Notes under the pieces: model-generated
What the model was told of the DNA's origin: nothing
The model's database searches: none
The model's input: only the letters and a program-made list of their open reading frames with translations
Shown here: positions 1 to 64,000 of the stretch, in pieces
Layout of the letters: every line of letters begins with the position of its first letter
How positions within the stretch are numbered: position 1 is the first letter of the stretch
Made by a program: the position numbers and the translations under genes
Assembly: GCF_004522105.1 (NCBI RefSeq)
Contig: NZ_SPUJ01000001.1
Span: 372,001-436,000 of the forward strand
DNA from: Nocardioides sp. 1609
GTDB taxonomy: Bacteria; Actinomycetota; Actinomycetes; Propionibacteriales; Nocardioidaceae
Length of the DNA: 64,000 nt
Reading direction: 5' to 3'

Positions 1-226
1 CGGCGGCCAGGCCGGTGACCGCGAGCAGGAACGGGACGACGCCCAGGCAGGTCTGCAGCGCCAGCGCCCGACTGTTGGTGAACCCGTCGCCGTAGCGGAA
101 CCGGACGAACGCGCCGCGCAGCACCGCGCCCAGGCCGTGCTGCCGGGCGAGGTGCCAGGCGTCCTCGGCGTCGAGCTCCTCGCCGTCCATCTCGGTCGTG
201 ACGGGCACGAGCCGGGCGGTGGTCAT
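1..226 (-). CDS. YihY/virulence factor BrkB family membrane protein (N-terminal part)
   Basis: The gene starts with ATG at 226 and reads off the left edge, so only about 75 residues are visible. After a polar, acidic stretch of about 35 residues comes FRYGDGFTNSRALALQT, then a hydrophobic segment LGVVPFLLAVTGLAA. An amphipathic entry helix followed by RA-LA-Q and a P-containing first membrane helix is the usual N-terminus of YihY/BrkB proteins, which are multi-pass membrane proteins of unclear function. It lies 33 nt downstream of the acyl-CoA ligase gene on the same strand and may be cotranscribed with it. The family call rests on the N-terminus only. Confidence 0.65.
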   Translation of the reverse strand, partial: MTTARLVPVTTEMDGEELDAEDAWHLARQHGLGAVLRGAFVRFRYGDGFTNSRALALQTCLGVVPFLLAVTGLAA

Positions 227-259
227 GGGAGAAGCATGGCGTCCCCCCGACGGCGACCC

Positions 260-1837
260 TCAGTTGACCTGGCGCTCGCGGTCGGCCCAGTAGGGCTTGC
301 GCAGGTCGCGCTTGAGGATCTTGCCGGTGGGGTTGCGCGGCAGCGGGCCGGTGATGTCGACCGAGCGGGGACACTTGAACGCTGCCAGGTGCTCGCGGCA
401 GAAGGCCACCAGCTCGGCCTCGGTGGCGCTCGCACCCTCGTGGAACGAGACGACGGCCTTGACCGACTCGCCCCAGGTGTCGTCGGGGATCCCGATGATG
501 GCGACCTCCATCACGGCGGGGTGCTCGGCCAGGACGCGCTCCACCTCGGGCGAGTAGATGTTCTCCCCGCCGCTGATGATCATGTCCTTGAGCCGGTCCT
601 GCACGAAGACGTAGCCGTCGGCGTCGACCTTGCCGAGGTCGCCGGTACGGAACCAGCCGTCGTCGGTGATGACCTGGGCGGTCTCCTCGGGCTTGCCGAG
701 GTAGCCCTGGAAGACCTGCGGCGTGCGCAGCCACAGCTCGCCGTGCTCGCCGACGGCGACGTCCTCGAGCGTGCCGGGGTCGACGACCTTCACCTCGACG
801 CCGGGGATCGGCTTGCCGGCCGAGACCAGCCGCTCCGGGTGCCCGTCGGCGACGGCGGTGCGGTGGTCCTCGGCCGAGAGCTGGGTCGCGACGCCGCCGA
901 CCTCGGTCAGGCCGTAGACCTGGAGGAAGTCGGTGTCGGGCCAGGCCTCCATCGCGGCCCGCAGCAGCGGCGGCGGCATCGGGGCGGCTCCGTAGGTGTA
1001 GGTCTTGAGCGCGCCGAAGAGCCTCACGGCGTCCGGCCCGGTCTGGAGCACCTGCGCGAGCACGGCCGGCACGAGGAACGTCCGGTTGGCGCCGGCGAGG
1101 ATCGCGCCGGCCAGCGACGCGCCGTCGGGGTCGCGGGTCATCACGCTCGGGACGCCGTCGTTGATCGGGAACAGGACGTAGGAGGACCCGCCGACGTGGA
1201 AGAGCGGCATCGCCACCATGCACTTGTCGCCCGGTTCGAAGCTCCAGCCGTCGTGGGCGCTGCGGGTGTGGCTGACCATGTTGCGGTGGCTGAGCATGAC
1301 GCCCTTGGGCCGGCCCGTCGTGCCCGAGGAGTACATGACCAGGCAGGTGTCCTCCGGGGTGACGTCGGGCTGGCGCGACACCGGGGTCGCCGCGGCCAGC
1401 CAGGCCTCGTACTCGTCGTCGACGCCGTCCGGGGTCACCTCGATGACCCGCTCCACGCTCGTCAGCCGGTCGCGGATCTTCTCGATCGTGGGCATCAGCT
1501 CGGAGCCGACGAAGAGCACCCGGGCACCGCAGTCGTTGAGCGCGTAGTCGACCTCGTCGCCGGCCGAGCGCCAGTTGACGATCGCGTTGGCCGCGCCGAG
1601 GGACGCCGCGCCGAGCGAGGTCTCGACGCAGGCCGGGTGGTTCCGGTCGAGGAACGCGACCACGTCGCCGCGGCCGATCCCGTGGGCCAGCAGGCCGCCG
1701 GCGTTGCGGCGGACGCGGTCGTCCCACTCGCTCCAGGTGAAGGTGCGGGACAGGTAGGTCATCGCCTCGGCGTCCGGGGTCTCGGTCGCCCAGTGGGCGA
1801 TGCGGTCGTCGACGAACTGCGGCTCGGGAGCGCTCAT
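260..1837 (-). CDS. Acyl-CoA synthetase (class I adenylate-forming, fatty-acid-CoA-ligase type)
   Basis: Predicted to activate a carboxylic acid with ATP to an acyl-adenylate and then to the CoA thioester. The protein has 525 residues, normal for the family. The phosphate-binding motif MYSSGTTGRPKG is at about residues 157-168. A Y-G-L-T-E element follows (VYGLTEVGG), then YVFVQDRLKDMIISGGENI, the hinge and A8 region, and finally the C-terminal lysine motif NPTGKILKRDLR. The ATG at 1837 begins MSAPEP; the open frame extends far upstream into the protease gene but without a likely start. The specific acid cannot be read from sequence. A role in fatty or aromatic acid catabolism is an inference. 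Confidence 0.9.
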   Translation of the reverse strand: MSAPEPQFVDDRIAHWATETPDAEAMTYLSRTFTWSEWDDRVRRNAGGLLAHGIGRGDVVAFLDRNHPACVETSLGAASLGAANAIVNWRSAGDEVDYALNDCGARVLFVGSELMPTIEKIRDRLTSVERVIEVTPDGVDDEYEAWLAAATPVSRQPDVTPEDTCLVMYSSGTTGRPKGVMLSHRNMVSHTRSAHDGWSFEPGDKCMVAMPLFHVGGSSYVLFPINDGVPSVMTRDPDGASLAGAILAGANRTFLVPAVLAQVLQTGPDAVRLFGALKTYTYGAAPMPPPLLRAAMEAWPDTDFLQVYGLTEVGGVATQLSAEDHRTAVADGHPERLVSAGKPIPGVEVKVVDPGTLEDVAVGEHGELWLRTPQVFQGYLGKPEETAQVITDDGWFRTGDLGKVDADGYVFVQDRLKDMIISGGENIYSPEVERVLAEHPAVMEVAIIGIPDDTWGESVKAVVSFHEGASATEAELVAFCREHLAAFKCPRSVDITGPLPRNPTGKILKRDLRKPYWADRERQVN

Positions 1838-1960
1838 GCCGCGATCATGACGGGGCGGTGTGAGCCGCGCCACAGCCCGGCCGCCGATTCGAGACAGCTT
1901 CTTCCCTCTCCCCCAGCAGGGTCTCAGCGCCGTCACAGGAGCGCGGAGGAACCTCGAACC

Positions 1961-3271
1961 ATGAACGACACGCCCTCCCGCCCCGAGCACCCGGGATTCG
2001 ACGACTACCGCGACGCCCCGCCCCCGCCGCCGCCGCCCTACCGCCCGGAGGCCGCGCCCAGCCCCTTCGGCACCCAGGCGCTCCCGGCGCAGGCGCCGGC
2101 CCACACCGGAGGCCATGCAGGACCCCCGGCGGCTCCGCCCGGACGGGGACGCAAGGGCTTCGCGGCCGCCGTCGTGGCGGCCGCCCTCGTCGTGGGCGGT
2201 GGCGCCGGGCTCGGTGGCGCGGCGGCGTACGACGCGATCGACGGCGACAGCGACGCCGGTGGCGGCAGCGCCTCGACGGTCGGCACCAGCCAGGTCGTCA
2301 GCACCCCGGACGAGCCGGCCGCCGAGGGCACCGTCGAGCAGGTGGCCGCCGCGGTGCTGCCGTCGGTGGTCAAGCTCGACGTCTCCGGGGCGAGCGAGTC
2401 CGGCTCGGGGTCGGGGATCATCCTCAGCTCCGACGGGCTGATCCTCACCAACGACCACGTCGCCTCGGTGGCCGGCGACGGCGGCAGCATCTCCGTGTCG
2501 TTCTCCGACGGCAGCCACGCCAGCGCCACGATCGTCGGCACCGACCCGCTGACCGACACCGCCCTCGTGCAGGCCGAGGACGTCGAGGGGCTCACCCCCG
2601 CGACCATCGGCGAGTCGGGCCAGGTCGACGTCGGCGAGCAGGTCGTCGCGATCGGCTCGCCGTACGGCCTCGACGCCACGGTCACCTCGGGCATCGTCAG
2701 CGCGCTCGACCGACCGGTCGACGTCGGCTCCGACGAGCAGGGCAACGCCACGGTCTACCCGGCGATCCAGACCGACGCCGCGATCAACCCCGGCAACAGC
2801 GGCGGGCCGCTGGTCGACCTGGAGGGTCACGTCATCGGCATCAACTCCTCGATCAAGTCGACGGCGTCCGCCGGCGGCGAGGCGGGCTCGATCGGCCTCG
2901 GCTTCGCGATCCCGATCGACGAGGTGCTCCCGGTCATCGACCAGATGAAGGCGGGCGAGACGCCCACCCACGCCCGGATCGGCGTGTCGGTGCAGGACGC
3001 CGGCGCGACGCCGGGATCGCAGCCCGGTGCCGCTGTCGTCGACGGCGCGCAGATCTCCCAGGTCAGCGACGACTCGGCCGCCGGCCAGGCCGGCCTGCAG
3101 GACGGCGACGTCATCACCAAGGTCGACGACACCCTCGTCACCGGCTCCGACTCGCTCATCGCGACCGTGCGGTCCTACCGCCCCGGCGACGACGTGACGA
3201 TCACCTACCTGCGCGGTGGCGAGGAGCAGACGGTCGACCTCACCCTCGACTCCGACGCCGGCACGTCCTGA
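1961..3271 (+). CDS. Membrane-anchored S1C serine protease, HtrA/DegP type with PDZ domain
   Basis: An envelope quality-control protease of 436 residues. Residues 1-65 are a proline-rich cytoplasmic tail (a run of eight prolines near 20). One membrane helix lies at about 66-90, then a Ser/Gly linker and a trypsin-like domain. The triad is visible: His166 in TNDHVAS, Asp199 in LTDTALV and Ser280 in PGNSGGPL. A PDZ domain occupies about 340-425 (QAGLQDGDVITKVDDT). The ATG at 1961 is preceded by GAGGA at 1946-1950. The open frame continues far upstream but is antisense to the ligase gene, so the earlier starts are rejected. The layout matches actinobacterial HtrA/PepD proteins. It stands alone, divergent from the acyl-CoA ligase gene. 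Confidence 0.93.
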   Translation: MNDTPSRPEHPGFDDYRDAPPPPPPPYRPEAAPSPFGTQALPAQAPAHTGGHAGPPAAPPGRGRKGFAAAVVAAALVVGGGAGLGGAAAYDAIDGDSDAGGGSASTVGTSQVVSTPDEPAAEGTVEQVAAAVLPSVVKLDVSGASESGSGSGIILSSDGLILTNDHVASVAGDGGSISVSFSDGSHASATIVGTDPLTDTALVQAEDVEGLTPATIGESGQVDVGEQVVAIGSPYGLDATVTSGIVSALDRPVDVGSDEQGNATVYPAIQTDAAINPGNSGGPLVDLEGHVIGINSSIKSTASAGGEAGSIGLGFAIPIDEVLPVIDQMKAGETPTHARIGVSVQDAGATPGSQPGAAVVDGAQISQVSDDSAAGQAGLQDGDVITKVDDTLVTGSDSLIATVRSYRPGDDVTITYLRGGEEQTVDLTLDSDAGTS

Positions 3272-3282
3272 GGCGGCCCATC

Positions 3283-3349
3283 CCGTGCAATTGCCGCGAT
3301 CGGCTCGGTTTCTCGCTCGAGAGCTGGCCGATTCGCGGCAATTGCACGG
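3283..3349. terminator. Long inverted repeat between convergent genes, probable bidirectional terminator
   Basis: Arms at 3283-3303 and 3328-3349 are complementary over about 21 bp with one bulged base and a 24-nt loop. The inner part of each arm, GCAATTGC, is strikingly AT-rich for this genome. It sits between the 3' ends of the htrA-like gene and the convergent acetyltransferase gene. There is no T tract, as is common in actinobacterial terminators. A REP-like or protein-binding palindrome is the alternative. Confidence 0.6.
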
Positions 3350-3395
3350 ATGCGTCCAGCCAGCGCGACGTCACGACGCCGCGCCGACCCGGCGC

Positions 3396-4418
3396 TCAGG
3401 TCAGGCGCTTCTGGAACTCGCCCATGCGGGAGACGGGGTAGAAGCCCATCCGCCGGTTGACGCCGATCATGTGGTCGTTGACCTCGGCGTTCCAGGTGGA
3501 GACGCGGACGACGTCGGGCCGCTCGGCCTCCAGCAGGCGGTGGTTGGCGACCTTCACGGCCATGCCCAGCCGGTGGCCGCGGTGGTCGCGGTGCACGAGG
3601 GTGCCCCACTGGAAAGCGGTGGTGGTGCGGCCGTGGACGATCATCGAGTACGCGACCACGGTGCCGTCCGCGTCGAGGGCGACGGTGTGGAACGGCGTCC
3701 GGCCCTGCTTGGCGACGTTGGCCTCGACCTGGCGCAGCAGCGCGACGTCGACGTCGAGCGGCTCGACCTCGATGTCGCCGGTGGGCGCCTCGGTCGTCAG
3801 GGACGCGTCGAGGGCGAGCCAGCCCTCGGCGAGCTCGTCGGGGACGTCGCCGACCCACGACCGGATCTCGTAGCCGGCGTGGTGCTGCGCCGCCTCGGCG
3901 GCGAGCGCGTCGAGCAGGACGGCGTCGACCGGCACGTCGAGCCAGCGCTGCACGTCGCTCAGCCCGAGCGCGAAGCCCGCCGCCCGGGCGAAGGCGACGT
4001 CGCGGGACCCCGTGCCGTCGGTGCCGTGCTCGTAGCGCCAGGACACCTCGGCGTCGAGCAGCGACCGGCCGGCCGCGGCCGCGGTCGTCTCGAGGTGCTC
4101 GAGCATCGCGCGCCCGTGTCCCCGGCGCTGGTGGGTGGGTGCGACGGCGACCTCGACGAAGGCCTTGGTCAGGTTGTCGCGCTGCGGCAGCACCAGGGCC
4201 CCGGCGACGACGACCTCGCCCCCGGCTCGCCCCAGGTAGCCGATCCGCTCCTTGCCGTCGGACGGCTCCTGCCACTGCACGCGGGTCTCGTCGAGGTCGT
4301 AGACCTGGGCGGCGTCCGCGCCCACGGCGTCCTCGAGGGCGGCGGCGCGGACGGCGTGCCACGGCGCGAACGTCGCGTCGTCGAACGGGTCGAGCAGCGC
4401 GACCTCGAGCCCGCTCAC
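3396..4418 (-). CDS. Tandem GNAT-domain N-acetyltransferase
   Basis: A 340-residue protein with two GNAT-like halves. The first half has the acetyl-CoA pyrophosphate loop HQRRGHGRAML at about residues 95-105. The second has HRDHRGHRLGMAVK near 275-288, followed by TWNAEVNDHMIGVNRRMGFYPV, typical of actinobacterial double-GNAT proteins that acetylate a small molecule or an unknown amine. It starts with GTG at 4418, whose GTGA overlaps the stop codon of the ABC-F gene by 4 nt, so the two are translationally coupled. The substrate cannot be inferred. Confidence 0.85.
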   Translation of the reverse strand: MSGLEVALLDPFDDATFAPWHAVRAAALEDAVGADAAQVYDLDETRVQWQEPSDGKERIGYLGRAGGEVVVAGALVLPQRDNLTKAFVEVAVAPTHQRRGHGRAMLEHLETTAAAAGRSLLDAEVSWRYEHGTDGTGSRDVAFARAAGFALGLSDVQRWLDVPVDAVLLDALAAEAAQHHAGYEIRSWVGDVPDELAEGWLALDASLTTEAPTGDIEVEPLDVDVALLRQVEANVAKQGRTPFHTVALDADGTVVAYSMIVHGRTTTAFQWGTLVHRDHRGHRLGMAVKVANHRLLEAERPDVVRVSTWNAEVNDHMIGVNRRMGFYPVSRMGEFQKRLT

Positions 4419-6130
4419 CGGGCCCGCTCCACGCGGCCCTCGTCCCACACCGGGCCGTCGGACTCGTAGACCTCGCCGTCGGAGCCGTAGACCAGGAACC
4501 GGTCGAAGCCGCGCGCGAACCACCGGTCGTGGGTGACGGCGAGGACGGTGCCGTCGAAGGCGTCGAGGCCCTCCTCCAGTGCCTCGGCGGACTGGACGTC
4601 GAGGTTGTCGGTCGGCTCGTCGAGCAGCAGCAGGGTGGCCCCGGACAGCTCGAGCAGCAGGATCTGGAACCGGGCCTGCTGGCCGCCGCTGAGGGTCTCG
4701 AACCGCTGCTCGGCCTGGGCGCTGAGCTCGTAGCGGTCGAGCACCCGGCTGGCCTGCTCGCGGCCCATCCCGATCCGGCCGGCCATCCGGCCGTCGGCGT
4801 CGACGCGACCACCCTCGCCGCGGTGCAGGATCTCGACGAGGGTCCGTCCGACCAGCTCGGGGTGCTCGTGGGTCTGCACGAACCAGCCCGGGCGCACCCG
4901 GGCGCCGAGCTTGGCACTCCCGCGGTGCGGCACCGGCTTGATGTCGACGTCGCCGACCGGCTGGTGCTCGACGTCGGGGTCGCTGCCGCCGATCGCGAGC
5001 AGGCGCAGGAAGTGCGACTTGCCGGACCCGTTGGAGCCGAGGACGGCGACCCGCTCGCCGTACCAGACCTCGAGGTCGAAGGGCCGCATCAGGCCGGTGA
5101 GCTCGAGGTCGGTGCAGACGACGGCCCGCTTGCCGGTGCGGCCGCCCTTGAGCCGCATCGAGACCTGCTGCTCGCGCGGCTGCTCCATCGGCGGGCCGGC
5201 CTCCTCGAACTTGCGCAGCCGGGTCTGCGCCGCCTTGTACTGGCTCGCCATGCCGTCGTTGTACTCGGCCTTGATCTTCATGCGCAGCACCAGCGCCTTG
5301 AGCTTCGCGTGCTCCTCGTCCCACCGCTTGCGCATCTCCTCGAAGCGCGCGAAGCGGTCCTTGCGCGCCGCGTGGTAGCTCGCGAAGCCGCCGACGTGGG
5401 TCCACACCAGGTTCCCGGCGTGACCGAGCTCCACGGTGACGACGCGGGTCGCGGTGTTGTCGAGCAGCTCGCGGTCGTGGCTGATGAACAGGATGGTCTT
5501 GTCGGAGCTGCGGATCCTCGCCTCGAGCCAGACCTTGCCGGGGACGTCGAGGTAGTTGTCCGGCTCGTCGAGCAGGAGCACCTCGTCGGGCCCGGCCAGC
5601 AGGTACTCCAGCACCAGGCGCTTCTGCTCGCCGCCCGACAGGGTGCGCAGCTCGCGGTACTTCGCGCGGTCGTAGGGGACGCCGAGCGCCTTGGTCGTGC
5701 AGACGTCCCAGGTGACCTCGAGGTCGTAGCCGCCGGCGTCGGCGTACTCGTGGAGCGCCTCGGCGTAGCGCATCTGGGTCTTCTCGTCGTCGGTCTCCAT
5801 CAGCGCGAGCTCGCACCGGTCGACGTGCCCGGCGGCGGTCCGGATCCGCGGCGGGCTCACGCTCAGCAGCAGCTCGGCGACGGTCGGCTCGGCCGACAGC
5901 CCCTGCTTGACGTCCTGGCGCATGACGCCGAGGCCGCCGGTGCGGGTGACCGCGCCGGCGTGCGGCTGCAGGTCGCCGGTGATGATCTTGAGCAGGGTCG
6001 TCTTCCCGGCGCCGTTGGCCCCGACCAGCGCGACCTTGGCACCCTCGCCCACCCGGAACGAGACGTCCTCGAGCAGCACCCGCCCGTCGGGCAGCTCGAA
6101 CCGGACTCCACTGACGTCGACGTGTCCCAC
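4415..6130 (-). CDS. ABC-F family ATP-binding protein (no membrane domain)
   Basis: 571 residues with two ABC ATPase domains and no transmembrane segment, as in ABC-F translation factors that act at the ribosomal E-site. Walker A motifs are GANGAGKTT (about residue 37) and GSNGSGKSH (about 350). Signature motifs are LSGGEQKRL and LSGGQQARF. Walker B regions read LLLDEPDNYLD and LLLDEPTDNLD, so the first carries D-N-Y where T-N-H is usual. The linker between the cassettes is charged (about residues 235-300). GTG at 6130 gives MGHVDVSG directly before the first strand; no Shine-Dalgarno is visible. An in-frame extension upstream lacks homology-like content. Coupled to the downstream GNAT gene. 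Confidence 0.88.
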   Translation of the reverse strand: MGHVDVSGVRFELPDGRVLLEDVSFRVGEGAKVALVGANGAGKTTLLKIITGDLQPHAGAVTRTGGLGVMRQDVKQGLSAEPTVAELLLSVSPPRIRTAAGHVDRCELALMETDDEKTQMRYAEALHEYADAGGYDLEVTWDVCTTKALGVPYDRAKYRELRTLSGGEQKRLVLEYLLAGPDEVLLLDEPDNYLDVPGKVWLEARIRSSDKTILFISHDRELLDNTATRVVTVELGHAGNLVWTHVGGFASYHAARKDRFARFEEMRKRWDEEHAKLKALVLRMKIKAEYNDGMASQYKAAQTRLRKFEEAGPPMEQPREQQVSMRLKGGRTGKRAVVCTDLELTGLMRPFDLEVWYGERVAVLGSNGSGKSHFLRLLAIGGSDPDVEHQPVGDVDIKPVPHRGSAKLGARVRPGWFVQTHEHPELVGRTLVEILHRGEGGRVDADGRMAGRIGMGREQASRVLDRYELSAQAEQRFETLSGGQQARFQILLLELSGATLLLLDEPTDNLDVQSAEALEEGLDAFDGTVLAVTHDRWFARGFDRFLVYGSDGEVYESDGPVWDEGRVERAR

Positions 6131-6185
6131 GAAGGAGCATTGTCCGCCACCCGGCGCCGCTCGCGCACCCGGGTTTCGGTCGGGG

Positions 6186-7511
6186 TCAGGCGGGACGCAG
6201 GCTGGCGGCCACCAGGTCGGCCAGCGCCTGGGTCGGCGCCCGGACCTCGTAGGCGTCACCGCCGCAGGCCGTGGCCAGCCACCCGTCGCCGTCGCGCGTC
6301 GCGGCCGTCCGCGCCCCGGCTTCCTGCCCGTCGTCGCAGTCGTCGGCGACGGAGTCGACCCGGACGTCAGCGCGCTGCGGCTGCTCGACGTGGTCGTTGG
6401 GGCTCCCGACCTCGGTCGCCGCCCACCCGAGCGGCGAGCCGGGGAACGGGTCGTCGGTCGCGCGAACCGATCCGAGCACTTGCTGGGCCACCTCGTGCGG
6501 CAGTCCGACGGCGCTGACGACGACGTCGCCGGAGCGGACGAGACCCTCGCCGCCGTCGAGGCCGGCGGGTGTGCTCGCGTCGACCGAGTCGCCGGAGCGG
6601 ACCTCGATCCCGGGTCCGTCGCAGCCGCGCGTGCCAGACGCACCGAACCGGACCGCACCGTCGCCGCAGCCGCCGGCGACCCGCGCCCAGGCCGGGGGAA
6701 GGTCGACCACCACGCCGGGGGCGGCCTCGACCGTCGACCACGCAGTGGTCACCTTCCGCGCCGACCCGGCGACGAGCTCGGCGAGCGCCCGGGTGGGAGC
6801 CACCGCCACGACGTTCGAGCGGCCTACCGTGGCGACGGCGTGCCACCGACCCGGCCCGGCCTGCTCCCCCTCGGCGGAGCGGCGCGGCCCGGACCGGTCC
6901 TTCACGTCGACGTGGAGGCCCTCGGGCACGGTGGTCGGCACGGGGTAGGAGATCGCGTCGACCTCGACGTCGGTCCACGCCCCGGTGAGGTCGGGGATCT
7001 CGTCGCCCGCGAGCCGGGCCGAGCCGAGCACCCGGAGCGCCAGGTCGCGGTCGTCGCTGCTCACGCTCACGTCGATCCCGCCGACGGAGACGTGCCCGAT
7101 CCAGTCGGACTCGATCGGGGTGTCGTAGTCCTCGGCGGGCCTCAGCCCCGAACCGAAGTGGTAGTCGGAGACCAGGTTGCCGTACACCGCGACGACCTCG
7201 TTCTCGCCGCAGTCGTCCGGGTCCGCCCCGTAGGAGTAGTAGCCGCAGACCGAGTCCGGGTCGGCGTCGATCGGCGCCCACTCCCCCGGCACGTCGACGA
7301 GCACCCGCACCGTCTCGTCCCGCCGGTTGCCGGGCAGCTCCGCCTCGAGCGTCTGCCAGCCGTCGGTGGCCGCCCCGACGACGCGGACGACGGGGTCGTC
7401 CGCCGCCTCGCCCGGCCCCGATGGTCCGAGCCGGACCGCGACGACCACCGCCGCGACGGCGACGAGGGCCACCACGCCTGCGACCCACCATCGCGTGTGT
7501 CGCTTGGTCAT
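6186..7511 (-). CDS. Membrane-anchored protein with four copies of an unrecognised repeat module
   Basis: 441 residues of unknown function. One N-terminal membrane helix (about residues 8-27) with a basic cytoplasmic tip is followed by an extracytoplasmic region. I read four repeats at about 52-166, 179-253, 258-350 and 363-439. Each opens with W-x-[TA]-x-E, has a centre of the type V-x-V-D-[VL]-P-x-x-W followed by Cys, and closes with V-x-A-P-T-x-x-L-A-x-[LV]-V-x-x-S-x-R or a decayed form of it. The same module occurs in the next gene upstream. Start ATG 7511 follows GGGAGAG. It is probably the last gene of the sigma-factor operon, 70 nt after its neighbour. I do not recognise a family. Confidence 0.8.
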   Translation of the reverse strand: MTKRHTRWWVAGVVALVAVAAVVVAVRLGPSGPGEAADDPVVRVVGAATDGWQTLEAELPGNRRDETVRVLVDVPGEWAPIDADPDSVCGYYSYGADPDDCGENEVVAVYGNLVSDYHFGSGLRPAEDYDTPIESDWIGHVSVGGIDVSVSSDDRDLALRVLGSARLAGDEIPDLTGAWTDVEVDAISYPVPTTVPEGLHVDVKDRSGPRRSAEGEQAGPGRWHAVATVGRSNVVAVAPTRALAELVAGSARKVTTAWSTVEAAPGVVVDLPPAWARVAGGCGDGAVRFGASGTRGCDGPGIEVRSGDSVDASTPAGLDGGEGLVRSGDVVVSAVGLPHEVAQQVLGSVRATDDPFPGSPLGWAATEVGSPNDHVEQPQRADVRVDSVADDCDDGQEAGARTAATRDGDGWLATACGGDAYEVRAPTQALADLVAASLRPA

Positions 7512-7581
7512 GGCTCTCCCGGACGTCGGTCGTCAGTGTCACCCCCGTCCTGGTCGGCTGGCAACCGGCAACCCTCCCGCC

Positions 7582-9318
7582 TCAGGTGGGGGTGGCCGAG
7601 TCGAGCACCCGCCGCGCGGTCGCCTCGTCGACTTCCCTGACGACGATCACCGCATCACCGACGACCTGGTAGCCGCAATAGGCGCCCTCACACTCCTGCA
7701 CGCCGGGGTCGAACGCCGGGTCGAAGGTGGCGGCGGCGTAGCGAAAGACACCGGGCGTGGCTCGGCAATCGTCGGCGCCGTCCGCGGGACCCCACAGCGG
7801 CGCGTCTGCCCCGAGCCCGCCGCACGCAGGAGGCGTCGTCCAGTCGCTGGGCAGCTCGACGAGGACGTCGCGGACGACCGCGACCTGCCATGCCCCCGCG
7901 GGCAGGTCGGACCGTCGGATCGAGCCGACGACGAGGTTGGCGAGCACCTCGGTCGGCGCCGTGACCGTGACCAGCCGGTCCGCGCACGACCCGGCCTGCC
8001 ACCGGCCGTCCGCGGTGGGTTCGGCCGCCGACCCCCGCGGGTCGCAGCGCGCAATGCCCGGCCGTACGGCGACGTCGACGCCGGCCCCCACGGGTACGTC
8101 GACGACGAACGTCGCGTCGAGGTGGACGGTCCGCCACTCGGCCACGGCTGGCGTCGGCTCCCCCACCGGTCGCGCCGACGCGGCGATGCGGCGCGTCGTC
8201 CCGAAGTCGACGGTTTGCACGCCGACAAGCCGGTCGCCGACGACGACGTCGGCGCTCGCTCCGAAGAGCCCGTCCGAACCATCGGCGGCACCCTCGGAGG
8301 TGACCGACACCAACGTGTCGCACGTCCTGTCGCGCCCCTTGGCTCGTGGCCCCCGTGCCACCGCGTCCGGTCCACACCCCGCTGTCTCGGTGGTCCAGTT
8401 GGCGGGTACGTCGACCGCGACGCCGGCGTGCTCGACGGTCTGCCACGGCTCCTCGACCCGGTCCTCGACCACCGGCAGCGGCGTCTGCGGCCAGGTGCCG
8501 CCGTCGACGATCTCCCGGTCGCCGAGGGGCTCGTCGAGGTCGAGCGTGACCGGGACGCTCGGGTTGTCCACGCAGGTGTAGTTGCCGTCGCCGTGGGAGG
8601 TGATCGTCACGACGACCCGGTCGTCGGTCTCGACGACCACCGGGTCCGACAGGTACGGCCGCGGGTCGCGCCCACTGGCGCACTCTCGTTCGGTGGCCAG
8701 CACCACCGGCCGGTCGGTGGTGGGGTCGACGCCCGCACCCGGTGCCGACAGCTCCACCTGCCACCGCCCCGGCGGCCGCACCACCGACAGCTGACAGCCG
8801 CCCAGGCCCGCGTAGTCGAGCGTGCCGTCGTCGGCACGGTCGAACTCCACCGTCTCCGCGCGACGCGCGGGCCCGGCCGCCGACGACCAGGTGCCGGTCC
8901 CGATCGTGACGCCGTCGTCGTCGGCGGCGAGGACGATCCACCGCGACACGTCCGGGCTGTCGATCCCGAGCTGCGCGGGCAGCGCCTCGACCGCCGCCCG
9001 GACCTCGACGTCGGCGGCGACCTCGGTCAGGCCGCCGTCCATCGCCGAGACCGGCCAGGACGCACCCCCGCAGGTCACCAGGGTCTCCGCCGTCCGGTCC
9101 GCGGGCGGCTCGTCGGGCGAGGGGTCGTCGTCGAGCGACGCCACGACGGCCACCGGCACCAGGACGGCGACCACGGCCGCCGCCGCGCCGACGGCCACCC
9201 GGCGGCGACGCCGCCCGCCGGCCCGGGTGCGGGCCGCTGCCGCCAGGCCGCCGGCGTCCGGCGCGTCCTCGGCGCCCTCGGCGAGGGCGTCGGACAGCCG
9301 GTCCTCGAAGTCACTCAT
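7582..9318 (-). CDS. Anti-sigma-like membrane protein carrying three copies of the same module
   Basis: 578 residues. The cytoplasmic N-terminus (MSDFEDRLSDALAEGAEDAP) resembles the short region that precedes the membrane helix in proteins cotranscribed with SigE-family sigma factors. A membrane helix is at about 41-61. The extracytoplasmic part ends in three modules at about 292-383, 395-469 and 477-577, related to those of the downstream gene (for example VAVDVPANWTT...CG and VLVELPSDWTT...CG). It overlaps the sigma gene by 8 nt, has an SD GAGGAGAGGG, and is therefore a good candidate for the sigma regulator or its sensor partner. No zinc-type HxxxCxxC anti-sigma motif is visible. Confidence 0.75.
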   Translation of the reverse strand: MSDFEDRLSDALAEGAEDAPDAGGLAAAARTRAGGRRRRRVAVGAAAAVVAVLVPVAVVASLDDDPSPDEPPADRTAETLVTCGGASWPVSAMDGGLTEVAADVEVRAAVEALPAQLGIDSPDVSRWIVLAADDDGVTIGTGTWSSAAGPARRAETVEFDRADDGTLDYAGLGGCQLSVVRPPGRWQVELSAPGAGVDPTTDRPVVLATERECASGRDPRPYLSDPVVVETDDRVVVTITSHGDGNYTCVDNPSVPVTLDLDEPLGDREIVDGGTWPQTPLPVVEDRVEEPWQTVEHAGVAVDVPANWTTETAGCGPDAVARGPRAKGRDRTCDTLVSVTSEGAADGSDGLFGASADVVVGDRLVGVQTVDFGTTRRIAASARPVGEPTPAVAEWRTVHLDATFVVDVPVGAGVDVAVRPGIARCDPRGSAAEPTADGRWQAGSCADRLVTVTAPTEVLANLVVGSIRRSDLPAGAWQVAVVRDVLVELPSDWTTPPACGGLGADAPLWGPADGADDCRATPGVFRYAAATFDPAFDPGVQECEGAYCGYQVVGDAVIVVREVDEATARRVLDSATPT

Positions 9319-9862
9319 GGTCCCTCTCCTCCTCGGGCGCCGGACCCAGCTCCACGCGCAGGACGGCGAGACCGCGGGACACCCGCGACCGGACCGACCC
9401 CTCGCGCACGCCGGTGAGCGCGGCGATCTCGGCGTACTCGAGCTGTTCGTAGTAGCGCAGGACGACAGCGGTGCGTTGGTCCTCCGGCAGGGCGCGGCAC
9501 GCGAGCCAGATCCGGCGCCGCTCGTCGTGCTCGACGCCGGGGTCGTCGATGACCGCCCGGTCGGCGACCTCCGCGACCCGCTCCACCGGCGAGACCCGCC
9601 GCCGCCAGGCCCGCCAGCGCGAGGTGTGGGCGTTGACGACCATCCGGCGCACGTAGGCGTCGACGTCCTCGACCCGGCGGATCCGCTCCCAGCGCGGGAG
9701 CGCCCGCGACAGCGCCTCCTGGACGACGTCCTCCGCGTCGGCCGCGTCGCCGGTCAGCGTGTAGGCCAGCCGGAGCAGCGCCGGCCCGCGCGCGGCGACC
9801 CACGCGTCGAAGTCCGGCACCACCACTGCCGCCTCCTCGCGCACCCTGTCGACCGTCGTCAC
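9311..9862 (-). CDS. SigE-family (ECF) RNA polymerase sigma factor
   Basis: 183 residues. Region 2 is at about 20-90 (LLRLAYTLTGDAADAEDVVQEALSRA), region 4 at about 115-170 (ALPEDQRTAVVLRYYEQLEYAEIAALTG, then REGSVRSRVSRGLAVLR). The short spacing, the Y-E-Q-L-x-Y-x-E-I-A element and the lack of region 1.1 fit the SigE-like actinobacterial family. It heads an operon with the two repeat-module membrane proteins, so it probably responds to a signal sensed by them. GTG at 9862 gives MTTVDRVREE; no clear SD. A 10-bp inverted repeat lies 73-102 nt upstream. Confidence 0.92.
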   Translation of the reverse strand: MTTVDRVREEAAVVVPDFDAWVAARGPALLRLAYTLTGDAADAEDVVQEALSRALPRWERIRRVEDVDAYVRRMVVNAHTSRWRAWRRRVSPVERVAEVADRAVIDDPGVEHDERRRIWLACRALPEDQRTAVVLRYYEQLEYAEIAALTGVREGSVRSRVSRGLAVLRVELGPAPEEERDHE

Positions 9863-9934
9863 GCATCTTCAACGCTCGGGGCCCGGTTCGTGTTGCGACG
9901 CTCGTAGCCGGACGGACACGTCTGCGGTCGCGGG

Positions 9935-9964
9935 CGGTCTCCGCGTGTCTTCCAGCGGAGACCG
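9935..9964. promoter_or_regulatory. Inverted repeat in the divergent promoter region
   Basis: Perfect 10-bp arms (CGGTCTCCGC / GCGGAGACCG) separated by 10 nt. It lies between the sigma gene (minus) and the phosphotransferase gene (plus), so it could be an operator or a 5'-UTR hairpin for either. The arm spacing of about two helical turns favours a dimeric regulator. Confidence 0.45.
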
Positions 9965-10045
9965 GGACGAGCAGCGCCTCCCCGCACGTCCGACCACGTC
10001 AACCCGGTTGCGCACCGCGCGACCGACGGTCCAGGGTGACCGCTC

Positions 10046-10996
10046 GTGAGCGAGATGCCCTGGACCGACCCCGCCTGGCTGGCGACGGCGCACGGGTGGA
10101 TCGACGAGCAGGTGACCGACCTGGGGTTGCGCCGCACCGACGCGGTCGAGCAGCCGCACGTGCGCCCGTGGGGCACCGTGCTGCGGGTGCCGACCGACGG
10201 CGGCACGCTGTGGTTCAAGGCCACCGAGCCCGCGCTCCGGCACGAGGCGGCGGTGCACTCGATCGTCGCGGCGCGCTCTCCGGAGCGGGTGCCGCCCCTG
10301 CTCGCCGCCGACCTCGACCGCGGCTGGCTGCTCGCCGCGGACGCCGGGCGCCGGCTGCGCGAGGTCGTCGAGGAGGAGCGCAGCCTGGCCCGCTGGCACG
10401 ACGCGCTCGACGGCTACGCCCGGGTGCAGCTCGCCTCCCGGGCCGACGTGCCCGCGCTGCTCGCCACCGGGATGCCGCACCTGCGGCTCGCCGACCTCGC
10501 CGCGGGGTACGCCGACCTGGTCGGCCGGCTCGGGGACGACGTGGTCGAGCCCCGCCTGCGCGACGCCGCGGACCGGGTCGGGCCGATGGCCGACCGGCTG
10601 GCGTCGTACGGGATCGAGGAGACCGTCCAGCACGACGACCTCCACGACGGCCAGGTCTTCGTCACCCCGGACGACGCGCCGGGTGGTCGGCACCGGGTGC
10701 TCGACTGGGGTGACGCCTGCGTCTCGCACCCCTTCCTCACCCTCGCCGTCACCCTGCTCGGCGTGATCGCGTGGGGCGTCGACGACGTGGCCGGCTCCGA
10801 GGACGTCGCGCCCTACCGCGACACCTACCTGGCGCCGTTCGCCGAGGCCTGCGGGACCTCGGTGGCCGTCCTCGCCGACGCCGCCGACCTCGGCGCCCGG
10901 CTGGGCTGGGCGTGCCGCGCGGTCCACGGTCACGTCGACGACGACCCCGCCAGCACGGTGACCCGACTGAGGATGTTCGTCGACGGCCGGCCCTGA
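10046..10996 (+). CDS. Aminoglycoside-phosphotransferase-like (APH) family protein
   Basis: 316 residues from GTG 10046; an in-frame ATG lies three codons further at 10055 and is equally possible. The kinase-like fold is shown by VQHDDLHDGQVF (catalytic loop, about residues 194-205; HDD replaces the usual HGD) and VLDWGDACVSHPF (metal-binding loop, about 222-234). The N-terminal half has the expected FKATEPALRHEAAVH, where the Lys and Glu of the ATP-binding pair can be read. Such proteins phosphorylate small molecules; an aminoglycoside substrate is not implied. It is divergent from the sigma operon. Confidence 0.85.
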   Translation: MSEMPWTDPAWLATAHGWIDEQVTDLGLRRTDAVEQPHVRPWGTVLRVPTDGGTLWFKATEPALRHEAAVHSIVAARSPERVPPLLAADLDRGWLLAADAGRRLREVVEEERSLARWHDALDGYARVQLASRADVPALLATGMPHLRLADLAAGYADLVGRLGDDVVEPRLRDAADRVGPMADRLASYGIEETVQHDDLHDGQVFVTPDDAPGGRHRVLDWGDACVSHPFLTLAVTLLGVIAWGVDDVAGSEDVAPYRDTYLAPFAEACGTSVAVLADAADLGARLGWACRAVHGHVDDDPASTVTRLRMFVDGRP

Positions 10997-11031
10997 GCTG
11001 ACTGCCCGAGCTCGCGAGGGCGAGTCAGCTC
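10995..11031 (+). terminator. Hairpin at the phosphotransferase stop codon
   Basis: GAGCTGACT (10995-11003) pairs with AGTCAGCTC (11023-11031), and the inner GCCC/GGGC can extend the stem. The 5' arm overlaps the TGA stop. No T tract. Confidence 0.55.
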
Positions 11032-11064
11032 GATGGTCGTCGAGCAAGCGGCGCGACCGAGACG

Positions 11065-11115
11065 CCCGGTGCGGGCGCTCGCTCGGTCGACGGCCGGTGC
11101 CGGCGCTCGCTCGGT
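11065..11115. repeat. Two direct repeats with 28-bp period
   Basis: Copies at 11065-11087 and 11093-11115 agree at about 21 of 23 positions, sharing GGCGCTCGCTCGGT exactly. They fill part of the 237-bp gap before the acyl-CoA dehydrogenase gene. The gap otherwise holds the terminator hairpin and the SD GGAGG at 11221-11225. Confidence 0.6.
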
Positions 11116-11233
11116 GAACCTCCGGAAGGACCCCCGGTCCGTTGCCCGGACCCGCTGGCGCGGCTTTGCTACTGGCGAGTTAGATGGGTGTGACCGCGCG
11201 CACCACCCGTCGATGTCGCAGGAGGCACCCCGC

Positions 11234-12382
11234 ATGCAGCTCGCACTGACCGAGGACGACCAGGCGTTCCGGGAGGAGATGCGCACGTTCTTCACCACGG
11301 AGTTCCCGGAGGAGATCCGGCGCACCGTCGAGGAGGGGCGCGAGCTCACCAGGGAGCAGATCGTCGAGAGCCAGCAGGCGCTCAACGCGGCCGGCCTCGC
11401 CGTCCCGCACTGGCCCGAGGAGTGGGGCGGCCGCGGCTGGAGCGAGCTCAAGCGACACATCTGGCACGAGGAGATGCAGGCGGCGTCCGTGCCGGTCCCG
11501 CTCGCGTTCAACGCCAGCATGATCGGCCCGGTCATCGCCCAGTTCGGCACCCAGGAGCAGAAGGAGAAGTTCCTGCCGAGGACCGCGAACCTCGACATCT
11601 GGTGGAGCCAGGGCTTCTCCGAGCCCGACGCCGGCTCCGACCTCGCCTCGCTGCGCACCACCGCCGTCCTCGACGGCGACGACTGGATCGTCAACGGCCA
11701 GAAGACCTGGACGACGCTCGGGCAGTACGGCGACTGGATCTTCACCCTGGTGCGCACCGACCCCGAGGTGAAGAAGCAGGCCGGCATCTCGATGCTGCTC
11801 ATCGACATGACGACCCCGGGCGTCGAGGTCCGGCCGATCGAGCTCATCGACGGCGGCCACGAGGTCAACGAGGTCTGGTTCACCGACGTGCGCGTCCCCG
11901 GCGAGAACCTCGTCGGCGAGGTCAACAGCGGCTGGACGCAGGCCAAGTTCCTGCTCGGCAACGAGCGGGTCGGCGTCGCGCCGGTCGGGGCCACCAAGCG
12001 CGTCCTGGCCCGCGCCAAGGAGCTCGGCGCGGCCACCCTCGCCGACGACCCGCTGCTGCGGGCCCGCGTCGTCGAGCTCGAGAACGAGCTGCTCGCCCTC
12101 GAGCTCACCGCCCTCCGCGTCGCCGCGCACTCCGCCGGCGCCGAGCCGCACCCGGCGTCCTCGGTGCTCAAGCTCAAGGGCACCGAGCTGCAGCAGGCCG
12201 TCAGCGAGCTCGTGGTCGACCTCGGCGGCCCGGCCACCCTCGCCAGCGGCGAGGGCGACGCGACGCTCGACTGGTACCGGCGCTCGACGCCGACGTACCT
12301 CAACCTCCGCAAGGCGTCGATCTACGGCGGGTCCAACGAGATCCAGCGCCAGATCATCAGCCGCAACATCCTGGGTCTCTGA
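11234..12382 (+). CDS. Acyl-CoA dehydrogenase, PimC-like large subunit
   Basis: 382 residues, FAD-dependent alpha,beta-dehydrogenation of an acyl-CoA. Full ACAD fold: N-terminal helices (LTEDDQAFREEMR), the FAD/substrate strand motif QGFSEPDAGSDLASL near 135-149, QKTWTTLGQY near 157-166, and the C-terminal YGGSNEIQRQIISRNIL. The position of the usual catalytic Glu (YEGT) reads YGGS, so the base must lie elsewhere or in the partner. It is followed 10 nt later by a second, shorter type of ACAD, the arrangement of heteromeric enzymes such as pimeloyl-CoA or steroid side-chain dehydrogenases. ATG 11234 has GGAGG 8 nt upstream, which fixes the start against an upstream in-frame ATG at 11214. Confidence 0.88.
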   Translation: MQLALTEDDQAFREEMRTFFTTEFPEEIRRTVEEGRELTREQIVESQQALNAAGLAVPHWPEEWGGRGWSELKRHIWHEEMQAASVPVPLAFNASMIGPVIAQFGTQEQKEKFLPRTANLDIWWSQGFSEPDAGSDLASLRTTAVLDGDDWIVNGQKTWTTLGQYGDWIFTLVRTDPEVKKQAGISMLLIDMTTPGVEVRPIELIDGGHEVNEVWFTDVRVPGENLVGEVNSGWTQAKFLLGNERVGVAPVGATKRVLARAKELGAATLADDPLLRARVVELENELLALELTALRVAAHSAGAEPHPASSVLKLKGTELQQAVSELVVDLGGPATLASGEGDATLDWYRRSTPTYLNLRKASIYGGSNEIQRQIISRNILGL

Positions 12383-12392
12383 GAGGGCTGAC

Positions 12393-13547
12393 ATGGACTT
12401 CACCTACGACGACGAGCAGACCGCCCTCCGCGACGCCGTGCGCGGCCTGGTCGGCAAGGCCTACGCCGACTACGAGCAGCGCCGTCGCGCCACCAGGGAG
12501 GACCCGGGCTTCGACGAGAAGCTGTGGACCCAGATGGCCGAGATGGGCCTGCTGGGCCTGCCCTTCAGCGAGGACGACGGCGGTGTCGGCGCCGGACCGG
12601 TCGAGATCGGCATCGTGTGCCGCGAGCTCGGCCGGGTGCTCGCGCCCGAGCCGTACCTCTCCTCGGTGGTGCTCGCCGGCGGCCTCGTGTCCGCGGTCGG
12701 CACGCCCGAGCAGCGCCAGGAGCTCCTCGGCGCGCTGTCCGGCGGCGAGAGCGTGCTGGCCTTCGCCCACGACGAGCCCGGGCACCGCTGGGGCGCCGAG
12801 GCCCACGACGTCACCGCCGACGGCTCCGGCGCCCTGACCGGCACCAAGGACGGCGTCCTGCACGGCGCCCGCGCCGACGTGCTGGTCGTGAGCGCGGTCC
12901 TCCCCGAGGGCGGCACCGGCCTGTTCCTCGTCGCCGGGGACGCGCTGGCCTCGGTCGAGCGCTCCGGCTACCCGACGTACGACGGCGGGCGCGCGGCCCG
13001 GATCACCTTCGACGCCACGCCGGCGACGCCGCTCGGCGCGTCCGCCGCCGACGTCACCGCGAGCATCGCCACGGTCCAGGACATCACCCGGATCATGGCC
13101 GCCAACGAGGCGCTCGGCGCGATGCAGACCCAGCTGGGGGCGACCACGGAGTACCTCAAGAGCCGCAAGCAGTTCGGCGTCACGCTCAACACCTTCCAGG
13201 CGCTCACCTTCCGCGCGGCCGACATGTACACCAGCCTCGAGCTGACCCACAGCATGGTCGACTGGGCCACGATGGTCGTCGCGGCCGGTGGCCCGGCGCA
13301 GGTCGCGGACGCCGCCGCCCGCGCGGGCCTGCAGGTCAGCCGGGCCGGGCGACACGTCGGCCAGGAGGCGATCCAGCTGCACGGCGGCATCGCGATGACC
13401 GCGGAGTACAACGTCGGCACGTTCACCGCCCACCTGACCGCGCTCGACCACCTGCTCGGCGACGCCGGCCACCACCTGCGCACGCTCGACGCGACGCTCG
13501 GCGACCACGGCGTCATCGACCCGCTCGACCGGACGGCGACGCAGTGA
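12393..13547 (+). CDS. Acyl-CoA dehydrogenase, PimD-like small subunit
   Basis: 384 residues. The N-terminus MDFTYDDEQTALRDAVRGLV and GLPFSEDDGGVG are typical of PimD-type subunits. The substrate/FAD loop is diverged (EPGHRWGAEAHDV), and the protein ends soon after the helix with QEAIQLHGGIAMTAEY, without any YEGTxxxQ element. Such subunits pair with a large subunit to form a mixed tetramer in characterised relatives. SD GAGAGGG follows the stop codon of the upstream gene. Probable partner of the preceding gene; the acyl substrate is unknown. Confidence 0.85.
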   Translation: MDFTYDDEQTALRDAVRGLVGKAYADYEQRRRATREDPGFDEKLWTQMAEMGLLGLPFSEDDGGVGAGPVEIGIVCRELGRVLAPEPYLSSVVLAGGLVSAVGTPEQRQELLGALSGGESVLAFAHDEPGHRWGAEAHDVTADGSGALTGTKDGVLHGARADVLVVSAVLPEGGTGLFLVAGDALASVERSGYPTYDGGRAARITFDATPATPLGASAADVTASIATVQDITRIMAANEALGAMQTQLGATTEYLKSRKQFGVTLNTFQALTFRAADMYTSLELTHSMVDWATMVVAAGGPAQVADAAARAGLQVSRAGRHVGQEAIQLHGGIAMTAEYNVGTFTAHLTALDHLLGDAGHHLRTLDATLGDHGVIDPLDRTATQ

Positions 13548-13557
13548 GGCACCGGTC

Positions 13558-14310
13558 GTGAGGGGGTTGGCCGGCAAGACCGCGATCGTCACCGGCGCCA
13601 GCCGCGGCATCGGCCTCGGCGTCGCGCAGCGGCTGGTCGACGAGGGCGCGAGGGTCGTGGTCACGGCCCGCAAGCCCGAGGCCCTGGCCGCGGCCGTGGA
13701 GTCGCTCGGCGGGCCCGAGCACGCGCTCGGCGTCCCCGGCAACGCCGCCGACGCCGACCACCGGCGCGACACGGTCGCGGCCGCGATCGCGACGTACGGC
13801 AGCGTCGACCTGCTGGTCAACAACACCGGCATCAACCCGGCGTTCGGCCTGCTGATGGACCTCGACCTCGACGCCGCCCGCAAGATCATGGACGTCAACG
13901 TCGTCGCGGCCCTCGGCTGGACCCAGGAGGTCCACCGCGGGTGGATGAAGGAGCACGGCGGCGCCGTCGTCAACGTGTCGTCGCTGTCGGGCGTGCGGCC
14001 CGCGCCGTTCATCGCGATGTACGGCGCCAGCAAGGCCGCGCTCGTCAGCCTCACCGAGACCCTCGCCCAGGAGCTCGGCCCCGGCATCCGGGTCAACGCG
14101 GTCGCCCCGGCGGTGGTGAAGACGCGGTTCGCCGAGGCGCTCTACGTCGGCCGCGAGGAGGAGGCGTCGGCGGCGTACCCGCTGAAGCGGCTCGGCGAGC
14201 CCGACGACATCGGCTCGCTGGTGGCGTTCCTCCTCTCCGACGAGGCGTCCTGGCTGACCGGCCAGACGGTCGTCGCCGACGGCGGCATCGCACTGCAGGG
14301 CCAGCACTGA
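13558..14310 (+). CDS. Short-chain dehydrogenase/reductase (classical SDR)
   Basis: 250 residues, NAD(P)-dependent. Cofactor motif TGASRGIGLG at about 13-22, NNTG at about 91-94, catalytic Ser in NVSSLSG and YGASK at about 155-159. The C-terminal LSDEASWLTGQTVVADGG is typical of FabG-like SDRs. GTG start at 13558, 10 nt after the ACAD stop. Likely a hydroxyacyl-CoA or alcohol dehydrogenase step in the same pathway (inference from position). Confidence 0.88.
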   Translation: MRGLAGKTAIVTGASRGIGLGVAQRLVDEGARVVVTARKPEALAAAVESLGGPEHALGVPGNAADADHRRDTVAAAIATYGSVDLLVNNTGINPAFGLLMDLDLDAARKIMDVNVVAALGWTQEVHRGWMKEHGGAVVNVSSLSGVRPAPFIAMYGASKAALVSLTETLAQELGPGIRVNAVAPAVVKTRFAEALYVGREEEASAAYPLKRLGEPDDIGSLVAFLLSDEASWLTGQTVVADGGIALQGQH

Positions 14311-14364
14311 CCGACCGGCCGAGACAGGCAGAGACCGGCCGGCACTGATCGAGGGAGAGCACTG

Positions 14365-15156
14365 ATGGGCCACGAGAAGCTCGAGGGGCGCGGCGTCGTC
14401 GTCACCGGCGCCGCGGGCGGCATCGGCCGCGCGCTGGCCGCCCGCCTGGTCACCGAGGGCGCCCGCGTGGTGGTCAACGACGTCGACGCCGACCAGCTGG
14501 CCGTCACCGCGGCGGAGATCGGCGCGACCGCCGTCCCGGGCGACGCCGCCTCCACCGACGGGGTCGAGGCCCTGGTCGCCGCCGCGACCCACGCGCTCGG
14601 CCGGATCGACGTCTACTGCGCCAACGCCGGCATCGACCGCACCATGGCCGACTCCCTGCAGCTCCCGGACGCCGAGTGGGCCCGGATGCTCGAGGTCAAC
14701 GTGATGGGCCACGTGCGGGCCGCCCGCGCGATCGTCCCGTCGTGGCTCGACGACGGGCGCGGCGGCCGGTTCGTGGTCACCGCGTCGGCGGCCGGCCTGC
14801 TCACGATGATCGGCGCGGCGGCGTACTCGACGACCAAGCACGCCGCCGTCGGCTTCGCCGAGTGGCTCTCGGTCACCTACGGCGACCGCGGCGTCACCGT
14901 GCAGGCGATCTGCCCGCAGGGCGTGCAGACCGCGATGCTCGACCAGGCGGGCCCGCTCAAGGACCTGCTGTCGCACGACGAGGCGCTGGCCCCCGAGGCC
15001 GTCGCCGCGGCGTGGGTCGACTCGCTCGACGACGACCGGTTCCTCGTGCTCCCCCACCCCGAGGTCGCCGGCTACTACGCCGCCCGCGCCGCCGACACCG
15101 GCCGCTGGCTGGCGGGCATGCGCCGGCTGCAGACCAAGGTCGACGGGCTCGGCTGA
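14365..15156 (+). CDS. Short-chain dehydrogenase/reductase
   Basis: 263 residues. TGAAGGIGRA at about 14-23, CANAGIDRT near 90, Ser in TASAAG and YSTTK at about 153-157. It has a longer C-terminal tail than the neighbouring SDR. SD GAGGGAGAGC precedes ATG 14365; 54 nt separate it from the previous SDR. The two SDRs are clearly different proteins rather than a recent duplication. Substrate unknown. Confidence 0.87.
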   Translation: MGHEKLEGRGVVVTGAAGGIGRALAARLVTEGARVVVNDVDADQLAVTAAEIGATAVPGDAASTDGVEALVAAATHALGRIDVYCANAGIDRTMADSLQLPDAEWARMLEVNVMGHVRAARAIVPSWLDDGRGGRFVVTASAAGLLTMIGAAAYSTTKHAAVGFAEWLSVTYGDRGVTVQAICPQGVQTAMLDQAGPLKDLLSHDEALAPEAVAAAWVDSLDDDRFLVLPHPEVAGYYAARAADTGRWLAGMRRLQTKVDGLG

Positions 15157-15269
15157 ACGGCACGGAGCCCGGGCACCGAGGCCGCCGACCCGGCACCCGT
15201 GTCACGACGGTGGGTGGACGTCGGCGACGGCGGCGGCTGTGAGTAGGCGCCCCGTGGAACAGTGACGGC

Positions 15270-16427
15270 ATGGATCTCTCGCTGAGCGACGAGCAGCAGG
15301 CCTTCCGCGACCTGGCCCGCGACTTCCTCGACCGGGAGGCGGTGCCGCACCGCACGCAGTGGGACCGGGACGAGTCCGTCGACCTCGCGATCGTGCCGAA
15401 GATGGCCGAGATCGGGTTCTTCGGCCTGACCATCCCCGAGGAGCACGGCGGGGTCGGCGGCGACTACGTGACCTACGCGCTGGCCATGGAGGAGCTCGGG
15501 CGGGCCGACTCCGCACTGCGCGGGATCGTCTCGGTGAGCAGCGGGCTGGTGGGCAAGTCGATCCTCTTCTTCGGCTCCGAGGAGCAGAAGCGGGAGTGGC
15601 TGCCGCAGCTCGCGGCGGCGACCCGGCTGGGGTGCTTCGGCCTGACCGAGCCCGGCACCGGGTCGGACGCCGGCAACCTCACCTCCCGCGCCGAGCGCGA
15701 CGGCGACGACTACCTGATCACCGGCCAGAAGCTGTTCATCACCAACGGCACCTGGGCCGACGTCGCCCTGGTCTTCGCGCGCACCGGGGAGCCGGGCAGC
15801 GGTCCGCGCGGGATCTCGGCGTTCCTCGTGCCCACCGACGCCGCGGGGTTCGAGGCGCGCGAGATCCAGGGCAAGCTCGGGCTGCGCGGCCAGGCCACCG
15901 CCGAGCTGTTCCTCGACCGGGTGCGGGTGCCGTCGTCCGCGCTGCTCGGCGAGGAGGGCCAGGGCTTCAAGATCGCCATGTCGAGCCTCGACAAGGGCCG
16001 GCTCGCCGTCGCCGCGGGCTGCGTCGGGATCGTGCAGGGCTGCCTGGAGACCTCCGTGGAGTACGCGCGGAGCCGCACCCAGTTCGGGCGGCCGATCGCC
16101 GGCTTCCAGCTGGTGCAGGACATGATCGCCGACATCTCCCTCGACGCCGACGCCGCACGCCTGCTGGTGTGGCGCTGCGCCGACCTCGTCGACCGCCACG
16201 AGCCGTTCGGCGTCGCGGCGTCCAAGGCCAAGCTGTTCGCCTCCGAGGCCGCCGTCCGCGCCGCCAACCTCGCCATCCAGATCCACGGCGGCGCCGGGTA
16301 CGTCGATGAGTACCCCGCCGCGAAGTACCTCCGCGACGCCCGCGTGATGACCCTCTACGAAGGCACCAGCCAGGTCCAGAAGCTGCTGATCGGCCGGGAC
16401 GAGACCGGCATCAGCGCCTTCGTCTGA
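15270..16427 (+). CDS. Acyl-CoA dehydrogenase (canonical, with catalytic Glu)
   Basis: 385 residues, the regular homotetrameric ACAD type. FGLTEPGTGSDAGNL near 128-142, FITNGTWADVA near 156-166, the R-T-Q-F-G-R helix, and LYEGTSQVQKLLIGR with the catalytic Glu near 365. It thus differs from the two ACADs upstream, which lack this Glu. 113 nt separate it from the SDR, enough for its own promoter; no SD is visible. Its stop codon abuts the stop codon of the convergent pucR-like gene (TGATCA, 16425-16430). Confidence 0.92.
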   Translation: MDLSLSDEQQAFRDLARDFLDREAVPHRTQWDRDESVDLAIVPKMAEIGFFGLTIPEEHGGVGGDYVTYALAMEELGRADSALRGIVSVSSGLVGKSILFFGSEEQKREWLPQLAAATRLGCFGLTEPGTGSDAGNLTSRAERDGDDYLITGQKLFITNGTWADVALVFARTGEPGSGPRGISAFLVPTDAAGFEAREIQGKLGLRGQATAELFLDRVRVPSSALLGEEGQGFKIAMSSLDKGRLAVAAGCVGIVQGCLETSVEYARSRTQFGRPIAGFQLVQDMIADISLDADAARLLVWRCADLVDRHEPFGVAASKAKLFASEAAVRAANLAIQIHGGAGYVDEYPAAKYLRDARVMTLYEGTSQVQKLLIGRDETGISAFV

Positions 16428-17657
16428 TCACTCCTCGTGCCCGTGGGCGGCCAGCGCGAGGCCGAGCAGCATCTTGTCGCGCGGGTCGCCCAGCGAGCGA
16501 CCGGTGAGGGCCTCGATCTGCTTGAGCCGGTAGATGACGGTGTTGCGGTGGCAGAACAGGTCGGCCGCGGCGTGCGTCGGTGACCCGTCGTGGCGCAGCA
16601 GCGCGGCGAGGGTCAGCAGCAGCGAGTCGCGCTGGGACTCGGGCTGCGCGAGGAGGCCGCCGAGGGCCTGGTCGACGAGCAGCTGGCCGACCTGCGGGCT
16701 GCCGACGAGCAGCACCTCCGGGAGCCGGTCGGTGACGGCCACGGCGCGGCGGTCGTGCCGGTCGAGGGTCTGCGCCGCCCGGGTCGCGAGCAGGTACGCC
16801 GTCGCGAAGCCCGCCAGGCCGTCGCCCGACAGGGCCACGCCGATCCGGGCCGGCGCCCGCGGGCTGAGCAGCTCGACGAGGCCGGCCTCGTCGGGCAGGT
16901 CGCCGCAGACCAGCCCGAACGAGATGCCGTCGCGCACGTGCCAGTGGGTGCGCAGCCCGGCGCGGTCCAGGCGGTCCTCGACCGCGCCGAGCCGGTCGGT
17001 GTGGTCGAGGTCGGCACCGTGGTCCTGTCCGCCGGGCAGCACGGTGACGCAGGCCAGGCCGTCGTCCGGGCCGACGTCGAGGGCGGCCCGCGCCTCCTCG
17101 ACGTAGGCGGGATCGGCGCCGCGACCCTCGAGCAGCGCGTCGAGGGCCGCGTGCTGGCGCTGGAGGTCCTGGCGGTGCAGGCGCCGGCTCTCGCGGCGGT
17201 AGGCGTCGATGAGGAGGGCACTCTGGACGTCGAGGTTGGCCCACACGGTCCGCGCCGCCGAGAGCAGCATGCCCTCGTCGACGGCCGCCCCCTCCGCACG
17301 CGAGCCGTGGGTGATCAGGGCCTCCCACAGCACGCGGGCGCCGAGCGTGTAGGCGTTGAGCACGAGCTCGAGCGGGACGCCCTGGCGGGCCCGGCGCCGT
17401 CCGGTCTCGCGCCACAGCTCCTTCGCCGACCCGCTCGCGCTCTGCCCGGAGAGGATCTCCAGGCCCCGGCGGATGTGCTGGCGGCAGCTCGCCCGGACGT
17501 CGGCCCGCAGCTCGGGCCCGATCCGCTCGTAGAGCTCGACGTCGCGCTCGAAGAGGGTCAGCGTGATGCTGTCGGCGATGGCGTCCGAGCCGTCGACGAG
17601 CTGGGACCAGGCGTGCGCCAGCCGCGCCGAGCGGGTGGCGTCGGTCTCGGAGACCAT
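16428..17657 (-). CDS. PucR/CdaR-type transcriptional regulator
   Basis: 409 residues. The C-terminus carries the PucR helix-turn-helix (HAAADLFCHRNTVIYRLKQIE, about 365-385, followed by LTGRSLGDPRDKMLLGLAL). The middle is a GGDEF-like CdaR region (about 170-310), and the N-terminus is helical and of the RsbRD type. Such proteins are usually local activators responding to a metabolite. It sits between the ACAD/SDR genes and the Liv transporter and is divergent from the latter (159 bp between starts), so control of one or both is likely. ATG at 17657. Confidence 0.88.
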   Translation of the reverse strand: MVSETDATRSARLAHAWSQLVDGSDAIADSITLTLFERDVELYERIGPELRADVRASCRQHIRRGLEILSGQSASGSAKELWRETGRRRARQGVPLELVLNAYTLGARVLWEALITHGSRAEGAAVDEGMLLSAARTVWANLDVQSALLIDAYRRESRRLHRQDLQRQHAALDALLEGRGADPAYVEEARAALDVGPDDGLACVTVLPGGQDHGADLDHTDRLGAVEDRLDRAGLRTHWHVRDGISFGLVCGDLPDEAGLVELLSPRAPARIGVALSGDGLAGFATAYLLATRAAQTLDRHDRRAVAVTDRLPEVLLVGSPQVGQLLVDQALGGLLAQPESQRDSLLLTLAALLRHDGSPTHAAADLFCHRNTVIYRLKQIEALTGRSLGDPRDKMLLGLALAAHGHEE

Positions 17658-17816
17658 GCGGCACGGTCGCACTCCGAGCACAACTCTGACCAGCCCCTGC
17701 GCCGATTCCGGACGCATCCACCAACGACTTCTGTGCTCGTCGCCCAATGCGGCGACTGGTCTCCGCGCACCAAGGTGGTGGACGTCACACCGCCGAGAGT
17801 CCTGGGAGAGCCGCTC

Positions 17817-18599
17817 GTGGATGCGCCGGACCCGACCTCGCCCGAGCTCGTGCTGCGCGGTGCCACCGTGCGGTTCGGTGGGCTGACGGCCCTGTCCGAC
17901 GTCGGGCTCGCGGTCGCCCCCCGCACGGTGCACGGCGTGATCGGACCCAACGGCGCCGGCAAGACCACCCTGTTCAACGTGGTGTGCGGCTTCGTCGCGC
18001 TCGACGAGGGCACGCTCGAGATCCGGGGCCGCGAGCGGCAGCGCCACCGGCCCCACCACCTGGCCGGGCTCGGCGTGGCCCGCACCCTCCAGGGTCTCGG
18101 TCTCTTCGACCGGCTCACCGTCCTCGACAACGTCGTCGTCGGTGCCGACCGGCACGCCCGGACCGGCTTCCTCGGGTCGCTGGCCGGGTTGCCGCCCTCC
18201 TCGCGGGAGGAGCGGCGGCTGCGCGAGAGGGCGCGCGAGGCCCTCGCCGGGCTGCACGTGCTCGAGCACGCGGACCGCTACCCGCCGAGCCTCCCCTACC
18301 CCGTCCGCAAGCGGGTCGCGCTGGCCCGGGCGCTGGTCGCCGAGCCCGACCTGCTGCTGCTCGACGAGCCCGCCAGCGGGTTGTCGTCCGACGAGATCAG
18401 CGACCTCGGCGACCTGGTCCGGGGGCTCACCGACCGGATGGCGGTGATGCTCGTCGAGCACCACATGGACCTGGTGATGCGGGTGTGCGACGAGATCACG
18501 GTGCTCGACTTCGGCCGGGTGATCGCGCACGGCACACCGGAGGTCGTCCGCAACGACCCGGCCGTGCTCGCGGCCTACCTCGGCGAGGCGGTGGACTGA
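17817..18599 (+). CDS. Liv-type ABC transporter ATP-binding protein (LivG-like)
   Basis: 260 residues. Walker A GPNGAGKTT near 43-51, Walker B LLLLDEPASGL. The signature region reads LPYPVRKRVALARAL instead of LSGGQ, a degenerate form seen in LivG-type subunits. The C-terminal VVRNDPAVLAAYLGE is typical of LivG. GTG 17817 follows GGGAGAG; an ATG at 17821 is out of frame. It begins a five-gene operon with ATG/TGA overlaps. Together with the second ATPase it powers uptake of a small carboxylate or amino-acid-like substrate. Confidence 0.9.
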   Translation: MDAPDPTSPELVLRGATVRFGGLTALSDVGLAVAPRTVHGVIGPNGAGKTTLFNVVCGFVALDEGTLEIRGRERQRHRPHHLAGLGVARTLQGLGLFDRLTVLDNVVVGADRHARTGFLGSLAGLPPSSREERRLRERAREALAGLHVLEHADRYPPSLPYPVRKRVALARALVAEPDLLLLDEPASGLSSDEISDLGDLVRGLTDRMAVMLVEHHMDLVMRVCDEITVLDFGRVIAHGTPEVVRNDPAVLAAYLGEAVD

Positions 18600-19300
18600 T
18601 GCTCACCGTCTCCGGGCTCACCGCCGGCTACGGGCCGATCACCGCGCTGCACGACGTCACGCTCGGCGCGGAGGAGGGCCGGATCACCGCCGTCCTCGGC
18701 GCCAACGGCGCGGGGAAGACGACGCTGCTGCGCACCGTCTCCGGCCTGCACCGTGCCCGGGCCGGCACCGTCGGGCTGGCCGGGCGCGACATCACCCGCA
18801 CCGCCGCCGAGCGGATGCCGGCGCTCGGCATGTCCCACGTGCCCGAGGGGCGCGGCGTCATCGTCGAGCTCACCGTCGAGGAGAACCTGCGGCTCGGCGG
18901 GCTGGCCCGCGGGCGGGTCCGTCCCGACGACCTCGACCGGGTCTACGGGCTCTTCGGACCGCTCGGCGAGCGGCGCGCCAAGCCGGCCGGCACGTTGTCC
19001 GGCGGCGAGCGGCAGATGCTCGTGATCGGCCGGGCCCTGATGGCTCGACCGACCGTGCTGCTGCTCGACGAGCCGTCGCTCGGCCTCGCCCCGCGCATCG
19101 TCACGCAGATCTTCGGGCTGCTCCGCGACCTGGTCCGCGAGGAGGGGCTGACGGTCCTGCTGGTCGAGCAGAACGCGCGCAGCGCCCTGTCGGTGGCCGA
19201 CCGCGGCGTCGTCCTCGACCTCGGCCGCGTGGTGGCCGACGACGTCGCCGACCGGCTGGCCGGCGACGAGAAGCTCCGACACGCCTATCTGGGATTCTGA
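18599..19300 (+). CDS. Liv-type ABC transporter ATP-binding protein (LivF-like)
   Basis: 233 residues. Walker A GANGAGKTT near 37-45, HVPEGRGVI, signature LSGGERQML, Walker B LLLDEPSLGLAP and LLVEQN are all classic LivF features. ATG overlaps the upstream stop as TGATG. It forms the ATPase heterodimer with the LivG-like subunit. Confidence 0.92.
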   Translation: MLTVSGLTAGYGPITALHDVTLGAEEGRITAVLGANGAGKTTLLRTVSGLHRARAGTVGLAGRDITRTAAERMPALGMSHVPEGRGVIVELTVEENLRLGGLARGRVRPDDLDRVYGLFGPLGERRAKPAGTLSGGERQMLVIGRALMARPTVLLLDEPSLGLAPRIVTQIFGLLRDLVREEGLTVLLVEQNARSALSVADRGVVLDLGRVVADDVADRLAGDEKLRHAYLGF

Positions 19301-19312
19301 GGAGGAGCACCG

Positions 19313-20191
19313 GTGCAACAGCTCGTGAACACCGCTCTCGGGGGGCTCACCCTCGGGATGGTCTACGCCGCGTTCGCCCTGGCGCTGGTGCTGATCTGGC
19401 GCTCGACGCGGGTGGTGAACTTCGCGCAGGCGCCGATGGCGATGGTGACCACGCTCCTCGCGCTCGAGCTGATCGAGGGCGGGGCGTCGTTCTGGCTCGC
19501 GTTCGCCGTCGCCCTCGTCAGCGGCCTGGTGCTCGGCGCCGTCATCGAGCGCGTCGTCGTCCGGCCCGTCGAGGGCAAGAGCGAGATCAACGCGGTGATC
19601 CTCACGCTCGGGCTGTTCATCGTGCTGCACGCCGCCGCCGCGCTGCTCTTCGGCAACGGCGTCCGGTCCTTCCCGGCGCCGTTCGGCGTCCGCGGCACCG
19701 AGATCGGGGGGACGACGTACGCGATCACCGGGTTCGGGATGTTCACGATCGCGGCGGTGCTCGTCACGATGGCCCTGCTGGTGCTGCTCTTCCGCTTCAC
19801 CGACCTCGGCCTGCGGATGCGTGCGGCCGCCCACGAGCCCGAGGTCGCGCGGCTGCTCGGCGTCAGGGTCGGCGGCATGCTGACGCTGGGCTGGGCGCTG
19901 GCTTCGGTGGTCGGCTCGCTGTCCGGGATCCTCATCGCCGGCGGCGACCTCGTGAACCCCAACTACATGGACTCCGTCGTCGTCTTCGGCTTCGTCGCCG
20001 CGGTGCTCGGCGGTCTCGACAGCCCGGTCGGCGCGGTCGTCGGGGGGCTGCTGCTCGGGGTGGCCCTCAGCTTCGTCAGCGGGTACGTCGGGTCGCAGCT
20101 GGTGGCGCTGACGGCCCTGGTGATCCTGATCGCGGTCCTCACCCTGCGACCCGGTGGCCTCTTCTCCACGACCCCGGCGAGGAGGGTCTGA
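19313..20191 (+). CDS. Liv-type ABC transporter permease (LivH-like)
   Basis: 292 residues, about eight membrane helices. Begins QQLVNTALGGLTLGMVYAAFALALVLIWRSTRVVNFAQAP, the standard LivH opening, and has the coupling region RMRAAAHEPEVARLLGV. GTG 19313 has a strong SD GGAGGAG. Substrate unknown. Confidence 0.92.
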   Translation: MQQLVNTALGGLTLGMVYAAFALALVLIWRSTRVVNFAQAPMAMVTTLLALELIEGGASFWLAFAVALVSGLVLGAVIERVVVRPVEGKSEINAVILTLGLFIVLHAAAALLFGNGVRSFPAPFGVRGTEIGGTTYAITGFGMFTIAAVLVTMALLVLLFRFTDLGLRMRAAAHEPEVARLLGVRVGGMLTLGWALASVVGSLSGILIAGGDLVNPNYMDSVVVFGFVAAVLGGLDSPVGAVVGGLLLGVALSFVSGYVGSQLVALTALVILIAVLTLRPGGLFSTTPARRV

Positions 20192-21342
20192 TGCGGGCGC
20201 TCCTCGCACGGGTGCGCGAGCAGACGCTGGTCCGGCACCTCGTCGTCGCGGCCGTCGCCGTCGTCCTCGTCGTGGCGGTGCTGACCGCGGTCAGCGACTA
20301 CCGCAGCACCCAGCTCACCCAGATGGCCTACCTCGCGACCGCGGCGGGCGGGCTGACCGTCCTCACCGGGCTCAACGGCCAGATCTCCCTCGGGCACGGC
20401 GCCCTGATGGCCTTCGGCGCCTACACGACGGCGCTGCTGCTCCCCGACCAGGACGCCGGGACGCCGCTGCCGCTGGTGATCCTGGCGGCCACCGCGCTGA
20501 CCGTCGTCGTCGGCGTCGTGGTCGGCTTCGCCGCGGCCCGGCTGCACGGCCCGTACCTCGCCGGCGCCACCCTGGCGCTGGCGATCGCGGTGCCCGGCAT
20601 CGCGCTGCACTTCGACGGCCGGCTCGGCGGTGACCAGGGACTCCGCGTGAGCGTGCCGGAGATCCCGCGCTGGGCCACCGACACCGCCTACTACCTCACC
20701 GGCAGCGACCCGACGCGCAGCAAGTACGTCTCGTTCGTCGCGTGGATGGTGCTCATCGTCGTCTTCGTGCTGCTCGCCAACCTGGCCCGCAGCCGGGTCG
20801 GACGGCGGTGGGCGGCCGTCCGCGACGACGAGGTCGCCGCCGAGCTCGCGGGGATCGACCTCGGCCGGGCCAGGATCAGCGCGTTCACCGTGAGCGCGGC
20901 CACCGCGGGCGCCGCCGGGGCGCTGCTCGCGCTGTGGAACCGCGGCGTCAGCCCCGGCGCGTTCTCCCTGACCCTGAGCCTGACGCTGCTCGCGATCGTC
21001 GTCCTCGGCGGCCTCGGCAGCCTCACCGGCGCCCTGGTGGGGGCCGCGCTGCTCACGTTCCTGCCCAAGGTGGTCACCGACGCCGGCAGCGACCTCGGCC
21101 TCAGCGACATCCGGGCCGCCGAGCTGTCGCCCCTGGTCTACGGCCTGGTGATGGTGCTGGTCATCCTGCTGGCCCCCCGCGGCCTGGTCGGCTCGCTCGC
21201 TGCTCCGGCGCACCGCCTGCGCCGCCGCTTCTCCCCCGGCCCGCCCCCGCCGGCCGCCACCCCGTCGTCCGCCACCCCGTCGTCCGCCACCCCGTCGTCC
21301 GCCACCCCCACCCGCACCACCACCGATGAAGGAGCACCATGA
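20191..21342 (+). CDS. Liv-type ABC transporter permease (LivM-like) with proline-rich tail
   Basis: 383 residues, multi-pass. The family motif GLNGQISLGHGALMAFGAY is at about 62-80, and the coupling helix RDDEVAAELAGIDLGRARI at about 210-228. The protein ends in an unusual low-complexity cytoplasmic tail with three exact A-T-P-S-S repeats. ATG overlaps the LivH stop by one base. The last codons overlap the substrate-binding protein gene. Confidence 0.92.
   Translation: MRALLARVREQTLVRHLVVAAVAVVLVVAVLTAVSDYRSTQLTQMAYLATAAGGLTVLTGLNGQISLGHGALMAFGAYTTALLLPDQDAGTPLPLVILAATALTVVVGVVVGFAAARLHGPYLAGATLALAIAVPGIALHFDGRLGGDQGLRVSVPEIPRWATDTAYYLTGSDPTRSKYVSFVAWMVLIVVFVLLANLARSRVGRRWAAVRDDEVAAELAGIDLGRARISAFTVSAATAGAAGALLALWNRGVSPGAFSLTLSLTLLAIVVLGGLGSLTGALVGAALLTFLPKVVTDAGSDLGLSDIRAAELSPLVYGLVMVLVILLAPRGLVGSLAAPAHRLRRRFSPGPPPPAATPSSATPSSATPSSATPTRTTTDEGAP
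21256..21300 (+). repeat. Three tandem 15-bp repeats coding for (ATPSS)3
   Basis: GCCACCCCGTCGTCC is present three times without change at 21256, 21271 and 21286, with a partial fourth copy after. It lies in the 3' end of the LivM-like gene, in frame, so copy-number change would only alter tail length. Confidence 0.9.
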
Positions 21343-22658
21343 AGAGACACACCTGGGTCCCAGCCGTCGGCACCCTCCTGGCCGCGCTCGTCCTCGCCGG
21401 GTGCGGGGCGGGCGGGCGCGACGAGGGCGACGAGCCCGGCGAGGAGGTCGACACCGTCGGCGTCACCGACACCTCCGTCAAGATCGGTGCCCACTTCCCC
21501 CTGACCGGCGTCGCGGCGCCCGGCTACTCCGAGATCCCCACCGGCGCGCAGGCGTACTTCGACTACGTCAACGCCGCGGGCGGCATCAACGGCCGCACCA
21601 TCGAGTACGTCGTCAAGGACGACGGCTACGACCCGTCGAAGACCGGCGCGGTCACCAACGAGCTGGTGCTCGACGAGGAGATCTTCGCGATGGTCGGCGG
21701 GTTGGGCACGCCCACCCACCGCACCGTCGTCGACTTCCTCAACGAGGAGAAGGTGCCCGACCTCTTCGTCTCCTCCGGCTCGCTGCAGTGGGGCGACGAC
21801 GTCGAGGCGAAGCCGTACACCTTCGGCTGGCAGACCGACTACGAGAGCGAGGGGAAGATCATCGGCCAGTACGTCGCCGAGAACCTCCCCGACGCCAAGG
21901 TCGGCCTCTTCCTCCAGGACGACGACTTCGGGACCGACGGCGAGAAGGGCCTGCGGCAGTTCCTCGACGACCAGATCGTCTCGGTGCAGCGCTACACCTC
22001 CGGCAACACCGAGGTGGCCCCCCAGGTGACGGCCCTCCAGGCCGACGGGGCCGACGTGGTGATCGGGTTCAACACCCCGTCGTACACGGCGCTCACGCAG
22101 CTGACGGCACTCGGCCTGGGCTACCAGCCGCAGTGGGTCTACAGCAACGTCGGCTCCGACCCGACCCTCGTGGGCGGGCTGCTGGCCCAGTTCTCCGAGG
22201 GAGCGGTCGAGGGCGGCTCCAGCGCGCTCGACGGCGTGATGACCACCGAGTACATCGCCGGGGTCGACGCCGCGGACGACCCGTGGGTGCAGCTGTGGCA
22301 GAAGGTCTGGGACGAGCACGGCGCCGACGGCGAGCTCACCAACTACCGGATCTACGGCATGTCCCAGGCCTACGCGTTCGTCCAGGCCCTGGCCGCCGCC
22401 GGCGAGGACCTCACGCGCGACGGCCTGGTCGAGGCCGTCGAGGGACTCGGTGACGCCGAGGGCCCGCAGCTCGCGCCGTTCCGCTACGGCGCCGACAGCC
22501 ACCTCGGGATCTCGGGCATGCGGGTGGTGGCGCTCCGCGGCGGGGTCGGTGAGCCGAAGACCCCCGTGCTCGTCACCGACATCGGGGACGCCCCGATCGA
22601 GGAGGACTCCTCCGCCCAGGCCGAGGACGCCCCGCCCGAGAGCGGCGTCCCGGAGTAG
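21339..22658 (+). CDS. Liv-type substrate-binding lipoprotein
   Basis: 439 residues. Lipobox LVLAGC gives the lipid-modified Cys at about 21, after a KRH-containing signal peptide. The periplasmic-binding fold type I of amide/branched-chain substrate proteins follows: IGAHFPLTGVAAPGY, AYFDYVNAAGGINGRTIEYVVKDDGYDP. The C-terminal 25 residues are acidic. ATGA overlap with the LivM-like gene. It supplies specificity for the importer. The ACAD/SDR genes next door suggest the substrate is a carboxylic acid that is then beta-oxidised (inference). Confidence 0.92.
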   Translation: MKRHTWVPAVGTLLAALVLAGCGAGGRDEGDEPGEEVDTVGVTDTSVKIGAHFPLTGVAAPGYSEIPTGAQAYFDYVNAAGGINGRTIEYVVKDDGYDPSKTGAVTNELVLDEEIFAMVGGLGTPTHRTVVDFLNEEKVPDLFVSSGSLQWGDDVEAKPYTFGWQTDYESEGKIIGQYVAENLPDAKVGLFLQDDDFGTDGEKGLRQFLDDQIVSVQRYTSGNTEVAPQVTALQADGADVVIGFNTPSYTALTQLTALGLGYQPQWVYSNVGSDPTLVGGLLAQFSEGAVEGGSSALDGVMTTEYIAGVDAADDPWVQLWQKVWDEHGADGELTNYRIYGMSQAYAFVQALAAAGEDLTRDGLVEAVEGLGDAEGPQLAPFRYGADSHLGISGMRVVALRGGVGEPKTPVLVTDIGDAPIEEDSSAQAEDAPPESGVPE

Positions 22659-22693
22659 CCGGCCCCGGCGCACGTCCCGCCGGCGGCGGGCCG

Positions 22694-23149
22694 CTAGGGG
22701 GCGCGACGTCCGAGCCGGTCGACGACCGGCCGGACGTCGCGCAACCGCAGGCCGTGGGCGCGGAAGGTGCCGCTGACGAGGCGGTCGCGACTGGCGAGGA
22801 GCCCGAGCAGCAGGTGCCCGCTGGTCACCGGCCTGGCCCCGCCGGCCCGCCGCATCGCCAGCGACCGCACGAGGACGTCGCGGGTGGCGTCGGTGACGCG
22901 TCGTCCGCCCCAGTCGGGCTCGCCCTCGAACGGTGGGTTGACCACGGCGAGCACGGTGGCGACGTCGATCCCGCGCGCCTGCACCTCCTCGACGTCGATC
23001 GTGTCGGACGCCGCCAGCCAGAGACCGTCGAGCGTGAGCAGCACGTCGTCGGCCGCGACCCCGACCGCGGCGAGGACCTCGCGCGCCGGCCGGTCGGCGA
23101 GCACCGCGCGCAACAGGTGGTGCGGGTGCACGTCCCGGCGGTCGGTCAC
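22694..23149 (-). CDS. Stand-alone Clp N-terminal domain protein
   Basis: 151 residues with two Clp_N-like repeats and no ATPase domain: VHPHHLLRAVLADRP at the start and VTSGHLLLGLLASRD near 107-121, the H-L-L-x-x-L pattern of ClpC/ClpS-like adaptor-binding domains. It may modulate ClpC or be a degron-binding adaptor. GTG 23149 is 6 nt after a TACCGT -10 box, so the mRNA is probably leaderless. It is convergent with the transporter operon. Confidence 0.8.
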   Translation of the reverse strand: MTDRRDVHPHHLLRAVLADRPAREVLAAVGVAADDVLLTLDGLWLAASDTIDVEEVQARGIDVATVLAVVNPPFEGEPDWGGRRVTDATRDVLVRSLAMRRAGGARPVTSGHLLLGLLASRDRLVSGTFRAHGLRLRDVRPVVDRLGRRAP

Positions 23150-23155
23150 CCCGCC

Positions 23156-23161
23156 ACGGTA
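23156..23161 (-). promoter_or_regulatory. -10 box of a leaderless promoter
   Basis: TACCGT read on the minus strand, followed by 6 nt and the GTG start of the Clp N-domain gene. Confidence 0.6.
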
Positions 23162-23189
23162 CGGCGCCCGGGTGACGGGGACGAGCGGG

Positions 23190-23840
23190 TCAGTCGCCGG
23201 CCCGTCGCGACTCCAGGACCCGGAAGCCCTTGGCGCTGGCCAGCCGCGTGGTCGGGAAGCCCTGCTCGCCGAGCCAGCGCTGCAGGGAGTCGGCGCCGAG
23301 GTTCTTGCCGACCACCAGCACCGCCCGGCCGCCGGGGGCCAGCCGCGGCAGCCAGGTCAGCAGCAGCGCGTGCAGTGCCTCCTTGCCGATCCGGATCGGC
23401 GGGTTCGACCAGATCTCGTCGTACGTCGCCCCCGGGTCGCCCGCGTCGACGGCGTCCGGGGTGGCGGCCGTGACCCGGTCGGCCAGGCCGAGGGCGGCGG
23501 CGTTCTCGCGGGTCAGGAGCAGGGCCCGCTCGTTGACGTCGACCGCGGTGACGAGCGCGCCCGGCACGCACGCGGCGAGCGCGAGCCCGATGACGCCGTA
23601 CCCGCAGCCCAGGTCGAGCACCCGGCTGCCCGCTGCCAGCGCCGGCGGCCCGGTCTCGCGGAAGAGGATCGCGGTGCCGACGTCGAGGCGCCCGCGGGCG
23701 AAGACCCCCGAGCCCGACGCGAGCTCGAGGCGCGTCCCCCACACCTCGGCCACCACGGCCGCTCGCTTGAACGGCACCGTCGGGTCGGCGGTGAAGTAGT
23801 GCTCGCCCCCGTCGGCCTGCTCGTCGGTCTCCTCAACCAC
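23190..23840 (-). CDS. Class I SAM-dependent methyltransferase, RsmC-like
   Basis: 216 residues. Motif [16 protein letters not shown] near 73-87, and motif [11 protein letters not shown] near 140-148, the NPP-[FIY] motif of base-amino methyltransferases. The opening [14 protein letters not shown] and the downstream [17 protein letters not shown] match the RsmC-like rRNA guanine-N2 methyltransferases of actinobacteria. The exact rRNA target is not certain. GTG 23840 overlaps the truA stop by 8 nt. Confidence 0.85.
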
Positions 23841-24651
23841 GCTTCGCCCTCGTCTGCTCGGCCCGGGCGACGAGGTCCTCGTCGGCCGGGTAGGCCACTT
23901 CCTCCAGGGTCAGCCCGTGCGCGTGGACGACGGCCGCCGCCCCCTCGCGCGCGGTCGCGGCCAGGACCTCACCGACCCACGCCACCGGACGTCGTCCCTC
24001 GCCGACGGCCAGCAGGCAGCCGACCAGCGCGCGCACCATGCTGTGGCAGAACGCGTCGGCCCGCACGGTGGCGACCGCGAGACCCGCGTCGTCGCGCACC
24101 CAGGACAGGTCGAGCAGCGTGCGGATCGTGGTCGCGCCCTCGCGCTGCTTGCAGAACGACGCGAAGTCGTGCTGCCCGACGAGCAGCGCACAGGCCCGGT
24201 TCATCGCGTCGAGGTCGAGCCGGCGCGGCCACGCGAGGACGTGGCGACGGGTCAGCGGGTCGAGCAGCTCGGTGGCGTCGGCGACGCGGTAGGCGTAGCG
24301 CCGCCACAGCGCCCCGAACCGGGCGTCGAACCCAGGGGCGGCCTCGCGCGCGCGACGGACCCGGACGTCGTGGGGCAGGACGCCGTTGAGCCGGCGGGCG
24401 AGCCGGTCGAGCTCGTCGGCCGGCAGCGGGTCGACGCCGGCAGGGAGGTCGGTGTGCACGACCTGGCCGCGCGCGTGGACGCCGGCGTCGGTGCGACCGG
24501 CGCACACGACGGCGACGCGGGCGTCGTCCGGGACCCGCAGCACGGTCGTCAGCGCGGTGGTGAGCTCGCCCTGCACGGTCCGCAGCCCGGGCTGGGCCGC
24601 CCAGCCACGGAAGTCGGTCCCGTCGTAGGCGAGATCGATCCGCAGGCGCAC
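23833..24651 (-). CDS. truA: tRNA pseudouridine(38-40) synthase TruA
   Basis: 272 residues, the usual length. It isomerises uridines 38-40 in the anticodon stem. [18 protein letters not shown] opens the protein, the catalytic Asp55 lies in [15 protein letters not shown], and FASFCKQ and [11 protein letters not shown] are the conserved C-terminal elements. The GTG at 24651 is the family's normal start; GACAAT six nt upstream could be a weak leaderless -10. In many actinobacteria truA follows rplQ; here it heads its own operon, divergent from an RTX gene. Confidence 0.96.
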
Positions 24652-24684
24652 CCGGTGATTGTCGCAGGCGCCAGCGTTGTGACC

Positions 24685-24702
24685 GGACGCTGATCCCACG
24701 CT
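24685..24702 (+). promoter_or_regulatory. Candidate SARP-type heptamer repeats upstream of the first RTX gene
   Basis: GGACGCT (24685-24691) and CCACGCT (24696-24702) are separated by 4 nt, giving an 11-bp period. A weaker third unit would be CCTCCGC at 24707. The same spacing and a similar heptamer occur before the second RTX gene. 11-bp-spaced heptamers are the known recognition pattern of SARP regulators, and one is encoded next door. Confidence 0.4.
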
Positions 24703-24742
24703 GAGGCCTCCGCGGTCCTCTGGCCTCCCGCACCACCCACCC

Positions 24743-24761
24743 GGCCGGCACCCTGCCGGCC
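24743..24761 (+). other. Stem-loop in the RTX gene leader
   Basis: GGCCGGCA and TGCCGGCC are perfectly complementary with a 3-nt loop. The hairpin ends a few nucleotides before the SD (AGAGGA) of the RTX gene and could affect mRNA stability or translation. Confidence 0.5.
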
Positions 24762-24781
24762 CCAGCCAGAGGACCACCACC

Positions 24782-25489
24782 ATGAAGATCCCGACCACCC
24801 TCGCCGCCCTCGTCGGCGCCGGGTTTCTCGTCACCTCGCTCGGACCCGCGCTCGCCTCCTCCTCCGCCACGGCGGCGCAGGCGTCGGCACCGGGCTGCGT
24901 CACCAACGGCGCGTTCATCCCCGGCGGCAACGGCGACGACGTCCTCGTCGGCACCCCGTTCAACGACCTGATCGTCGCGGGACCCGGGGACGACGTCATC
25001 GACGGCGGCGGCGGCGCCGACACCATCCTCGCCGGCGACGGCGACGACGAGGTCACCGCCGGCGCCTGCGACGACCTCGTGAACGGCGGCGACGGGGCCG
25101 ACCGGCTGCTCGGCGAGAGCGGCGACGACCGGGTCGACGGCGGCAACGGCGACGACGCGGTCTTCGGCCAGTCCGGCGTCGACCGCCTCGACGGCCAGTC
25201 CGGTGTCGACCGGGTCGACGGCGGGTTCGACGACGACCGGCTGTTCGGCGGGGGCGGTGTCGACCGCGTGCTCGGGTTCACGGGCGCCGACGTCCTCGAC
25301 GGCGGGGCCGGCGACGACGTGCTCGACGGCGGCTCCGACGACGACCGGCTCTTCGGCGGCGACGGTGACGACGACCTGTTCGGCGCCGACGGCCGCGACC
25401 TGCTCGACGGCCAGGCCGGACCGGACTTCGCCCACGGCGGCGCCGGTCCCGACGCGTGCGTGCGCGTCGCGATCGCCGTCAGCTGCTGA
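24782..25489 (+). CDS. Secreted RTX-type calcium-binding repeat protein
   Basis: 235 residues. A Sec signal peptide ([17 protein letters not shown], cleavage probably after an A-x-A near 25-32) is followed by about 18 nonapeptide units of the form G-G-x-G-x-D-x-[LVI]-x from about residue 48 to 225, which form Ca2+-binding beta-rolls. No enzymatic domain is present, so the protein is essentially a beta-roll with a CxxN start and Cys at the end. SD AGAGGA precedes ATG 24782. It belongs with the second RTX gene and the SARP regulator between them. Function unknown; surface or biofilm roles are possible. Confidence 0.9.
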
Positions 25490-25500
25490 GCCCTCGGCAG

Positions 25501-25536
25501 CGGGCCCGGGTCGACCTCGACGTCGTCCCGGGCCCG
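25501..25536 (+). terminator. Strong GC hairpin after the RTX gene
   Basis: CGGGCCCGGG (25501-25510) and CCCGGGCCCG (25527-25536) form a perfect 10-bp stem with a 16-nt loop, 12 nt after the RTX stop codon. Confidence 0.7.
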
Positions 25537-25601
25537 TCGGCGCGCCGTCGGTTCGTAGCCGGATGTATCAGGGGCCCTCCGCTGCCGGTCCTCCGAGGAC
25601 C

Positions 25602-28600
25602 ATGACCCCACGGACCGACCGACCCAGCGCCCGTGCCTGCGCGCCGACCCTCGTCGTCGCCGCGGCCGGCTACGGCCGGACGACGTGGGCGGAGACCCGG
25701 CCGGTCCCGGGCGGGGAGCACGTCGTCGTCGAGGACCTCCACCGCCGGTCCGTGCCGCAGCAGCTGGCCGAGCTCGCCGGGCTCGCCGACCTGCCACGCA
25801 CCACCGCGCTCACCGTCACCTCCCGCGCCCCGCTCCACCCCGAGGTCCGCGCCGCGCTGCCCGCCCCGCTCGTCGAGGTCGGACCTGCCGACCTCCGCCT
25901 GACCACCGCCGCCGTCGCCGCCCTCCTCGCCGACGAGCACGGTCTGACCGACCCGGAGCTGCCCGCGCGGGTCCACGCGGCGACCGCGGGCTGGCCGGTC
26001 CTGGTGCACCTCGCGGCCGAGGCGCTCGCCGGTCACCCGGAGGCGGACCCGGTCGCCCGGCTGGCCGCCCCCGGCGCCCCCGCCGAGGCCTGGCTGCGCA
26101 CCGAGGTGCTCGCCGCGGTGCCGGACGACGTCGCGGCGCTGCTCGACGACCTGGCCGGGCTCGACCTGGTGACCTGCGGCCTCGTCGAGCACCTCGGTGC
26201 GCCCGGCGCACCCGGCGCGCCCGGCCTCGCCCTCGCGCACCTCGTCGCCCTCGGGCTGCTCGTCCCGCACCCCCGCGCGGAGCTGCTCGGGCACGAGGGC
26301 CACCGCCTCGTGCCGGTGGTCCGGTCCCTGCTCCCGCCGACGTCCGAGCGCACCCTGCACCGCGCGGCCGCGTGGTACGAGCAGCACGGTCACCCCTACG
26401 CCGCCGCCGAGGCCCGGCTGCGCTGCGGCGACCGCACCGGGGCCGAGCGGCTGGTCGCCGGCCATGCCTCGCGGATGCTCGCCCAGGGCGACGCCGCGGG
26501 GGTCGTGGCGATCCTCGCCCCGCCGTCACCCACACCGGCCACGCCGTCCGGGCCGGCCACGCCGTCGGGGCGACGTCCGGCCCACCTGAGCCGCATCCTC
26601 GCCGAGGCGCTCGCCCACACCGGCGACGGCGTCGCAGCCCGCGGCGTCTTCGCGTCGCTGCTCCCGCCCGAGGACCGGGCCGGCGGCGAGGGCTGGGACG
26701 CCGGCCTCGCCGTCGCGGTCGCGGCGGTCCACTTCAGCCAGGGTGAGCTCACGGTCGCCCGCGACGTGCTCGACCGCGTCGCCCGGGACCGGCTGACCGA
26801 CGACCACGACGCGGTCGCCTGGCGGGCCGCGAGGGCCACCGTCGCCTCGGTGCTGGGCGAGGCGACCGCCGGGGAGCTGGCCACGGAGGCCCTCCTCCTC
26901 GCCACCCGCTCCGGCGACCCGACCGACCTCACCGCCGCCCACCAGGCGGTGGCCCGGACCAGCACCGGGTCGCGCAAGGAGGCCCACCTGGCACTGGCGG
27001 TCCAGGCGGCCCGCCGAGCCGGCGACGCGGTCTCCCTCGCACGGGTGCTGGGCAACCAGTCCTACGTGCTGCTGGCCGGCGCCCGCTACACCGAGGCGGT
27101 CGGGGTCTCCCGGCAGGCCGTCCACGCGGCCGAGCTGGTGCGTCCGCGCGGCGCTCTCGTGGCCGCCCTGCACAACCTCGCCGAGGCGCTCAGCCGCACC
27201 GGTGAGCACGACGAGGCGCGCTGGCACCTGCGGCGCGCGGTCGCGCTGAGCCGGCGGGTCGGGCCGCACCGGGCGGCGTCGAGCCTGGCGGGCCTCGGCG
27301 ACGTCCACCGAGCGCTCGGGCACCGCGAGCAGGGTCGGGCGTCGTACGAGGAGGCGGTCCGGCTGGCCCGTGCCTCCCAGGAGCTGCAGGTGCTGGTGCC
27401 CGCCCTCGCCGGGCTGGCCCGCCTCGTCGTCGAGACCGAGCCCGAGGTGGCGCGGGGGCTCGCCGAGGAGGCCGGCACGCTGGCGACCCGCTCGCTGGCG
27501 CCGTACGCGCTGCTCGGGCTCGGCTGGGTCGAGGAGACCACGGGCCACCGGGAGCAGGCCGCGGCCCTCGCCGAGGAGGCCGCCGCCCAGGCGCGCGCCG
27601 ACCAGTCCCTGGACCTGCTCGCCGAGTCCCTGGAGCTCGCCGCCGCGGTCGCCGCCGTCCCGGACCGGGCGCGGGCGGCGCTCGAGGAGGCGCTGTCGAT
27701 CTGGCGCGAGGGCGGCGCCGAGCCCGACGCGTGCCGGGTCGAGGTCCTCCTCGGTCGCCTCGACGGCGCCGACCGGGCCACCCGGTCACGGGGGCGCGAG
27801 GCGGCCACCCGCCTGCGGCGCACCGGCGTGACCGCCGTCCACGGGCGGCCCTTCGGCGACGACCCGGCGGGCAGGGAGGTCGACGTCGTCGTGCTCGGCC
27901 GGTTCGAGGTGCTGGTCTCCGGCCGCCCGGTGCCGCTGACCGCGTGGCGCTCCCGGCAGGCCCGGACGCTGGTCAAGATCCTCGCCGCCCGACGAGGCGT
28001 CCCGACCAGCCGAGCGCTCGTCTGCGAGCTGCTCTGGCCCGACGACGACCCGCTCCGGACGTCCCACCGGCTGTCGGTCCTGCTCGCCACCGTCCGCACC
28101 GTGCTCGACCCCGACCGGGCCTGGCCCTCGGACCGCTACGTCGCCTCGGACACCTGGGGCGTCTGGCTGGACCTGCGTCGCGTCGGGATCGACGCGGTCG
28201 ACCTGCTGGCCGACGCCGACCAGGGTGCCGAGCTCCTCTCGTCCGGCGACCCGGAGGCCGCCGTCCCGCTCCTGGCCGCCGTCGACGCCCGCTACCGGGG
28301 GGAGGCGCTCGCCGACGAGGCGGGCGAGCTGTGGGCGGGCGACGTGCGCGAGGAGACCCGGGCCGCCTGGCTCCGCTCGCTGCGGCACCTGGCCACCATC
28401 GCCGCCCAGCAGGGCCGCAGCACCGACGCGACCACCCTGCTGACCCGGCTGCTCTCGGTGGACCCGTACGACGAGCGGGTGCACCGCGGCCTGGTGCGCA
28501 CCCTCGTCCGGTCCGGGCGGCACGGCGAGGCCCGGCGCGCGTTCGGCCGGTGGGCCAAGGCGATGCACGAGGTCGACGTCCCGGCACCGGCGACCGACGT

Positions 28601-28616
28601 TCTGACGCCACGATGA
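25602..28616 (+). CDS. Large SARP/BTAD regulator with degenerate STAND ATPase and TPR region
   Basis: 1004 residues. The N-terminus has a MalT-like P-loop region, but it reads [11 protein letters not shown], with Arg where the P-loop Lys is expected, so ATP binding may be weak or lost. An Ala/Leu-rich helical repeat (TPR-like) region covers about 250-720. The C-terminal 250 residues are a winged-helix DNA-binding domain ([38 protein letters not shown]) plus a BTAD domain ([28 protein letters not shown]). This places a SARP effector at the C-terminus, not the N-terminus as in AfsR. ATG 25602 was chosen (GAGGA just upstream); an in-frame ATG at 25563 is possible. Likely regulates the flanking RTX genes (inference). 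Confidence 0.85.
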
Positions 28617-28631
28617 CGCCGCGATGGCACC
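28603..28631 (+). promoter_or_regulatory. Three 11-bp-spaced heptamers upstream of the second RTX gene
   Basis: TGACGCC (28603), TGACGCC (28614) and TGGCACC (28625) are each separated by 4 nt (ACGA, GCGA). The array overlaps the last codons of the SARP gene and ends 51 nt before the RTX start. Period and heptamer size match known SARP sites; the -10 (TACCGA, 28659-28664) is further away than in classical cases. Confidence 0.45.
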
Positions 28632-28682
28632 GTCGCGGCGACCGCTCCACCCACCCCGTACCGACCTCGTGAGGACACCACC

Positions 28683-29183
28683 ATGACCCACCGCCCGACC
28701 CACCGCCCGACCCACCGCCCGGCCCGTCGCCGCACCTCGTTGGTCGCCGCGTCGCTGCTGACCACCGCCCTCGCCGCCGTCGGCCCGGCCGCCGTCGCCG
28801 ACCGGCAGATGAACCCGTGCGCCACCGACGGACAGCTCGTGCGCGGGACCCCCGGCCCCGACGTGCTCCTCGGCACACCCGGGCGCGACGTGATCCTCGG
28901 CCTGGGTGGCGACGACGTCATCCGCGGTCGCGGCGGCGACGACGTCCTCCTGGGCGGCGCCGGCCACGACGGCCTGTTCGGCGGCACCGGCGACGACTGC
29001 CTGGACGGCGGGACCGGCAACGACCGCCTCGAGGGCGACCAGGGCAGGGACGCGCTGCGCGGGGACGAGGACAGCGACGTGCTCTACGGAGGGATCGGGC
29101 CCGACGACGTCGACGGCGGTCCCGGCTGGGACGCCTACATCGCTCCCGAGGAGCACGACACGGCTCAGCGCGTGGAGTACTGA
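28683..29183 (+). CDS. Secreted RTX-type calcium-binding repeat protein, short form
   Basis: 166 residues. The N-terminus repeats T-H-R-P three times, then a signal peptide core (SLVAASLLTTALAAVGPAA). NPCATDGQLVRGTPGPDVL resembles the first repeat of the other RTX protein, and about 10 G-G-x-G-x-D units follow to residue 145. The C-terminus is acidic. It is a shorter paralogue of the gene at 24782, placed on the other side of the SARP gene. No enzymatic domain. Confidence 0.88.
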   Translation: MTHRPTHRPTHRPARRRTSLVAASLLTTALAAVGPAAVADRQMNPCATDGQLVRGTPGPDVLLGTPGRDVILGLGGDDVIRGRGGDDVLLGGAGHDGLFGGTGDDCLDGGTGNDRLEGDQGRDALRGDEDSDVLYGGIGPDDVDGGPGWDAYIAPEEHDTAQRVEY

Positions 29184-29227
29184 GCGGACGCGCACGCCCG
29201 GTCACCCCGCCGCGTCATACTTCCCTC

Positions 29228-30892
29228 GTGCCCGACCCCGCGATCCTGATCGTCTCGGCCCGTCATGCCGACTTCCTCCTCGACGAGTTCGGGCGCTACG
29301 CCCGCGACTACGACCTCCGCACCGCCGGCTCCAGCGCCGAGGCGATGGCGGAGATCCACGCCGTCCGCGACGAGGGCGGATCGGTCGCCCTCATCGTCCA
29401 GGACGGCGACCTGCCCGACGCCCACCCGCTGGTCGCGTTCGGCGAGTGGCGCGCGAAGGTCCCGACCGCGCGGCGCGTCGTCGCGGCGCCGTACGAGCGG
29501 TTCCTGGTGCAGGCCGCAGAGCTCCGCCCGGGCCTCGCCAAGGGCAAGTACGACGCCTACCTGCTGATGCCGCGCGGCGTGCGCGACGAGGAGTTCCACG
29601 GCGCCATCACCGAGCTGCTCTCCGACTGGGGCTCCACGGTGGCCGCCCCCGAGGTCGAGACGGTGCGCATCGTGGCGCCGCCCGGGCTGCCGCTGACCGC
29701 CTCGATCCGGGAGTACACCGAGCGGATGGGCATGCCCACCCGGGTCTTCGCGCCCGAAACCGACGAGGGCCGCGAGACCATCGCCGAGCACGAGGCGGCC
29801 GGCCTGACGACGTCGTTCCCGCTGCTGCGCGTGATGACGCGCGGCACCCACACACCCGCCACCGTCCGCGACGTCGCGCTGCACCTGTTCGCCACGCCGG
29901 AGACGACCGGGGTCGACGAGGTCGTCGACCTCGCCATCGTCGGCGCCGGTCCCGCCGGGCTCGCCGCGGCCGTGTACGGCGCCAGCGAGGGCCTCACGAC
30001 GGTGGTGCTGGAGGCCGAGGCCGTCGGCGGCCAGGCCGGCACGTCCTCGATGATCCGCAACTACCTCGGCTTCCCGCGCGGGATCTCCGGGATGCGGCTG
30101 TCCCAACGGGCCCGCAACCAGGCGATCCGGTTCGGCGCCCGGTTCCTCACCGGCTGGGAGGTCACCGCGCTCGAGCCGGCCGCCGAGCACGGCGGCACCC
30201 ACCTGCTCCACACCGACGGCGGCCTCGTGCAGGCCCGCTCGGTCGTGGTCGCCACCGGGGTCGCCTACCGCAAGCTCGGCGTCCCCGGCGTCGAGGACCT
30301 GGTCGGGCTGGGCGTCCACTACGGCTCGGCGATGACGGCGGCCCGCGAGACCGAGGGGTACGACGTCGTCGTGGTCGGCGGCGGCAACTCGGCCGGCCAG
30401 GCGGCGATCCACCTCGCGAAGTTCGCGCGCACGGTGACGATCATGGTGCGCCGGGCGTCGCTCGAGGCGACCATGTCGTCCTACCTCGTCGGCGAGATCG
30501 CCTACAACCCGAGGATCACCGTGCAGACGTGCGTCGAGGTCGCCGACGGCGGCGGCGAGGGCCGCCTCGAGTGGCTCGACGTCCGCGACGTCGAGACCGG
30601 CCGGGTCACCCGCCGCGACGCCCAGGCGCTGTTCCTGCTGCTGGGGGCCGCGCCGCACTGCGACTGGCTCCCCGACGACCTGGCCCGCGACGACCACGGC
30701 TTCGTGCTCACCGGGCGCGACGTCCCGCGCGACGTCTGGGCGGGCGACCGGCCGCCGGCCAACCTGGCCACCACCGTGCCGGGGGTGTTCGCGGTCGGCG
30801 ACATCCGGGCCGGGTCGATGAAGCGGGTCGCCTCCGCCTCCGGCGAGGGCGCGAGCGTCGTCCCGCTGGTGCACACCTGGCTCGCGCCCTGA
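29228..30892 (+). CDS. Fused receiver-like / thioredoxin-fold / FAD-dependent reductase
   Basis: 554 residues. The first ~130 residues resemble a response-regulator receiver (ILIVSARHADFLLDEF; ALIVQDGDLPD). Residues ~140-215 look like a thioredoxin-fold domain with no CxxC. Residues ~222-554 are a thioredoxin-reductase-like flavoprotein: IVGAGPAGLAAAVYGASEG (FAD), GGQAGTSSMIRNYLGFP, VVVGGGNSAGQAAIHLAK (NAD(P)H) and FAVGDIRAGSMKRVASASGEG. The redox CxxC of true thioredoxin reductases is absent. GTG 29228 is the only start near the domain and has CATACT six nt upstream, a weak leaderless -10. It may use NAD(P)H for another acceptor. Confidence 0.85.
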   Translation: MPDPAILIVSARHADFLLDEFGRYARDYDLRTAGSSAEAMAEIHAVRDEGGSVALIVQDGDLPDAHPLVAFGEWRAKVPTARRVVAAPYERFLVQAAELRPGLAKGKYDAYLLMPRGVRDEEFHGAITELLSDWGSTVAAPEVETVRIVAPPGLPLTASIREYTERMGMPTRVFAPETDEGRETIAEHEAAGLTTSFPLLRVMTRGTHTPATVRDVALHLFATPETTGVDEVVDLAIVGAGPAGLAAAVYGASEGLTTVVLEAEAVGGQAGTSSMIRNYLGFPRGISGMRLSQRARNQAIRFGARFLTGWEVTALEPAAEHGGTHLLHTDGGLVQARSVVVATGVAYRKLGVPGVEDLVGLGVHYGSAMTAARETEGYDVVVVGGGNSAGQAAIHLAKFARTVTIMVRRASLEATMSSYLVGEIAYNPRITVQTCVEVADGGGEGRLEWLDVRDVETGRVTRRDAQALFLLLGAAPHCDWLPDDLARDDHGFVLTGRDVPRDVWAGDRPPANLATTVPGVFAVGDIRAGSMKRVASASGEGASVVPLVHTWLAP

Positions 30893-30942
30893 CGACGGCC
30901 TCTCCCGCCGGGCCGCCCGGCCGACCCCGGGGCGCTCGGTAG

Positions 30943-30963
30943 CCGGGGACCGTCGATCCCCGG
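30943..30963 (+). terminator. Short hairpin after the flavoreductase gene
   Basis: CCGGGGA (30943-30949) pairs with TCCCCGG (30957-30963), 7-nt loop. Confidence 0.4.
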
Positions 30964-31010
30964 TTGAGCGCGACCTTCATCGGACGCCGGCGGCGCGGCA
31001 GGCTCGAGGC

Positions 31011-31799
31011 ATGACCACGCAGACACCCGACCAGAACCCCTCCAGCCGGATCGCCCTCGTGACGGGCGGCAACCGCGGCCTCGGCCGCAGCTCGGTGCTC
31101 GCCCTCGCGGCGAGCGGCACCGACGTCGTCCTCACCTACCGCGCGGGCGAGGAGCAGGCCGCCGCCGTCGTCGCCGAGGTCGCGGCGCTCGGTCGCCGCG
31201 CGGTCGCGCTGCAGCTCGACACGACCGAGCCCGACACGTTCGTCGGGTTCGTCGCGACGCTGCGCGCGACCCTGGGCACCACGTGGGGGCGCGAGACGTT
31301 CGACGTCCTCGTCAACAACGCCGGCTTCGCCCGGGCGACGCCGCTCGGCGGCACCGACGCGGCGACGATCGCCGAGCTCGTCGCGGTGCACCTGACCGGC
31401 GTCGTCCTGCTCACCCAGGAGCTCGTGCCGCTGCTCGTCGACGGCGGCCGGATCATCAACACCTCCACCGGACTGGCGCGCTTCACCGGCGACTTCGGCT
31501 ACTCGGTCTACGCCTCGGTCAAGGGCGCGGTCGAGGTCTACACCCGCTACCTGGCCCAGGAGCTCGGCCCGCGCCGGATCGCGGTCAACACCATCGCGCC
31601 CGGCGCCACCGGCACCGACTTCGGCGGCGGCTCGCTGCGCGACGACGAGGCCGTCCGGGCCCACCTCGGCGCGGTCACCGCGATGGGCCACGTGGGTGAG
31701 CCGGACGACGTCGGCGCCGCCGTCGCCGCCCTGGCCGGACCCGGGATGGGCTGGGTGACCGGGCAGCGCGTCGAGGTCTCCGGCGGGATGAACCTCTGA
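31011..31799 (+). CDS. Short-chain dehydrogenase/reductase
   Basis: 262 residues. VTGGNRGLGRS near 15-25, NNAG near 99-102, NTSTGLA with the catalytic Ser, and YSVYASVKG with Tyr-x-x-x-Lys. The end GWVTGQRVEVSGGMNL is standard for classical SDRs. It is followed 32 nt later by an MmyB-like regulator, a frequent pairing where the regulator controls the SDR. Substrate unknown. Confidence 0.88.
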   Translation: MTTQTPDQNPSSRIALVTGGNRGLGRSSVLALAASGTDVVLTYRAGEEQAAAVVAEVAALGRRAVALQLDTTEPDTFVGFVATLRATLGTTWGRETFDVLVNNAGFARATPLGGTDAATIAELVAVHLTGVVLLTQELVPLLVDGGRIINTSTGLARFTGDFGYSVYASVKGAVEVYTRYLAQELGPRRIAVNTIAPGATGTDFGGGSLRDDEAVRAHLGAVTAMGHVGEPDDVGAAVAALAGPGMGWVTGQRVEVSGGMNL

Positions 31800-31831
31800 C
31801 GGGACCGGCACACCAGGAGAGGATGGTCGGC

Positions 31832-32665
31832 ATGGACCGGGCCCAGCTCGCCGACTTCCTCCGCACCCGCCGCGAGGCCCTGCAACCGGAGGACGTCGGC
31901 CTCCCCCGCGGCTCGCGCCGCCGCACCGGCGGGCTGCGCCGCGAGGAGGTCGCCGTGCTCGCCGACATGTCGGCCGACTACTACGGCCGGATCGAGCAGC
32001 AGCGCGGCCCGAACCCGTCGGAGCAGATGCTCGCCTCCCTCGCCCGCGGGCTGCGCCTGTCGACAGCCGAGCGCGACCACCTGTTCCGGCTCGGCGGGTA
32101 CGCCGCCCCGGGCCGGGTCCGCCGCGGCGACCACGTCGAGGCGGGGCTGATGCGGATCGTCGACCGCCTGGTCGACGTCCCGGCCATGGTGGTCGGCAGC
32201 ACCGGCGAGACGCTCGTGCAGACGCCGCCGTGCGTGGCGCTCCTGGGCGACGAGACGTCCTACGAGGGCCTCGCCCGCTGCGTCACGCACCGCTGGTGGA
32301 CGCTGCCGCAGAGCCGGCTCCGCTACCCCGAGGAGGACCAGGACGGCATCGGGCGCGCCTTCACCGCCGAGCTCCGCGCCGCCTTCACCCGCGACGGCGC
32401 CGGCTCCCTGGCCGCCGAGGTCGTGGCCGACCTGGAGGCCCGCAGCCCGGAGTTCCGCGCCGTGTGGGCCGAGCACGAGGTCGCCCGGCCACACTCCAGG
32501 CACAAGCGGATCGTGCACCCCGAGGTCGGCGTCGTCGAGGTCTTCTGCCAGACCCTCTACGACGTCGACCAGGACCAGGGCCTGCTGGTCTTCACCGCGA
32601 CCCCGGGCACCGAGAGCTTCGAGAGGCTGAAGCTCCTCGGGGTGATCGGCGCGCAGTCGCTGTGA
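31832..32665 (+). CDS. XRE-family regulator with MmyB-like ligand domain
   Basis: 277 residues. HTH_3 at about 3-70, with RTGGLRREEVAVLADMSADYYGRIEQ, the very conserved core of this family. The remainder is the MmyB-like PAS-type domain (GSTGETLVQTPP, FTAELRAAFTRD, RIVHPEVGVVEV). ATG 31832 has AGGAGAGG 9 nt upstream; the ATG at 31823 is too close to that SD. Probable regulator of the adjacent SDR gene. Confidence 0.9.
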   Translation: MDRAQLADFLRTRREALQPEDVGLPRGSRRRTGGLRREEVAVLADMSADYYGRIEQQRGPNPSEQMLASLARGLRLSTAERDHLFRLGGYAAPGRVRRGDHVEAGLMRIVDRLVDVPAMVVGSTGETLVQTPPCVALLGDETSYEGLARCVTHRWWTLPQSRLRYPEEDQDGIGRAFTAELRAAFTRDGAGSLAAEVVADLEARSPEFRAVWAEHEVARPHSRHKRIVHPEVGVVEVFCQTLYDVDQDQGLLVFTATPGTESFERLKLLGVIGAQSL

Positions 32666-32666
32666 C

Positions 32667-33551
32667 TCAGCCGAGCTCGGCGCGGGTCGGTGGGTCCGCA
32701 CCGGGGCGCGACACGGTGACGGCGGCGGCCCGCGCGGCGTGGGCGAGCGTGGCGGCGGGGTCGAGCCCGTCCCAGAGCGCGTCGACGATGCCCGCGGAGA
32801 AGGTGTCGCCGGCGCCGATGGTGTCGACGACCGTGACCGGCGTGGCGGCGACCGAGAGCGGCTCGCCGTCGCCGTACCAGGTCGCCCCGCCCTCGCCGCG
32901 GGTCACCACGACGGCGCGGGGCCCGAGCGAGCGCAGGTGGCCGGCGGCCTCCGCGAGCCCGAGCGTCGGGTAGAGGACGGCGAGGTCCTCGTCGCTGGCC
33001 TTGACGACGTCGGCGCGGCGGGCGACGGCCTCGACCCGGCCGACGACCTCGGGGCCCGTGCCGGTGATCGCCGCGCGGGCGTTGACGTCGTAGGTGACGG
33101 TCGGACGGTCGGCGTGGACGCCGCGACCACCGGCCCCGACCAGGCGGTCGAGCAGCGCGAGCACGTCGTCGGCGCCGGGCTCGAGGACGGCGCCGATCGA
33201 GCAGACGTGCACGAACCGCGGCGTCTCCTCGCCCACCGGCCCGAAGCGCCAGTCCAGGTCGAAGACGTAGGTCGCCGAGCCGTCGGGCCCGATCGTGGCG
33301 GCCGCGCTCGACGTGCGCTCGAGGACGTGCGGGTCGGTGGCCAGCTCGACGCCCGAGCCGGCCAGGTGCTCCGCGATCGAGCGGCCGCGCTCGTCGTCGG
33401 CGTACGACGTCACGAACCGCGAGCGCCGTCCCAGCCGGGCGAGGGCGACGGCGACGTTGGCCGCGCTCCCGCCGGGCCGCTCCACGGTCGTCCCGCCCGC
33501 GTCGGTCACCACGTCGACGAGGGACTCACCGACCACCAGCACGTAGGTCAT
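32667..33551 (-). CDS. PfkB-family carbohydrate kinase
   Basis: 294 residues. PGGSAANVAVALARLG near 33-48 is the N-terminal PfkB signature, and VDTIGAGDTFSAGIVDAL near 243-260 contains the catalytic Asp of the C-terminal signature. Fructokinase-like or ribokinase-like. The phosphorylated sugar cannot be named. ATG 33551 gives MTYVLVVGES; the codons further upstream lack family features. Its stop lies 1 nt from the convergent regulator stop. Confidence 0.88.
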   Translation of the reverse strand: MTYVLVVGESLVDVVTDAGGTTVERPGGSAANVAVALARLGRRSRFVTSYADDERGRSIAEHLAGSGVELATDPHVLERTSSAAATIGPDGSATYVFDLDWRFGPVGEETPRFVHVCSIGAVLEPGADDVLALLDRLVGAGGRGVHADRPTVTYDVNARAAITGTGPEVVGRVEAVARRADVVKASDEDLAVLYPTLGLAEAAGHLRSLGPRAVVVTRGEGGATWYGDGEPLSVAATPVTVVDTIGAGDTFSAGIVDALWDGLDPAATLAHAARAAAVTVSRPGADPPTRAELG

Positions 33552-33603
33552 GCCCCACTTCCTACCAGCCCGTCGAGCCGGTGCGGCTGTCCGTGGTCCT
33601 GCG

Positions 33604-33609
33604 TACGGT
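33604..33609 (+). promoter_or_regulatory. -10 box of a leaderless promoter
   Basis: TACGGT, 6 nt before the GTG start of the GntR-type gene. Confidence 0.6.
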
Positions 33610-33615
33610 GGCACC

Positions 33616-33990
33616 GTGAGCATCCAGCCCCCCGACCCGCAGTCCTCCTCACCGATCTACGAGCAGCTGCGGGCCCAGGTCGCCGGGCGAGCCGCCTCGG
33701 GCGACCTCCCCGCGGGCACCCGGCTCCCCACGGTCCGCGGGCTCGCCGAGGAGCTCGGCGTCGGCGTCCGCACGGTGCAGCGGGTCTACACCGAGCTGGA
33801 GGCCGACGGCGTCGTGGTCACCGAGGGCCGCCGCGGCACCTTCGTCGCGGCTCCCGCGGCCCCGGCCGACGCCGCCGACGCGGCCGACGAGTTCGCCGCC
33901 ACCGCCCGCAGGCTCGGGCTCACGCTCGCCGAGGCGGTACGGCTGCTGGAGTCGCGGTGGGCCGGCGGCGCTGTCGGGAGGCACCAGTAG
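33616..33990 (+). CDS. GntR-family regulator, short YtrA-like form
   Basis: 124 residues. The N-terminal winged helix has the GntR pattern: [55 protein letters not shown]. Only a short helical tail of about 50 residues follows, as in the YtrA subfamily, so there is no room for a ligand domain. GTG 33616 is chosen because the -10 TACGGT places the transcript start at this codon; an upstream ATG at 33550 overlaps the divergent kinase start. Target unknown. Confidence 0.87.
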
Positions 33991-33993
33991 CCT
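33988..33993 (+). promoter_or_regulatory. -10 box of a leaderless promoter
   Basis: TAGCCT, 7 nt before the ATG of xseA. It overlaps the stop codon (TAG, 33988-33990) of the GntR-type gene. Confidence 0.5.
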
Positions 33994-34000
33994 CCCGGGC

Positions 34001-35266
34001 ATGGCCCTGGACACCTCACCCGAGCAGCCGGCCCCCGTCCGGCAGGTCGCGAACGCGATCTCGGGCTGGATCGACCGGCTCGGCGCCGTGTGGGTCGAGG
34101 GCCAGATCGCGCAGCTGAGCAGGCGGCCCGGCCTGCAGACGGTGTTCCTGACCCTGCGTGACTCCGTCGCCGACATCTCGGTGCCGGTCACCTGCTCACG
34201 CACGCTGCTCGACTCGATGAACCCGCCGCTCGTGGAGGGCGCGAGCGTGCTGGTGCACGCCAAGCCGTCCTACTACGCCAACCGGGGCACCCTGTCGCTG
34301 CACGCCCGCGAGATCCGGATGGTCGGGCTCGGCGAGCTGCTGGCCCAGATCGAGCGACGCCGCCAGCTGCTGGCCGCGGAGGGACTCTTCGACCCGGCGC
34401 TCAAGCGCACCCTGCCGTTCCTGCCCGCCAGGGTCGGGCTGGTCACCGCCCCGCGGTCGGCCGCGGAGCGCGACGTCCTCGACCTCGCCAGACGGCGCTG
34501 GCCGGCCGTCGGGTTCAGCGTCGCCCACGCGACGATGCAGGGTCCGCGGGCCGCCGGCGAGGTGATGGAGGCGCTGGCCCGGCTCGACCGCGACGACGCC
34601 GTCGACGTCATCGTCATCGCCCGGGGCGGCGGCTCGGTCGAGGACCTCCTCCCCTTCTCCGACGAGGGCCTGCTCCGTGCGGTGGCGAAGGCCCGCACCC
34701 CGGTCGTCTCGGCGATCGGCCACGAGCAGGACAACCCGCTGCTCGACCTCGTCGCCGACGTCCGGGCCGCGACCCCCACCGACGCCGCCAAGCTCGTCGT
34801 GCCCGACGTCGCGGCGGAGGCCCACGCCGTCGCCTCGGCCCGCGAGCGGCTGCGATCGCTCGTGCTCGGCGCCGTGGCCCGCGAGCAGGCCGGGCTCGAC
34901 GCGCTGCGCTCACGACCGGCGCTCGCCGACCCCCGCACGCTCGTCGACCGCCGCACCGAGGAGCTGGCGACCCTGCGCGAGCGGGCCCGCCGCACCCTGC
35001 GGCACGCGCTCGACCGGGCCTCCGACGACATCGGCCACCAACGGGCCCGGGCCCGGGCGCTGTCGCCGCTGGCCACGCTCGAACGTGGCTACGCCGTCCT
35101 CCAGGACGCCGACGGGCACGTCGTCACCTCGGTCGCCGGCCTGCACGGCGGCGACGCCGTCAGCGTCCGCGTCGTCGACGGCCGGGTGCACGCCGACGTC
35201 ACCTCCACCACCACCAGCACCCCGGCGGCCGCGGCCGCAGCACCGAGCGAGGAGCCCACCCCATGA
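34001..35266 (+). CDS. xseA: Exodeoxyribonuclease VII large subunit
   Basis: 421 residues. With XseB it degrades single-stranded DNA from both ends to oligonucleotides. OB-fold N-terminus ([31 protein letters not shown]), catalytic domain with [24 protein letters not shown] (about 205-230) and [25 protein letters not shown], then a coiled C-terminus. Overlaps xseB by ATGA. Confidence 0.97.
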
Positions 35267-35475
35267 GCGCCACCGACCAGACCCCCAGCTACGAGGAGGC
35301 GCGCGAGGAGCTCGTCGACGTCGTCCGCCGCCTCGAGACCGGGGGCACGACGCTCGAGGAGTCGCTGGCGCTGTGGGAGCGCGGTGAGGCGCTCGCCACC
35401 GTGTGCCAGGACTGGCTCGACGGGGCGCGTCAGCGCCTCGAGGCCGTCATGGCGAAGGGGCAGCCTGAGGGGTGA
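35263..35475 (+). CDS. xseB: Exodeoxyribonuclease VII small subunit
   Basis: 70 residues, normal length. [36 protein letters not shown] matches the small helical-hairpin subunit that binds XseA. Its last 29 nt overlap the convergent DUF4245 gene tail to tail. Confidence 0.96.
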
Positions 35476-36049
35476 CCCCCGGCAGGGTGGCGTCGGTGAG
35501 CCGCCCGACCAGGTCGGCGAGCTCGTCGGCCGGCACCGCGCCGAGCACCAGCACGGTCCGGTCCTCGCCGTAGGTCGCGGTGAAGGCGCGGTCGCCGCCG
35601 TCGTCCTCCCAGCCCGCCCAGTCGGTGGTCAGGCCGGGCCCGCCGGCACCGGTCAGCGGGTCGGCCTCGGCGGGGTCCTCGTCGACGTACTCCTCGAGCA
35701 GGTCATCGGCCGACTCCTGCTCGACCTTGATGCCGACGTACTTGTCGTCGTCGGTGAGCAGGTCGAAGCCGATCGCGGGCAGTGCTCCGGGGCGCTCGAT
35801 GTCGGCGACGTCGACGGCGGTCACGCTCCACCCGCTCGGCAGGCTGGCGGGGTAGACGACCCCGATGTCGCTGCGCTGCAGCTGCTCGACGTTCTCGAGG
35901 TAGTCGACGGCCGGCCGGTCGGTGTTGTCGACGTCGCTGCTGAGCAGGCCGCGCGCCACCACCAGGACCAGGACGATGATGACCGCCACGACCATCGCCC
36001 CGATGAGCCCACCGAAGGAACGTTCGTAGCGACCGCCCCGTTCACTCAT
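35447..36049 (-). CDS. DUF4245 family membrane-anchored protein
   Basis: 200 residues. One membrane helix at about 13-35 ([23 protein letters not shown]), then an extracytoplasmic domain with [34 protein letters not shown], the DUF4245 signature, and [27 protein letters not shown]. The family is typically encoded next to xseA/xseB and glpX in actinobacteria, as here. Function unknown. Confidence 0.88.
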
Positions 36050-36091
36050 CGACGTTCACCACGCGACCATCGTCCCAGGCGACAACCCGAC

Positions 36092-36097
36092 TAGATT
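36092..36097 (+). promoter_or_regulatory. -10 box of a leaderless promoter
   Basis: TAGATT, 6 nt before the GTG start of the permease gene. Confidence 0.6.
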
Positions 36098-36103
36098 GCC
36101 GGG

Positions 36104-37327
36104 GTGCCACTGGTCGACCTGCCCGCCGTGGCCGCGCTCCTCGCCCTGCTCGTGGTGGCCTACCGGCACCCGCGGCGCCGCGTCGAGGCGCTGGTGTCGC
36201 TGGCCGCGATCGCGACCGTCCTGGCGTGCGGGCTGATCACCCTCGACGAGGCCCGCGACACCGTCGTGGACCTGCTGCCCGTCGTGCTGTTCCTGGTGGC
36301 GATCCTGGTGACCGCGCACGTGTGCGACCGCGCGGGCCTGTTCGCCGCGTCCGGGCGCCTGCTGCGGCACGGCGGCCCGACCCGGCTGCTGACCGTCGCG
36401 TTCCTGGTCGCGGCCGCGGTGACCGCCGTGCTCAGCCTGGACGCGACCGTCGTGCTGCTGACCCCGGTGGTCGTCGCCGCCGCGCGGGCCGACGGCGTCC
36501 TGCCCCGGCCGGGCGCCTACGCCTGCCTGCGGATGGCGAACTCGGCGTCCCTGCTGCTCCCGGTCTCCAACCTGACCAACCTGCTCGCGCTCCCCTCCCT
36601 CGACCTGACCTTCGCGGGGTTCGCGGCCCGGATGGCGCCGGTCCTGGTCGTCGTCCTCGCGGTCGAGTACGTCGGCCTGCGGCTGCTGTTCCGCCGCGAC
36701 CTGGCCGCCCCTGCGACCGGGGGCGACGCTCCCGACGTCCCGTTCCCGGCGGTGCCGGCGCTCGTCGTCGTCGCCATGCTGGTCGGCTTCGCCGCGACCT
36801 CGCCGTACGGCGTCGACCCGGCCTGGGTCGCCGGTGCGGCCGCGGCGGTGCTGGTGGCGTGGGGCGCCGGGCGGGGCCTGCTCGCGGCCGGGGACGTCGC
36901 CCGGTCGGCCCACACCGAGTTCGCCCTGCTGGTCCTCGCGCTGGGCGTCGTCGTCGCCGCGATCGCGGAGGGGTTCCTGGGCGAGGCGGTGGCCGGCGTC
37001 GTCCCGGACACGACGTCGTTCGTGGGCCTGCTCGTCGTCGCGCTCCTCGCCACCGCCCTGGCCAACGTGCTGACCAACCTGTCGGCGACGCTGCTCCTGG
37101 TGCCGCTGGTCGCCCCGCTCGGGGACGTCGCGGTGCTGGCCGCGCTGGTCGGGCTCAACGTCGGCTCCGGGCTCACCTTGTCCGGCTCGCTCGCCAACCT
37201 GCTGTGGCGGCGCACCCTGCACGCCTCCGGGGAGCACGCGTCGCTGGCGGAGTTCCACCGCGTCGCCCTGCTGCTGACCCCCGTGTCGCTGCTGGCCGCG
37301 GTGAGCACGCTTCACCTGTTCGCCTGA
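36104..37327 (+). CDS. ArsB/NhaD-type ion transporter (SLC13-like permease)
   Basis: 407 residues, about ten membrane helices, no signal for a soluble domain. [22 protein letters not shown] and [22 protein letters not shown] are the conserved elements of the arsenite/citrate permease (ArsB/NhaD) superfamily, and [17 protein letters not shown] is the second, inverted repeat. The transported ion is not determined: no ars genes are nearby, so a role in arsenite export is not supported. Leaderless GTG start. Confidence 0.82.
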
Positions 37328-37350
37328 CGATCGCGACCTCGGCGGGCCGA

Positions 37351-37356
37351 TACGAT
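37351..37356 (+). promoter_or_regulatory. -10 box of a leaderless promoter
   Basis: TACGAT, 6 nt before the ATG of glpX. Confidence 0.65.
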
Positions 37357-37362
37357 CCGGCC

Positions 37363-38397
37363 ATGAGTCACGCCGCCGTCCCCCAGCCCTTCGAGGTCCA
37401 TCCGTCGCAGCCCGACCGCAACCTCGCGCTCGAGCTGGTGCGCGTCACCGAGGCGGCCGCGATGGCCGCCGGCCGCTGGGTGGGCCGCGGCGACAAGGAC
37501 GGCGCCGACGAGGTCGCGGTGAACGCGATGCGCGTGATGATCTCGACGATCGGGATGCGCGGCACCGTCGTGATCGGCGAGGGCGAGAAGGACAACGCCC
37601 CCATGCTCTACAACGGCGAGGAGGTCGGCGACGGCACCGGACCGGAGTGCGACGTCGCCGTCGACCCGATCGACGGCACCACGCTCACCGCCAAGGGCAT
37701 GACGAACGCCGTCGCCGTGCTGGCGGTCTCGCCGCGCGGCTCGATGTACGACCCGTCCGCGGTCTTCTACATGGAGAAGCTGGTCACCGGCCCCGAGGCG
37801 GCCGACGTCGTGGACCTGCGACACCCCGTCGCCGAGAACATCCACCAGGTCGCGAAGGCCAAGCGCAAGCGGCCCTCCGACGTCACCGTCGTGCTGCTCG
37901 ACCGGCCGCGCCACAGCCAGCTCGTCGACGACATCCGCGCCACCGGCGCGATGATCAAGTTCATCTCCGACGGCGACGTCGCGGGCGCGATCATGGCGGC
38001 GCGGCCCGAGACCGGCATCGACCTGCTGCTCGGCATCGGCGGCACCCCCGAGGGGATCATCGCGGCCTGCGCGCTGAAGTGCATGGACGGCGTCATCCAG
38101 GGCCGGTTGTGGCCCAAGGACGACGAGGAGCGCCAGCGCGCCCTCGACGCCGGCCACGACCTGAGCCCCGAGACGGTCCTCACGACCGACGAGCTGGTCT
38201 CGGGCGACGACTGCTTCTTCGTCGCCACCGGCATCACCGACGGTGAGCTGCTCAAGGGCGTCCGCTACACCTCCGGCGGCGTCAGCACCCACTCCCTCGT
38301 CATGCGCTCGCGCAGCGGCACCATCCGCTCCATCCACTCCGACCACGCCCTCGAGAAGCTCCGCCACTTCTCCGCCATCGACTTCGGCGGCGCGTAG
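37363..38397 (+). CDS. glpX: Class II fructose-1,6-bisphosphatase GlpX
   Basis: 344 residues, normal length. Hydrolyses fructose 1,6-bisphosphate to fructose 6-phosphate, the committed step of gluconeogenesis. Metal/phosphate motifs: GEGEKD at 72-77, DPIDGTT at 101-107, and GIGGTPEGI at about 225-233. The open frame continues upstream into the permease gene, but the ATG at 37363 gives the family N-terminus and has a -10 box at leaderless distance. Confidence 0.97.
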
Positions 38398-38474
38398 AGG
38401 GAGCCGGGTCGAGACCGGCACGGTCGGCGGGTAGGCCTCCCGCGGACCTCGACGGCGTGGTGGCGGAAGACCCG

Positions 38475-39305
38475 TCAGGCGATCTGCAGGCCGCGGACGC
38501 CGACGCCGTCGGCACCGCGGCGCAGGGCCGCGCCGACGTGGTCGATGACGGTGGGGTCGAGGGCCATCCCGAGGTGGGAGGCGTCGACCTCCACGGCGAC
38601 GGCGGTCGGGTCGATGCAGGCACGCCAGTCGACGACGCCGTCGCGGCGGGAGTAGATCGCGGTGAAGGTCACGTCGGGCGAGAGCGCGGTGCGGCACTCG
38701 TCGAAGCTCTGGCGGGCGCAGACGCCGGCGACGCACTCCTCCGACATCAGCCCCGGCACCCCGGCCCGGCTGAGCCGCACCAGCGTCTCGACCCCCCACG
38801 ACAGTGCCACGTGGTGGGCGGCGGGGGCGAGCATCGGGCTGCCCAGGGTGACGATGCCGGAGACCAGGTCGGGACGCCGGACCGCGATCCCGCGGGCGAT
38901 CATCCCGCCGAGGCTGTGCCCCACGACCTGCACCCGCGTGCCGCGGCGCAGCGCGATCGCCTCGAGCCGCGACTCGAGCTGGGCGGCGGCGTTGAGCGTG
39001 CAGCCGACGTTGGCGTGGATGTGCGAGCGGTAGGTGCGGTAGCCGCGCCCGCGCAGGGTGCGGGCCATCAGCCGCAGCGAGCCGTCGCCGGCCATGAAGC
39101 CCGGCACCAGGATGACCGGCTCGACGGCGCGCGCGGCCGAGCGGCCGGTGTAGGGCCGCGACCGGCGCTCGCGACGCTCCTGCCGGGCCCGGACGACGTA
39201 CCGGCCGGCCTCGGCGACCACGGTGCGCTCCTGCAGCACCGCGGCCAGCGACGGCCGGGCGTAGCCCTCGGGCAGCAGGAAGGAGGCGAGCGGACTGTCG
39301 GTCAC
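38475..39305 (-). CDS. Lipase/esterase-like alpha/beta hydrolase
   Basis: 276 residues. EPVILVPGFMAGDGSL is the oxyanion-hole region, VVGHSLGGMIARGI holds the nucleophile Ser (G-H-S-L-G), YSRRDGVVDWRA the acid Asp, and DASHLGMA the His. This is the pattern of the actinobacterial LipA-like/PGAP1-like hydrolases. I choose GTG 39305, 7 nt after TAGCAT; the in-frame ATG at 39314 overlaps that box. No signal peptide, so probably cytoplasmic. Substrate unknown. Confidence 0.85.
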   Translation of the reverse strand: MTDSPLASFLLPEGYARPSLAAVLQERTVVAEAGRYVVRARQERRERRSRPYTGRSAARAVEPVILVPGFMAGDGSLRLMARTLRGRGYRTYRSHIHANVGCTLNAAAQLESRLEAIALRRGTRVQVVGHSLGGMIARGIAVRRPDLVSGIVTLGSPMLAPAAHHVALSWGVETLVRLSRAGVPGLMSEECVAGVCARQSFDECRTALSPDVTFTAIYSRRDGVVDWRACIDPTAVAVEVDASHLGMALDPTVIDHVGAALRRGADGVGVRGLQIA

Positions 39306-39312
39306 GCGGCGC

Positions 39313-39318
39313 ATGCTA
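39313..39318 (-). promoter_or_regulatory. -10 box of a leaderless promoter
   Basis: TAGCAT on the minus strand, 7 nt before the chosen GTG start of the lipase-like gene. The box overlaps the alternative ATG start. Confidence 0.45.
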
Positions 39319-39382
39319 CGGGGAGGTTTCGCGACCGGGAGGGGGAACACCCTGGCCAACGCTCGTTTGGTTTGATGGGGGG

Positions 39383-40309
39383 ATGACCTCCAGCGCGACG
39401 CCCGTGACCGTCTCCGAGGAGCTCTTCGCCCCCATCTCGCCGGAGATCGAGCTCTGCTACCAGACCTACGGCGACCCCGCCGACGAGCCGCTGCTGCTCG
39501 TGATGGGCCTCGGCGGACCGATGACCTGGTGGGACCCCGAGCTCTGCGAGCTGCTCGCGCGTGCCGGCTTCCACGTCGTCCGCTTCGACAACCGGGACGC
39601 CGGCCGCTCGAGCCGGGGCACGGGCCGGGTCACCCGCTCCATGCTGGTCCGCGCCTTCGCCGGGCTGCCGGTGCGGGCGCCGTACACCCTCGACGACATG
39701 GCCGGGGACGTCGTCGGTCTGCTCGACCACCTCGGCCTGGAGTCGGCGCACGTCGCGGGCGTGTCGATGGGCGGGATGATCGCCCAGGCGATGGCGATCG
39801 CCCACCCCGGGCGGGTGCGCTCGCTGACCAGCATCATGTCGACCACCGGACGCCGCACGGTCGGCTGGCAGCACCCGGTGCTGTTCAAGAACCTGCTGGC
39901 CCGCGGCAGCGGCCGCGCCGGCTACATCCAGTCCACCGTCGCGACCTGGAGGCTCATCGGCTCCCCCGGCTACCCGACCACGCGGGAGGCCACCGAGAAG
40001 CGGGCGGGCGAGACCTACGACCGCGGCGTGACGCTGGCCGGGATGACCCGCCAGATGGCCGCCATCGTCACCCAGGCCGACCGGACGCCGGGCCTGCGCG
40101 CGCTGCCCGTGCCGACCGCCGTCATCCACGGCCTGGCCGACAAGATGGTGCACGTGTCGGGTGGCCGGGCGACCGCGGCTGCCGTCCCGGGCGCCGAGCT
40201 GCTGCTCGTCGACGGCATGGGCCACGACATGCCGCCGGCCCTGTTCGAGACCTTCGCGCAGACGATCCGCCGCAACGCCGACCGCGCCACGGCCGGCGAG
40301 CGCGGCTGA
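39383..40309 (+). CDS. Alpha/beta hydrolase
   Basis: 308 residues. LLLVMGLGGPMTWW is the oxyanion region, VRFDNRDAGRSS the strand before helix A, VAGVSMGGMIAQAMA carries the nucleophile Ser, and ADKMVHV and GMGHDMPPALF the Asp/His region. It resembles the hydrolases annotated as aclacinomycin methylesterase RdmC-like, but the reaction is not established here. TTTGAT 6 nt before the ATG is a weak leaderless -10; the GGGGGG between could also act as SD. Divergent from the lipase gene. Confidence 0.88.
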   Translation: MTSSATPVTVSEELFAPISPEIELCYQTYGDPADEPLLLVMGLGGPMTWWDPELCELLARAGFHVVRFDNRDAGRSSRGTGRVTRSMLVRAFAGLPVRAPYTLDDMAGDVVGLLDHLGLESAHVAGVSMGGMIAQAMAIAHPGRVRSLTSIMSTTGRRTVGWQHPVLFKNLLARGSGRAGYIQSTVATWRLIGSPGYPTTREATEKRAGETYDRGVTLAGMTRQMAAIVTQADRTPGLRALPVPTAVIHGLADKMVHVSGGRATAAAVPGAELLLVDGMGHDMPPALFETFAQTIRRNADRATAGERG

Positions 40310-40458
40310 GGCCCGCCCGCCGGTCCCCGCCCCCCGATCGGCCCGCGGAACCCACCCGCCGGGACCGCGGTCCGGTGGGCTAGCGTCCCCAGCGCCACCC
40401 GCGTGGATCGGGGTCAACGGCAGGGCGGAGCGCGACGCGCAGCCGTTCATCCGTGAAG

Positions 40459-40486
40459 TGGACACCACCCCGTCATGGACTAGACA
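40459..40486 (+). promoter_or_regulatory. Candidate promoter of the sugar importer operon
   Basis: TGGACA (40459-40464) and TAGACA (40481-40486) with a 16-nt spacer, 57 nt before the lipoprotein gene start. The -10 lacks the final T of the consensus. Confidence 0.3.
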
Positions 40487-40508
40487 CGTCCCGGCAATCC
40501 GGCCAAGG

Positions 40509-40524
40509 TGTGGGACAGACCACA
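40509..40524 (+). promoter_or_regulatory. Possible operator before the sugar importer operon
   Basis: TGTGG-N6-CCACA, a perfect 5-bp-arm inverted repeat just upstream of the SD (GGGAGGG). No local regulator gene is present. Confidence 0.3.
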
Positions 40525-40542
40525 ACGGGAGGGTGTCCAGAC

Positions 40543-41871
40543 ATGCAGAAGGTCGGAGGGGGCGCGAGAGTGCGTCCACGCAGTCGGCTCAGGAGAGCCG
40601 CGGCCGCAGGGTCGGTGACCGTGTTGACGGCGACCCTGCTGAGCGCGTGCGGCAGCAGCGGGAAGCCGACGCTCAACTGGTACGTGAACCCGGACGGCGT
40701 CGAGGTGCTGACGCAGTACGCCGCCGAGTGCAGCACCGACGACTACGACATCGAGATCCAGCTGCTGCCCTCCGGCGCGACGGACCAGCGCACCCAGCTG
40801 GCCCGGCGCCTGGCCGCCGAGGACTCCTCGACCGACCTGATGAGCCTCGACCCGGTCTTCGTGCCGGAGTTCGCGAACGCGGGCTGGCTGCTGGAGTTCG
40901 AGGGAGAGGCCGGTGACGCGGTGACCGAGGGCGTCCTGGACGGCCCGCTCGACACCGTGATGTGGGAGGACAAGGTCTACGCCGCACCGCAGTGGGCCAA
41001 CACCCAGGTCCTCTGGTACCGCAAGTCGCTCGCCAAGGCCGCCGGCCTCGACATGACCCAGCCGGTCACCTTCGACCAGGTCATCGACGCGGCTGCCGAC
41101 AACGGCGGCACCCTCGGCGTCCAGGCGAACCGCTACGAGGCCTACGTCGTGTGGATCAACGCGATGATCCTCGGCGCCGGCGGCGACATCGTCTCCGACA
41201 CCGAGGCCGGCAAGGACGCCAAGGTCGACATCGACTCCGACGCCGGCAAGGCCGCTGCCGCCGTCATCCAGAAGCTCGCCGACTCCGACGCCGCGCAGAG
41301 CGACCTCACGGTCTCGAACGAGGGCACCAGCCTCGGGCTGATGTTCCCCGCCGACGGTCCGGGTGAGTTCATGCTCAACTGGACCTTCGCCTACAAGAAC
41401 TACGAGGGGCTCGTCGACACCGGCGACATCACCCAGGAGCAGTTCGACGACCTCGGCTTCGCGCGCTACCCGCAGACCGTCGAGGGCGAGCCGTCGGCCC
41501 CGCCGGTCGGCGGCATCGACATCGGCGTCGGCGCGTTCACCGAGTACCCGGAGTACGCCCTCGAGGCCGCCCAGTGCGTCGCCTCCGACGAGGCGCAGGT
41601 CGCCCTGGCCCGCGACGCCGGCCTGATGCCCGCCCGCGGCGCCAACTACGACTCGCCCGAGCTCCAGGAGGCCTACCCGCCCGAGCTGCTCGAGCTCTGG
41701 CAGACCAGCCTCGACGAGGGCGGTGCCCGGCCCAAGAGCGCCTACTACGCGCTGATCTCGCAGGCCGTGCAGAGCCGTTGGCACTCCCCGACGTCGGTCG
41801 ACCCGGACTCGACCCCGGCCGAGTCGGCGAAGTTCCTGCAGGACGTCCTCGACGGGAAGGCCCTCCTGTGA
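40543..41871 (+). CDS. Sugar-binding lipoprotein of an ABC importer (LpqY-like)
   Basis: 442 residues. A basic N-terminus, hydrophobic core and LTATLLSAC lipobox give a lipid-modified Cys near residue 41. The remainder is an extracellular solute-binding protein family 1 fold (LNWYVNPDGVEVLTQYAAEC, VMWEDKVYAAPQWANTQVLWYRKSL). Gene order and subunit types match the trehalose-type lpqY-sugABC set of mycobacteria, so an alpha-glucoside such as trehalose or maltose is a reasonable guess. ATG 40543 has GGGAGGG upstream; an in-frame ATG at 40453 lacks a signal-like N-terminus. Confidence 0.88.
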   Translation: MQKVGGGARVRPRSRLRRAAAAGSVTVLTATLLSACGSSGKPTLNWYVNPDGVEVLTQYAAECSTDDYDIEIQLLPSGATDQRTQLARRLAAEDSSTDLMSLDPVFVPEFANAGWLLEFEGEAGDAVTEGVLDGPLDTVMWEDKVYAAPQWANTQVLWYRKSLAKAAGLDMTQPVTFDQVIDAAADNGGTLGVQANRYEAYVVWINAMILGAGGDIVSDTEAGKDAKVDIDSDAGKAAAAVIQKLADSDAAQSDLTVSNEGTSLGLMFPADGPGEFMLNWTFAYKNYEGLVDTGDITQEQFDDLGFARYPQTVEGEPSAPPVGGIDIGVGAFTEYPEYALEAAQCVASDEAQVALARDAGLMPARGANYDSPELQEAYPPELLELWQTSLDEGGARPKSAYYALISQAVQSRWHSPTSVDPDSTPAESAKFLQDVLDGKALL

Positions 41872-42809
41872 CGACACAGACCGAGACCCCCGTGAAGGAC
41901 CGCCGCGCCGCCAAGCCGGTCGAGAGCGACCGGTCGAAGGCCGAGGCCCGGCTGGGTCAGAAGCTGGTCGCGCCGGCCATCATCCTGATGCTGGTGGTGA
42001 CCGCGTTCCCGATGCTGCGGGCGCTGTACCTGTCGCTGTTCAACTACTCGCTGACCGCGCCCGACGACCGCGAGTTCATCTGGTTCGGCAACTACGCCGT
42101 CGCCCTGACCGACCCGCTGCTGTGGAAGACCACCGGCATCACCGTGCTCTACATGGTGGTCACCGTCGCCTTCGAGCTGGTCATCGGCTTCGCCTTCGCG
42201 ATGGTGATGCACCGGGTGATCTTCGCCCGGGGCATCATCCGGACCTCGATCCTGGTGCCCTACGGCATCATCACCGTGGTCTCCGGCTTCGCGTGGCAGT
42301 TCGCGTTCAGCTACCAGAACGGCTTCGTGAACAGCTGGATCCCCGGCCTCGCCGCGGACTTCAACTGGTTCGGCGAGACCACGCCGGCCGTGATCGCGAT
42401 CATGGTCTCGGAGATCTGGAAGACGACGCCGTTCATGTCGCTGCTCCTGCTCGCCGGCCTGGCCCAGGTGTCGGAGGACATGATCGAGGCCGCCAAGGTC
42501 GACGGCGCCACGTGGACGCAGCGCCTGACGCGCGTCATCCTCCCCAACATGCGGGCCGCGATCATGGTCGCGGTGCTCTTCCGTGCCCTCGACGCCTACC
42601 GCATCTTCGACAACATCTTCGTGATGACGGCGGGAGCGCAGAACACCGAGTCGATCAGCTTCCTGACCTACCGGCAGACGATCGAGCAGTTCCAGATCGG
42701 CATCGGCTCGGCGCTGTCGGTGCTGCTGTTCCTGTCGGTGCTGGTGATCGCGTTCCTCATCGTGAAGATCTTCCGCGTCGACCTCGCCGACGCACGGCAG
42801 GAGAAGTGA
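41868..42809 (+). CDS. Sugar ABC transporter permease (SugA/MalF-like)
   Basis: 313 residues, six membrane helices. APAIILMLVVTAFPMLRALYLSL opens the membrane part; the EAA coupling loop is EAAKVDGATWTQRLTRVILPNM (about 205-226). GTG 41868 overlaps the previous stop (GTGA). Forms the channel with the next gene product. Confidence 0.92.
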   Translation: MTTQTETPVKDRRAAKPVESDRSKAEARLGQKLVAPAIILMLVVTAFPMLRALYLSLFNYSLTAPDDREFIWFGNYAVALTDPLLWKTTGITVLYMVVTVAFELVIGFAFAMVMHRVIFARGIIRTSILVPYGIITVVSGFAWQFAFSYQNGFVNSWIPGLAADFNWFGETTPAVIAIMVSEIWKTTPFMSLLLLAGLAQVSEDMIEAAKVDGATWTQRLTRVILPNMRAAIMVAVLFRALDAYRIFDNIFVMTAGAQNTESISFLTYRQTIEQFQIGIGSALSVLLFLSVLVIAFLIVKIFRVDLADARQEK

Positions 42810-43642
42810 TGAAGCAGAAGATCGGAATGGTGGTCGGGGTCGCACTGATCCTGGCCTGGTGCCTGCTGCCCGTCGCGTGGATCATCTCGCTGTCCTTCAA
42901 GTCCCAGACCGCGATCACCAACGGCAGCCCGGGATTCTTCCCCGCCGACGGCGCGGGTGCCGGCTGGCAGAACTACCAGGACGTGTGGGACAACGAGCAG
43001 TTCCGTCGGGCGATCTTCAACTCGATCGGCATCAGCCTGATCGCCACGGCGCTCTCGGTGATCATCGCGACGCTGGCGGCCTACGCCATCGCGCGCCTGG
43101 AGTTCCGGGGCAAGAAGCTGGTCCTCACGATGGCGCTGGTCATCGCGATGTTCCCGGTGGTCTCGCTGGTGGGCCCGCTGTTCGACATGTGGCGCGCCAT
43201 CGGCCTGTACGACACCTGGCCCGGCCTCATCATCCCCTACATGTCCTTCACGCTGCCGCTGGCGATCTGGACGCTGTCGGCCTTCTTCCGCGAGATCCCG
43301 TGGGAGATGGAGCAGGCGGCCCAGGTCGACGGCGCCACCTCCTGGCAGGCGTTCCGGCGGGTGATCGTGCCGCTCGCGGCTCCCGGTGTGTTCACCGCGG
43401 CGATCCTGACGTTCTTCTTCGCCTGGAACGACTTCGTCTTCGGGATCTCCCTGACCTCGACCGAGGCAGCCCGGCCGATCCCGGCGTCGCTCTCGTTCTT
43501 CGTCGGTGCCGACCCGTTCAACCGGCCGGCCTCGCTGCTCGCGGCGGGCGCCGTCATCTCGACGATCCCGATCATCGTCATCATCCTGATTTTCCAGCGC
43601 AAGATCGTCGCCGGCCTGACCTCCGGCGCAGTGAAGGGTTGA
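42809..43642 (+). CDS. Sugar ABC transporter permease (SugB/MalG-like)
   Basis: 277 residues, six membrane helices. MEQAAQVDGATSWQAFRRVIVPLAAPGV is the EAA loop, and FFFAWNDFVFGISL a typical MalG-type segment. TGATG overlap with the upstream permease gene. Confidence 0.92.
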   Translation: MKQKIGMVVGVALILAWCLLPVAWIISLSFKSQTAITNGSPGFFPADGAGAGWQNYQDVWDNEQFRRAIFNSIGISLIATALSVIIATLAAYAIARLEFRGKKLVLTMALVIAMFPVVSLVGPLFDMWRAIGLYDTWPGLIIPYMSFTLPLAIWTLSAFFREIPWEMEQAAQVDGATSWQAFRRVIVPLAAPGVFTAAILTFFFAWNDFVFGISLTSTEAARPIPASLSFFVGADPFNRPASLLAAGAVISTIPIIVIILIFQRKIVAGLTSGAVKG

Positions 43643-43645
43643 GCC

Positions 43646-44845
43646 ATGGCTGCTATCGACATGAAGAACATCGTCAAGAAGTACGGCGACGGTTTCCCGG
43701 CGGTGAACGACGTCAGCATCGACGTCCAGGACGGCGAGTTCATGATCCTCGTCGGCCCGTCGGGGTGCGGGAAGTCGACGCTGCTGCGGATGATCGTGGG
43801 CCTCGAGGACATCACCTCGGGCGACATGATGATCGGCGAGAAGCGGGTCAACGACCTCGCGCCGCGTGACCGCAACCTCTCGATGGTCTTCCAGAACTAC
43901 GCGCTCTACCCGCACCTGACGGTCTACGAGAACATCGCCTTCCCGCTGCGCCTGGCCAAGACGCCCGACGCCGAGGTCGACGAGAAGGTCCGGGCGGCGT
44001 CGAAGACGCTGGAGCTCGACGAGCACCTGGAGCGCAAGCCCGGCAACCTGTCGGGTGGTCAGCGCCAGCGGGTCGCGATGGGTCGCGCGATCGTCCGCGA
44101 CGCCGACGCGTTCCTGTTCGACGAGCCGCTGTCGAACCTCGACGCCAAGCTCCGCGGCCAGATGCGCAGCGAGATCGCGCGGCTCCAGAAGCGCCTGGGC
44201 ATCACGACGGTCTACGTCACCCACGACCAGACCGAGGCGATGACGCTGGGCGACCGGGTCGCCGTCCTCAAGCGTGGCGTCCTGCAGCAGCTCGCCACGC
44301 CGCGCGAGCTCTACGAGAACCCCGGCAACCTGTTCGTCGCGGGCTTCATCGGGTCTCCCCCGATGAACTTCCTGCCGGCGACGGTCGAGGGCACCTCGGT
44401 GAAGCTGCCGTTCGGCTCGGTGGACATCCCCGCCGACAAGGCCGAGAAGGTCCAGGACAAGGGCCTGCTCATCGCAGGCATCCGTCCCGGCGACTTCGAG
44501 GACGCCTCGGTGGTCGACGCCGACCGCACCGGCTCGACGTTCCGCGCCAAGGTCGACGTGGTCGAGTGGCTCGGCAACGAGGCCTACGCCTACCTGCCGT
44601 TCGAGGCCCCGCCGGAGGTGCAGGCGCAGCTCCAGCAGCTCGAGCGCGACCTCGACGGCGAGTCGCTGCGCACCCAGCTGGTCGTCGGCCTCGACGGCAC
44701 GAGCCGCGTCGCCGCCGGCGACGACGCCGAGATCTGGGTCAACACGAAGAAGATCCACCTCTTCGACCCGCAGACAGGTGAGAACCTCACCGTCGACAAG
44801 GAGCGCGCCGGCCGGCTCGAGTCGCGGGCCCTGAACTCGGTCTGA
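43646..44845 (+). CDS. Sugar ABC transporter ATP-binding protein (SugC/MsmK-like)
   Basis: 399 residues. Walker A GPSGCGKST near 38-46, QNYALYPHLTVYENI, signature LSGGQRQRV, Walker B AFLFDEPLSNLDAKLR and H-loop YVTHDQTEAMT. The C-terminal 160 residues are the TOBE/regulatory domain typical of MalK-type ATPases, slightly longer than usual. SD GGGTTGAG region; 3 nt after the permease stop. ATPase of the importer. Confidence 0.94.
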   Translation: MAAIDMKNIVKKYGDGFPAVNDVSIDVQDGEFMILVGPSGCGKSTLLRMIVGLEDITSGDMMIGEKRVNDLAPRDRNLSMVFQNYALYPHLTVYENIAFPLRLAKTPDAEVDEKVRAASKTLELDEHLERKPGNLSGGQRQRVAMGRAIVRDADAFLFDEPLSNLDAKLRGQMRSEIARLQKRLGITTVYVTHDQTEAMTLGDRVAVLKRGVLQQLATPRELYENPGNLFVAGFIGSPPMNFLPATVEGTSVKLPFGSVDIPADKAEKVQDKGLLIAGIRPGDFEDASVVDADRTGSTFRAKVDVVEWLGNEAYAYLPFEAPPEVQAQLQQLERDLDGESLRTQLVVGLDGTSRVAAGDDAEIWVNTKKIHLFDPQTGENLTVDKERAGRLESRALNSV

Positions 44846-44863
44846 GCCACCCGCACGGCACCG

Positions 44864-44901
44864 ACGCGCCGTACCTGCTCCTCGGAGCGGGTACGGCGCG
44901 T
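44864..44901. terminator. Bidirectional terminator hairpin
   Basis: A 12-bp perfect stem (ACGCGCCGTACC / GGTACGGCGCGT) whose loop contains a second stem GCTCC/GGAGC, giving an almost uninterrupted 17-bp hairpin. It lies between the convergent ABC ATPase and DUF1707 genes. Confidence 0.8.
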
Positions 44902-44909
44902 GCTGCGTC

Positions 44910-45539
44910 TCAGTGCAGGCGGTGCGGCTTGCGGTCCGGCGGCAGGTCGTCACGGTGGGGCCTGCGGACGACGTTGACGCCGCCCCAGAAGGCGAAACCC
45001 CTGATCCGCAGCACGGGCGAGGCGGCGGTGAGCTCGGCCTCGACCTTGTCCGACGGCCCGACGAAAGCGCCCATGATCCCGATCCCGTCCACGACCACCT
45101 CGACCTCGGGGCCGACGACGATCTCGGCGCCGCCCATCACCACGCTGATCGTCAGGACGCTCTCCTGCGCGGCGAACCGCGCCTCGCGGAAGTCGAGCGT
45201 GGCGCCACCCATCACGCAGACGACCGTCATCGACCCGGGCGCGGTCCACACACCCTTGCGCTCGAACCCGCTCATCACGGCGATCCCCCGGAGCTTCCCG
45301 GGGTCGCTCACCGGGGTGACGGACGACGTCCGCCGCGCCGGGGTGGACGTCGACGGCAGGTCGCGGGTGAGCGGCACCAGGTCGGCGTACGTGCGGGCGG
45401 CGTAGGCGGCGGCGAGCCGCTCGTCGAGCTCCTCGAGGTCGAGCCTGCCCTCCCCCGCCGCCTCGCGCAGCTGCTCGGCGACGGCGTGCCGCTCGTCGTC
45501 GGAGATGCGCAGCTCGGGGCTGCGGTCGGCGTCGTCCAC
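44910..45539 (-). CDS. DUF1707 plus LiaF-like C-terminal domain protein
   Basis: 209 residues. The N-terminal LRISDDERHAVAEQLREAAGEGRLDLEELDERLAAAYAARTYADL is the DUF1707 signature. The C-terminal half (AVMSGFERKGVW, VVCVMGGATLDFREA, VVMGGAEIVV, IGIMGAFVG) is a beta-helix-like repeat resembling the LiaF/DUF2154 domain of cell-envelope stress proteins. No membrane helix, so it is cytoplasmic. Leaderless GTG start. Function unknown. Confidence 0.88.
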   Translation of the reverse strand: MDDADRSPELRISDDERHAVAEQLREAAGEGRLDLEELDERLAAAYAARTYADLVPLTRDLPSTSTPARRTSSVTPVSDPGKLRGIAVMSGFERKGVWTAPGSMTVVCVMGGATLDFREARFAAQESVLTISVVMGGAEIVVGPEVEVVVDGIGIMGAFVGPSDKVEAELTAASPVLRIRGFAFWGGVNVVRRPHRDDLPPDRKPHRLH

Positions 45540-45545
45540 CCGGCC

Positions 45546-45551
45546 AGCCTA
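45546..45551 (-). promoter_or_regulatory. -10 box of a leaderless promoter
   Basis: TAGGCT on the minus strand, 6 nt before the GTG of the DUF1707 gene. Confidence 0.6.
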
Positions 45552-45592
45552 CGGCGCACGGGTCTCGACGATCGAGCCCGCAGGGCGGCGCC

Positions 45593-45598
45593 TACGAT
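45593..45598 (+). promoter_or_regulatory. -10 box close to the fumarase start
   Basis: TACGAT, 8 nt before GTG 45607, so the leader is zero to two nucleotides long. Confidence 0.5.
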
Positions 45599-45606
45599 GA
45601 CTGCTC

Positions 45607-47325
<1,719 letters not shown>

Positions 47326-47331
47326 ACGTCA

Positions 47332-47371
47332 CGATGCCGGGTCGGCGCGACGTCGCGCCGACCCGGCATCG
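47332..47371. terminator. Perfect 40-bp palindrome between convergent genes
   Basis: 20-nt arms meet without a loop at 47351/47352 (centre GACGTC); every base pairs. It starts 7 nt after the fumarase stop and ends 10 nt before the stop of the small minus-strand gene, so it can terminate both transcripts. Confidence 0.75.
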
Positions 47372-47380
47372 AGGTGGTGG

Positions 47381-47569
47381 CTAGTGGGTGTCCTCGCCGG
47401 CGTGCGGGTTGGCGTTCGGACCGGCTTCCTTGAGCTCCTCCGGCGGCGGTGCGTCCGGGTTGCCGGCCACGCCCTGGCTGTCGTCGATCGGGGTGTCGGC
47501 GTCGTCGGGGTCCATCTTGGCGACCTGCGAGACCTGGCCGCCCTCGTCCCCGGGCTTCTGGCTGTTCAT
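47381..47569 (-). CDS. Small acidic hypothetical protein
   Basis: 62 residues, rich in Asp, Glu and Pro (KMDPDDADTPIDDSQGVAGNPDAPPPEELKE), predicted disordered, no membrane segment and no Cys. ATG 47569 is preceded directly by GGAGGG, closer than ideal; a GTG 13 codons upstream (47608) is the alternative. Flanked by the palindrome terminator and the NmrA-like gene. I do not recognise a family. Confidence 0.5.
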   Translation of the reverse strand: MNSQKPGDEGGQVSQVAKMDPDDADTPIDDSQGVAGNPDAPPPEELKEAGPNANPHAGEDTH

Positions 47570-47619
47570 CCCTCCACCGTGGCAGACCGGGGTGCGCCCC
47601 CGGTCCACCCCGACGGTGC

Positions 47620-48474
47620 TCAGAGCAGGGCGCGCAGCCCCTCGACGAGCGGCGTGGTCGGACGACCGATGAGGCGCGACAGCGTGCCGTCCACGTCGCC
47701 CAGGACGCCGTCGCGGATGCCGGTGTCGATGCCGGCGACGAAGCCCGCGGTGCCGGCGTCGAGGCCGACACCCTCGAGCAGGGCGACGTGCTCGTCGGTG
47801 CTCAGCTGCTGGAGCTCGACCTCACGGCCGAGCACCTCGCCGAGGGCCGCCGCGAGGGTCGGCTGGTCCCAGGCGACGTCGCCGCCGAGCTCGTAGACCC
47901 GGCCCGCGTGGCCGTCGGTGGACAGCACGACGGCGGCAGCCTCGGCGAAGTCGGCCCGCGCGGCGCTGGCCACCAGCCCGTCCCCGGCGCTGGTCGTCAG
48001 CACGCCGGTCGAGCGGGCGGTGTCGAGGGCCTGGGCGTAGTTCTCGTGGTACCAGTTGTTGCGCAGGATCGCCGCCGGGACGCCGGCCGCCTCGATCGCC
48101 TCCTCGGTGGCCCGGTGATCGGGCGCGAGGACGAAGTCGGCCTCGCGGGCGTGCGGTGCGCTGGTGTAGACGAGCAGGTCCACGCCGGCCGCCCGCGCGG
48201 CGTCGACGACGGCGGTGTGCTGCGACACCCGCTGGCCGACGTCGGTGCCGGAGACGAGCAGCACGCGGTCGACGCCCTCCAGGGCGGCACCGACCGTGGC
48301 CGGGTCGGAGTAGTCGAGGGCGACCACGTCGACGCCGCGCTCGGCGTAGGCGGCGAGGCGGTCGGGGGTGCGGGCGCCGGCCCGGACGTCGGCCGGGGCG
48401 ACGCCGCGGTCGAGGAGCGCGTCGAGGACGAGACGGCTGAGCTGGCCGGAGGCGGCGGTGACGAGGAGGGTCAT
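47620..48474 (-). CDS. NmrA-like NAD(P)-binding oxidoreductase (QorB type)
   Basis: 284 residues. VTAASGQLSRLVLDALLDRG is the N-terminal Rossmann motif (the usual G-A-T-G-x-x-G appears as A-S-G-Q-L), and HRATEEAIEAAGVPAAILRNNWYHENY is the conserved centre of atypical SDRs of the quinone oxidoreductase 2 type. It probably reduces quinones or electrophiles. SD AAAGGAA precedes ATG 48474. Divergent from an HxlR regulator with an operator-like palindrome between, as in known qorB/qorR-type pairs. Confidence 0.88.
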   Translation of the reverse strand: MTLLVTAASGQLSRLVLDALLDRGVAPADVRAGARTPDRLAAYAERGVDVVALDYSDPATVGAALEGVDRVLLVSGTDVGQRVSQHTAVVDAARAAGVDLLVYTSAPHAREADFVLAPDHRATEEAIEAAGVPAAILRNNWYHENYAQALDTARSTGVLTTSAGDGLVASAARADFAEAAAVVLSTDGHAGRVYELGGDVAWDQPTLAAALGEVLGREVELQQLSTDEHVALLEGVGLDAGTAGFVAGIDTGIRDGVLGDVDGTLSRLIGRPTTPLVEGLRALL

Positions 48475-48543
48475 GATGGTTCCTTTCGTGGACGGTTCAC
48501 GAGGGGAACGGTCGCCCCGGCTTGGTACTTCCCAGATGCAGGT

Positions 48544-48566
48544 ACCCACCTTTTGGTAAGGTGGGT
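48544..48566. promoter_or_regulatory. Operator-like palindrome overlapping the HxlR -10 box
   Basis: ACCCACCTT-TTGGT-AAGGTGGGT, perfect 9-bp arms. The right arm contains most of the -10 TAAGGT (48557-48562), which is 6 nt before the hxlR-type ATG. Binding here would block the regulator's own leaderless promoter and could control the divergent reductase gene. Confidence 0.65.
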
Positions 48567-48568
48567 GG

Positions 48569-48931
48569 ATGCTGAGCCTGCGTGAGATCCGGGGCGACGC
48601 GCCCACCGCGTTCACCGACGGCTGCCCGACCCGGGTGGTGCTCGACCACGTCACGAGCAAGTGGGGTGTGCTCGTGCTGGCCGCGCTCGCCGAGGGCACC
48701 CTGAGGTGGGGCGAGCTGCGCCGCACCGTCGACGGCATCAGCGAGAAGATGCTCGCGGCGACCCTGCGGACGTTCGTGGCCGACGGCCTCGTCGTCCGCG
48801 ACGCGCAGGCGACCATCCCGCCCCGCGTCGACTACAGCCTGACGCCGCTCGGCGGCGACCTGGTCGAGGCGATGTCGCCGCTCCTCGCCTGGATCGCCGC
48901 GCACGCCGACGCCATCGTCGGCGACGGCTGA
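48569..48931 (+). CDS. HxlR-family transcriptional regulator
   Basis: 120 residues. CPTRVVLDHVTSKWGVLVLAALAEGTLRWGELRRTVDGISEKMLAATLRTFVADGLV is the HxlR winged helix with its N-terminal Cys (Cys16), a possible redox sensor as in QorR/HypR-like members. Leaderless ATG at 48569. Probably represses itself and the divergent NmrA-like gene. Confidence 0.92.
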   Translation: MLSLREIRGDAPTAFTDGCPTRVVLDHVTSKWGVLVLAALAEGTLRWGELRRTVDGISEKMLAATLRTFVADGLVVRDAQATIPPRVDYSLTPLGGDLVEAMSPLLAWIAAHADAIVGDG

Positions 48932-49002
48932 GACCCCCGGGGTGGACGCCCCCCGCGGGCGGGGTGGAACCCTGGGACCGACCCCGACCGGTGGAGGTAC
49001 CC

Positions 49003-49686
49003 GTGGAGCACGTCGAGATCGCCCGCGCCGAGTCCGAGCGCGGGGAGCTGGTGCTGCGCGAGCGCCGTCCCGGTCCCGACGACGCCGGCGCTCCCACCGC
49101 GCTCGAGCTGCGCGCCAACGGCGTCTTCGTGATGGACACCCGCGAGGTCGCGACCGAGCAGGCGCTGGCCACCGCGGCACTGACGGTGGTCGCCGACCCG
49201 CGCGCGGTGGCCGTGGGCGGCCTCGGCCTCGGGTTCACCATGCACCAGGTGCTGGCCGACTCGCGCGTGGAGACGTGCGCCGTGGTCGAGGTCGAGCAGG
49301 CGCTCGTCGACTGGATGCGCGACGGCACCATCGCCCACGGCCCGGCCCTGCTGGCCGACGAGCGGGTGAGCGTGGTGGTGGCCGACATCGCGGTCGCGGT
49401 GGCGGAGGCCCGGCCGGCGTCGTACGACCTGCTGCTGCTCGACGTCGACAACGGCCCCGGCTACCTCGTGCACGACGCGAACGCCGTGCTCTACGAGCCG
49501 CCGTTCCTGCGGAGCGTGCGCGCGATGCTGCGACCGGGCGGCGCGGTGGCGGTGTGGTCGGCCGCCGAGGCGCCGGACCTCGAGCGCTCGCTGGCGGCGG
49601 TCTTCTCGACCACGCGCGCCGAGCGGCACGACGTCCGGCTCCAGGAGCGCGACGAGCACTACTGGCTCTACGTCGGCACGGTCTGA
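49003..49686 (+). CDS. Spermidine-synthase-like methyltransferase-fold protein
   Basis: 227 residues. The Rossmann core has AVAVGGLGLGFTMHQVLAD (about 74-92, the SAM/dcSAM loop), VVEVEQALVDWM and DLLLLDVDNGPGYLVHDANAVLYEPPFLRSV. These match actinobacterial spermidine-synthase-like proteins; the aminopropyl-transfer Asp is in DVDNGP. No polyamine genes are nearby, so the substrate is open. GTG 49003 has GGAGG 5 nt upstream; the longer frame to 48991 lacks this spacing. Confidence 0.82.
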   Translation: MEHVEIARAESERGELVLRERRPGPDDAGAPTALELRANGVFVMDTREVATEQALATAALTVVADPRAVAVGGLGLGFTMHQVLADSRVETCAVVEVEQALVDWMRDGTIAHGPALLADERVSVVVADIAVAVAEARPASYDLLLLDVDNGPGYLVHDANAVLYEPPFLRSVRAMLRPGGAVAVWSAAEAPDLERSLAAVFSTTRAERHDVRLQERDEHYWLYVGTV

Positions 49687-49740
49687 GCCTCGACGACGGC
49701 CAGGCGGGACCGCGGTCGGGACGCACCGTCAGGGCCGCCG

Positions 49741-50316
49741 TCAGGGCCCCGGGCGGGGTCGCGGACGGGGAGCGGACGCCGGGACCGGGTCGGCCGGCAC
49801 CACGACGACGTCCTCGTGCGCGCGCTCGCGGACGGCGCTCTTGATCTGGTCGAGGTTGTTGCGGAGCAGGTCGGCGACGAGCTCGTCCATCCGCGGGTCG
49901 CTGAGCATGTCGATGAGCACCCGCATCACCGTCTCGGACACCTCGGAGACGATGGTGTCGTAGCCCGGGAGTCTGCTCACGATGCGCGCGTTCGGGTCGG
50001 AGCGGACCTTCTCGGCCACCATCGCCTTGATCTCGTCATGGTTCTCGAGCAGGGCGTCGGAGATGTTCTTGGTGTAGTGCCCGGTCTGGATCACCGCGGC
50101 GACCTCGTCGAGCACCACGATCGTCAGCGGGCGCTTGATGAGCCCGAGCGCCCGCATCGAGAGCCGGCTGGAGCGGTCGACGACCCACGGACGCCGCATC
50201 CCGAGCCGCACCAGCACCCCGCCGACGATGGCCGCGAGCACGGAGCCGCCGAGCAGGACGCCGAGCACGAGGAGCAGCACCTGGAGGGTGCTCAGGTCTT
50301 CCAGCCACCGCGACAT
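49741..50316 (-). CDS. Single-pass membrane protein with cytoplasmic helical domain
   Basis: 191 residues, family not recognised. A membrane helix at about 12-37 is followed by a basic stretch and a mostly helical, charged domain (about 50-165: VIQTGHYTKNISDALLENHDEIKAMVAEKVRSDPNA, MRVLIDMLSDPRMDELVADLLRNNLDQI). The tail is Pro/Arg-rich. Leaderless ATG at 50316 (TAGGCT 6 nt upstream). It stands between two unrelated operons, convergent with the spermidine-synthase-like gene. Confidence 0.7.
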   Translation of the reverse strand: MSRWLEDLSTLQVLLLVLGVLLGGSVLAAIVGGVLVRLGMRRPWVVDRSSRLSMRALGLIKRPLTIVVLDEVAAVIQTGHYTKNISDALLENHDEIKAMVAEKVRSDPNARIVSRLPGYDTIVSEVSETVMRVLIDMLSDPRMDELVADLLRNNLDQIKSAVRERAHEDVVVVPADPVPASAPRPRPRPGP

Positions 50317-50322
50317 GCGGCG

Positions 50323-50328
50323 AGCCTA
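50323..50328 (-). promoter_or_regulatory. -10 box of a leaderless promoter
   Basis: TAGGCT on the minus strand, 6 nt before ATG 50316. Confidence 0.6.
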
Positions 50329-50338
50329 GTGTCGCGGG

Positions 50339-50587
50339 TCAGGCGCGGAACATCTCCCGGTAGTGCTCCTCCAGCGCCGGGTGGTGGTCGCCGAGGTCGA
50401 GGCCCGCGACGTCGCCGCCGGTCTCGGCGGCGGCCAACCGGTCGAGGTACCACTCCCGGCGGGCCAGGCGGTCGGACTCCGTGATCGCCGCCCACACCGA
50501 CTCGACGGGGGCGCGGAGGGTGCGCTCGAGCACGACGCTGTCGTGCCCGTGCCGGGTCTCCCGGCGTCCGGTGGGGGTGGCGGTCAT
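50339..50587 (-). CDS. SRPBCC/AHSA1-like remnant with the central part missing
   Basis: 82 residues. Residues ~17-42 (VLERTLRAPVESVWAAITESDRLAR) are the first strand and helix of an AHSA1-type SRPBCC domain, and ~45-80 (WYLDRLAAAETGGDVAGLDLGDHHPALEEHYREMF) look like its last helix and tail. The ~80-100 residues of beta-grip in between are absent, with the junction at about residue 43. The frame is intact and coupled to the ArsR gene by ATGA, as normal arsR-SRPBCC pairs are. Likely non-functional as a ligand-binding domain; an in-frame deletion is the simplest explanation. Confidence 0.7.
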   Translation of the reverse strand: MTATPTGRRETRHGHDSVVLERTLRAPVESVWAAITESDRLARREWYLDRLAAAETGGDVAGLDLGDHHPALEEHYREMFRA

Positions 50588-50961
50588 GCGGTCTCCTCGG
50601 GTGCGTCGGGTCGGGCGCGGGGTGGGTCGGCGAGCTCGGCCCGGTGGTCGCGGACCGTGCGGCGGACCTCGAGGTCGAGCGCGTCGAGCACGCCCTCGTC
50701 GAGGCGGACCCGTGGACGCAGGTCGTCGATCAGGCCCTGGAGCGGGGCCAGGCCGTCCGGGGCCAGCGCGTAGTGACGCTCCCGACCCCGGTCCTCGACG
50801 GTCGCGAGGCCCGCCTCGACGAGCAGACGCAGGTGCCTGCTGACGGCGGGCCGGCTGATCGAGCGGGACGCCGCGAGGTCGACCACCCGAGCCGGCCCGG
50901 CGAGGAGCGAGCGCAGCAGCTCGCGACGGACCGGGTCGGAGACGGCGGAGAACGGGTCCAC
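50584..50961 (-). CDS. ArsR-family regulator
   Basis: 125 residues. DPFSAVSDPVRRELLRSLLAGPARVVDLAASRSISRPAVSRHLRLLVEAGLATVEDRGRERHYAL is a full ArsR winged helix. No metal-binding Cys pairs are present, so it belongs with the regulators that accompany SRPBCC genes. GTG 50961 has a -10 TACCAA at leaderless distance. Divergent from fumC; an operator-like repeat lies between. Confidence 0.92.
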   Translation of the reverse strand: MDPFSAVSDPVRRELLRSLLAGPARVVDLAASRSISRPAVSRHLRLLVEAGLATVEDRGRERHYALAPDGLAPLQGLIDDLRPRVRLDEGVLDALDLEVRRTVRDHRAELADPPRARPDAPEETA

Positions 50962-50967
50962 CCGCTA

Positions 50968-50997
50968 TTGGTAACGGATGTGTTACTGATGCGTCAA
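50968..50997 (-). promoter_or_regulatory. ArsR promoter with operator-like inverted repeat
   Basis: On the minus strand: TTGACG (50997-50992), 18 nt, TACCAA (50973-50968), then 6 nt to the GTG start. The inverted repeat GTAAC-N6-GTTAC (50971-50986) covers the spacer and part of the -10, consistent with autorepression by ArsR. It also lies about 35 nt upstream of the fumC start. Confidence 0.6.
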
Positions 50998-51008
50998 GGG
51001 TGAGAGGT

Positions 51009-51014
51009 TAGGTT
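51009..51014 (+). promoter_or_regulatory. -10 box of a leaderless promoter
   Basis: TAGGTT, 6 nt before the ATG of fumC. Confidence 0.6.
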
Positions 51015-51020
51015 GGCCTG

Positions 51021-52421
51021 ATGAACCAGCAGCCCCCCACCGACGCCGTCCGGATCGAGCACGACTCCATGGGCGAGGTCGAGGTTCCCGCCTCCGCCCT
51101 GTGGCGCGCCCAGACGCAGCGCGCCGTCCAGAACTTCCCGATCAGCGGGACCCCGATCGAGCCGGCCCTGGTCCACGCCCTCGGTCACGTGAAGGCCGCG
51201 GCCGCCGTCGTGAACGGCGAGCTCGGCGTCGTCGACGCTGCGGTCGCCGACGCGATCGCCACCGCCGCCCGTGCCGTGGCGGCCGGCGAGCACGACGCCG
51301 AGTTCCCGATCGACGTCTTCCAGACCGGGTCGGGCACGAGCAGCAACATGAACGCCAACGAGGTGATCGCCTCCCTGGCCGCGCAGGCCGGGGTCCAGGC
51401 GCACCCCAACGACCACGTCAACGCGAGCCAGTCGAGCAACGACACGTTCCCGACCGCGATCCACGTCGCCGTCACCCTCGCCGTCGTCGAGAGCCTGGTC
51501 CCGGCGCTGCGCACGCTGGCCGGCTCGTTCGAGGCGAAGGCCGACGAGTTCGGCGGCCTGGTGAAGTCCGGACGGACGCACCTGATGGACGCGACACCGG
51601 TGATGCTCGGCCAGGAGCTCGGCGGGTACGCCGCCACGCTCCGGTTCGCCGTCGAACGGCTCGAGTCGGTGCTGCCCCGCGTCCGCGAGCTCCCGCTGGG
51701 CGGCACCGCGGTCGGCACGGGGATCAACACCCCGCCCGGCTTCGCGGCCCGCGTGATCGAGGTGCTCTCGCAGGCCACCGGCCAGGACTTCACTGAGGCC
51801 CGCAACCACTTCGAGGCACAGGGCACCCGCGACTCGCTGGTCGAGCTGAGCGGGGTGCTCCGCACGGTCGCCGTCGGTCTGACCAAGATCTGCAACGACC
51901 TGCGTTGGATGTCGTCGGGGCCGACCACCGGGCTCGCCGAGATCCACCTCCCCGACCTGCAGCCGGGCTCGAGCATCATGCCCGGCAAGGTCAACCCGGT
52001 CCTGCCCGAGGCCACCCTCATGGTCTGCTTCCAGGTCGTGGGCAACGACGCCGCCGTGACCGTGGCCGGTGCCAGCGGCAGCTTCGAGCTGAACGTCGCG
52101 ATGCCGGTGATGGCCCGCAACGTGCTCGAGTCGGTGCGGTTGCTCTCGACGTCGACGACCCTGCTCGCACACCGGTGCGTCGACGGCATCACCGCGGACG
52201 CCGAGCGGATGCGCCGCTACGCCGAGTCGTCGCCGTCGGTGGTCACGCCGCTCAACAAGCACCTCGGCTACGAGGCCGCCGCCGCGATCGCCAAGCAGGC
52301 GCTCGCCGAGGGCCGCACCATCCGCGAGACCGTGCTCGCACTCGGGTACGTCGAGCGCGGCGAGCTCACCGAGGCCGAGCTCGACGCCGCCCTCGACCTT
52401 GAGGGGATGACGCACCCGTGA
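51021..52421 (+). CDS. fumC: Class II fumarate hydratase FumC
   Basis: 466 residues, the usual length. [16 protein letters not shown] near 99-114, [19 protein letters not shown] near 131-149 and the signature [12 protein letters not shown] with the catalytic Ser near 318. Iron-independent, oxygen-stable conversion of fumarate and malate, complementing the iron-sulfur fumarase at 45607. Leaderless ATG. Overlaps the next gene by GTGA. Confidence 0.97.
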
Positions 52422-53122
52422 GCATGACCGACCGCGACCACGTGCACGAGCAGTACCGCACCGAGGTGCACCTCGAGATCCGGCAGTCCGTCTGGCACCC
52501 GACGCGCGAGGGGCGCGACCCGGCCACCGAGGCCCTGGCCGCCATCGTCGCGACCGCGCCGCGGCGGGTGCTGGAGGTCGGCTGCGGCACCGGCGCCTTC
52601 GCCGGCCGGCTCGCGAACGCGCTGCCCGACGCCGAGGTCGTGGCGGTCGACCAGTCGGCCCGCCTGGTCGAGCTGACGGCGTCGCGCGGCGTCGAGGCAC
52701 GGGTCGCCGACGCCCTCGACCTGCCGTTCGCCGACGACGCGTTCGACGCGGTCGCCGCGATGTGGATGCTCTACCACCTGCCCGACCTGCACCGCGGGCT
52801 CGCCGAGGCGCGGCGCGTGCTGCGACCCGACGGCATCCTGGTCGCGGTCACCAACGGCGACGACCACCTCGGCGACCTGCGCCGCGACGCGGGCGGCACC
52901 CCGCTCCGCACCCAGTTCTCCAGCGAGAACGGCGAGGCCGCCCTGCGCGAGCACTTCGACGAGGTCACCCGCGACGACCTCAGCACCCGCGCGTTCTTCG
53001 CCGACCACACCGCGGCCGTGGCCTACCTGGCGTCCTGGCCCGACGACGTCACCTGGTCGCTCCCGCCGTTCGAGGGTCCGCGCGAGTACGCCGGTCACGT
53101 GACCGTCTTCGTGGCGCGGTGA
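52418..53122 (+). CDS. Class I SAM-dependent methyltransferase
   Basis: 234 residues. [16 protein letters not shown] (motif I, about 50-65), [13 protein letters not shown], and [34 protein letters not shown] (motifs IV-V). UbiE/type-11 domain; substrate unknown. GTG 52418 overlaps the fumC stop; a second start (ATG, two codons on) is possible. Translationally coupled to fumC and to the next methyltransferase gene. Confidence 0.87.
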
Positions 53123-53718
53123 GCGAGCCCGACGCCCAGCGGACCTACTGGGACGGCGAGGCCGAGCACTTCGACGACGAGCCCGACCACGGGCTCGGCG
53201 ACCCGGCCACCCGGGAGGCCTGGCGCCAGCTGCTCGCCGCCCACCTGCCCGCCGCCCCGGCCGACGTCGTCGACGTCGGCTGCGGCACCGGCACGCTGGC
53301 GCTGCTCCTGGCCGACGCGGGCCACCGCGTCCGTGGGGTCGACCTCGCGCCGCGGATGGTCGAGCGCGCCCGGGCCAAGGCGACGGCCGCCGGGCTCGAC
53401 GTGCCGTTCGCGATCGGTGACGCCGGCGACCCGCCGTACGAGCCGGGTTCGACCGACGTCGTGCTGTGCCGGCACGTGCTCTGGGCCCTGCCCGACCCGG
53501 CGTCCGCGCTCGCGCGCTGGACGGCGCTGCTGCGGCCGGGTGGACGGCTGGTGCTGGTCGAGGGACGGTGGCACACCGGCGGGGGCCTGACCGCGGCGGA
53601 GTCCGAGCGCCTGGTCGGCGCCCACGTGGCCGACGTGCGCGTCGTCCCGATGCCGGACGAGGTGTTCTGGGGCGGGCCGATCACCGACGAGCGCTACCTG
53701 CTGGTCGCCCGCACCTGA
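53119..53718 (+). CDS. Class I SAM-dependent methyltransferase
   Basis: 199 residues. VVDVGCGTGTLALLLADAG (about 49-67), GVDLAPRMVERAR, and VLCRHVLWALPDPASALARWTALLRPGGRLVLVEG. A different, smaller methyltransferase than its neighbour, coupled to it by a GTGA overlap. The W-D-x-x-A-xx-F-D start fits type-11 methyltransferases. Substrate unknown. Confidence 0.87.
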   Translation: MSEPDAQRTYWDGEAEHFDDEPDHGLGDPATREAWRQLLAAHLPAAPADVVDVGCGTGTLALLLADAGHRVRGVDLAPRMVERARAKATAAGLDVPFAIGDAGDPPYEPGSTDVVLCRHVLWALPDPASALARWTALLRPGGRLVLVEGRWHTGGGLTAAESERLVGAHVADVRVVPMPDEVFWGGPITDERYLLVART

Positions 53719-53755
53719 GCGGTTGGCCCGGCCGGGGCGTGGGTAGGTGCCGGTC

Positions 53756-54217
53756 GTGACCCCCCGCCACCCCGTCTTCGGCCAGCTCTACCTCATCGGC
53801 GCGGCGCTCGCCTTCGTCGGCTCGTTCGTCCAGCTCTACGAACCGGACGCCGACCGCCCCGACAGCGTCTACCGCACGATGAACCTCTGGTCGGCGGTCG
53901 AGACGGACGGGCCCGGCGCGGCGCTCCTCGGGCTGCTGCTCGTCGGCGCCCTGGTGCTCACCGCGCTGATGGGAGCGACCGGACCAGCGGGCTACGCCGT
54001 CCCGCTCGCGACGATCGCGATCGGGGTGGTCGCGATCGCGATGCTGGTCCTCCAGCCGGAGAGCGGGAGCAACCCGCCGTCGTTCGGGCCCGGCGCGCAG
54101 ATCCTGCTCGGCACCTCGATCCTTCTGGTCGTCGCCGCCCTCGTGGACGTCCTGACGACGACGCAGGCCGGCGGTCCGCGCGAGCAGCCGATCTCGCGGA
54201 CCAACCTGCGGCCCTGA
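53756..54217 (+). CDS. Small four-helix membrane protein
   Basis: 153 residues, four predicted membrane segments (about 9-28, 52-72, 76-96, 113-131). No recognised family or motif. GTG 53756 is 6 nt after TAGGTG (a near-consensus -10); a GTG three codons earlier (53747) is the alternative. Convergent with the lytic transglycosylase gene. Confidence 0.6.
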   Translation: MTPRHPVFGQLYLIGAALAFVGSFVQLYEPDADRPDSVYRTMNLWSAVETDGPGAALLGLLLVGALVLTALMGATGPAGYAVPLATIAIGVVAIAMLVLQPESGSNPPSFGPGAQILLGTSILLVVAALVDVLTTTQAGGPREQPISRTNLRP

Positions 54218-54272
54218 CGGCGCGTCGGGCCGGGTCCGGCGACACGCGAGCCGAGGGGCTCGCGCAGGCGGG

Positions 54273-55058
54273 TCAGTACCAGCCGTGGGACTCGCTGTGG
54301 GCCCAGGCGCCGCAGGGGCTGCCGTAGCGGTCCTCGATGTAGCCCAGGCCCCAGCGGATCTGGGTGACCGGGTTCGTCGCCCAGTCGGCGCCGGCGGAGG
54401 CCATCTTGGAGCCGGGCAGCGACTGCGGGATGCCGTAGGCCGAGGACGACGGGTTGTCGGCGTAGACGTTCCAGCCGGACTCGCGGGTGTACAGCGAGTC
54501 GAGGCAGCCGAACTGGTCGGCGGAGAAGCCGAACTCGGCGAGCAGCGCCCGCGCGATGTCGCGCGGGTCGGCGTCGGAGAGGTCCTGGCTGCCGGCCTCG
54601 GCGGGCCCGGCGGCCTCGGCGGCCAGTGCGGCCTCCTTGAGCGGGTCGGTGGCCTGGCGGCGGTCGGCCGAGCGCGACAGGACCGGCGTGCGCGTGGCCG
54701 GCTCGACGGCGGCGGCCAGCTCGGCGACGTCGGCCGCGGTCTGCTCCGCACTGTCGACGGGGCTGTCGGTGGAGCTGTCGACGGGGCTGCCGGGGTCGGT
54801 CGTGGCGTCGTCGGCCGCGGTGTCGGCACCGACCGGGTTGGCCTGGTCGACCGCTGCGGCAGTGCTGCCCGGCGACGTGGCGACGAGGCCGCCGGTGATC
54901 GTGACGCCGGTCGCGGCGACGGCCAGCGACGACAGGATCACGGTGGTGCCCACGATCTTGCGGGGCGCCTCGGCCACCGCGCCGGCGACGGCGGTGGTGA
55001 CGGCAGGACGCGCCGGCGCGCCGCGGTGCTTCGGGACGTGCTTCACGTGCTTCGACAA
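54273..55058 (-). CDS. Secreted lytic-transglycosylase/lysozyme-like protein
   Basis: 261 residues from TTG 55058. A basic N-terminus and hydrophobic segment (VILSSLAVAATGVTITGG, about 37-54) are followed by a long Ala/Asp/Ser-rich linker. The C-terminal ~95 residues are the catalytic domain: FGCLDSLYTRESGWNVYADNPSSSAYGIPQSLPGSKM, with Glu in YTRESGW as the likely acid, and QIRWGLGYIEDRYGSPCGAW. It cleaves peptidoglycan glycan strands. The start is uncertain: GTG 55097 and GTG 55046 are also in frame and none has a clear SD. Confidence 0.85.
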   Translation of the reverse strand: MSKHVKHVPKHRGAPARPAVTTAVAGAVAEAPRKIVGTTVILSSLAVAATGVTITGGLVATSPGSTAAAVDQANPVGADTAADDATTDPGSPVDSSTDSPVDSAEQTAADVAELAAAVEPATRTPVLSRSADRRQATDPLKEAALAAEAAGPAEAGSQDLSDADPRDIARALLAEFGFSADQFGCLDSLYTRESGWNVYADNPSSSAYGIPQSLPGSKMASAGADWATNPVTQIRWGLGYIEDRYGSPCGAWAHSESHGWY

Positions 55059-55062
55059 GAGC

Positions 55063-55155
55063 TCAGACCCAGGGGATAGACGACAGTCGGTTGCCACTCG
55101 GGGCGGGCGATCGGCTGGGTCCGGTGCTGGACCACGAGAGATCTCGGCCCACCAT
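55063..55155 (-). CDS. Possible leader ORF before the transglycosylase gene
   Basis: A 30-codon open frame (MVGRDLSWSSTG...) with AGGAGG just upstream. The SD is very close to the ATG but at a better distance from the second codon, GTG. It ends 4 nt before the TTG start of the transglycosylase gene, so it could couple or regulate its translation. Not conserved evidence; a chance SD is possible. Confidence 0.25.
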   Translation of the reverse strand: MVGRDLSWSSTGPSRSPAPSGNRLSSIPWV

Positions 55156-55221
55156 GCCTCCTGGGATGGCTGCGTGCAAACCCGGCGGGGCTGTCCGTGG
55201 ACCGATCCCGGTCGACGGGGC

Positions 55222-55265
55222 CGGGGCGGGCAGTCCCGTGCGTCACAGGGGAACCACCCGCCCCG
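55222..55265 (-). terminator. Hairpin after the PhoH-type gene
   Basis: CGGGGCGGG (55222-55230) and CCCGCCCCG (55257-55265) form a perfect 9-bp stem, starting 17 nt after the stop codon of the PhoH-type gene on the minus strand. Confidence 0.5.
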
Positions 55266-55281
55266 ACGGCGGCCGGGACCC

Positions 55282-56643
55282 TCAGTGGGTGACGTTCTCC
55301 AGCATCTCGGTCACCAGCGCCGCGATCGGCGAGCGCTCGGAGCGGGTGAGCGTGACGTGGGCGAAGAGCGGGTGGCCCTTGAGCTTCTCGATCACTGCGA
55401 CGACGCCGTCGTGCCGCCCGACCCGCAGGTTGTCGCGCTGGGCGACGTCGTGGGTGAGCACGACCTTGGAGTTCGCGCCGATGCGGGACAGCACCGTGAG
55501 CAGCACGTTGCGCTCCAGCGACTGGGCCTCGTCGACGATCACGAACGAGTCGTGCAGCGAGCGGCCGCGAATGTGGGTCAGCGGCAGCACCTCGAGCATG
55601 CCGCGGGCGAGGATCTCCTCGACGACCTCCTTCGAGGCCATCGACCCCAGGGTGTCGAAGACCGCCTGGCCCCAGGGCGACATCTTCTCGGTCTCCGAGC
55701 CGGGCAGGTAGCCGAGCTCCTGCCCGCCGACGGCGAACAGCGGCCGGAACACGACGACCTTCTGGTGCTGGCCGCGCTCGAGGACGGCCTCCAGGCCGGC
55801 GCACAGCGCCATCGCGGACTTGCCGGTGCCGGCGCGACCCCCGAGGGAGACGATCCCGACCTCCGGGTCGAGGAGCAGCTCGAGCGCGACCCGCTGCTCG
55901 GCGCTGCGACCGTGGATCCCGAACGCCTCGCGGTCGCCGCGCACCAGGTGGACCTGCTTGTCGGGACCGACCCGGCCCAGCGCCGTCCCGCGGTCCGACA
56001 GCAGCACGAGGCCCTGGTGGCAGGGCAGGTCGCGCGCCGCGGCGAGGTCGAGGACGCCGTCGTCGTACAGCTCGTCGAGGGCCGCCGCCTCGACGTCGAG
56101 CTCGGTCATGCCGGAGTAGCCGGTGTCGGAGTCGGAGATCGCCTCGGCGCGGTACTCCTGGGCGTCCAGTCCGACCGCCGAGGCCTTGATCCGCATCGGC
56201 AGGTCCTTGGAGACCAGCGTCACGTCGCGGCCCTCGCCGGCCAGGTTGCAGGCGACGGCGAGGATGCGGGTGTCGTTGTCACCCAGCCGGAACCCGGACG
56301 GCAGGGCCGCCGGGTCGGTGTGGTTGAGCTCGACACGCAGGGTGCCGCCGTAATCGCCGACCGGGACGGGCTCGTCGAGCCGGCCGTGGACGACCCGCAG
56401 GTCGTCGAGCGCCCGGAGGGCCGAGCGGGCGAAGAAGCCGAGCTCGGGGTGGTGCCGCTTCCCCTCCAGCTCGGTGATCACCACGACGGGCAGGACGACC
56501 TCGTGCTCGTCGAAGCGGCGGATGGCACCGGGGTCGGCGAGCAGGACGCTCGTGTCGAGCACGTAGGTGCGGGTGTGCCCGTCGAGGGGCCCCTCGGTGG
56601 ATCCGTCGATCGGTCCGGCGGTGCGAGCTGCGGCAGTGGCCAC
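55282..56643 (-). CDS. PIN-domain plus PhoH ATPase (PhoH2-like)
   Basis: 453 residues. Residues ~25-160 are a PIN ribonuclease domain ([38 protein letters not shown]) with the acidic residues in place. Residues ~240-450 are the PhoH ATPase with Walker [14 protein letters not shown] and Walker [14 protein letters not shown]-PhoH fusions are RNA helicase/ribonucleases in mycobacteria. GTG 56643 has AGGGGA 6 nt upstream and gives the family N-terminus; further upstream codons look non-coding. Confidence 0.93.
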
Positions 56644-56947
56644 GGTGATCCCCTGTATCCGGACCGCGCGCGCACTCCTCGCCCGGTCCCTACCTCGAGC
56701 AGATGGACCGGAGAGATGCCCCAGCGCCGGAGTGCCGGCGTCCTCGCACGGCGGTGCGAGCACCGTCGCTGTGATGGTCGTGATCGCTCACGCTGGGGCC
56801 TCCCGATGCAGCGGGCTTCCCCACCCGCTGTTGCCGACGACGCTACGACCGCCGAGGGACGGTTGCGGGCAGACACGCCCGGCCGCGGGTGAACGGCGTG
56901 TTAAGTCCTCGGGAACCGTCCGTCGAGACGCTCGCTCCGCTGGCTCC
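56644..56947. other. 304-bp intergenic region upstream of the PhoH-type gene
   Basis: Both flanking genes are on the minus strand. It should hold the promoter of the PhoH-type gene, but I cannot place a convincing -35/-10 pair. It contains the first copy of a 13-nt direct repeat (56906) and a GTTAAGTCC patch just downstream of uppS. No ORF in it looks real. Confidence 0.5.
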
Positions 56948-56957
56948 TCAGGAACCG
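56906..56957. repeat. 13-nt direct repeat around the uppS 3' end
   Basis: TCCTCGGGAACCG (56906-56918) and TCCTCAGGAACCG (56945-56957) differ at one base. The second copy contains the uppS stop codon. The segment between (GTCGAGACGCTCGCTCCGCTGGCTCC) is of the CG-rich kind often found repeated in actinobacterial genomes, and a similar stretch lies near 11050. Confidence 0.5.
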
Positions 56958-57721
56958 AAGCGGCGCTCGCGCTGGGCGTAGGCGCGGATGGCCCGCAGGA
57001 AGTCGACGCGACGGAAGTCGGGCCAGTAGGCCTCGCAGAAGTAGAACTCCGACTTGGCGCTCTGCCACAGCAGGAACCCACCGAGCCGCTGCTCCCCCGA
57101 GGTGCGGATCACCAGGTCGGGGTCGGGCTGGCCCTTGGTGTAGAGGTGGTCGGCGATGTGCTCGACGTCGAGGATCTGGGCGAGCTCCTCGAGCGAGGTC
57201 CCCATCGCGGCGTGCTCGTGGAGCAGCGAGCGGACGGCGTCGGCGATCTCGCGCCGGCCGCCGTACCCGACCGCGACGTTGACGAGCATGCCGTCGACGT
57301 CGGCGGTGGCCTCGGCGGCGGCCTTGAGGCGCCGGGCGACGTCGTCGGGCAGCAGGTCGAGCGCGCCGACGGGGTGCAGCCGCCAGCGACGCTGGTCGGC
57401 GAGGGAGTCGACGGCGTCCGCGATGATCGCGAGCAGCGGCTCGAGCTCGGCGGCCGGGCGGTTGAGGTTGTCGGTGCTCAGCAGCCACAGGGTGACGACC
57501 TCGATGCCGACCTCGTCGCACCAGCCGAGCAGCGGCTCGATGTTGGCGGCGCCGGCCTGGTGGCCCTGCGAGGTGTCGCGGCCGACCGCCTTGGCCCAGC
57601 GACGGTTGCCGTCGAGCATCACCCCGACGTGCTGGGGCAGGCTGCCGGGCAGTCGCCGCAGCACCCGGGCCTCGTAGGCCGGGTACAGCACACTCCTGAT
57701 CCCCCGCTTCCAGTCGGCCAC
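56948..57721 (-). CDS. uppS: Isoprenyl transferase (cis-prenyltransferase, UppS family)
   Basis: 257 residues. VGVMLDGNRRWAKAVG (Asp37 catalytic), LLSTDNLNRP, and DLVIRTSGEQRLGGFLLWQSAKSEFYF, all conserved. Condenses isopentenyl diphosphate with allylic diphosphates in cis; actinobacteria use such enzymes for Z,E-farnesyl or decaprenyl diphosphate, so the chain length is open. The commonly predicted GTG at 57739 lies upstream of the -10 TACGAT; GTG 57721 fits the leaderless pattern. Confidence 0.95.
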   Translation of the reverse strand: MADWKRGIRSVLYPAYEARVLRRLPGSLPQHVGVMLDGNRRWAKAVGRDTSQGHQAGAANIEPLLGWCDEVGIEVVTLWLLSTDNLNRPAAELEPLLAIIADAVDSLADQRRWRLHPVGALDLLPDDVARRLKAAAEATADVDGMLVNVAVGYGGRREIADAVRSLLHEHAAMGTSLEELAQILDVEHIADHLYTKGQPDPDLVIRTSGEQRLGGFLLWQSAKSEFYFCEAYWPDFRRVDFLRAIRAYAQRERRFGS

Positions 57722-57727
57722 GCCCCG

Positions 57728-57733
57728 ATCGTA
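57728..57733 (-). promoter_or_regulatory. -10 box of a leaderless promoter
   Basis: TACGAT on the minus strand, 6 nt before GTG 57721 of uppS. Confidence 0.65.
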
Positions 57734-57824
57734 GGTCACCCCGTGCCGGTCCGCTGGTCGTCAGGTCGGCTCGGCGGTGTCACGATGTCCCCGGTCGACG
57801 CATCCACGACAGGAGACACGAACG

Positions 57825-58757
57825 ATGAACGCTGACTGGCATCCGGACCCGACCGGTCGACACGAGCTGCGCTACTGGGACGGCTCCCAGTGGACCGAGC
57901 ACGTGGTCGACAACGGCGTGCAGTCCACGGCGCCGCTCGACGCCGCCCCCTCCGAGCAGGCCAAGCCCGAGCAGGCGGGCCAGCCGGCCCAGCAGCACGG
58001 CGGCCAGCCGGCCCAGCAGCACGGCAGCCAGCAGGGTGCGCAGCAGGGTGCGCAGCAGGGTGGACAGCAGGGCGTGCCCGGGCAGGCGTTCAACGGGATC
58101 TCCGGCGACCTCATCGACGGCCGCTTCTCCGAGGTGACCGGCTCCGGCCCGCAGCTGCAGAACAACAAGCTGCTCCGGGTGCGGGTCACCGAGCCGTTCA
58201 TGGCGCGGCAGGGCTCGATGGTCGCCTACCAGGGCAACGTCACCTTCGCCTTCCAGGGCGGCGGCGCCGGCCGGGTCATCAAGAAGGCGCTGACCGGCGA
58301 GGGCCTGCCCCTCATGCGGGTCGAGGGCCAGGGTGACGTGTTCATCGCCGACACCGCCAAGCACGTGCACCTGCTGCACCTCACGAACACCGGGATCTCG
58401 GCCAACGGCAAGAACGTGCTGGCGTTCTCGGCGTCGCTGCAGTGGAACATCGAGCGGGTCAAGGGCGCGAGCATGATGGCCGGCGGCCTGTTCAACACCA
58501 CGCTGCGCGGCACCGGGTGGGTCGCGATCGTGACCGACGGCGAGCCCGTGGTCCTCAACGCCGGCGAGGCGCCGACGTTCGCCGACACCGACGCGATCGT
58601 CGCCTGGTCGGCCCACCTCGACACCTCGCTGAAGTCGACGATGAGCGCCGGCGCACTCATCGGCCGCGGCTCGGGCGAGGCAGTGCAGGTGTCGTTCCAG
58701 GGTCAGGGTTTCGTCATCGTGCAGCCCTCCGAGGGTCCGCAGGTCCCCGGCCAGTAG
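57825..58757 (+). CDS. DUF2510-AIM24 fusion protein
   Basis: 310 residues. Residues 4-30 (DWHPDPTGRHELRYWDGSQWTEHV) are a DUF2510 domain, often found at the N-terminus of actinobacterial membrane or surface proteins. A Gln/Gly/Ala linker of about 45 residues follows, made of tandem DNA repeats. Residues ~92-305 are an AIM24 domain (GDLIDGRFSEVTGSGPQLQNNKLLRV, MVAYQGNVTF, SGEAVQVSFQGQGFVIVQPSEG). No membrane helix. The function of bacterial AIM24 proteins is unknown. AGGAGA 8 nt before ATG 57825. Confidence 0.9.
   Translation: MNADWHPDPTGRHELRYWDGSQWTEHVVDNGVQSTAPLDAAPSEQAKPEQAGQPAQQHGGQPAQQHGSQQGAQQGAQQGGQQGVPGQAFNGISGDLIDGRFSEVTGSGPQLQNNKLLRVRVTEPFMARQGSMVAYQGNVTFAFQGGGAGRVIKKALTGEGLPLMRVEGQGDVFIADTAKHVHLLHLTNTGISANGKNVLAFSASLQWNIERVKGASMMAGGLFNTTLRGTGWVAIVTDGEPVVLNAGEAPTFADTDAIVAWSAHLDTSLKSTMSAGALIGRGSGEAVQVSFQGQGFVIVQPSEGPQVPGQ
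57978..58064 (+). repeat. Tandem 24-bp and 12-bp repeats in the linker
   Basis: Two exact 24-bp copies (57978-58001, 58002-58025) encode GQPAQQHG; three 12-bp copies (58029, 58041, 58053) encode QQGA/QQGG. All units are multiples of three, so slippage preserves the frame. Confidence 0.9.
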
Positions 58758-58775
58758 TCGACCCCGTCGTCGCCG

Positions 58776-58811
58776 GGTCGCGGGGCCGTCGGCTCGTTCG
58801 GCCCCGCGACC
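58776..58811 (+). terminator. Terminator hairpin after the AIM24 gene
   Basis: GGTCGCGGGGCC (58776-58787) and GGCCCCGCGACC (58800-58811): perfect 12-bp stem, 12-nt loop, ending 14 nt before the next promoter's -10. Confidence 0.75.
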
Positions 58812-58824
58812 GCCCCTCCCGCTC

Positions 58825-58830
58825 TAGGCT
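58825..58830 (+). promoter_or_regulatory. -10 box of a leaderless promoter
   Basis: TAGGCT, 7 nt before ATG 58838. Confidence 0.6.
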
Positions 58831-58837
58831 CGACCCC

Positions 58838-59767
58838 ATGGCGGACGACGGCGCGCGCACCGCCCGCGCCGCCGTCGTCCCGCTCGACGTCGTCGCGAGG
58901 GCCGCCCTGACCGACCTCGCCGCCACGCCGGGCGTGCACCGCGCCGCCCTGGCCCTGACCGAGGGCGGCGGCCGGCGGTTGCGGTTCACCGCGTCCGACC
59001 GCACCGGCGTCGCCGTCGAGTGGTGCCACATCGACGCCTACGACGACCTGCCGCTGACCATGACGGTCCGCACCGGCGAGCGGGTCGCGGGCACCCTCGA
59101 GGACCTCGCCCCGCTGTTCCCCGGCTGGATCGCCCGCCAGGTCGGAGGTCCGACCGCGGGCGTCGTCGCGGCCCCGATGGTGGTGCACGGCCAGGTGCTC
59201 GGCGGCGTCCTGCTGCAGCTCGAGAGCACCGAGGACCTCGAGCCGCCGCGCCGCGACGCGCTCACCGCCGGCGTCACGGCGCTCGGCGAGCGGCTGCGGC
59301 GCGCCCAGCTCCGCTCGCCGCGCCAGGGCGCGGCGCTGAGCGACGAGCCCGTGCCGGACGGCGTCCTGGTCGCCGACCTCGATGTCGACGGCGACCCGCG
59401 CGCGGTCGGCGCGGCCCGCCGGTTCGTCCGCCGGCGGCTGACCGAGTGGGGCGTCGACGACGACACGGTCGACACCGTCGTGCTGTGTCTCTCCGAGATC
59501 GTCACCAACGCCGTCATCCACACCGGGGCGGCCTCCGAGCTGCGGGTGACCCTCGAGGACGGCGTCCTCACCACGACGGTGCGCGACGCCGGCAACCACC
59601 ACGGCCACCGGCCGGCGAGCGACCGCGACGGGGCCGACGGGACCGTCCCGGACGAGCCGCTGCGGGTGCACGGGCGCGGCCTCCAGCTGGTCGAGGCCCT
59701 GGCGGCTCGGTGGGGCTCGGAGGTCGACGTCGTCGGCACGACCGTCTGGTTCGTCGCCGAGACGTGA
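58838..59767 (+). CDS. GAF-like plus HATPase (RsbW/anti-sigma kinase type) protein
   Basis: 309 residues. The first ~150 residues resemble a GAF sensor domain (VHRAALALTEGGGRRLRF, GVVAAPMVVHGQVLGGVLLQL). The last ~120 are a GHKL ATPase of the RsbW/anti-sigma type: N-box LCLSEIVTNAVIHTG, VRDAG, and GRGLQLVEALAARWG. No phosphorylatable His domain, so it is not a classical sensor kinase. Its sigma or anti-anti-sigma partner is not encoded nearby. Leaderless start; the upstream open frame is antisense-like noise. Confidence 0.82.
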   Translation: MADDGARTARAAVVPLDVVARAALTDLAATPGVHRAALALTEGGGRRLRFTASDRTGVAVEWCHIDAYDDLPLTMTVRTGERVAGTLEDLAPLFPGWIARQVGGPTAGVVAAPMVVHGQVLGGVLLQLESTEDLEPPRRDALTAGVTALGERLRRAQLRSPRQGAALSDEPVPDGVLVADLDVDGDPRAVGAARRFVRRRLTEWGVDDDTVDTVVLCLSEIVTNAVIHTGAASELRVTLEDGVLTTTVRDAGNHHGHRPASDRDGADGTVPDEPLRVHGRGLQLVEALAARWGSEVDVVGTTVWFVAET

Positions 59768-59840
59768 GGGCCGTCCGGCCCGGCCGCGTCGGTGACCGAT
59801 CCCATCCGCCGCCGACGCCCTCCCGTTCGTCGTCCCCGGC

Positions 59841-59846
59841 TACGAT
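59841..59846 (+). promoter_or_regulatory. -10 box of a leaderless promoter
   Basis: TACGAT, 6 nt before ATG 59853. Confidence 0.65.
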
Positions 59847-59852
59847 TCGGGC

Positions 59853-60596
59853 ATGAACCGGGCCTTCCACGACGCCAACGACGCGATGCGCGCCGGGCTG
59901 GAGACCCTCGGCGACAAGGCCGCCGTGAAGTTCGCGGCCGTCAAGCCGCGGCTGCGCGGCTGGCTCCACCTGGGCCTGACGCCGTTGGCGCTCGCCGGTG
60001 GCATCGTGCTGGTCGTCCTCTCCCCCACCACGACCACCCGCGTGGGGTCGGCGGTCTTCGCGCTCAGCGCCCTGCTGCTGTTCGGGGTGTCGGCGATCTA
60101 CCACACCGGCACCTGGTCGCCGCGGGTCTGGGCCTTCCTGCGGCGCTTCGACCACGCCAACATCTTCGTGCTCATCGCCGGCACCTACACGCCGTTGACG
60201 CTGATGCTCCTGGAGGGCACCCAACGGGTCGTGCTGCTCACGACGGTCTGGTCGTGCGCCGTCCTCGGGGTGCTGTTCCGCGTCTTCTGGACCGACGCAC
60301 CGCGGTGGCTCTACACGCCGCTCTACATCGGTCTGGGCTGGGCGGCGGTGTTCTTCGTCCCCGGCTTCATCGACGGGGCGAACGCCGTCCTGAGCACCGG
60401 CGTGGGGATCACGGTCCTGGTGCTGATCGCGGCGGGCGGCCTGCTCTACACGATCGGCGCCGTCGTCTACGGCTTCAAGAAGCCCGACCCGTGGCCGGAG
60501 TGGTTCGGGTTCCACGAGATCTTCCACACCTTCACGATCCTGGCCTTCGTCAGCCACTACGTCGGCGTCTCGATCGCGACCTACTCCCTGCGCTGA
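59853..60596 (+). CDS. trhA: Hemolysin III / PAQR family membrane protein
   Basis: 247 residues, seven membrane helices. RGWLHLGLTPLALAGGIVL, GVSAIYHTGTW, FDHANIFVLIAGTYTPL and WFGFHEIFHTFTILAFVSHYVG carry the conserved Ser/His/Asp residues of the CREST superfamily (metal-dependent hydrolase-like). Bacterial members affect membrane energetics and fatty-acid composition; haemolysis is not implied. In many actinobacteria it neighbours uppS; here two genes lie between. Confidence 0.93.
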   Translation: MNRAFHDANDAMRAGLETLGDKAAVKFAAVKPRLRGWLHLGLTPLALAGGIVLVVLSPTTTTRVGSAVFALSALLLFGVSAIYHTGTWSPRVWAFLRRFDHANIFVLIAGTYTPLTLMLLEGTQRVVLLTTVWSCAVLGVLFRVFWTDAPRWLYTPLYIGLGWAAVFFVPGFIDGANAVLSTGVGITVLVLIAAGGLLYTIGAVVYGFKKPDPWPEWFGFHEIFHTFTILAFVSHYVGVSIATYSLR

Positions 60597-60620
60597 GCCC
60601 GGCGTCCCTGCCCGGGTCCG

Positions 60621-61046
60621 TCAGGTGCCGTGGGTGCCGACCAGCGCGTCCAGCACGAAGGCCCACCCCGACGCGTAGTCGGCGCGCGAGTCGGCGTCCA
60701 TCCCCGGCCCTACGTGGACGACGTCCACCCGGGTCCCGGCCCCCTCGGCAGTCAGGGTCACCTCGATCCGGTCGGTGACGCCCGGGACGCCGTCGTCGAG
60801 CCACTCCCAGGTCTGCACCAGGCGACGGGGAGCGTCGAGCTCGACGTACTCCCCCGTGACCCCGACACCGGCCTCGGGCGCCTCGATGCGGTAGCGGCCG
60901 CCTGTCCGCGCGTCGACGTCGTAGGTCGTGCCGGGCCAGTGGCTCCACCACCAGCCCGCGAGCCCCTCGGACGTCGTCCAGGCGGCCCAGACGGTCGCGG
61001 GCGAGGCGTCGACGGTGCGGTCCAGGTGCAGGGCGTGCTCGCTCAT
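60621..61046 (-). CDS. SRPBCC/AHSA1 domain protein
   Basis: 141 residues, a complete single domain: LHLDRTVDASPATVWAAWTTSEGLAGWWWSHWPGTTYDVDARTGGRYRIE, then VELDAPRRLVQTWEW and a C-terminal helix GWAFVLDALVG. Binds a hydrophobic ligand or acts as a co-chaperone-like protein; ligand unknown. Unlike the copy at 50339 it is intact. SD GGGAGAG before ATG 61046. Confidence 0.88.
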   Translation of the reverse strand: MSEHALHLDRTVDASPATVWAAWTTSEGLAGWWWSHWPGTTYDVDARTGGRYRIEAPEAGVGVTGEYVELDAPRRLVQTWEWLDDGVPGVTDRIEVTLTAEGAGTRVDVVHVGPGMDADSRADYASGWAFVLDALVGTHGT

Positions 61047-61080
61047 GGCCGCAGTCTCTCCCGCTCCTCAGCCCTCCGGC

Positions 61081-61086
61081 TACCGT
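61081..61086 (+). promoter_or_regulatory. -10 box of a leaderless promoter
   Basis: TACCGT, 6 nt before the thioredoxin ATG at 61093. Confidence 0.6.
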
Positions 61087-61092
61087 GCAGGC

Positions 61093-61479
61093 ATGGCCAC
61101 CATCGAGCTGACCAGTGACAACTTCGCCTCGCACGTCGAGGGCGACGACATCCTCCTCGTCGACTTCTGGGCCAGCTGGTGCGGTCCGTGCCAGCAGTTC
61201 GCGCCGACCTACGAGGCGGCCAGCGAGGCGCACCCGGACATCACCTTCGGCTCCATCAACACCGAGGAGCAGCAGCAGCTCGCGGCATCCGCCGGCATCC
61301 GCTCGATCCCGACGCTCATGGCGTTCCGCCAGGGCATCCTGGTCTTCTCCCAGCCCGGTGCCCTCCCGCCGGCCGCCCTCGACCAGGTGATCGCCGGCGT
61401 CCAGGGACTCGACATGGACGACGTGCGGCGCCAGGTCGCCGCGGCGGCGGCGAGCTCGGAGTCGGCCGGGCAGGCCTGA
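61093..61479 (+). CDS. Thioredoxin
   Basis: 128 residues. LLVDFWASWCGPCQQFAPTYE with active-site Cys30/Cys33, then INTEEQQQLAASAGIRSIPTLMAFRQG. The Ile-Pro cis-proline region is in place. The C-terminal tail is about 20 residues longer than E. coli TrxA and Ala/Ser-rich. Cytoplasmic dithiol reductant. Leaderless ATG. Confidence 0.95.
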   Translation: MATIELTSDNFASHVEGDDILLVDFWASWCGPCQQFAPTYEAASEAHPDITFGSINTEEQQQLAASAGIRSIPTLMAFRQGILVFSQPGALPPAALDQVIAGVQGLDMDDVRRQVAAAAASSESAGQA

Positions 61480-61513
61480 CGCCGCCGCTCCGCCCGGGCC
61501 GCCCCGCCCACCC

Positions 61514-63061
61514 CTACCTCGCGCGCTTCACCTTCCGGCCGAGCTTCGGCAGCGTCGTGCCGCGCCCGTGCAGCATCGTCATCAGCTGGACCAGCTGCTG
61601 CTCGTGCTTCTCGGTGCGGGTGAACGACGTCAGCGGCAGGGCGGCCTTGAAACGCTGGCGGGCGATCGCCTTGGCGTAGGTGAACTCGCGCAGGCCGTCG
61701 GGACCGTGGATGCGGCCGAAGCCGGAGTCGCCCACGCCGCCGAAGGGCAGGGACGGCACGGCGGCGAAGGTGATGACGCCGTTGACCGCGGTCATGCCGG
61801 AGCGGATCTGCCCGGCGATCTCCATGCCGCGGGCCTTCGAGAACACCGTCGAGCCGAGCCCGTACGACGTCGCGTTGGTGCGTCGGATCGCCTCCTCGAC
61901 CGTGCCGACCCGGGCCACGGTGACGGTGGGTCCGAAGGTCTCCTCGCAAACGGCGCGCGAGTCCTCGGGCACGTCGACCAGGATCGTCGGCTGCACGTAG
62001 CGGTCGCCGACGGCGTCCGCGCCGCCGACGAGGGCTCGGCCGCCGCGGGCGAGGGCGTCGGCGATGTGGGCGCGGATGACGTCGAGCTGCTTCGGCATCG
62101 TGATCGGCCCGAGGGGCGAGTCCAGCGAGTCGTCGGCGCGCAGCCCCTCGGCCTTGGCGACCAGCAGGGCGAGGAACTCGTCGTAGACCTTCTCGTGGAC
62201 GTAGACGCGCTCGACGCCGGTGCAGGTCTGCCCGGCGTTGCTGCACGCGCCCCACAGGGTGGCGTCGGCGGCGGCGTCGAGGTCGGCGTCGTGGTCGACG
62301 ATGACGGCGTCCTTGCCGCCGGCCTCGATGACGACGGGGGTGAGCGTCTCGGCGCAGGCCGCCATCACCCGCTTGCCGGTGGCGGTGGAGCCGGTGAAGG
62401 CGACCTTGTCGACGCCGGCGCGGCAGAGCGCGGCGCCGGTGTCGCCGTACCCGGTGACCACGGAGAGGACCGGGCGACCGACGGCCTCGCGGAAGGTGCG
62501 GGCCAGCCACTCCCCGACGCCGGGGGTGAACTCCGAGGGCTTGAAGACGACCGCGTTGCCCGCGGCGAGGGCGTAGCCGATCGAGCCCATCGGCGTGAAG
62601 ACCGGGTAGTTCCACGGGCCGATGACGCCGACGACGCCGAGCGGCTTGTACTCGACCGTCGCGGCCTGGTTGGCCATCAGCAGCCCGGACGACACCTTGC
62701 GCCGGCCGAGGTGCTTCGCGGCGTGGGTGGCGGCCCAGCCGAGGTGGTCGATGCCGAGGGAGGCCTCGAGCAGCGCGTCGCCGTGCGGCTTGCCCGTCTC
62801 CTGGTGCACGAGGTCGGCGAGCTGGGCCAGGCGGCGGGTGATGACGCCCTTCCAGGCCACCAGCCGCTCGGCCCGCTCGTCGAAGGTGAGGGCGCCCCAC
62901 CAGGCGGCCTCCTCGCGAGCGGCCAGGACGGCGGCCGCGACGTCCTCCTCGCCGTGCACGGGGTGGCTGGCGACGACGTCGCCGGTGATCGGGCTGAGCG
63001 AGTCGAAGCTCTGCCGGGCGCCCTCCTCGTGGGTGGGCTGCCGGTCGTCGTGGATCGTCAT
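61514..63061 (-). CDS. NAD(P)-dependent aldehyde dehydrogenase
   Basis: 515 residues. PWNYPVFTPMGSIGYALAAGNAVVFKPSE (cofactor region), FTGSTATGKRVM, VIEAGGKDAVIV with the catalytic Glu, and SNAGQTCTGVERVYV with the catalytic Cys; ETFGPTVTVARV is the usual C-terminal element. The ~30-residue C-terminal extension after FTYAKAIARQRF is basic. ATG 63061 overlaps the GMC oxidoreductase stop (ATGA). The pair suggests oxidation of an alcohol to a carboxylic acid; the carbon chain is unknown. Confidence 0.92.
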   Translation of the reverse strand: MTIHDDRQPTHEEGARQSFDSLSPITGDVVASHPVHGEEDVAAAVLAAREEAAWWGALTFDERAERLVAWKGVITRRLAQLADLVHQETGKPHGDALLEASLGIDHLGWAATHAAKHLGRRKVSSGLLMANQAATVEYKPLGVVGVIGPWNYPVFTPMGSIGYALAAGNAVVFKPSEFTPGVGEWLARTFREAVGRPVLSVVTGYGDTGAALCRAGVDKVAFTGSTATGKRVMAACAETLTPVVIEAGGKDAVIVDHDADLDAAADATLWGACSNAGQTCTGVERVYVHEKVYDEFLALLVAKAEGLRADDSLDSPLGPITMPKQLDVIRAHIADALARGGRALVGGADAVGDRYVQPTILVDVPEDSRAVCEETFGPTVTVARVGTVEEAIRRTNATSYGLGSTVFSKARGMEIAGQIRSGMTAVNGVITFAAVPSLPFGGVGDSGFGRIHGPDGLREFTYAKAIARQRFKAALPLTSFTRTEKHEQQLVQLMTMLHGRGTTLPKLGRKVKRAR

Positions 63062-64000
63062 CGTGCGCTCCTGATGAGGTCGGCCGCCTTCTCGGCGACC
63101 ATGATGGTCGGGGCGTTGGTGTTGCCGCGGGGCACCGAGGGCATCACCGAGGCGTCGACGACGCGCAGGCCCTCGACGCCGCGGACCCGCAGGTGCTCGT
63201 CGACGACGGCGTCCTCGCCGCTGCCCATCGCGCACGTCGAGGTCGGGTGGAACGTGGTCTGCGTGTAGGTGCGGATGTGCTCGACCAGCTCCTCGTCGGA
63301 CGGCGCCGCGTCGAGGCCGAACGGACGGTCGACCAGCGCCGCCATCGGGCCCTGCTGGGTGATCTCCATGACCCGGCGGCAGCCGGCCAGCATGGCGTCG
63401 AGGTCGGTCTGGTCGTCGAAGTACGCCGCGTCGATGGCCGGGTGCCAGCCCGGGTCGGCCGAGCGGAGCCGGACGCTGCCCCGGCTGGCGGTGCCGACGA
63501 GGGTGGCCAGCACCGTGACCATCCGGCTGGTCGGCTCGACCATGCCGTCGCCGTACAGCCCGGTGGGCAGCACGTGGGCCTGCAGGTCGGGCGCGGGAAG
63601 TCCGTCGCGGGAGCGCCAGAACCCGCCGGTCTCGGCGATGTTGGAGGTCAGCGGCCCCTGCTTGCGGGTCTTCCACCGCAGGAAGTTGCGCAGCGTGTTC
63701 AGCTCGGCCAGGTCGGTGGTGTCGCGGGTGTGCCACACCATCGGCGTGTAGGGGTGGTCCTGCATCCCGCTGCCGACGCCGCCGAGCTCGACCCTGGCGG
63801 TGATGCCGACCTCGGCCAGGTGGGCGGCCGGGCCGATGCCCGAGAGCATCAGCAGCTGCGGGGAGTTGATCGCCCCGCCGCTGAGCAGCACCTCGCGACG
63901 GGCGCGCGCGGAGTGCTCGCGGCCGCCCTGGCGGAACGTCACGCCCGACGCGACGGGCGTCGACCCGTGCGCGGGTGTCGTCAGGTCGAGGCCGGTCGCG
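63058..64000 (-). CDS. GMC-family alcohol oxidoreductase (C-terminal part)
   Basis: About 314 residues are visible; the N-terminus with the FAD-binding GxGxxG lies beyond the right edge and the frame is open to base 64000. REVLLSGGAINSPQLLMLSGIGP is the second GMC signature, and TTFHPTSTCAMGS carries the catalytic His of choline-dehydrogenase-like enzymes, with NTNAPTIMVAEKAADLI at the end. FAD-dependent oxidation of an alcohol to an aldehyde, which the coupled aldehyde dehydrogenase would take on. Choline is possible but not shown. Confidence 0.9.
   Translation of the reverse strand, partial: ATGLDLTTPAHGSTPVASGVTFRQGGREHSARARREVLLSGGAINSPQLLMLSGIGPAAHLAEVGITARVELGGVGSGMQDHPYTPMVWHTRDTTDLAELNTLRNFLRWKTRKQGPLTSNIAETGGFWRSRDGLPAPDLQAHVLPTGLYGDGMVEPTSRMVTVLATLVGTASRGSVRLRSADPGWHPAIDAAYFDDQTDLDAMLAGCRRVMEITQQGPMAALVDRPFGLDAAPSDEELVEHIRTYTQTTFHPTSTCAMGSGEDAVVDEHLRVRGVEGLRVVDASVMPSVPRGNTNAPTIMVAEKAADLIRSAR

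Follow-up and report, generated by a model that had tools for sequence, protein, structure and literature searches.

The SigE-family ECF sigma gene of Nocardioides sp. 1609 described here and the two membrane-protein genes behind it probably form an autoregulated unit, in which protein B would be a membrane anti-sigma-like sensor with a modular ectodomain and protein A a paralogous accessory. ECF sigma factors are one of the main bacterial routes coupling envelope signals to transcription. To our knowledge, both the sigma-binding and the sensor domains of many actinobacterial SigE-family pairs are undescribed. The general type of system, a sigma factor with a membrane partner, is already known; what is new is a lineage-restricted sensor domain, the strict alternation of two module types and the promoter evidence for autoregulation. 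Coordinates refer to the window, the 64,000-nt stretch of contig NZ_SPUJ01000001.1 that was analysed, and are collected in Table 1.

Table 1. Features of the sigma operon and related promoter sites. Residue numbers are those of the protein named.
Feature	Coordinates	Strand	Evidence
Putative autoregulatory ECF promoter, CGCAACA-N16-CGTTG	9870..9897	-	directly upstream of sigma start codon; conserved motif
SigE-family ECF sigma factor, 183 aa	9311..9862	-	TIGR02983 E 7.4e-46; Sigma70_r2 + r4_2
8-nt overlap ATGAGTGA, sigma stop / B start	9311..9318	-	sequence; also in most loci compared
Protein B, 578 aa, anti-sigma-like membrane sensor (inferred role)	7582..9318	-	
B N-terminus, 1-62: Arg-rich cytosolic segment of about 40 residues + TM helix (about 41-62)	9133..9318	-	alignment, hydropathy
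ND, separate non-repeat extracytoplasmic domain, B 73-290	8449..9102	-	homologues elsewhere
Alpha module B1, 291-388	8155..8448	-	shuffle tests; AlphaFold2; relatives-only HMM
Beta module B2, 391-476	7891..8148	-	shuffle tests; AlphaFold2; relatives-only HMM
Alpha module B3, 477-578	7585..7890	-	shuffle tests; AlphaFold2; single-module fold; relatives-only HMM
Protein A, 441 aa, TM helix + alpha-beta-alpha-beta, without cytosolic N-terminus	6186..7511	-	
TM helix of A, about 8-28	7428..7490	-	hydropathy
Alpha module A1, 50-170	7002..7364	-	shuffle tests; relatives-only HMM
Beta module A2, 177-256	6744..6983	-	shuffle tests; relatives-only HMM
Alpha module A3, 257-358	6438..6743	-	shuffle tests; relatives-only HMM
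Beta module A4, 361-441	6189..6431	-	shuffle tests; relatives-only HMM
GGAACC-N16-CGTC sites, own genome (G000): loci L188, L201, L202, L203, L207, L208, L212, L185, L194			
GGAACC-N16-CGTC sites, relative G118: loci L159, L161, L163, L173, L174, L175, L164			

On the minus strand the sigma gene is followed by B, A and an ABC-F-like ATPase gene (about 4415-6130). The sigma factor scores 156 bits against TIGR02983 (SigE family), a profile whose curated cut-off is 141.55 bits. The original prediction had given the correct coordinates and strand for both membrane proteins; its single N-terminal membrane helix per protein agrees with the one N-terminal hydrophobic helix found in A and in B, and its 8-nt overlap between sigma and B was confirmed. 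With the sensor start taken at the conserved Met, an 8-nt overlap with the end of the sigma gene recurs in most of the 29 loci compared; B and A are separated by a 70-nt gap. Many of these loci occupy a conserved chromosomal place, in the order acyl-CoA dehydrogenases, sigma, sensor, (A), ABC-F, acetyltransferase and HtrA-like protease. Given that this is one orthologous place, the loci are only partly independent observations. In the window the HtrA-like protease gene (Trypsin_2 + PDZ; 1973-3271, plus strand) lies within this conserved neighbourhood and may be there by chance. The divergent neighbour of the operon (10046-10996, plus strand) carries the kinase-like motifs HDDLHDGQ and DWGDA, has no Pfam match and has homologues in L097 and L106.

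A and B together contain seven copies of one domain, which fall into two subtypes, alpha (about 100 aa, with two Cys) and beta (about 80 aa). In pairwise shuffle tests of the seven units, z reached 11.7 for alpha-alpha and 12 for beta-beta pairs, with alpha-beta pairs mostly at background level. Profile HMMs built from other species, with no window sequences, recovered 4/4 alpha copies (iE 6e-7 to 2e-22) and 3/3 beta copies (iE 8.5e-5 to 5e-11) from targets mixed among 998 shuffled sequences. The alpha and beta profiles nevertheless align with each other (hhalign probability 88, E 3.3e-6), so the two are probably members of one superfamily. The four repeats of A and three of B that had been drawn by eye are thus borne out by self-alignment. 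What had been taken for a single seven-copy module, however, is a strict alternation of two subtypes, and the V-x-V-D-[VL]-P-x-x-W...Cys centre ascribed to all units is a feature of alpha. AlphaFold2 modelling of B 291-578, with a 13-row alignment as input, predicted a row of three domains, in each of which the strands follow one common order and a helix closes the fold (mean pLDDT 83.2, pTM 0.75), one repeated fold as originally anticipated; a single alpha module was modelled at pLDDT 91.9 and pTM 0.85. This repeated-fold prediction covers B, and the modules of A are assigned by sequence. Among 42 module proteins, alpha always comes first and alternation follows, with 29 alpha-beta junctions, 16 beta-alpha, one alpha-alpha and no beta-beta, in arrays of one to six modules. 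At least two Cys are present in 58/59 alpha modules, and the domain is probably disulfide-bonded.

Profile searches found alpha in at least 47 of 216 genomes of the genus (E up to 0.001) and in at least 40 of 342 genomes of the family at E 1e-5, one of them outside the genus; these counts are lower bounds, since the search scores only a share of candidates. None was found in the other genera of the class (137 genera sampled) by a search that scored part of the candidates. The alpha/beta family therefore appears almost confined to Nocardioides and its close relatives. A 16-sequence alignment proved too divergent for use in a collection scan. Forty neighbourhoods were collected by alpha match alone, some with weak scores, and not by sigma. 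All multi-module proteins lie in SigE-family sigma loci (24/24, A and B included), and in 28 loci besides that of the window the modules immediately follow a SigE-family sigma gene, the very association that had been proposed as a check. The 12 stand-alone single-alpha proteins lie outside sigma loci; some are lipoproteins and some have a TM helix. At locus L097 of the closest relative, G118, the B orthologue is 64% identical and no A lies between B and ABC-F, which indicates that A is dispensable. The N-terminus of that orthologue is in a different frame (L097:3253-3924 and L097:3693-5441), through a frameshift or a sequencing error. At L094, a module-free N-terminus/TM protein is followed by a single-alpha membrane protein in the position of A, and A itself shares about 41% identity with the alpha-beta-alpha-beta portion of the longer sensors found at L098 and L101.

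B consists of a short cytosolic N-terminus, a TM helix, the non-repeat domain ND and an alpha-beta-alpha array. An alignment of 14 sequences shows conservation of the Arg-rich segment, about 40 residues long, that precedes the TM helix. ND also occurs in repeat-free proteins (L003-L007) and in the sigma-linked proteins of L075, L097 and L107, which indicates that sensor parts have been shuffled; it also occurs at L020. In the genome, 19 SigE-family sigma genes pass the curated cut-off (loci L124-L150). Most of them are followed by a gene for a protein whose cytosolic N-terminus is short and often rich in Arg, with a single TM helix and differing outer parts, and the genome is predicted to contain a large set of sigma/sensor pairs without a zinc anti-sigma motif. 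A zinc anti-sigma-type motif is present in the proteins behind the sigma genes of L147 and L149. For B, class I zinc anti-sigma features (HxxxCxxC / zf-HC2) gave no Pfam match, and residues 1-40 contain no Cys. B has instead the layout of class II/III anti-sigma factors of the CnrY and RsbN type, a short cytosolic segment and a TM helix encoded together with the sigma factor. Members of these classes differ strongly in sequence, and a PDB profile search of the cytosolic stretch of B against solved anti-sigma factors gave no match.

Just upstream of the sigma start, the motif [CT]GCAAC, a 16-18 nt spacer and CGT[TC] is found at 28/29 loci, mostly as CGCAACA (shuffle rate 0.0003). The form in the window, CGCAAC-N17-CGTTGA, is similar to the consensus of Streptomyces sigma-BldN, CGTAAC-N16-CGTTGA (PMC2375139), and its conservation in 28/29 loci is read as implying autoregulation of sigma. 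Given that the extended window form is the sole exact site in the 4.83 Mb genome, the immediate target of sigma is probably its own operon. A wider regulon in this genome was rejected, as only the sigma promoter matched without mismatch and the remaining sites were at control level. Both the promoter motif and the 8-nt overlap speak for a single regulatory unit of sigma and B. This extends the original reading of a sigma-linked sensor built from repeated domains, which the linkage supports; anti-sigma activity and sensing are inferred. The conserved Arg-rich N-terminus, the overlap, the autoregulatory motif and the genome-wide layout make an anti-sigma role the most likely one for B.

We propose the following model. 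B, translationally coupled to sigma, would hold the sigma factor by its short cytosolic N-terminus in an anti-sigma-like manner, though without a zinc fold, and the outer part of B, ND plus alpha-beta-alpha, would receive the signal or bind a partner, in an ectodomain that would grow by the addition of alternating alpha and beta units. An envelope signal would lead to B being altered or proteolysed, possibly by the neighbouring HtrA-like protease, and the freed sigma would then use the CGCAACA-N16-CGTTG promoter to transcribe the operon that encodes it. Since A is anchored in the membrane and lacks the sigma-binding part, this paralogue could act only outside the cell or in the membrane. It might modulate B in the way that RseB does RseA in E. 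coli, a role guessed from the gene order and the domains that A and B have in common.

Known systems offer partial parallels. The Streptomyces pair sigma-BldN/RsbN likewise joins an ECF sigma to a membrane-anchored partner, and inhibition of BldN by RsbN is established (PMC8103513); B differs in its large modular ectodomain and in a cytosolic stretch without a sequence match in the PDB search. The rpoE-rseA-rseB/DegS system of E. coli shares the order of sigma, membrane protein with cytosolic N-terminus and extracytoplasmic accessory, and an HtrA-like protease lies in the neighbourhood of the present locus; RseB is also among the weak Foldseek leads for one module. Here, in contrast, A is homologous to the ectodomain of B itself and membrane-anchored, the host is monoderm, and RseA and RseB have no sequence similarity to the locus proteins. 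The sigma of S. coelicolor sigE-cseA likewise belongs to the SigE family, but there a two-component system, and no anti-sigma partner, exerts the control, and the sigma gene lacks autoregulation (PMC6767563).

The stand-alone alpha genes carry a different promoter. In 10/12 of them GGAACC or GCAACC, N15-17 and CGTC ends 6-17 nt before the start, a count that is not an independent test because the motif was first noticed in the same sequences and some start codons were picked by eye; beyond those, only four such sites occur in the 110 kb examined on both strands. Their use of the sigma-operon promoter was dropped for most, the -35 being GGAACC and not CGCAAC. These promoters (GGAACC-N16-CGTC) resemble examples of the Streptomyces sigma-E motif and look like those of sigma-E targets, which include lipoproteins (PMC6767563), and the resemblance suggests that the alpha/beta family is tied to envelope-type ECF regulation. 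Where an exact GGAACC-N16-CGTC copy has a start codon 8-10 nt on, the gene mostly encodes a lipoprotein or a secreted protein. These genes would form a nearly leaderless, ECF-controlled lipoprotein regulon, which includes the stand-alone alpha gene of G118.

Since the stand-alone alpha genes resemble ECF-type outputs, some modules might be made as products of the regulon instead of serving as sensors. On that reading A and B would both be envelope proteins made by the sigma regulon, B sitting in the operon as a target and not an inhibitor, with modules that bind wall or lipid components. The promoter motif beside 10/12 stand-alone alpha starts, the lipoprotein genes behind most start-proximal exact copies and the lack of any cytosolic part in A all fit; we still consider it unlikely, because the conserved cytosolic N-terminus of B, the conserved overlap and the genome-wide sigma-then-TM layout have the look of a sigma/anti-sigma pair. 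It is more improbable again that B is a positive factor, recruiting or activating sigma at the membrane so that losing B would lower sigma activity. The cytosolic stretch has no detectable similarity to known anti-sigma domains, and RskA, described as a dual activator-inhibitor (PMC7509140), offers a precedent; partners co-transcribed with ECF sigma factors are, however, inhibitors as a rule (PMC8103513).

A further alternative bears on where the domain came from and could hold alongside the sigma/anti-sigma explanation. Pfam, NCBIfam, PHROGs and PDB sequence-profile searches of A, B and the modules gave no significant match, nor did Pfam give a noteworthy one for 20 alpha and 13 beta members. 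Assignment to a known domain of these libraries was therefore dropped, in line with the claim of an unrecognised module. The module might still be a shortened PsbP-like or RseB/MucB-like fold, which would make the ectodomain a diverged branch of sensors already known, since Foldseek ranks RseB/MucB for one module (probability up to 0.82, E at least 0.4, about 55 residues aligned) and PsbP for three (E 0.017 at best; weaker for one module). We regard this as rather doubtful, as nothing in the PDB had E below 0.001 and the leading single-module matches have low TM-scores (0.36-0.43). The two resemblances are treated as leads only. Membership in the RseB family by sequence profile was rejected, as PF17188 (MucB_RseB_C) detected nothing in the genome even with E allowed up to 10. 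A phage or plasmid origin of B was also set aside, tblastn of B giving no match.

Under the sigma/anti-sigma explanation, signal, stoichiometry and accessory role become testable at this locus: the sensor domain is well defined and has clear boundaries, arrays range naturally from one to six modules, the promoter provides an internal readout, and A is a paralogue that lacks the sigma-binding part. A more speculative thought, to which we give little credence, is that alpha and beta form a self-contained signalling vocabulary, with stand-alone alpha proteins, as envelope-stress products, binding the homologous alpha/beta arrays of the sensors and co-encoded A proteins acting as homotypic decoys. 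If so, regulator and output would talk via one shared domain.
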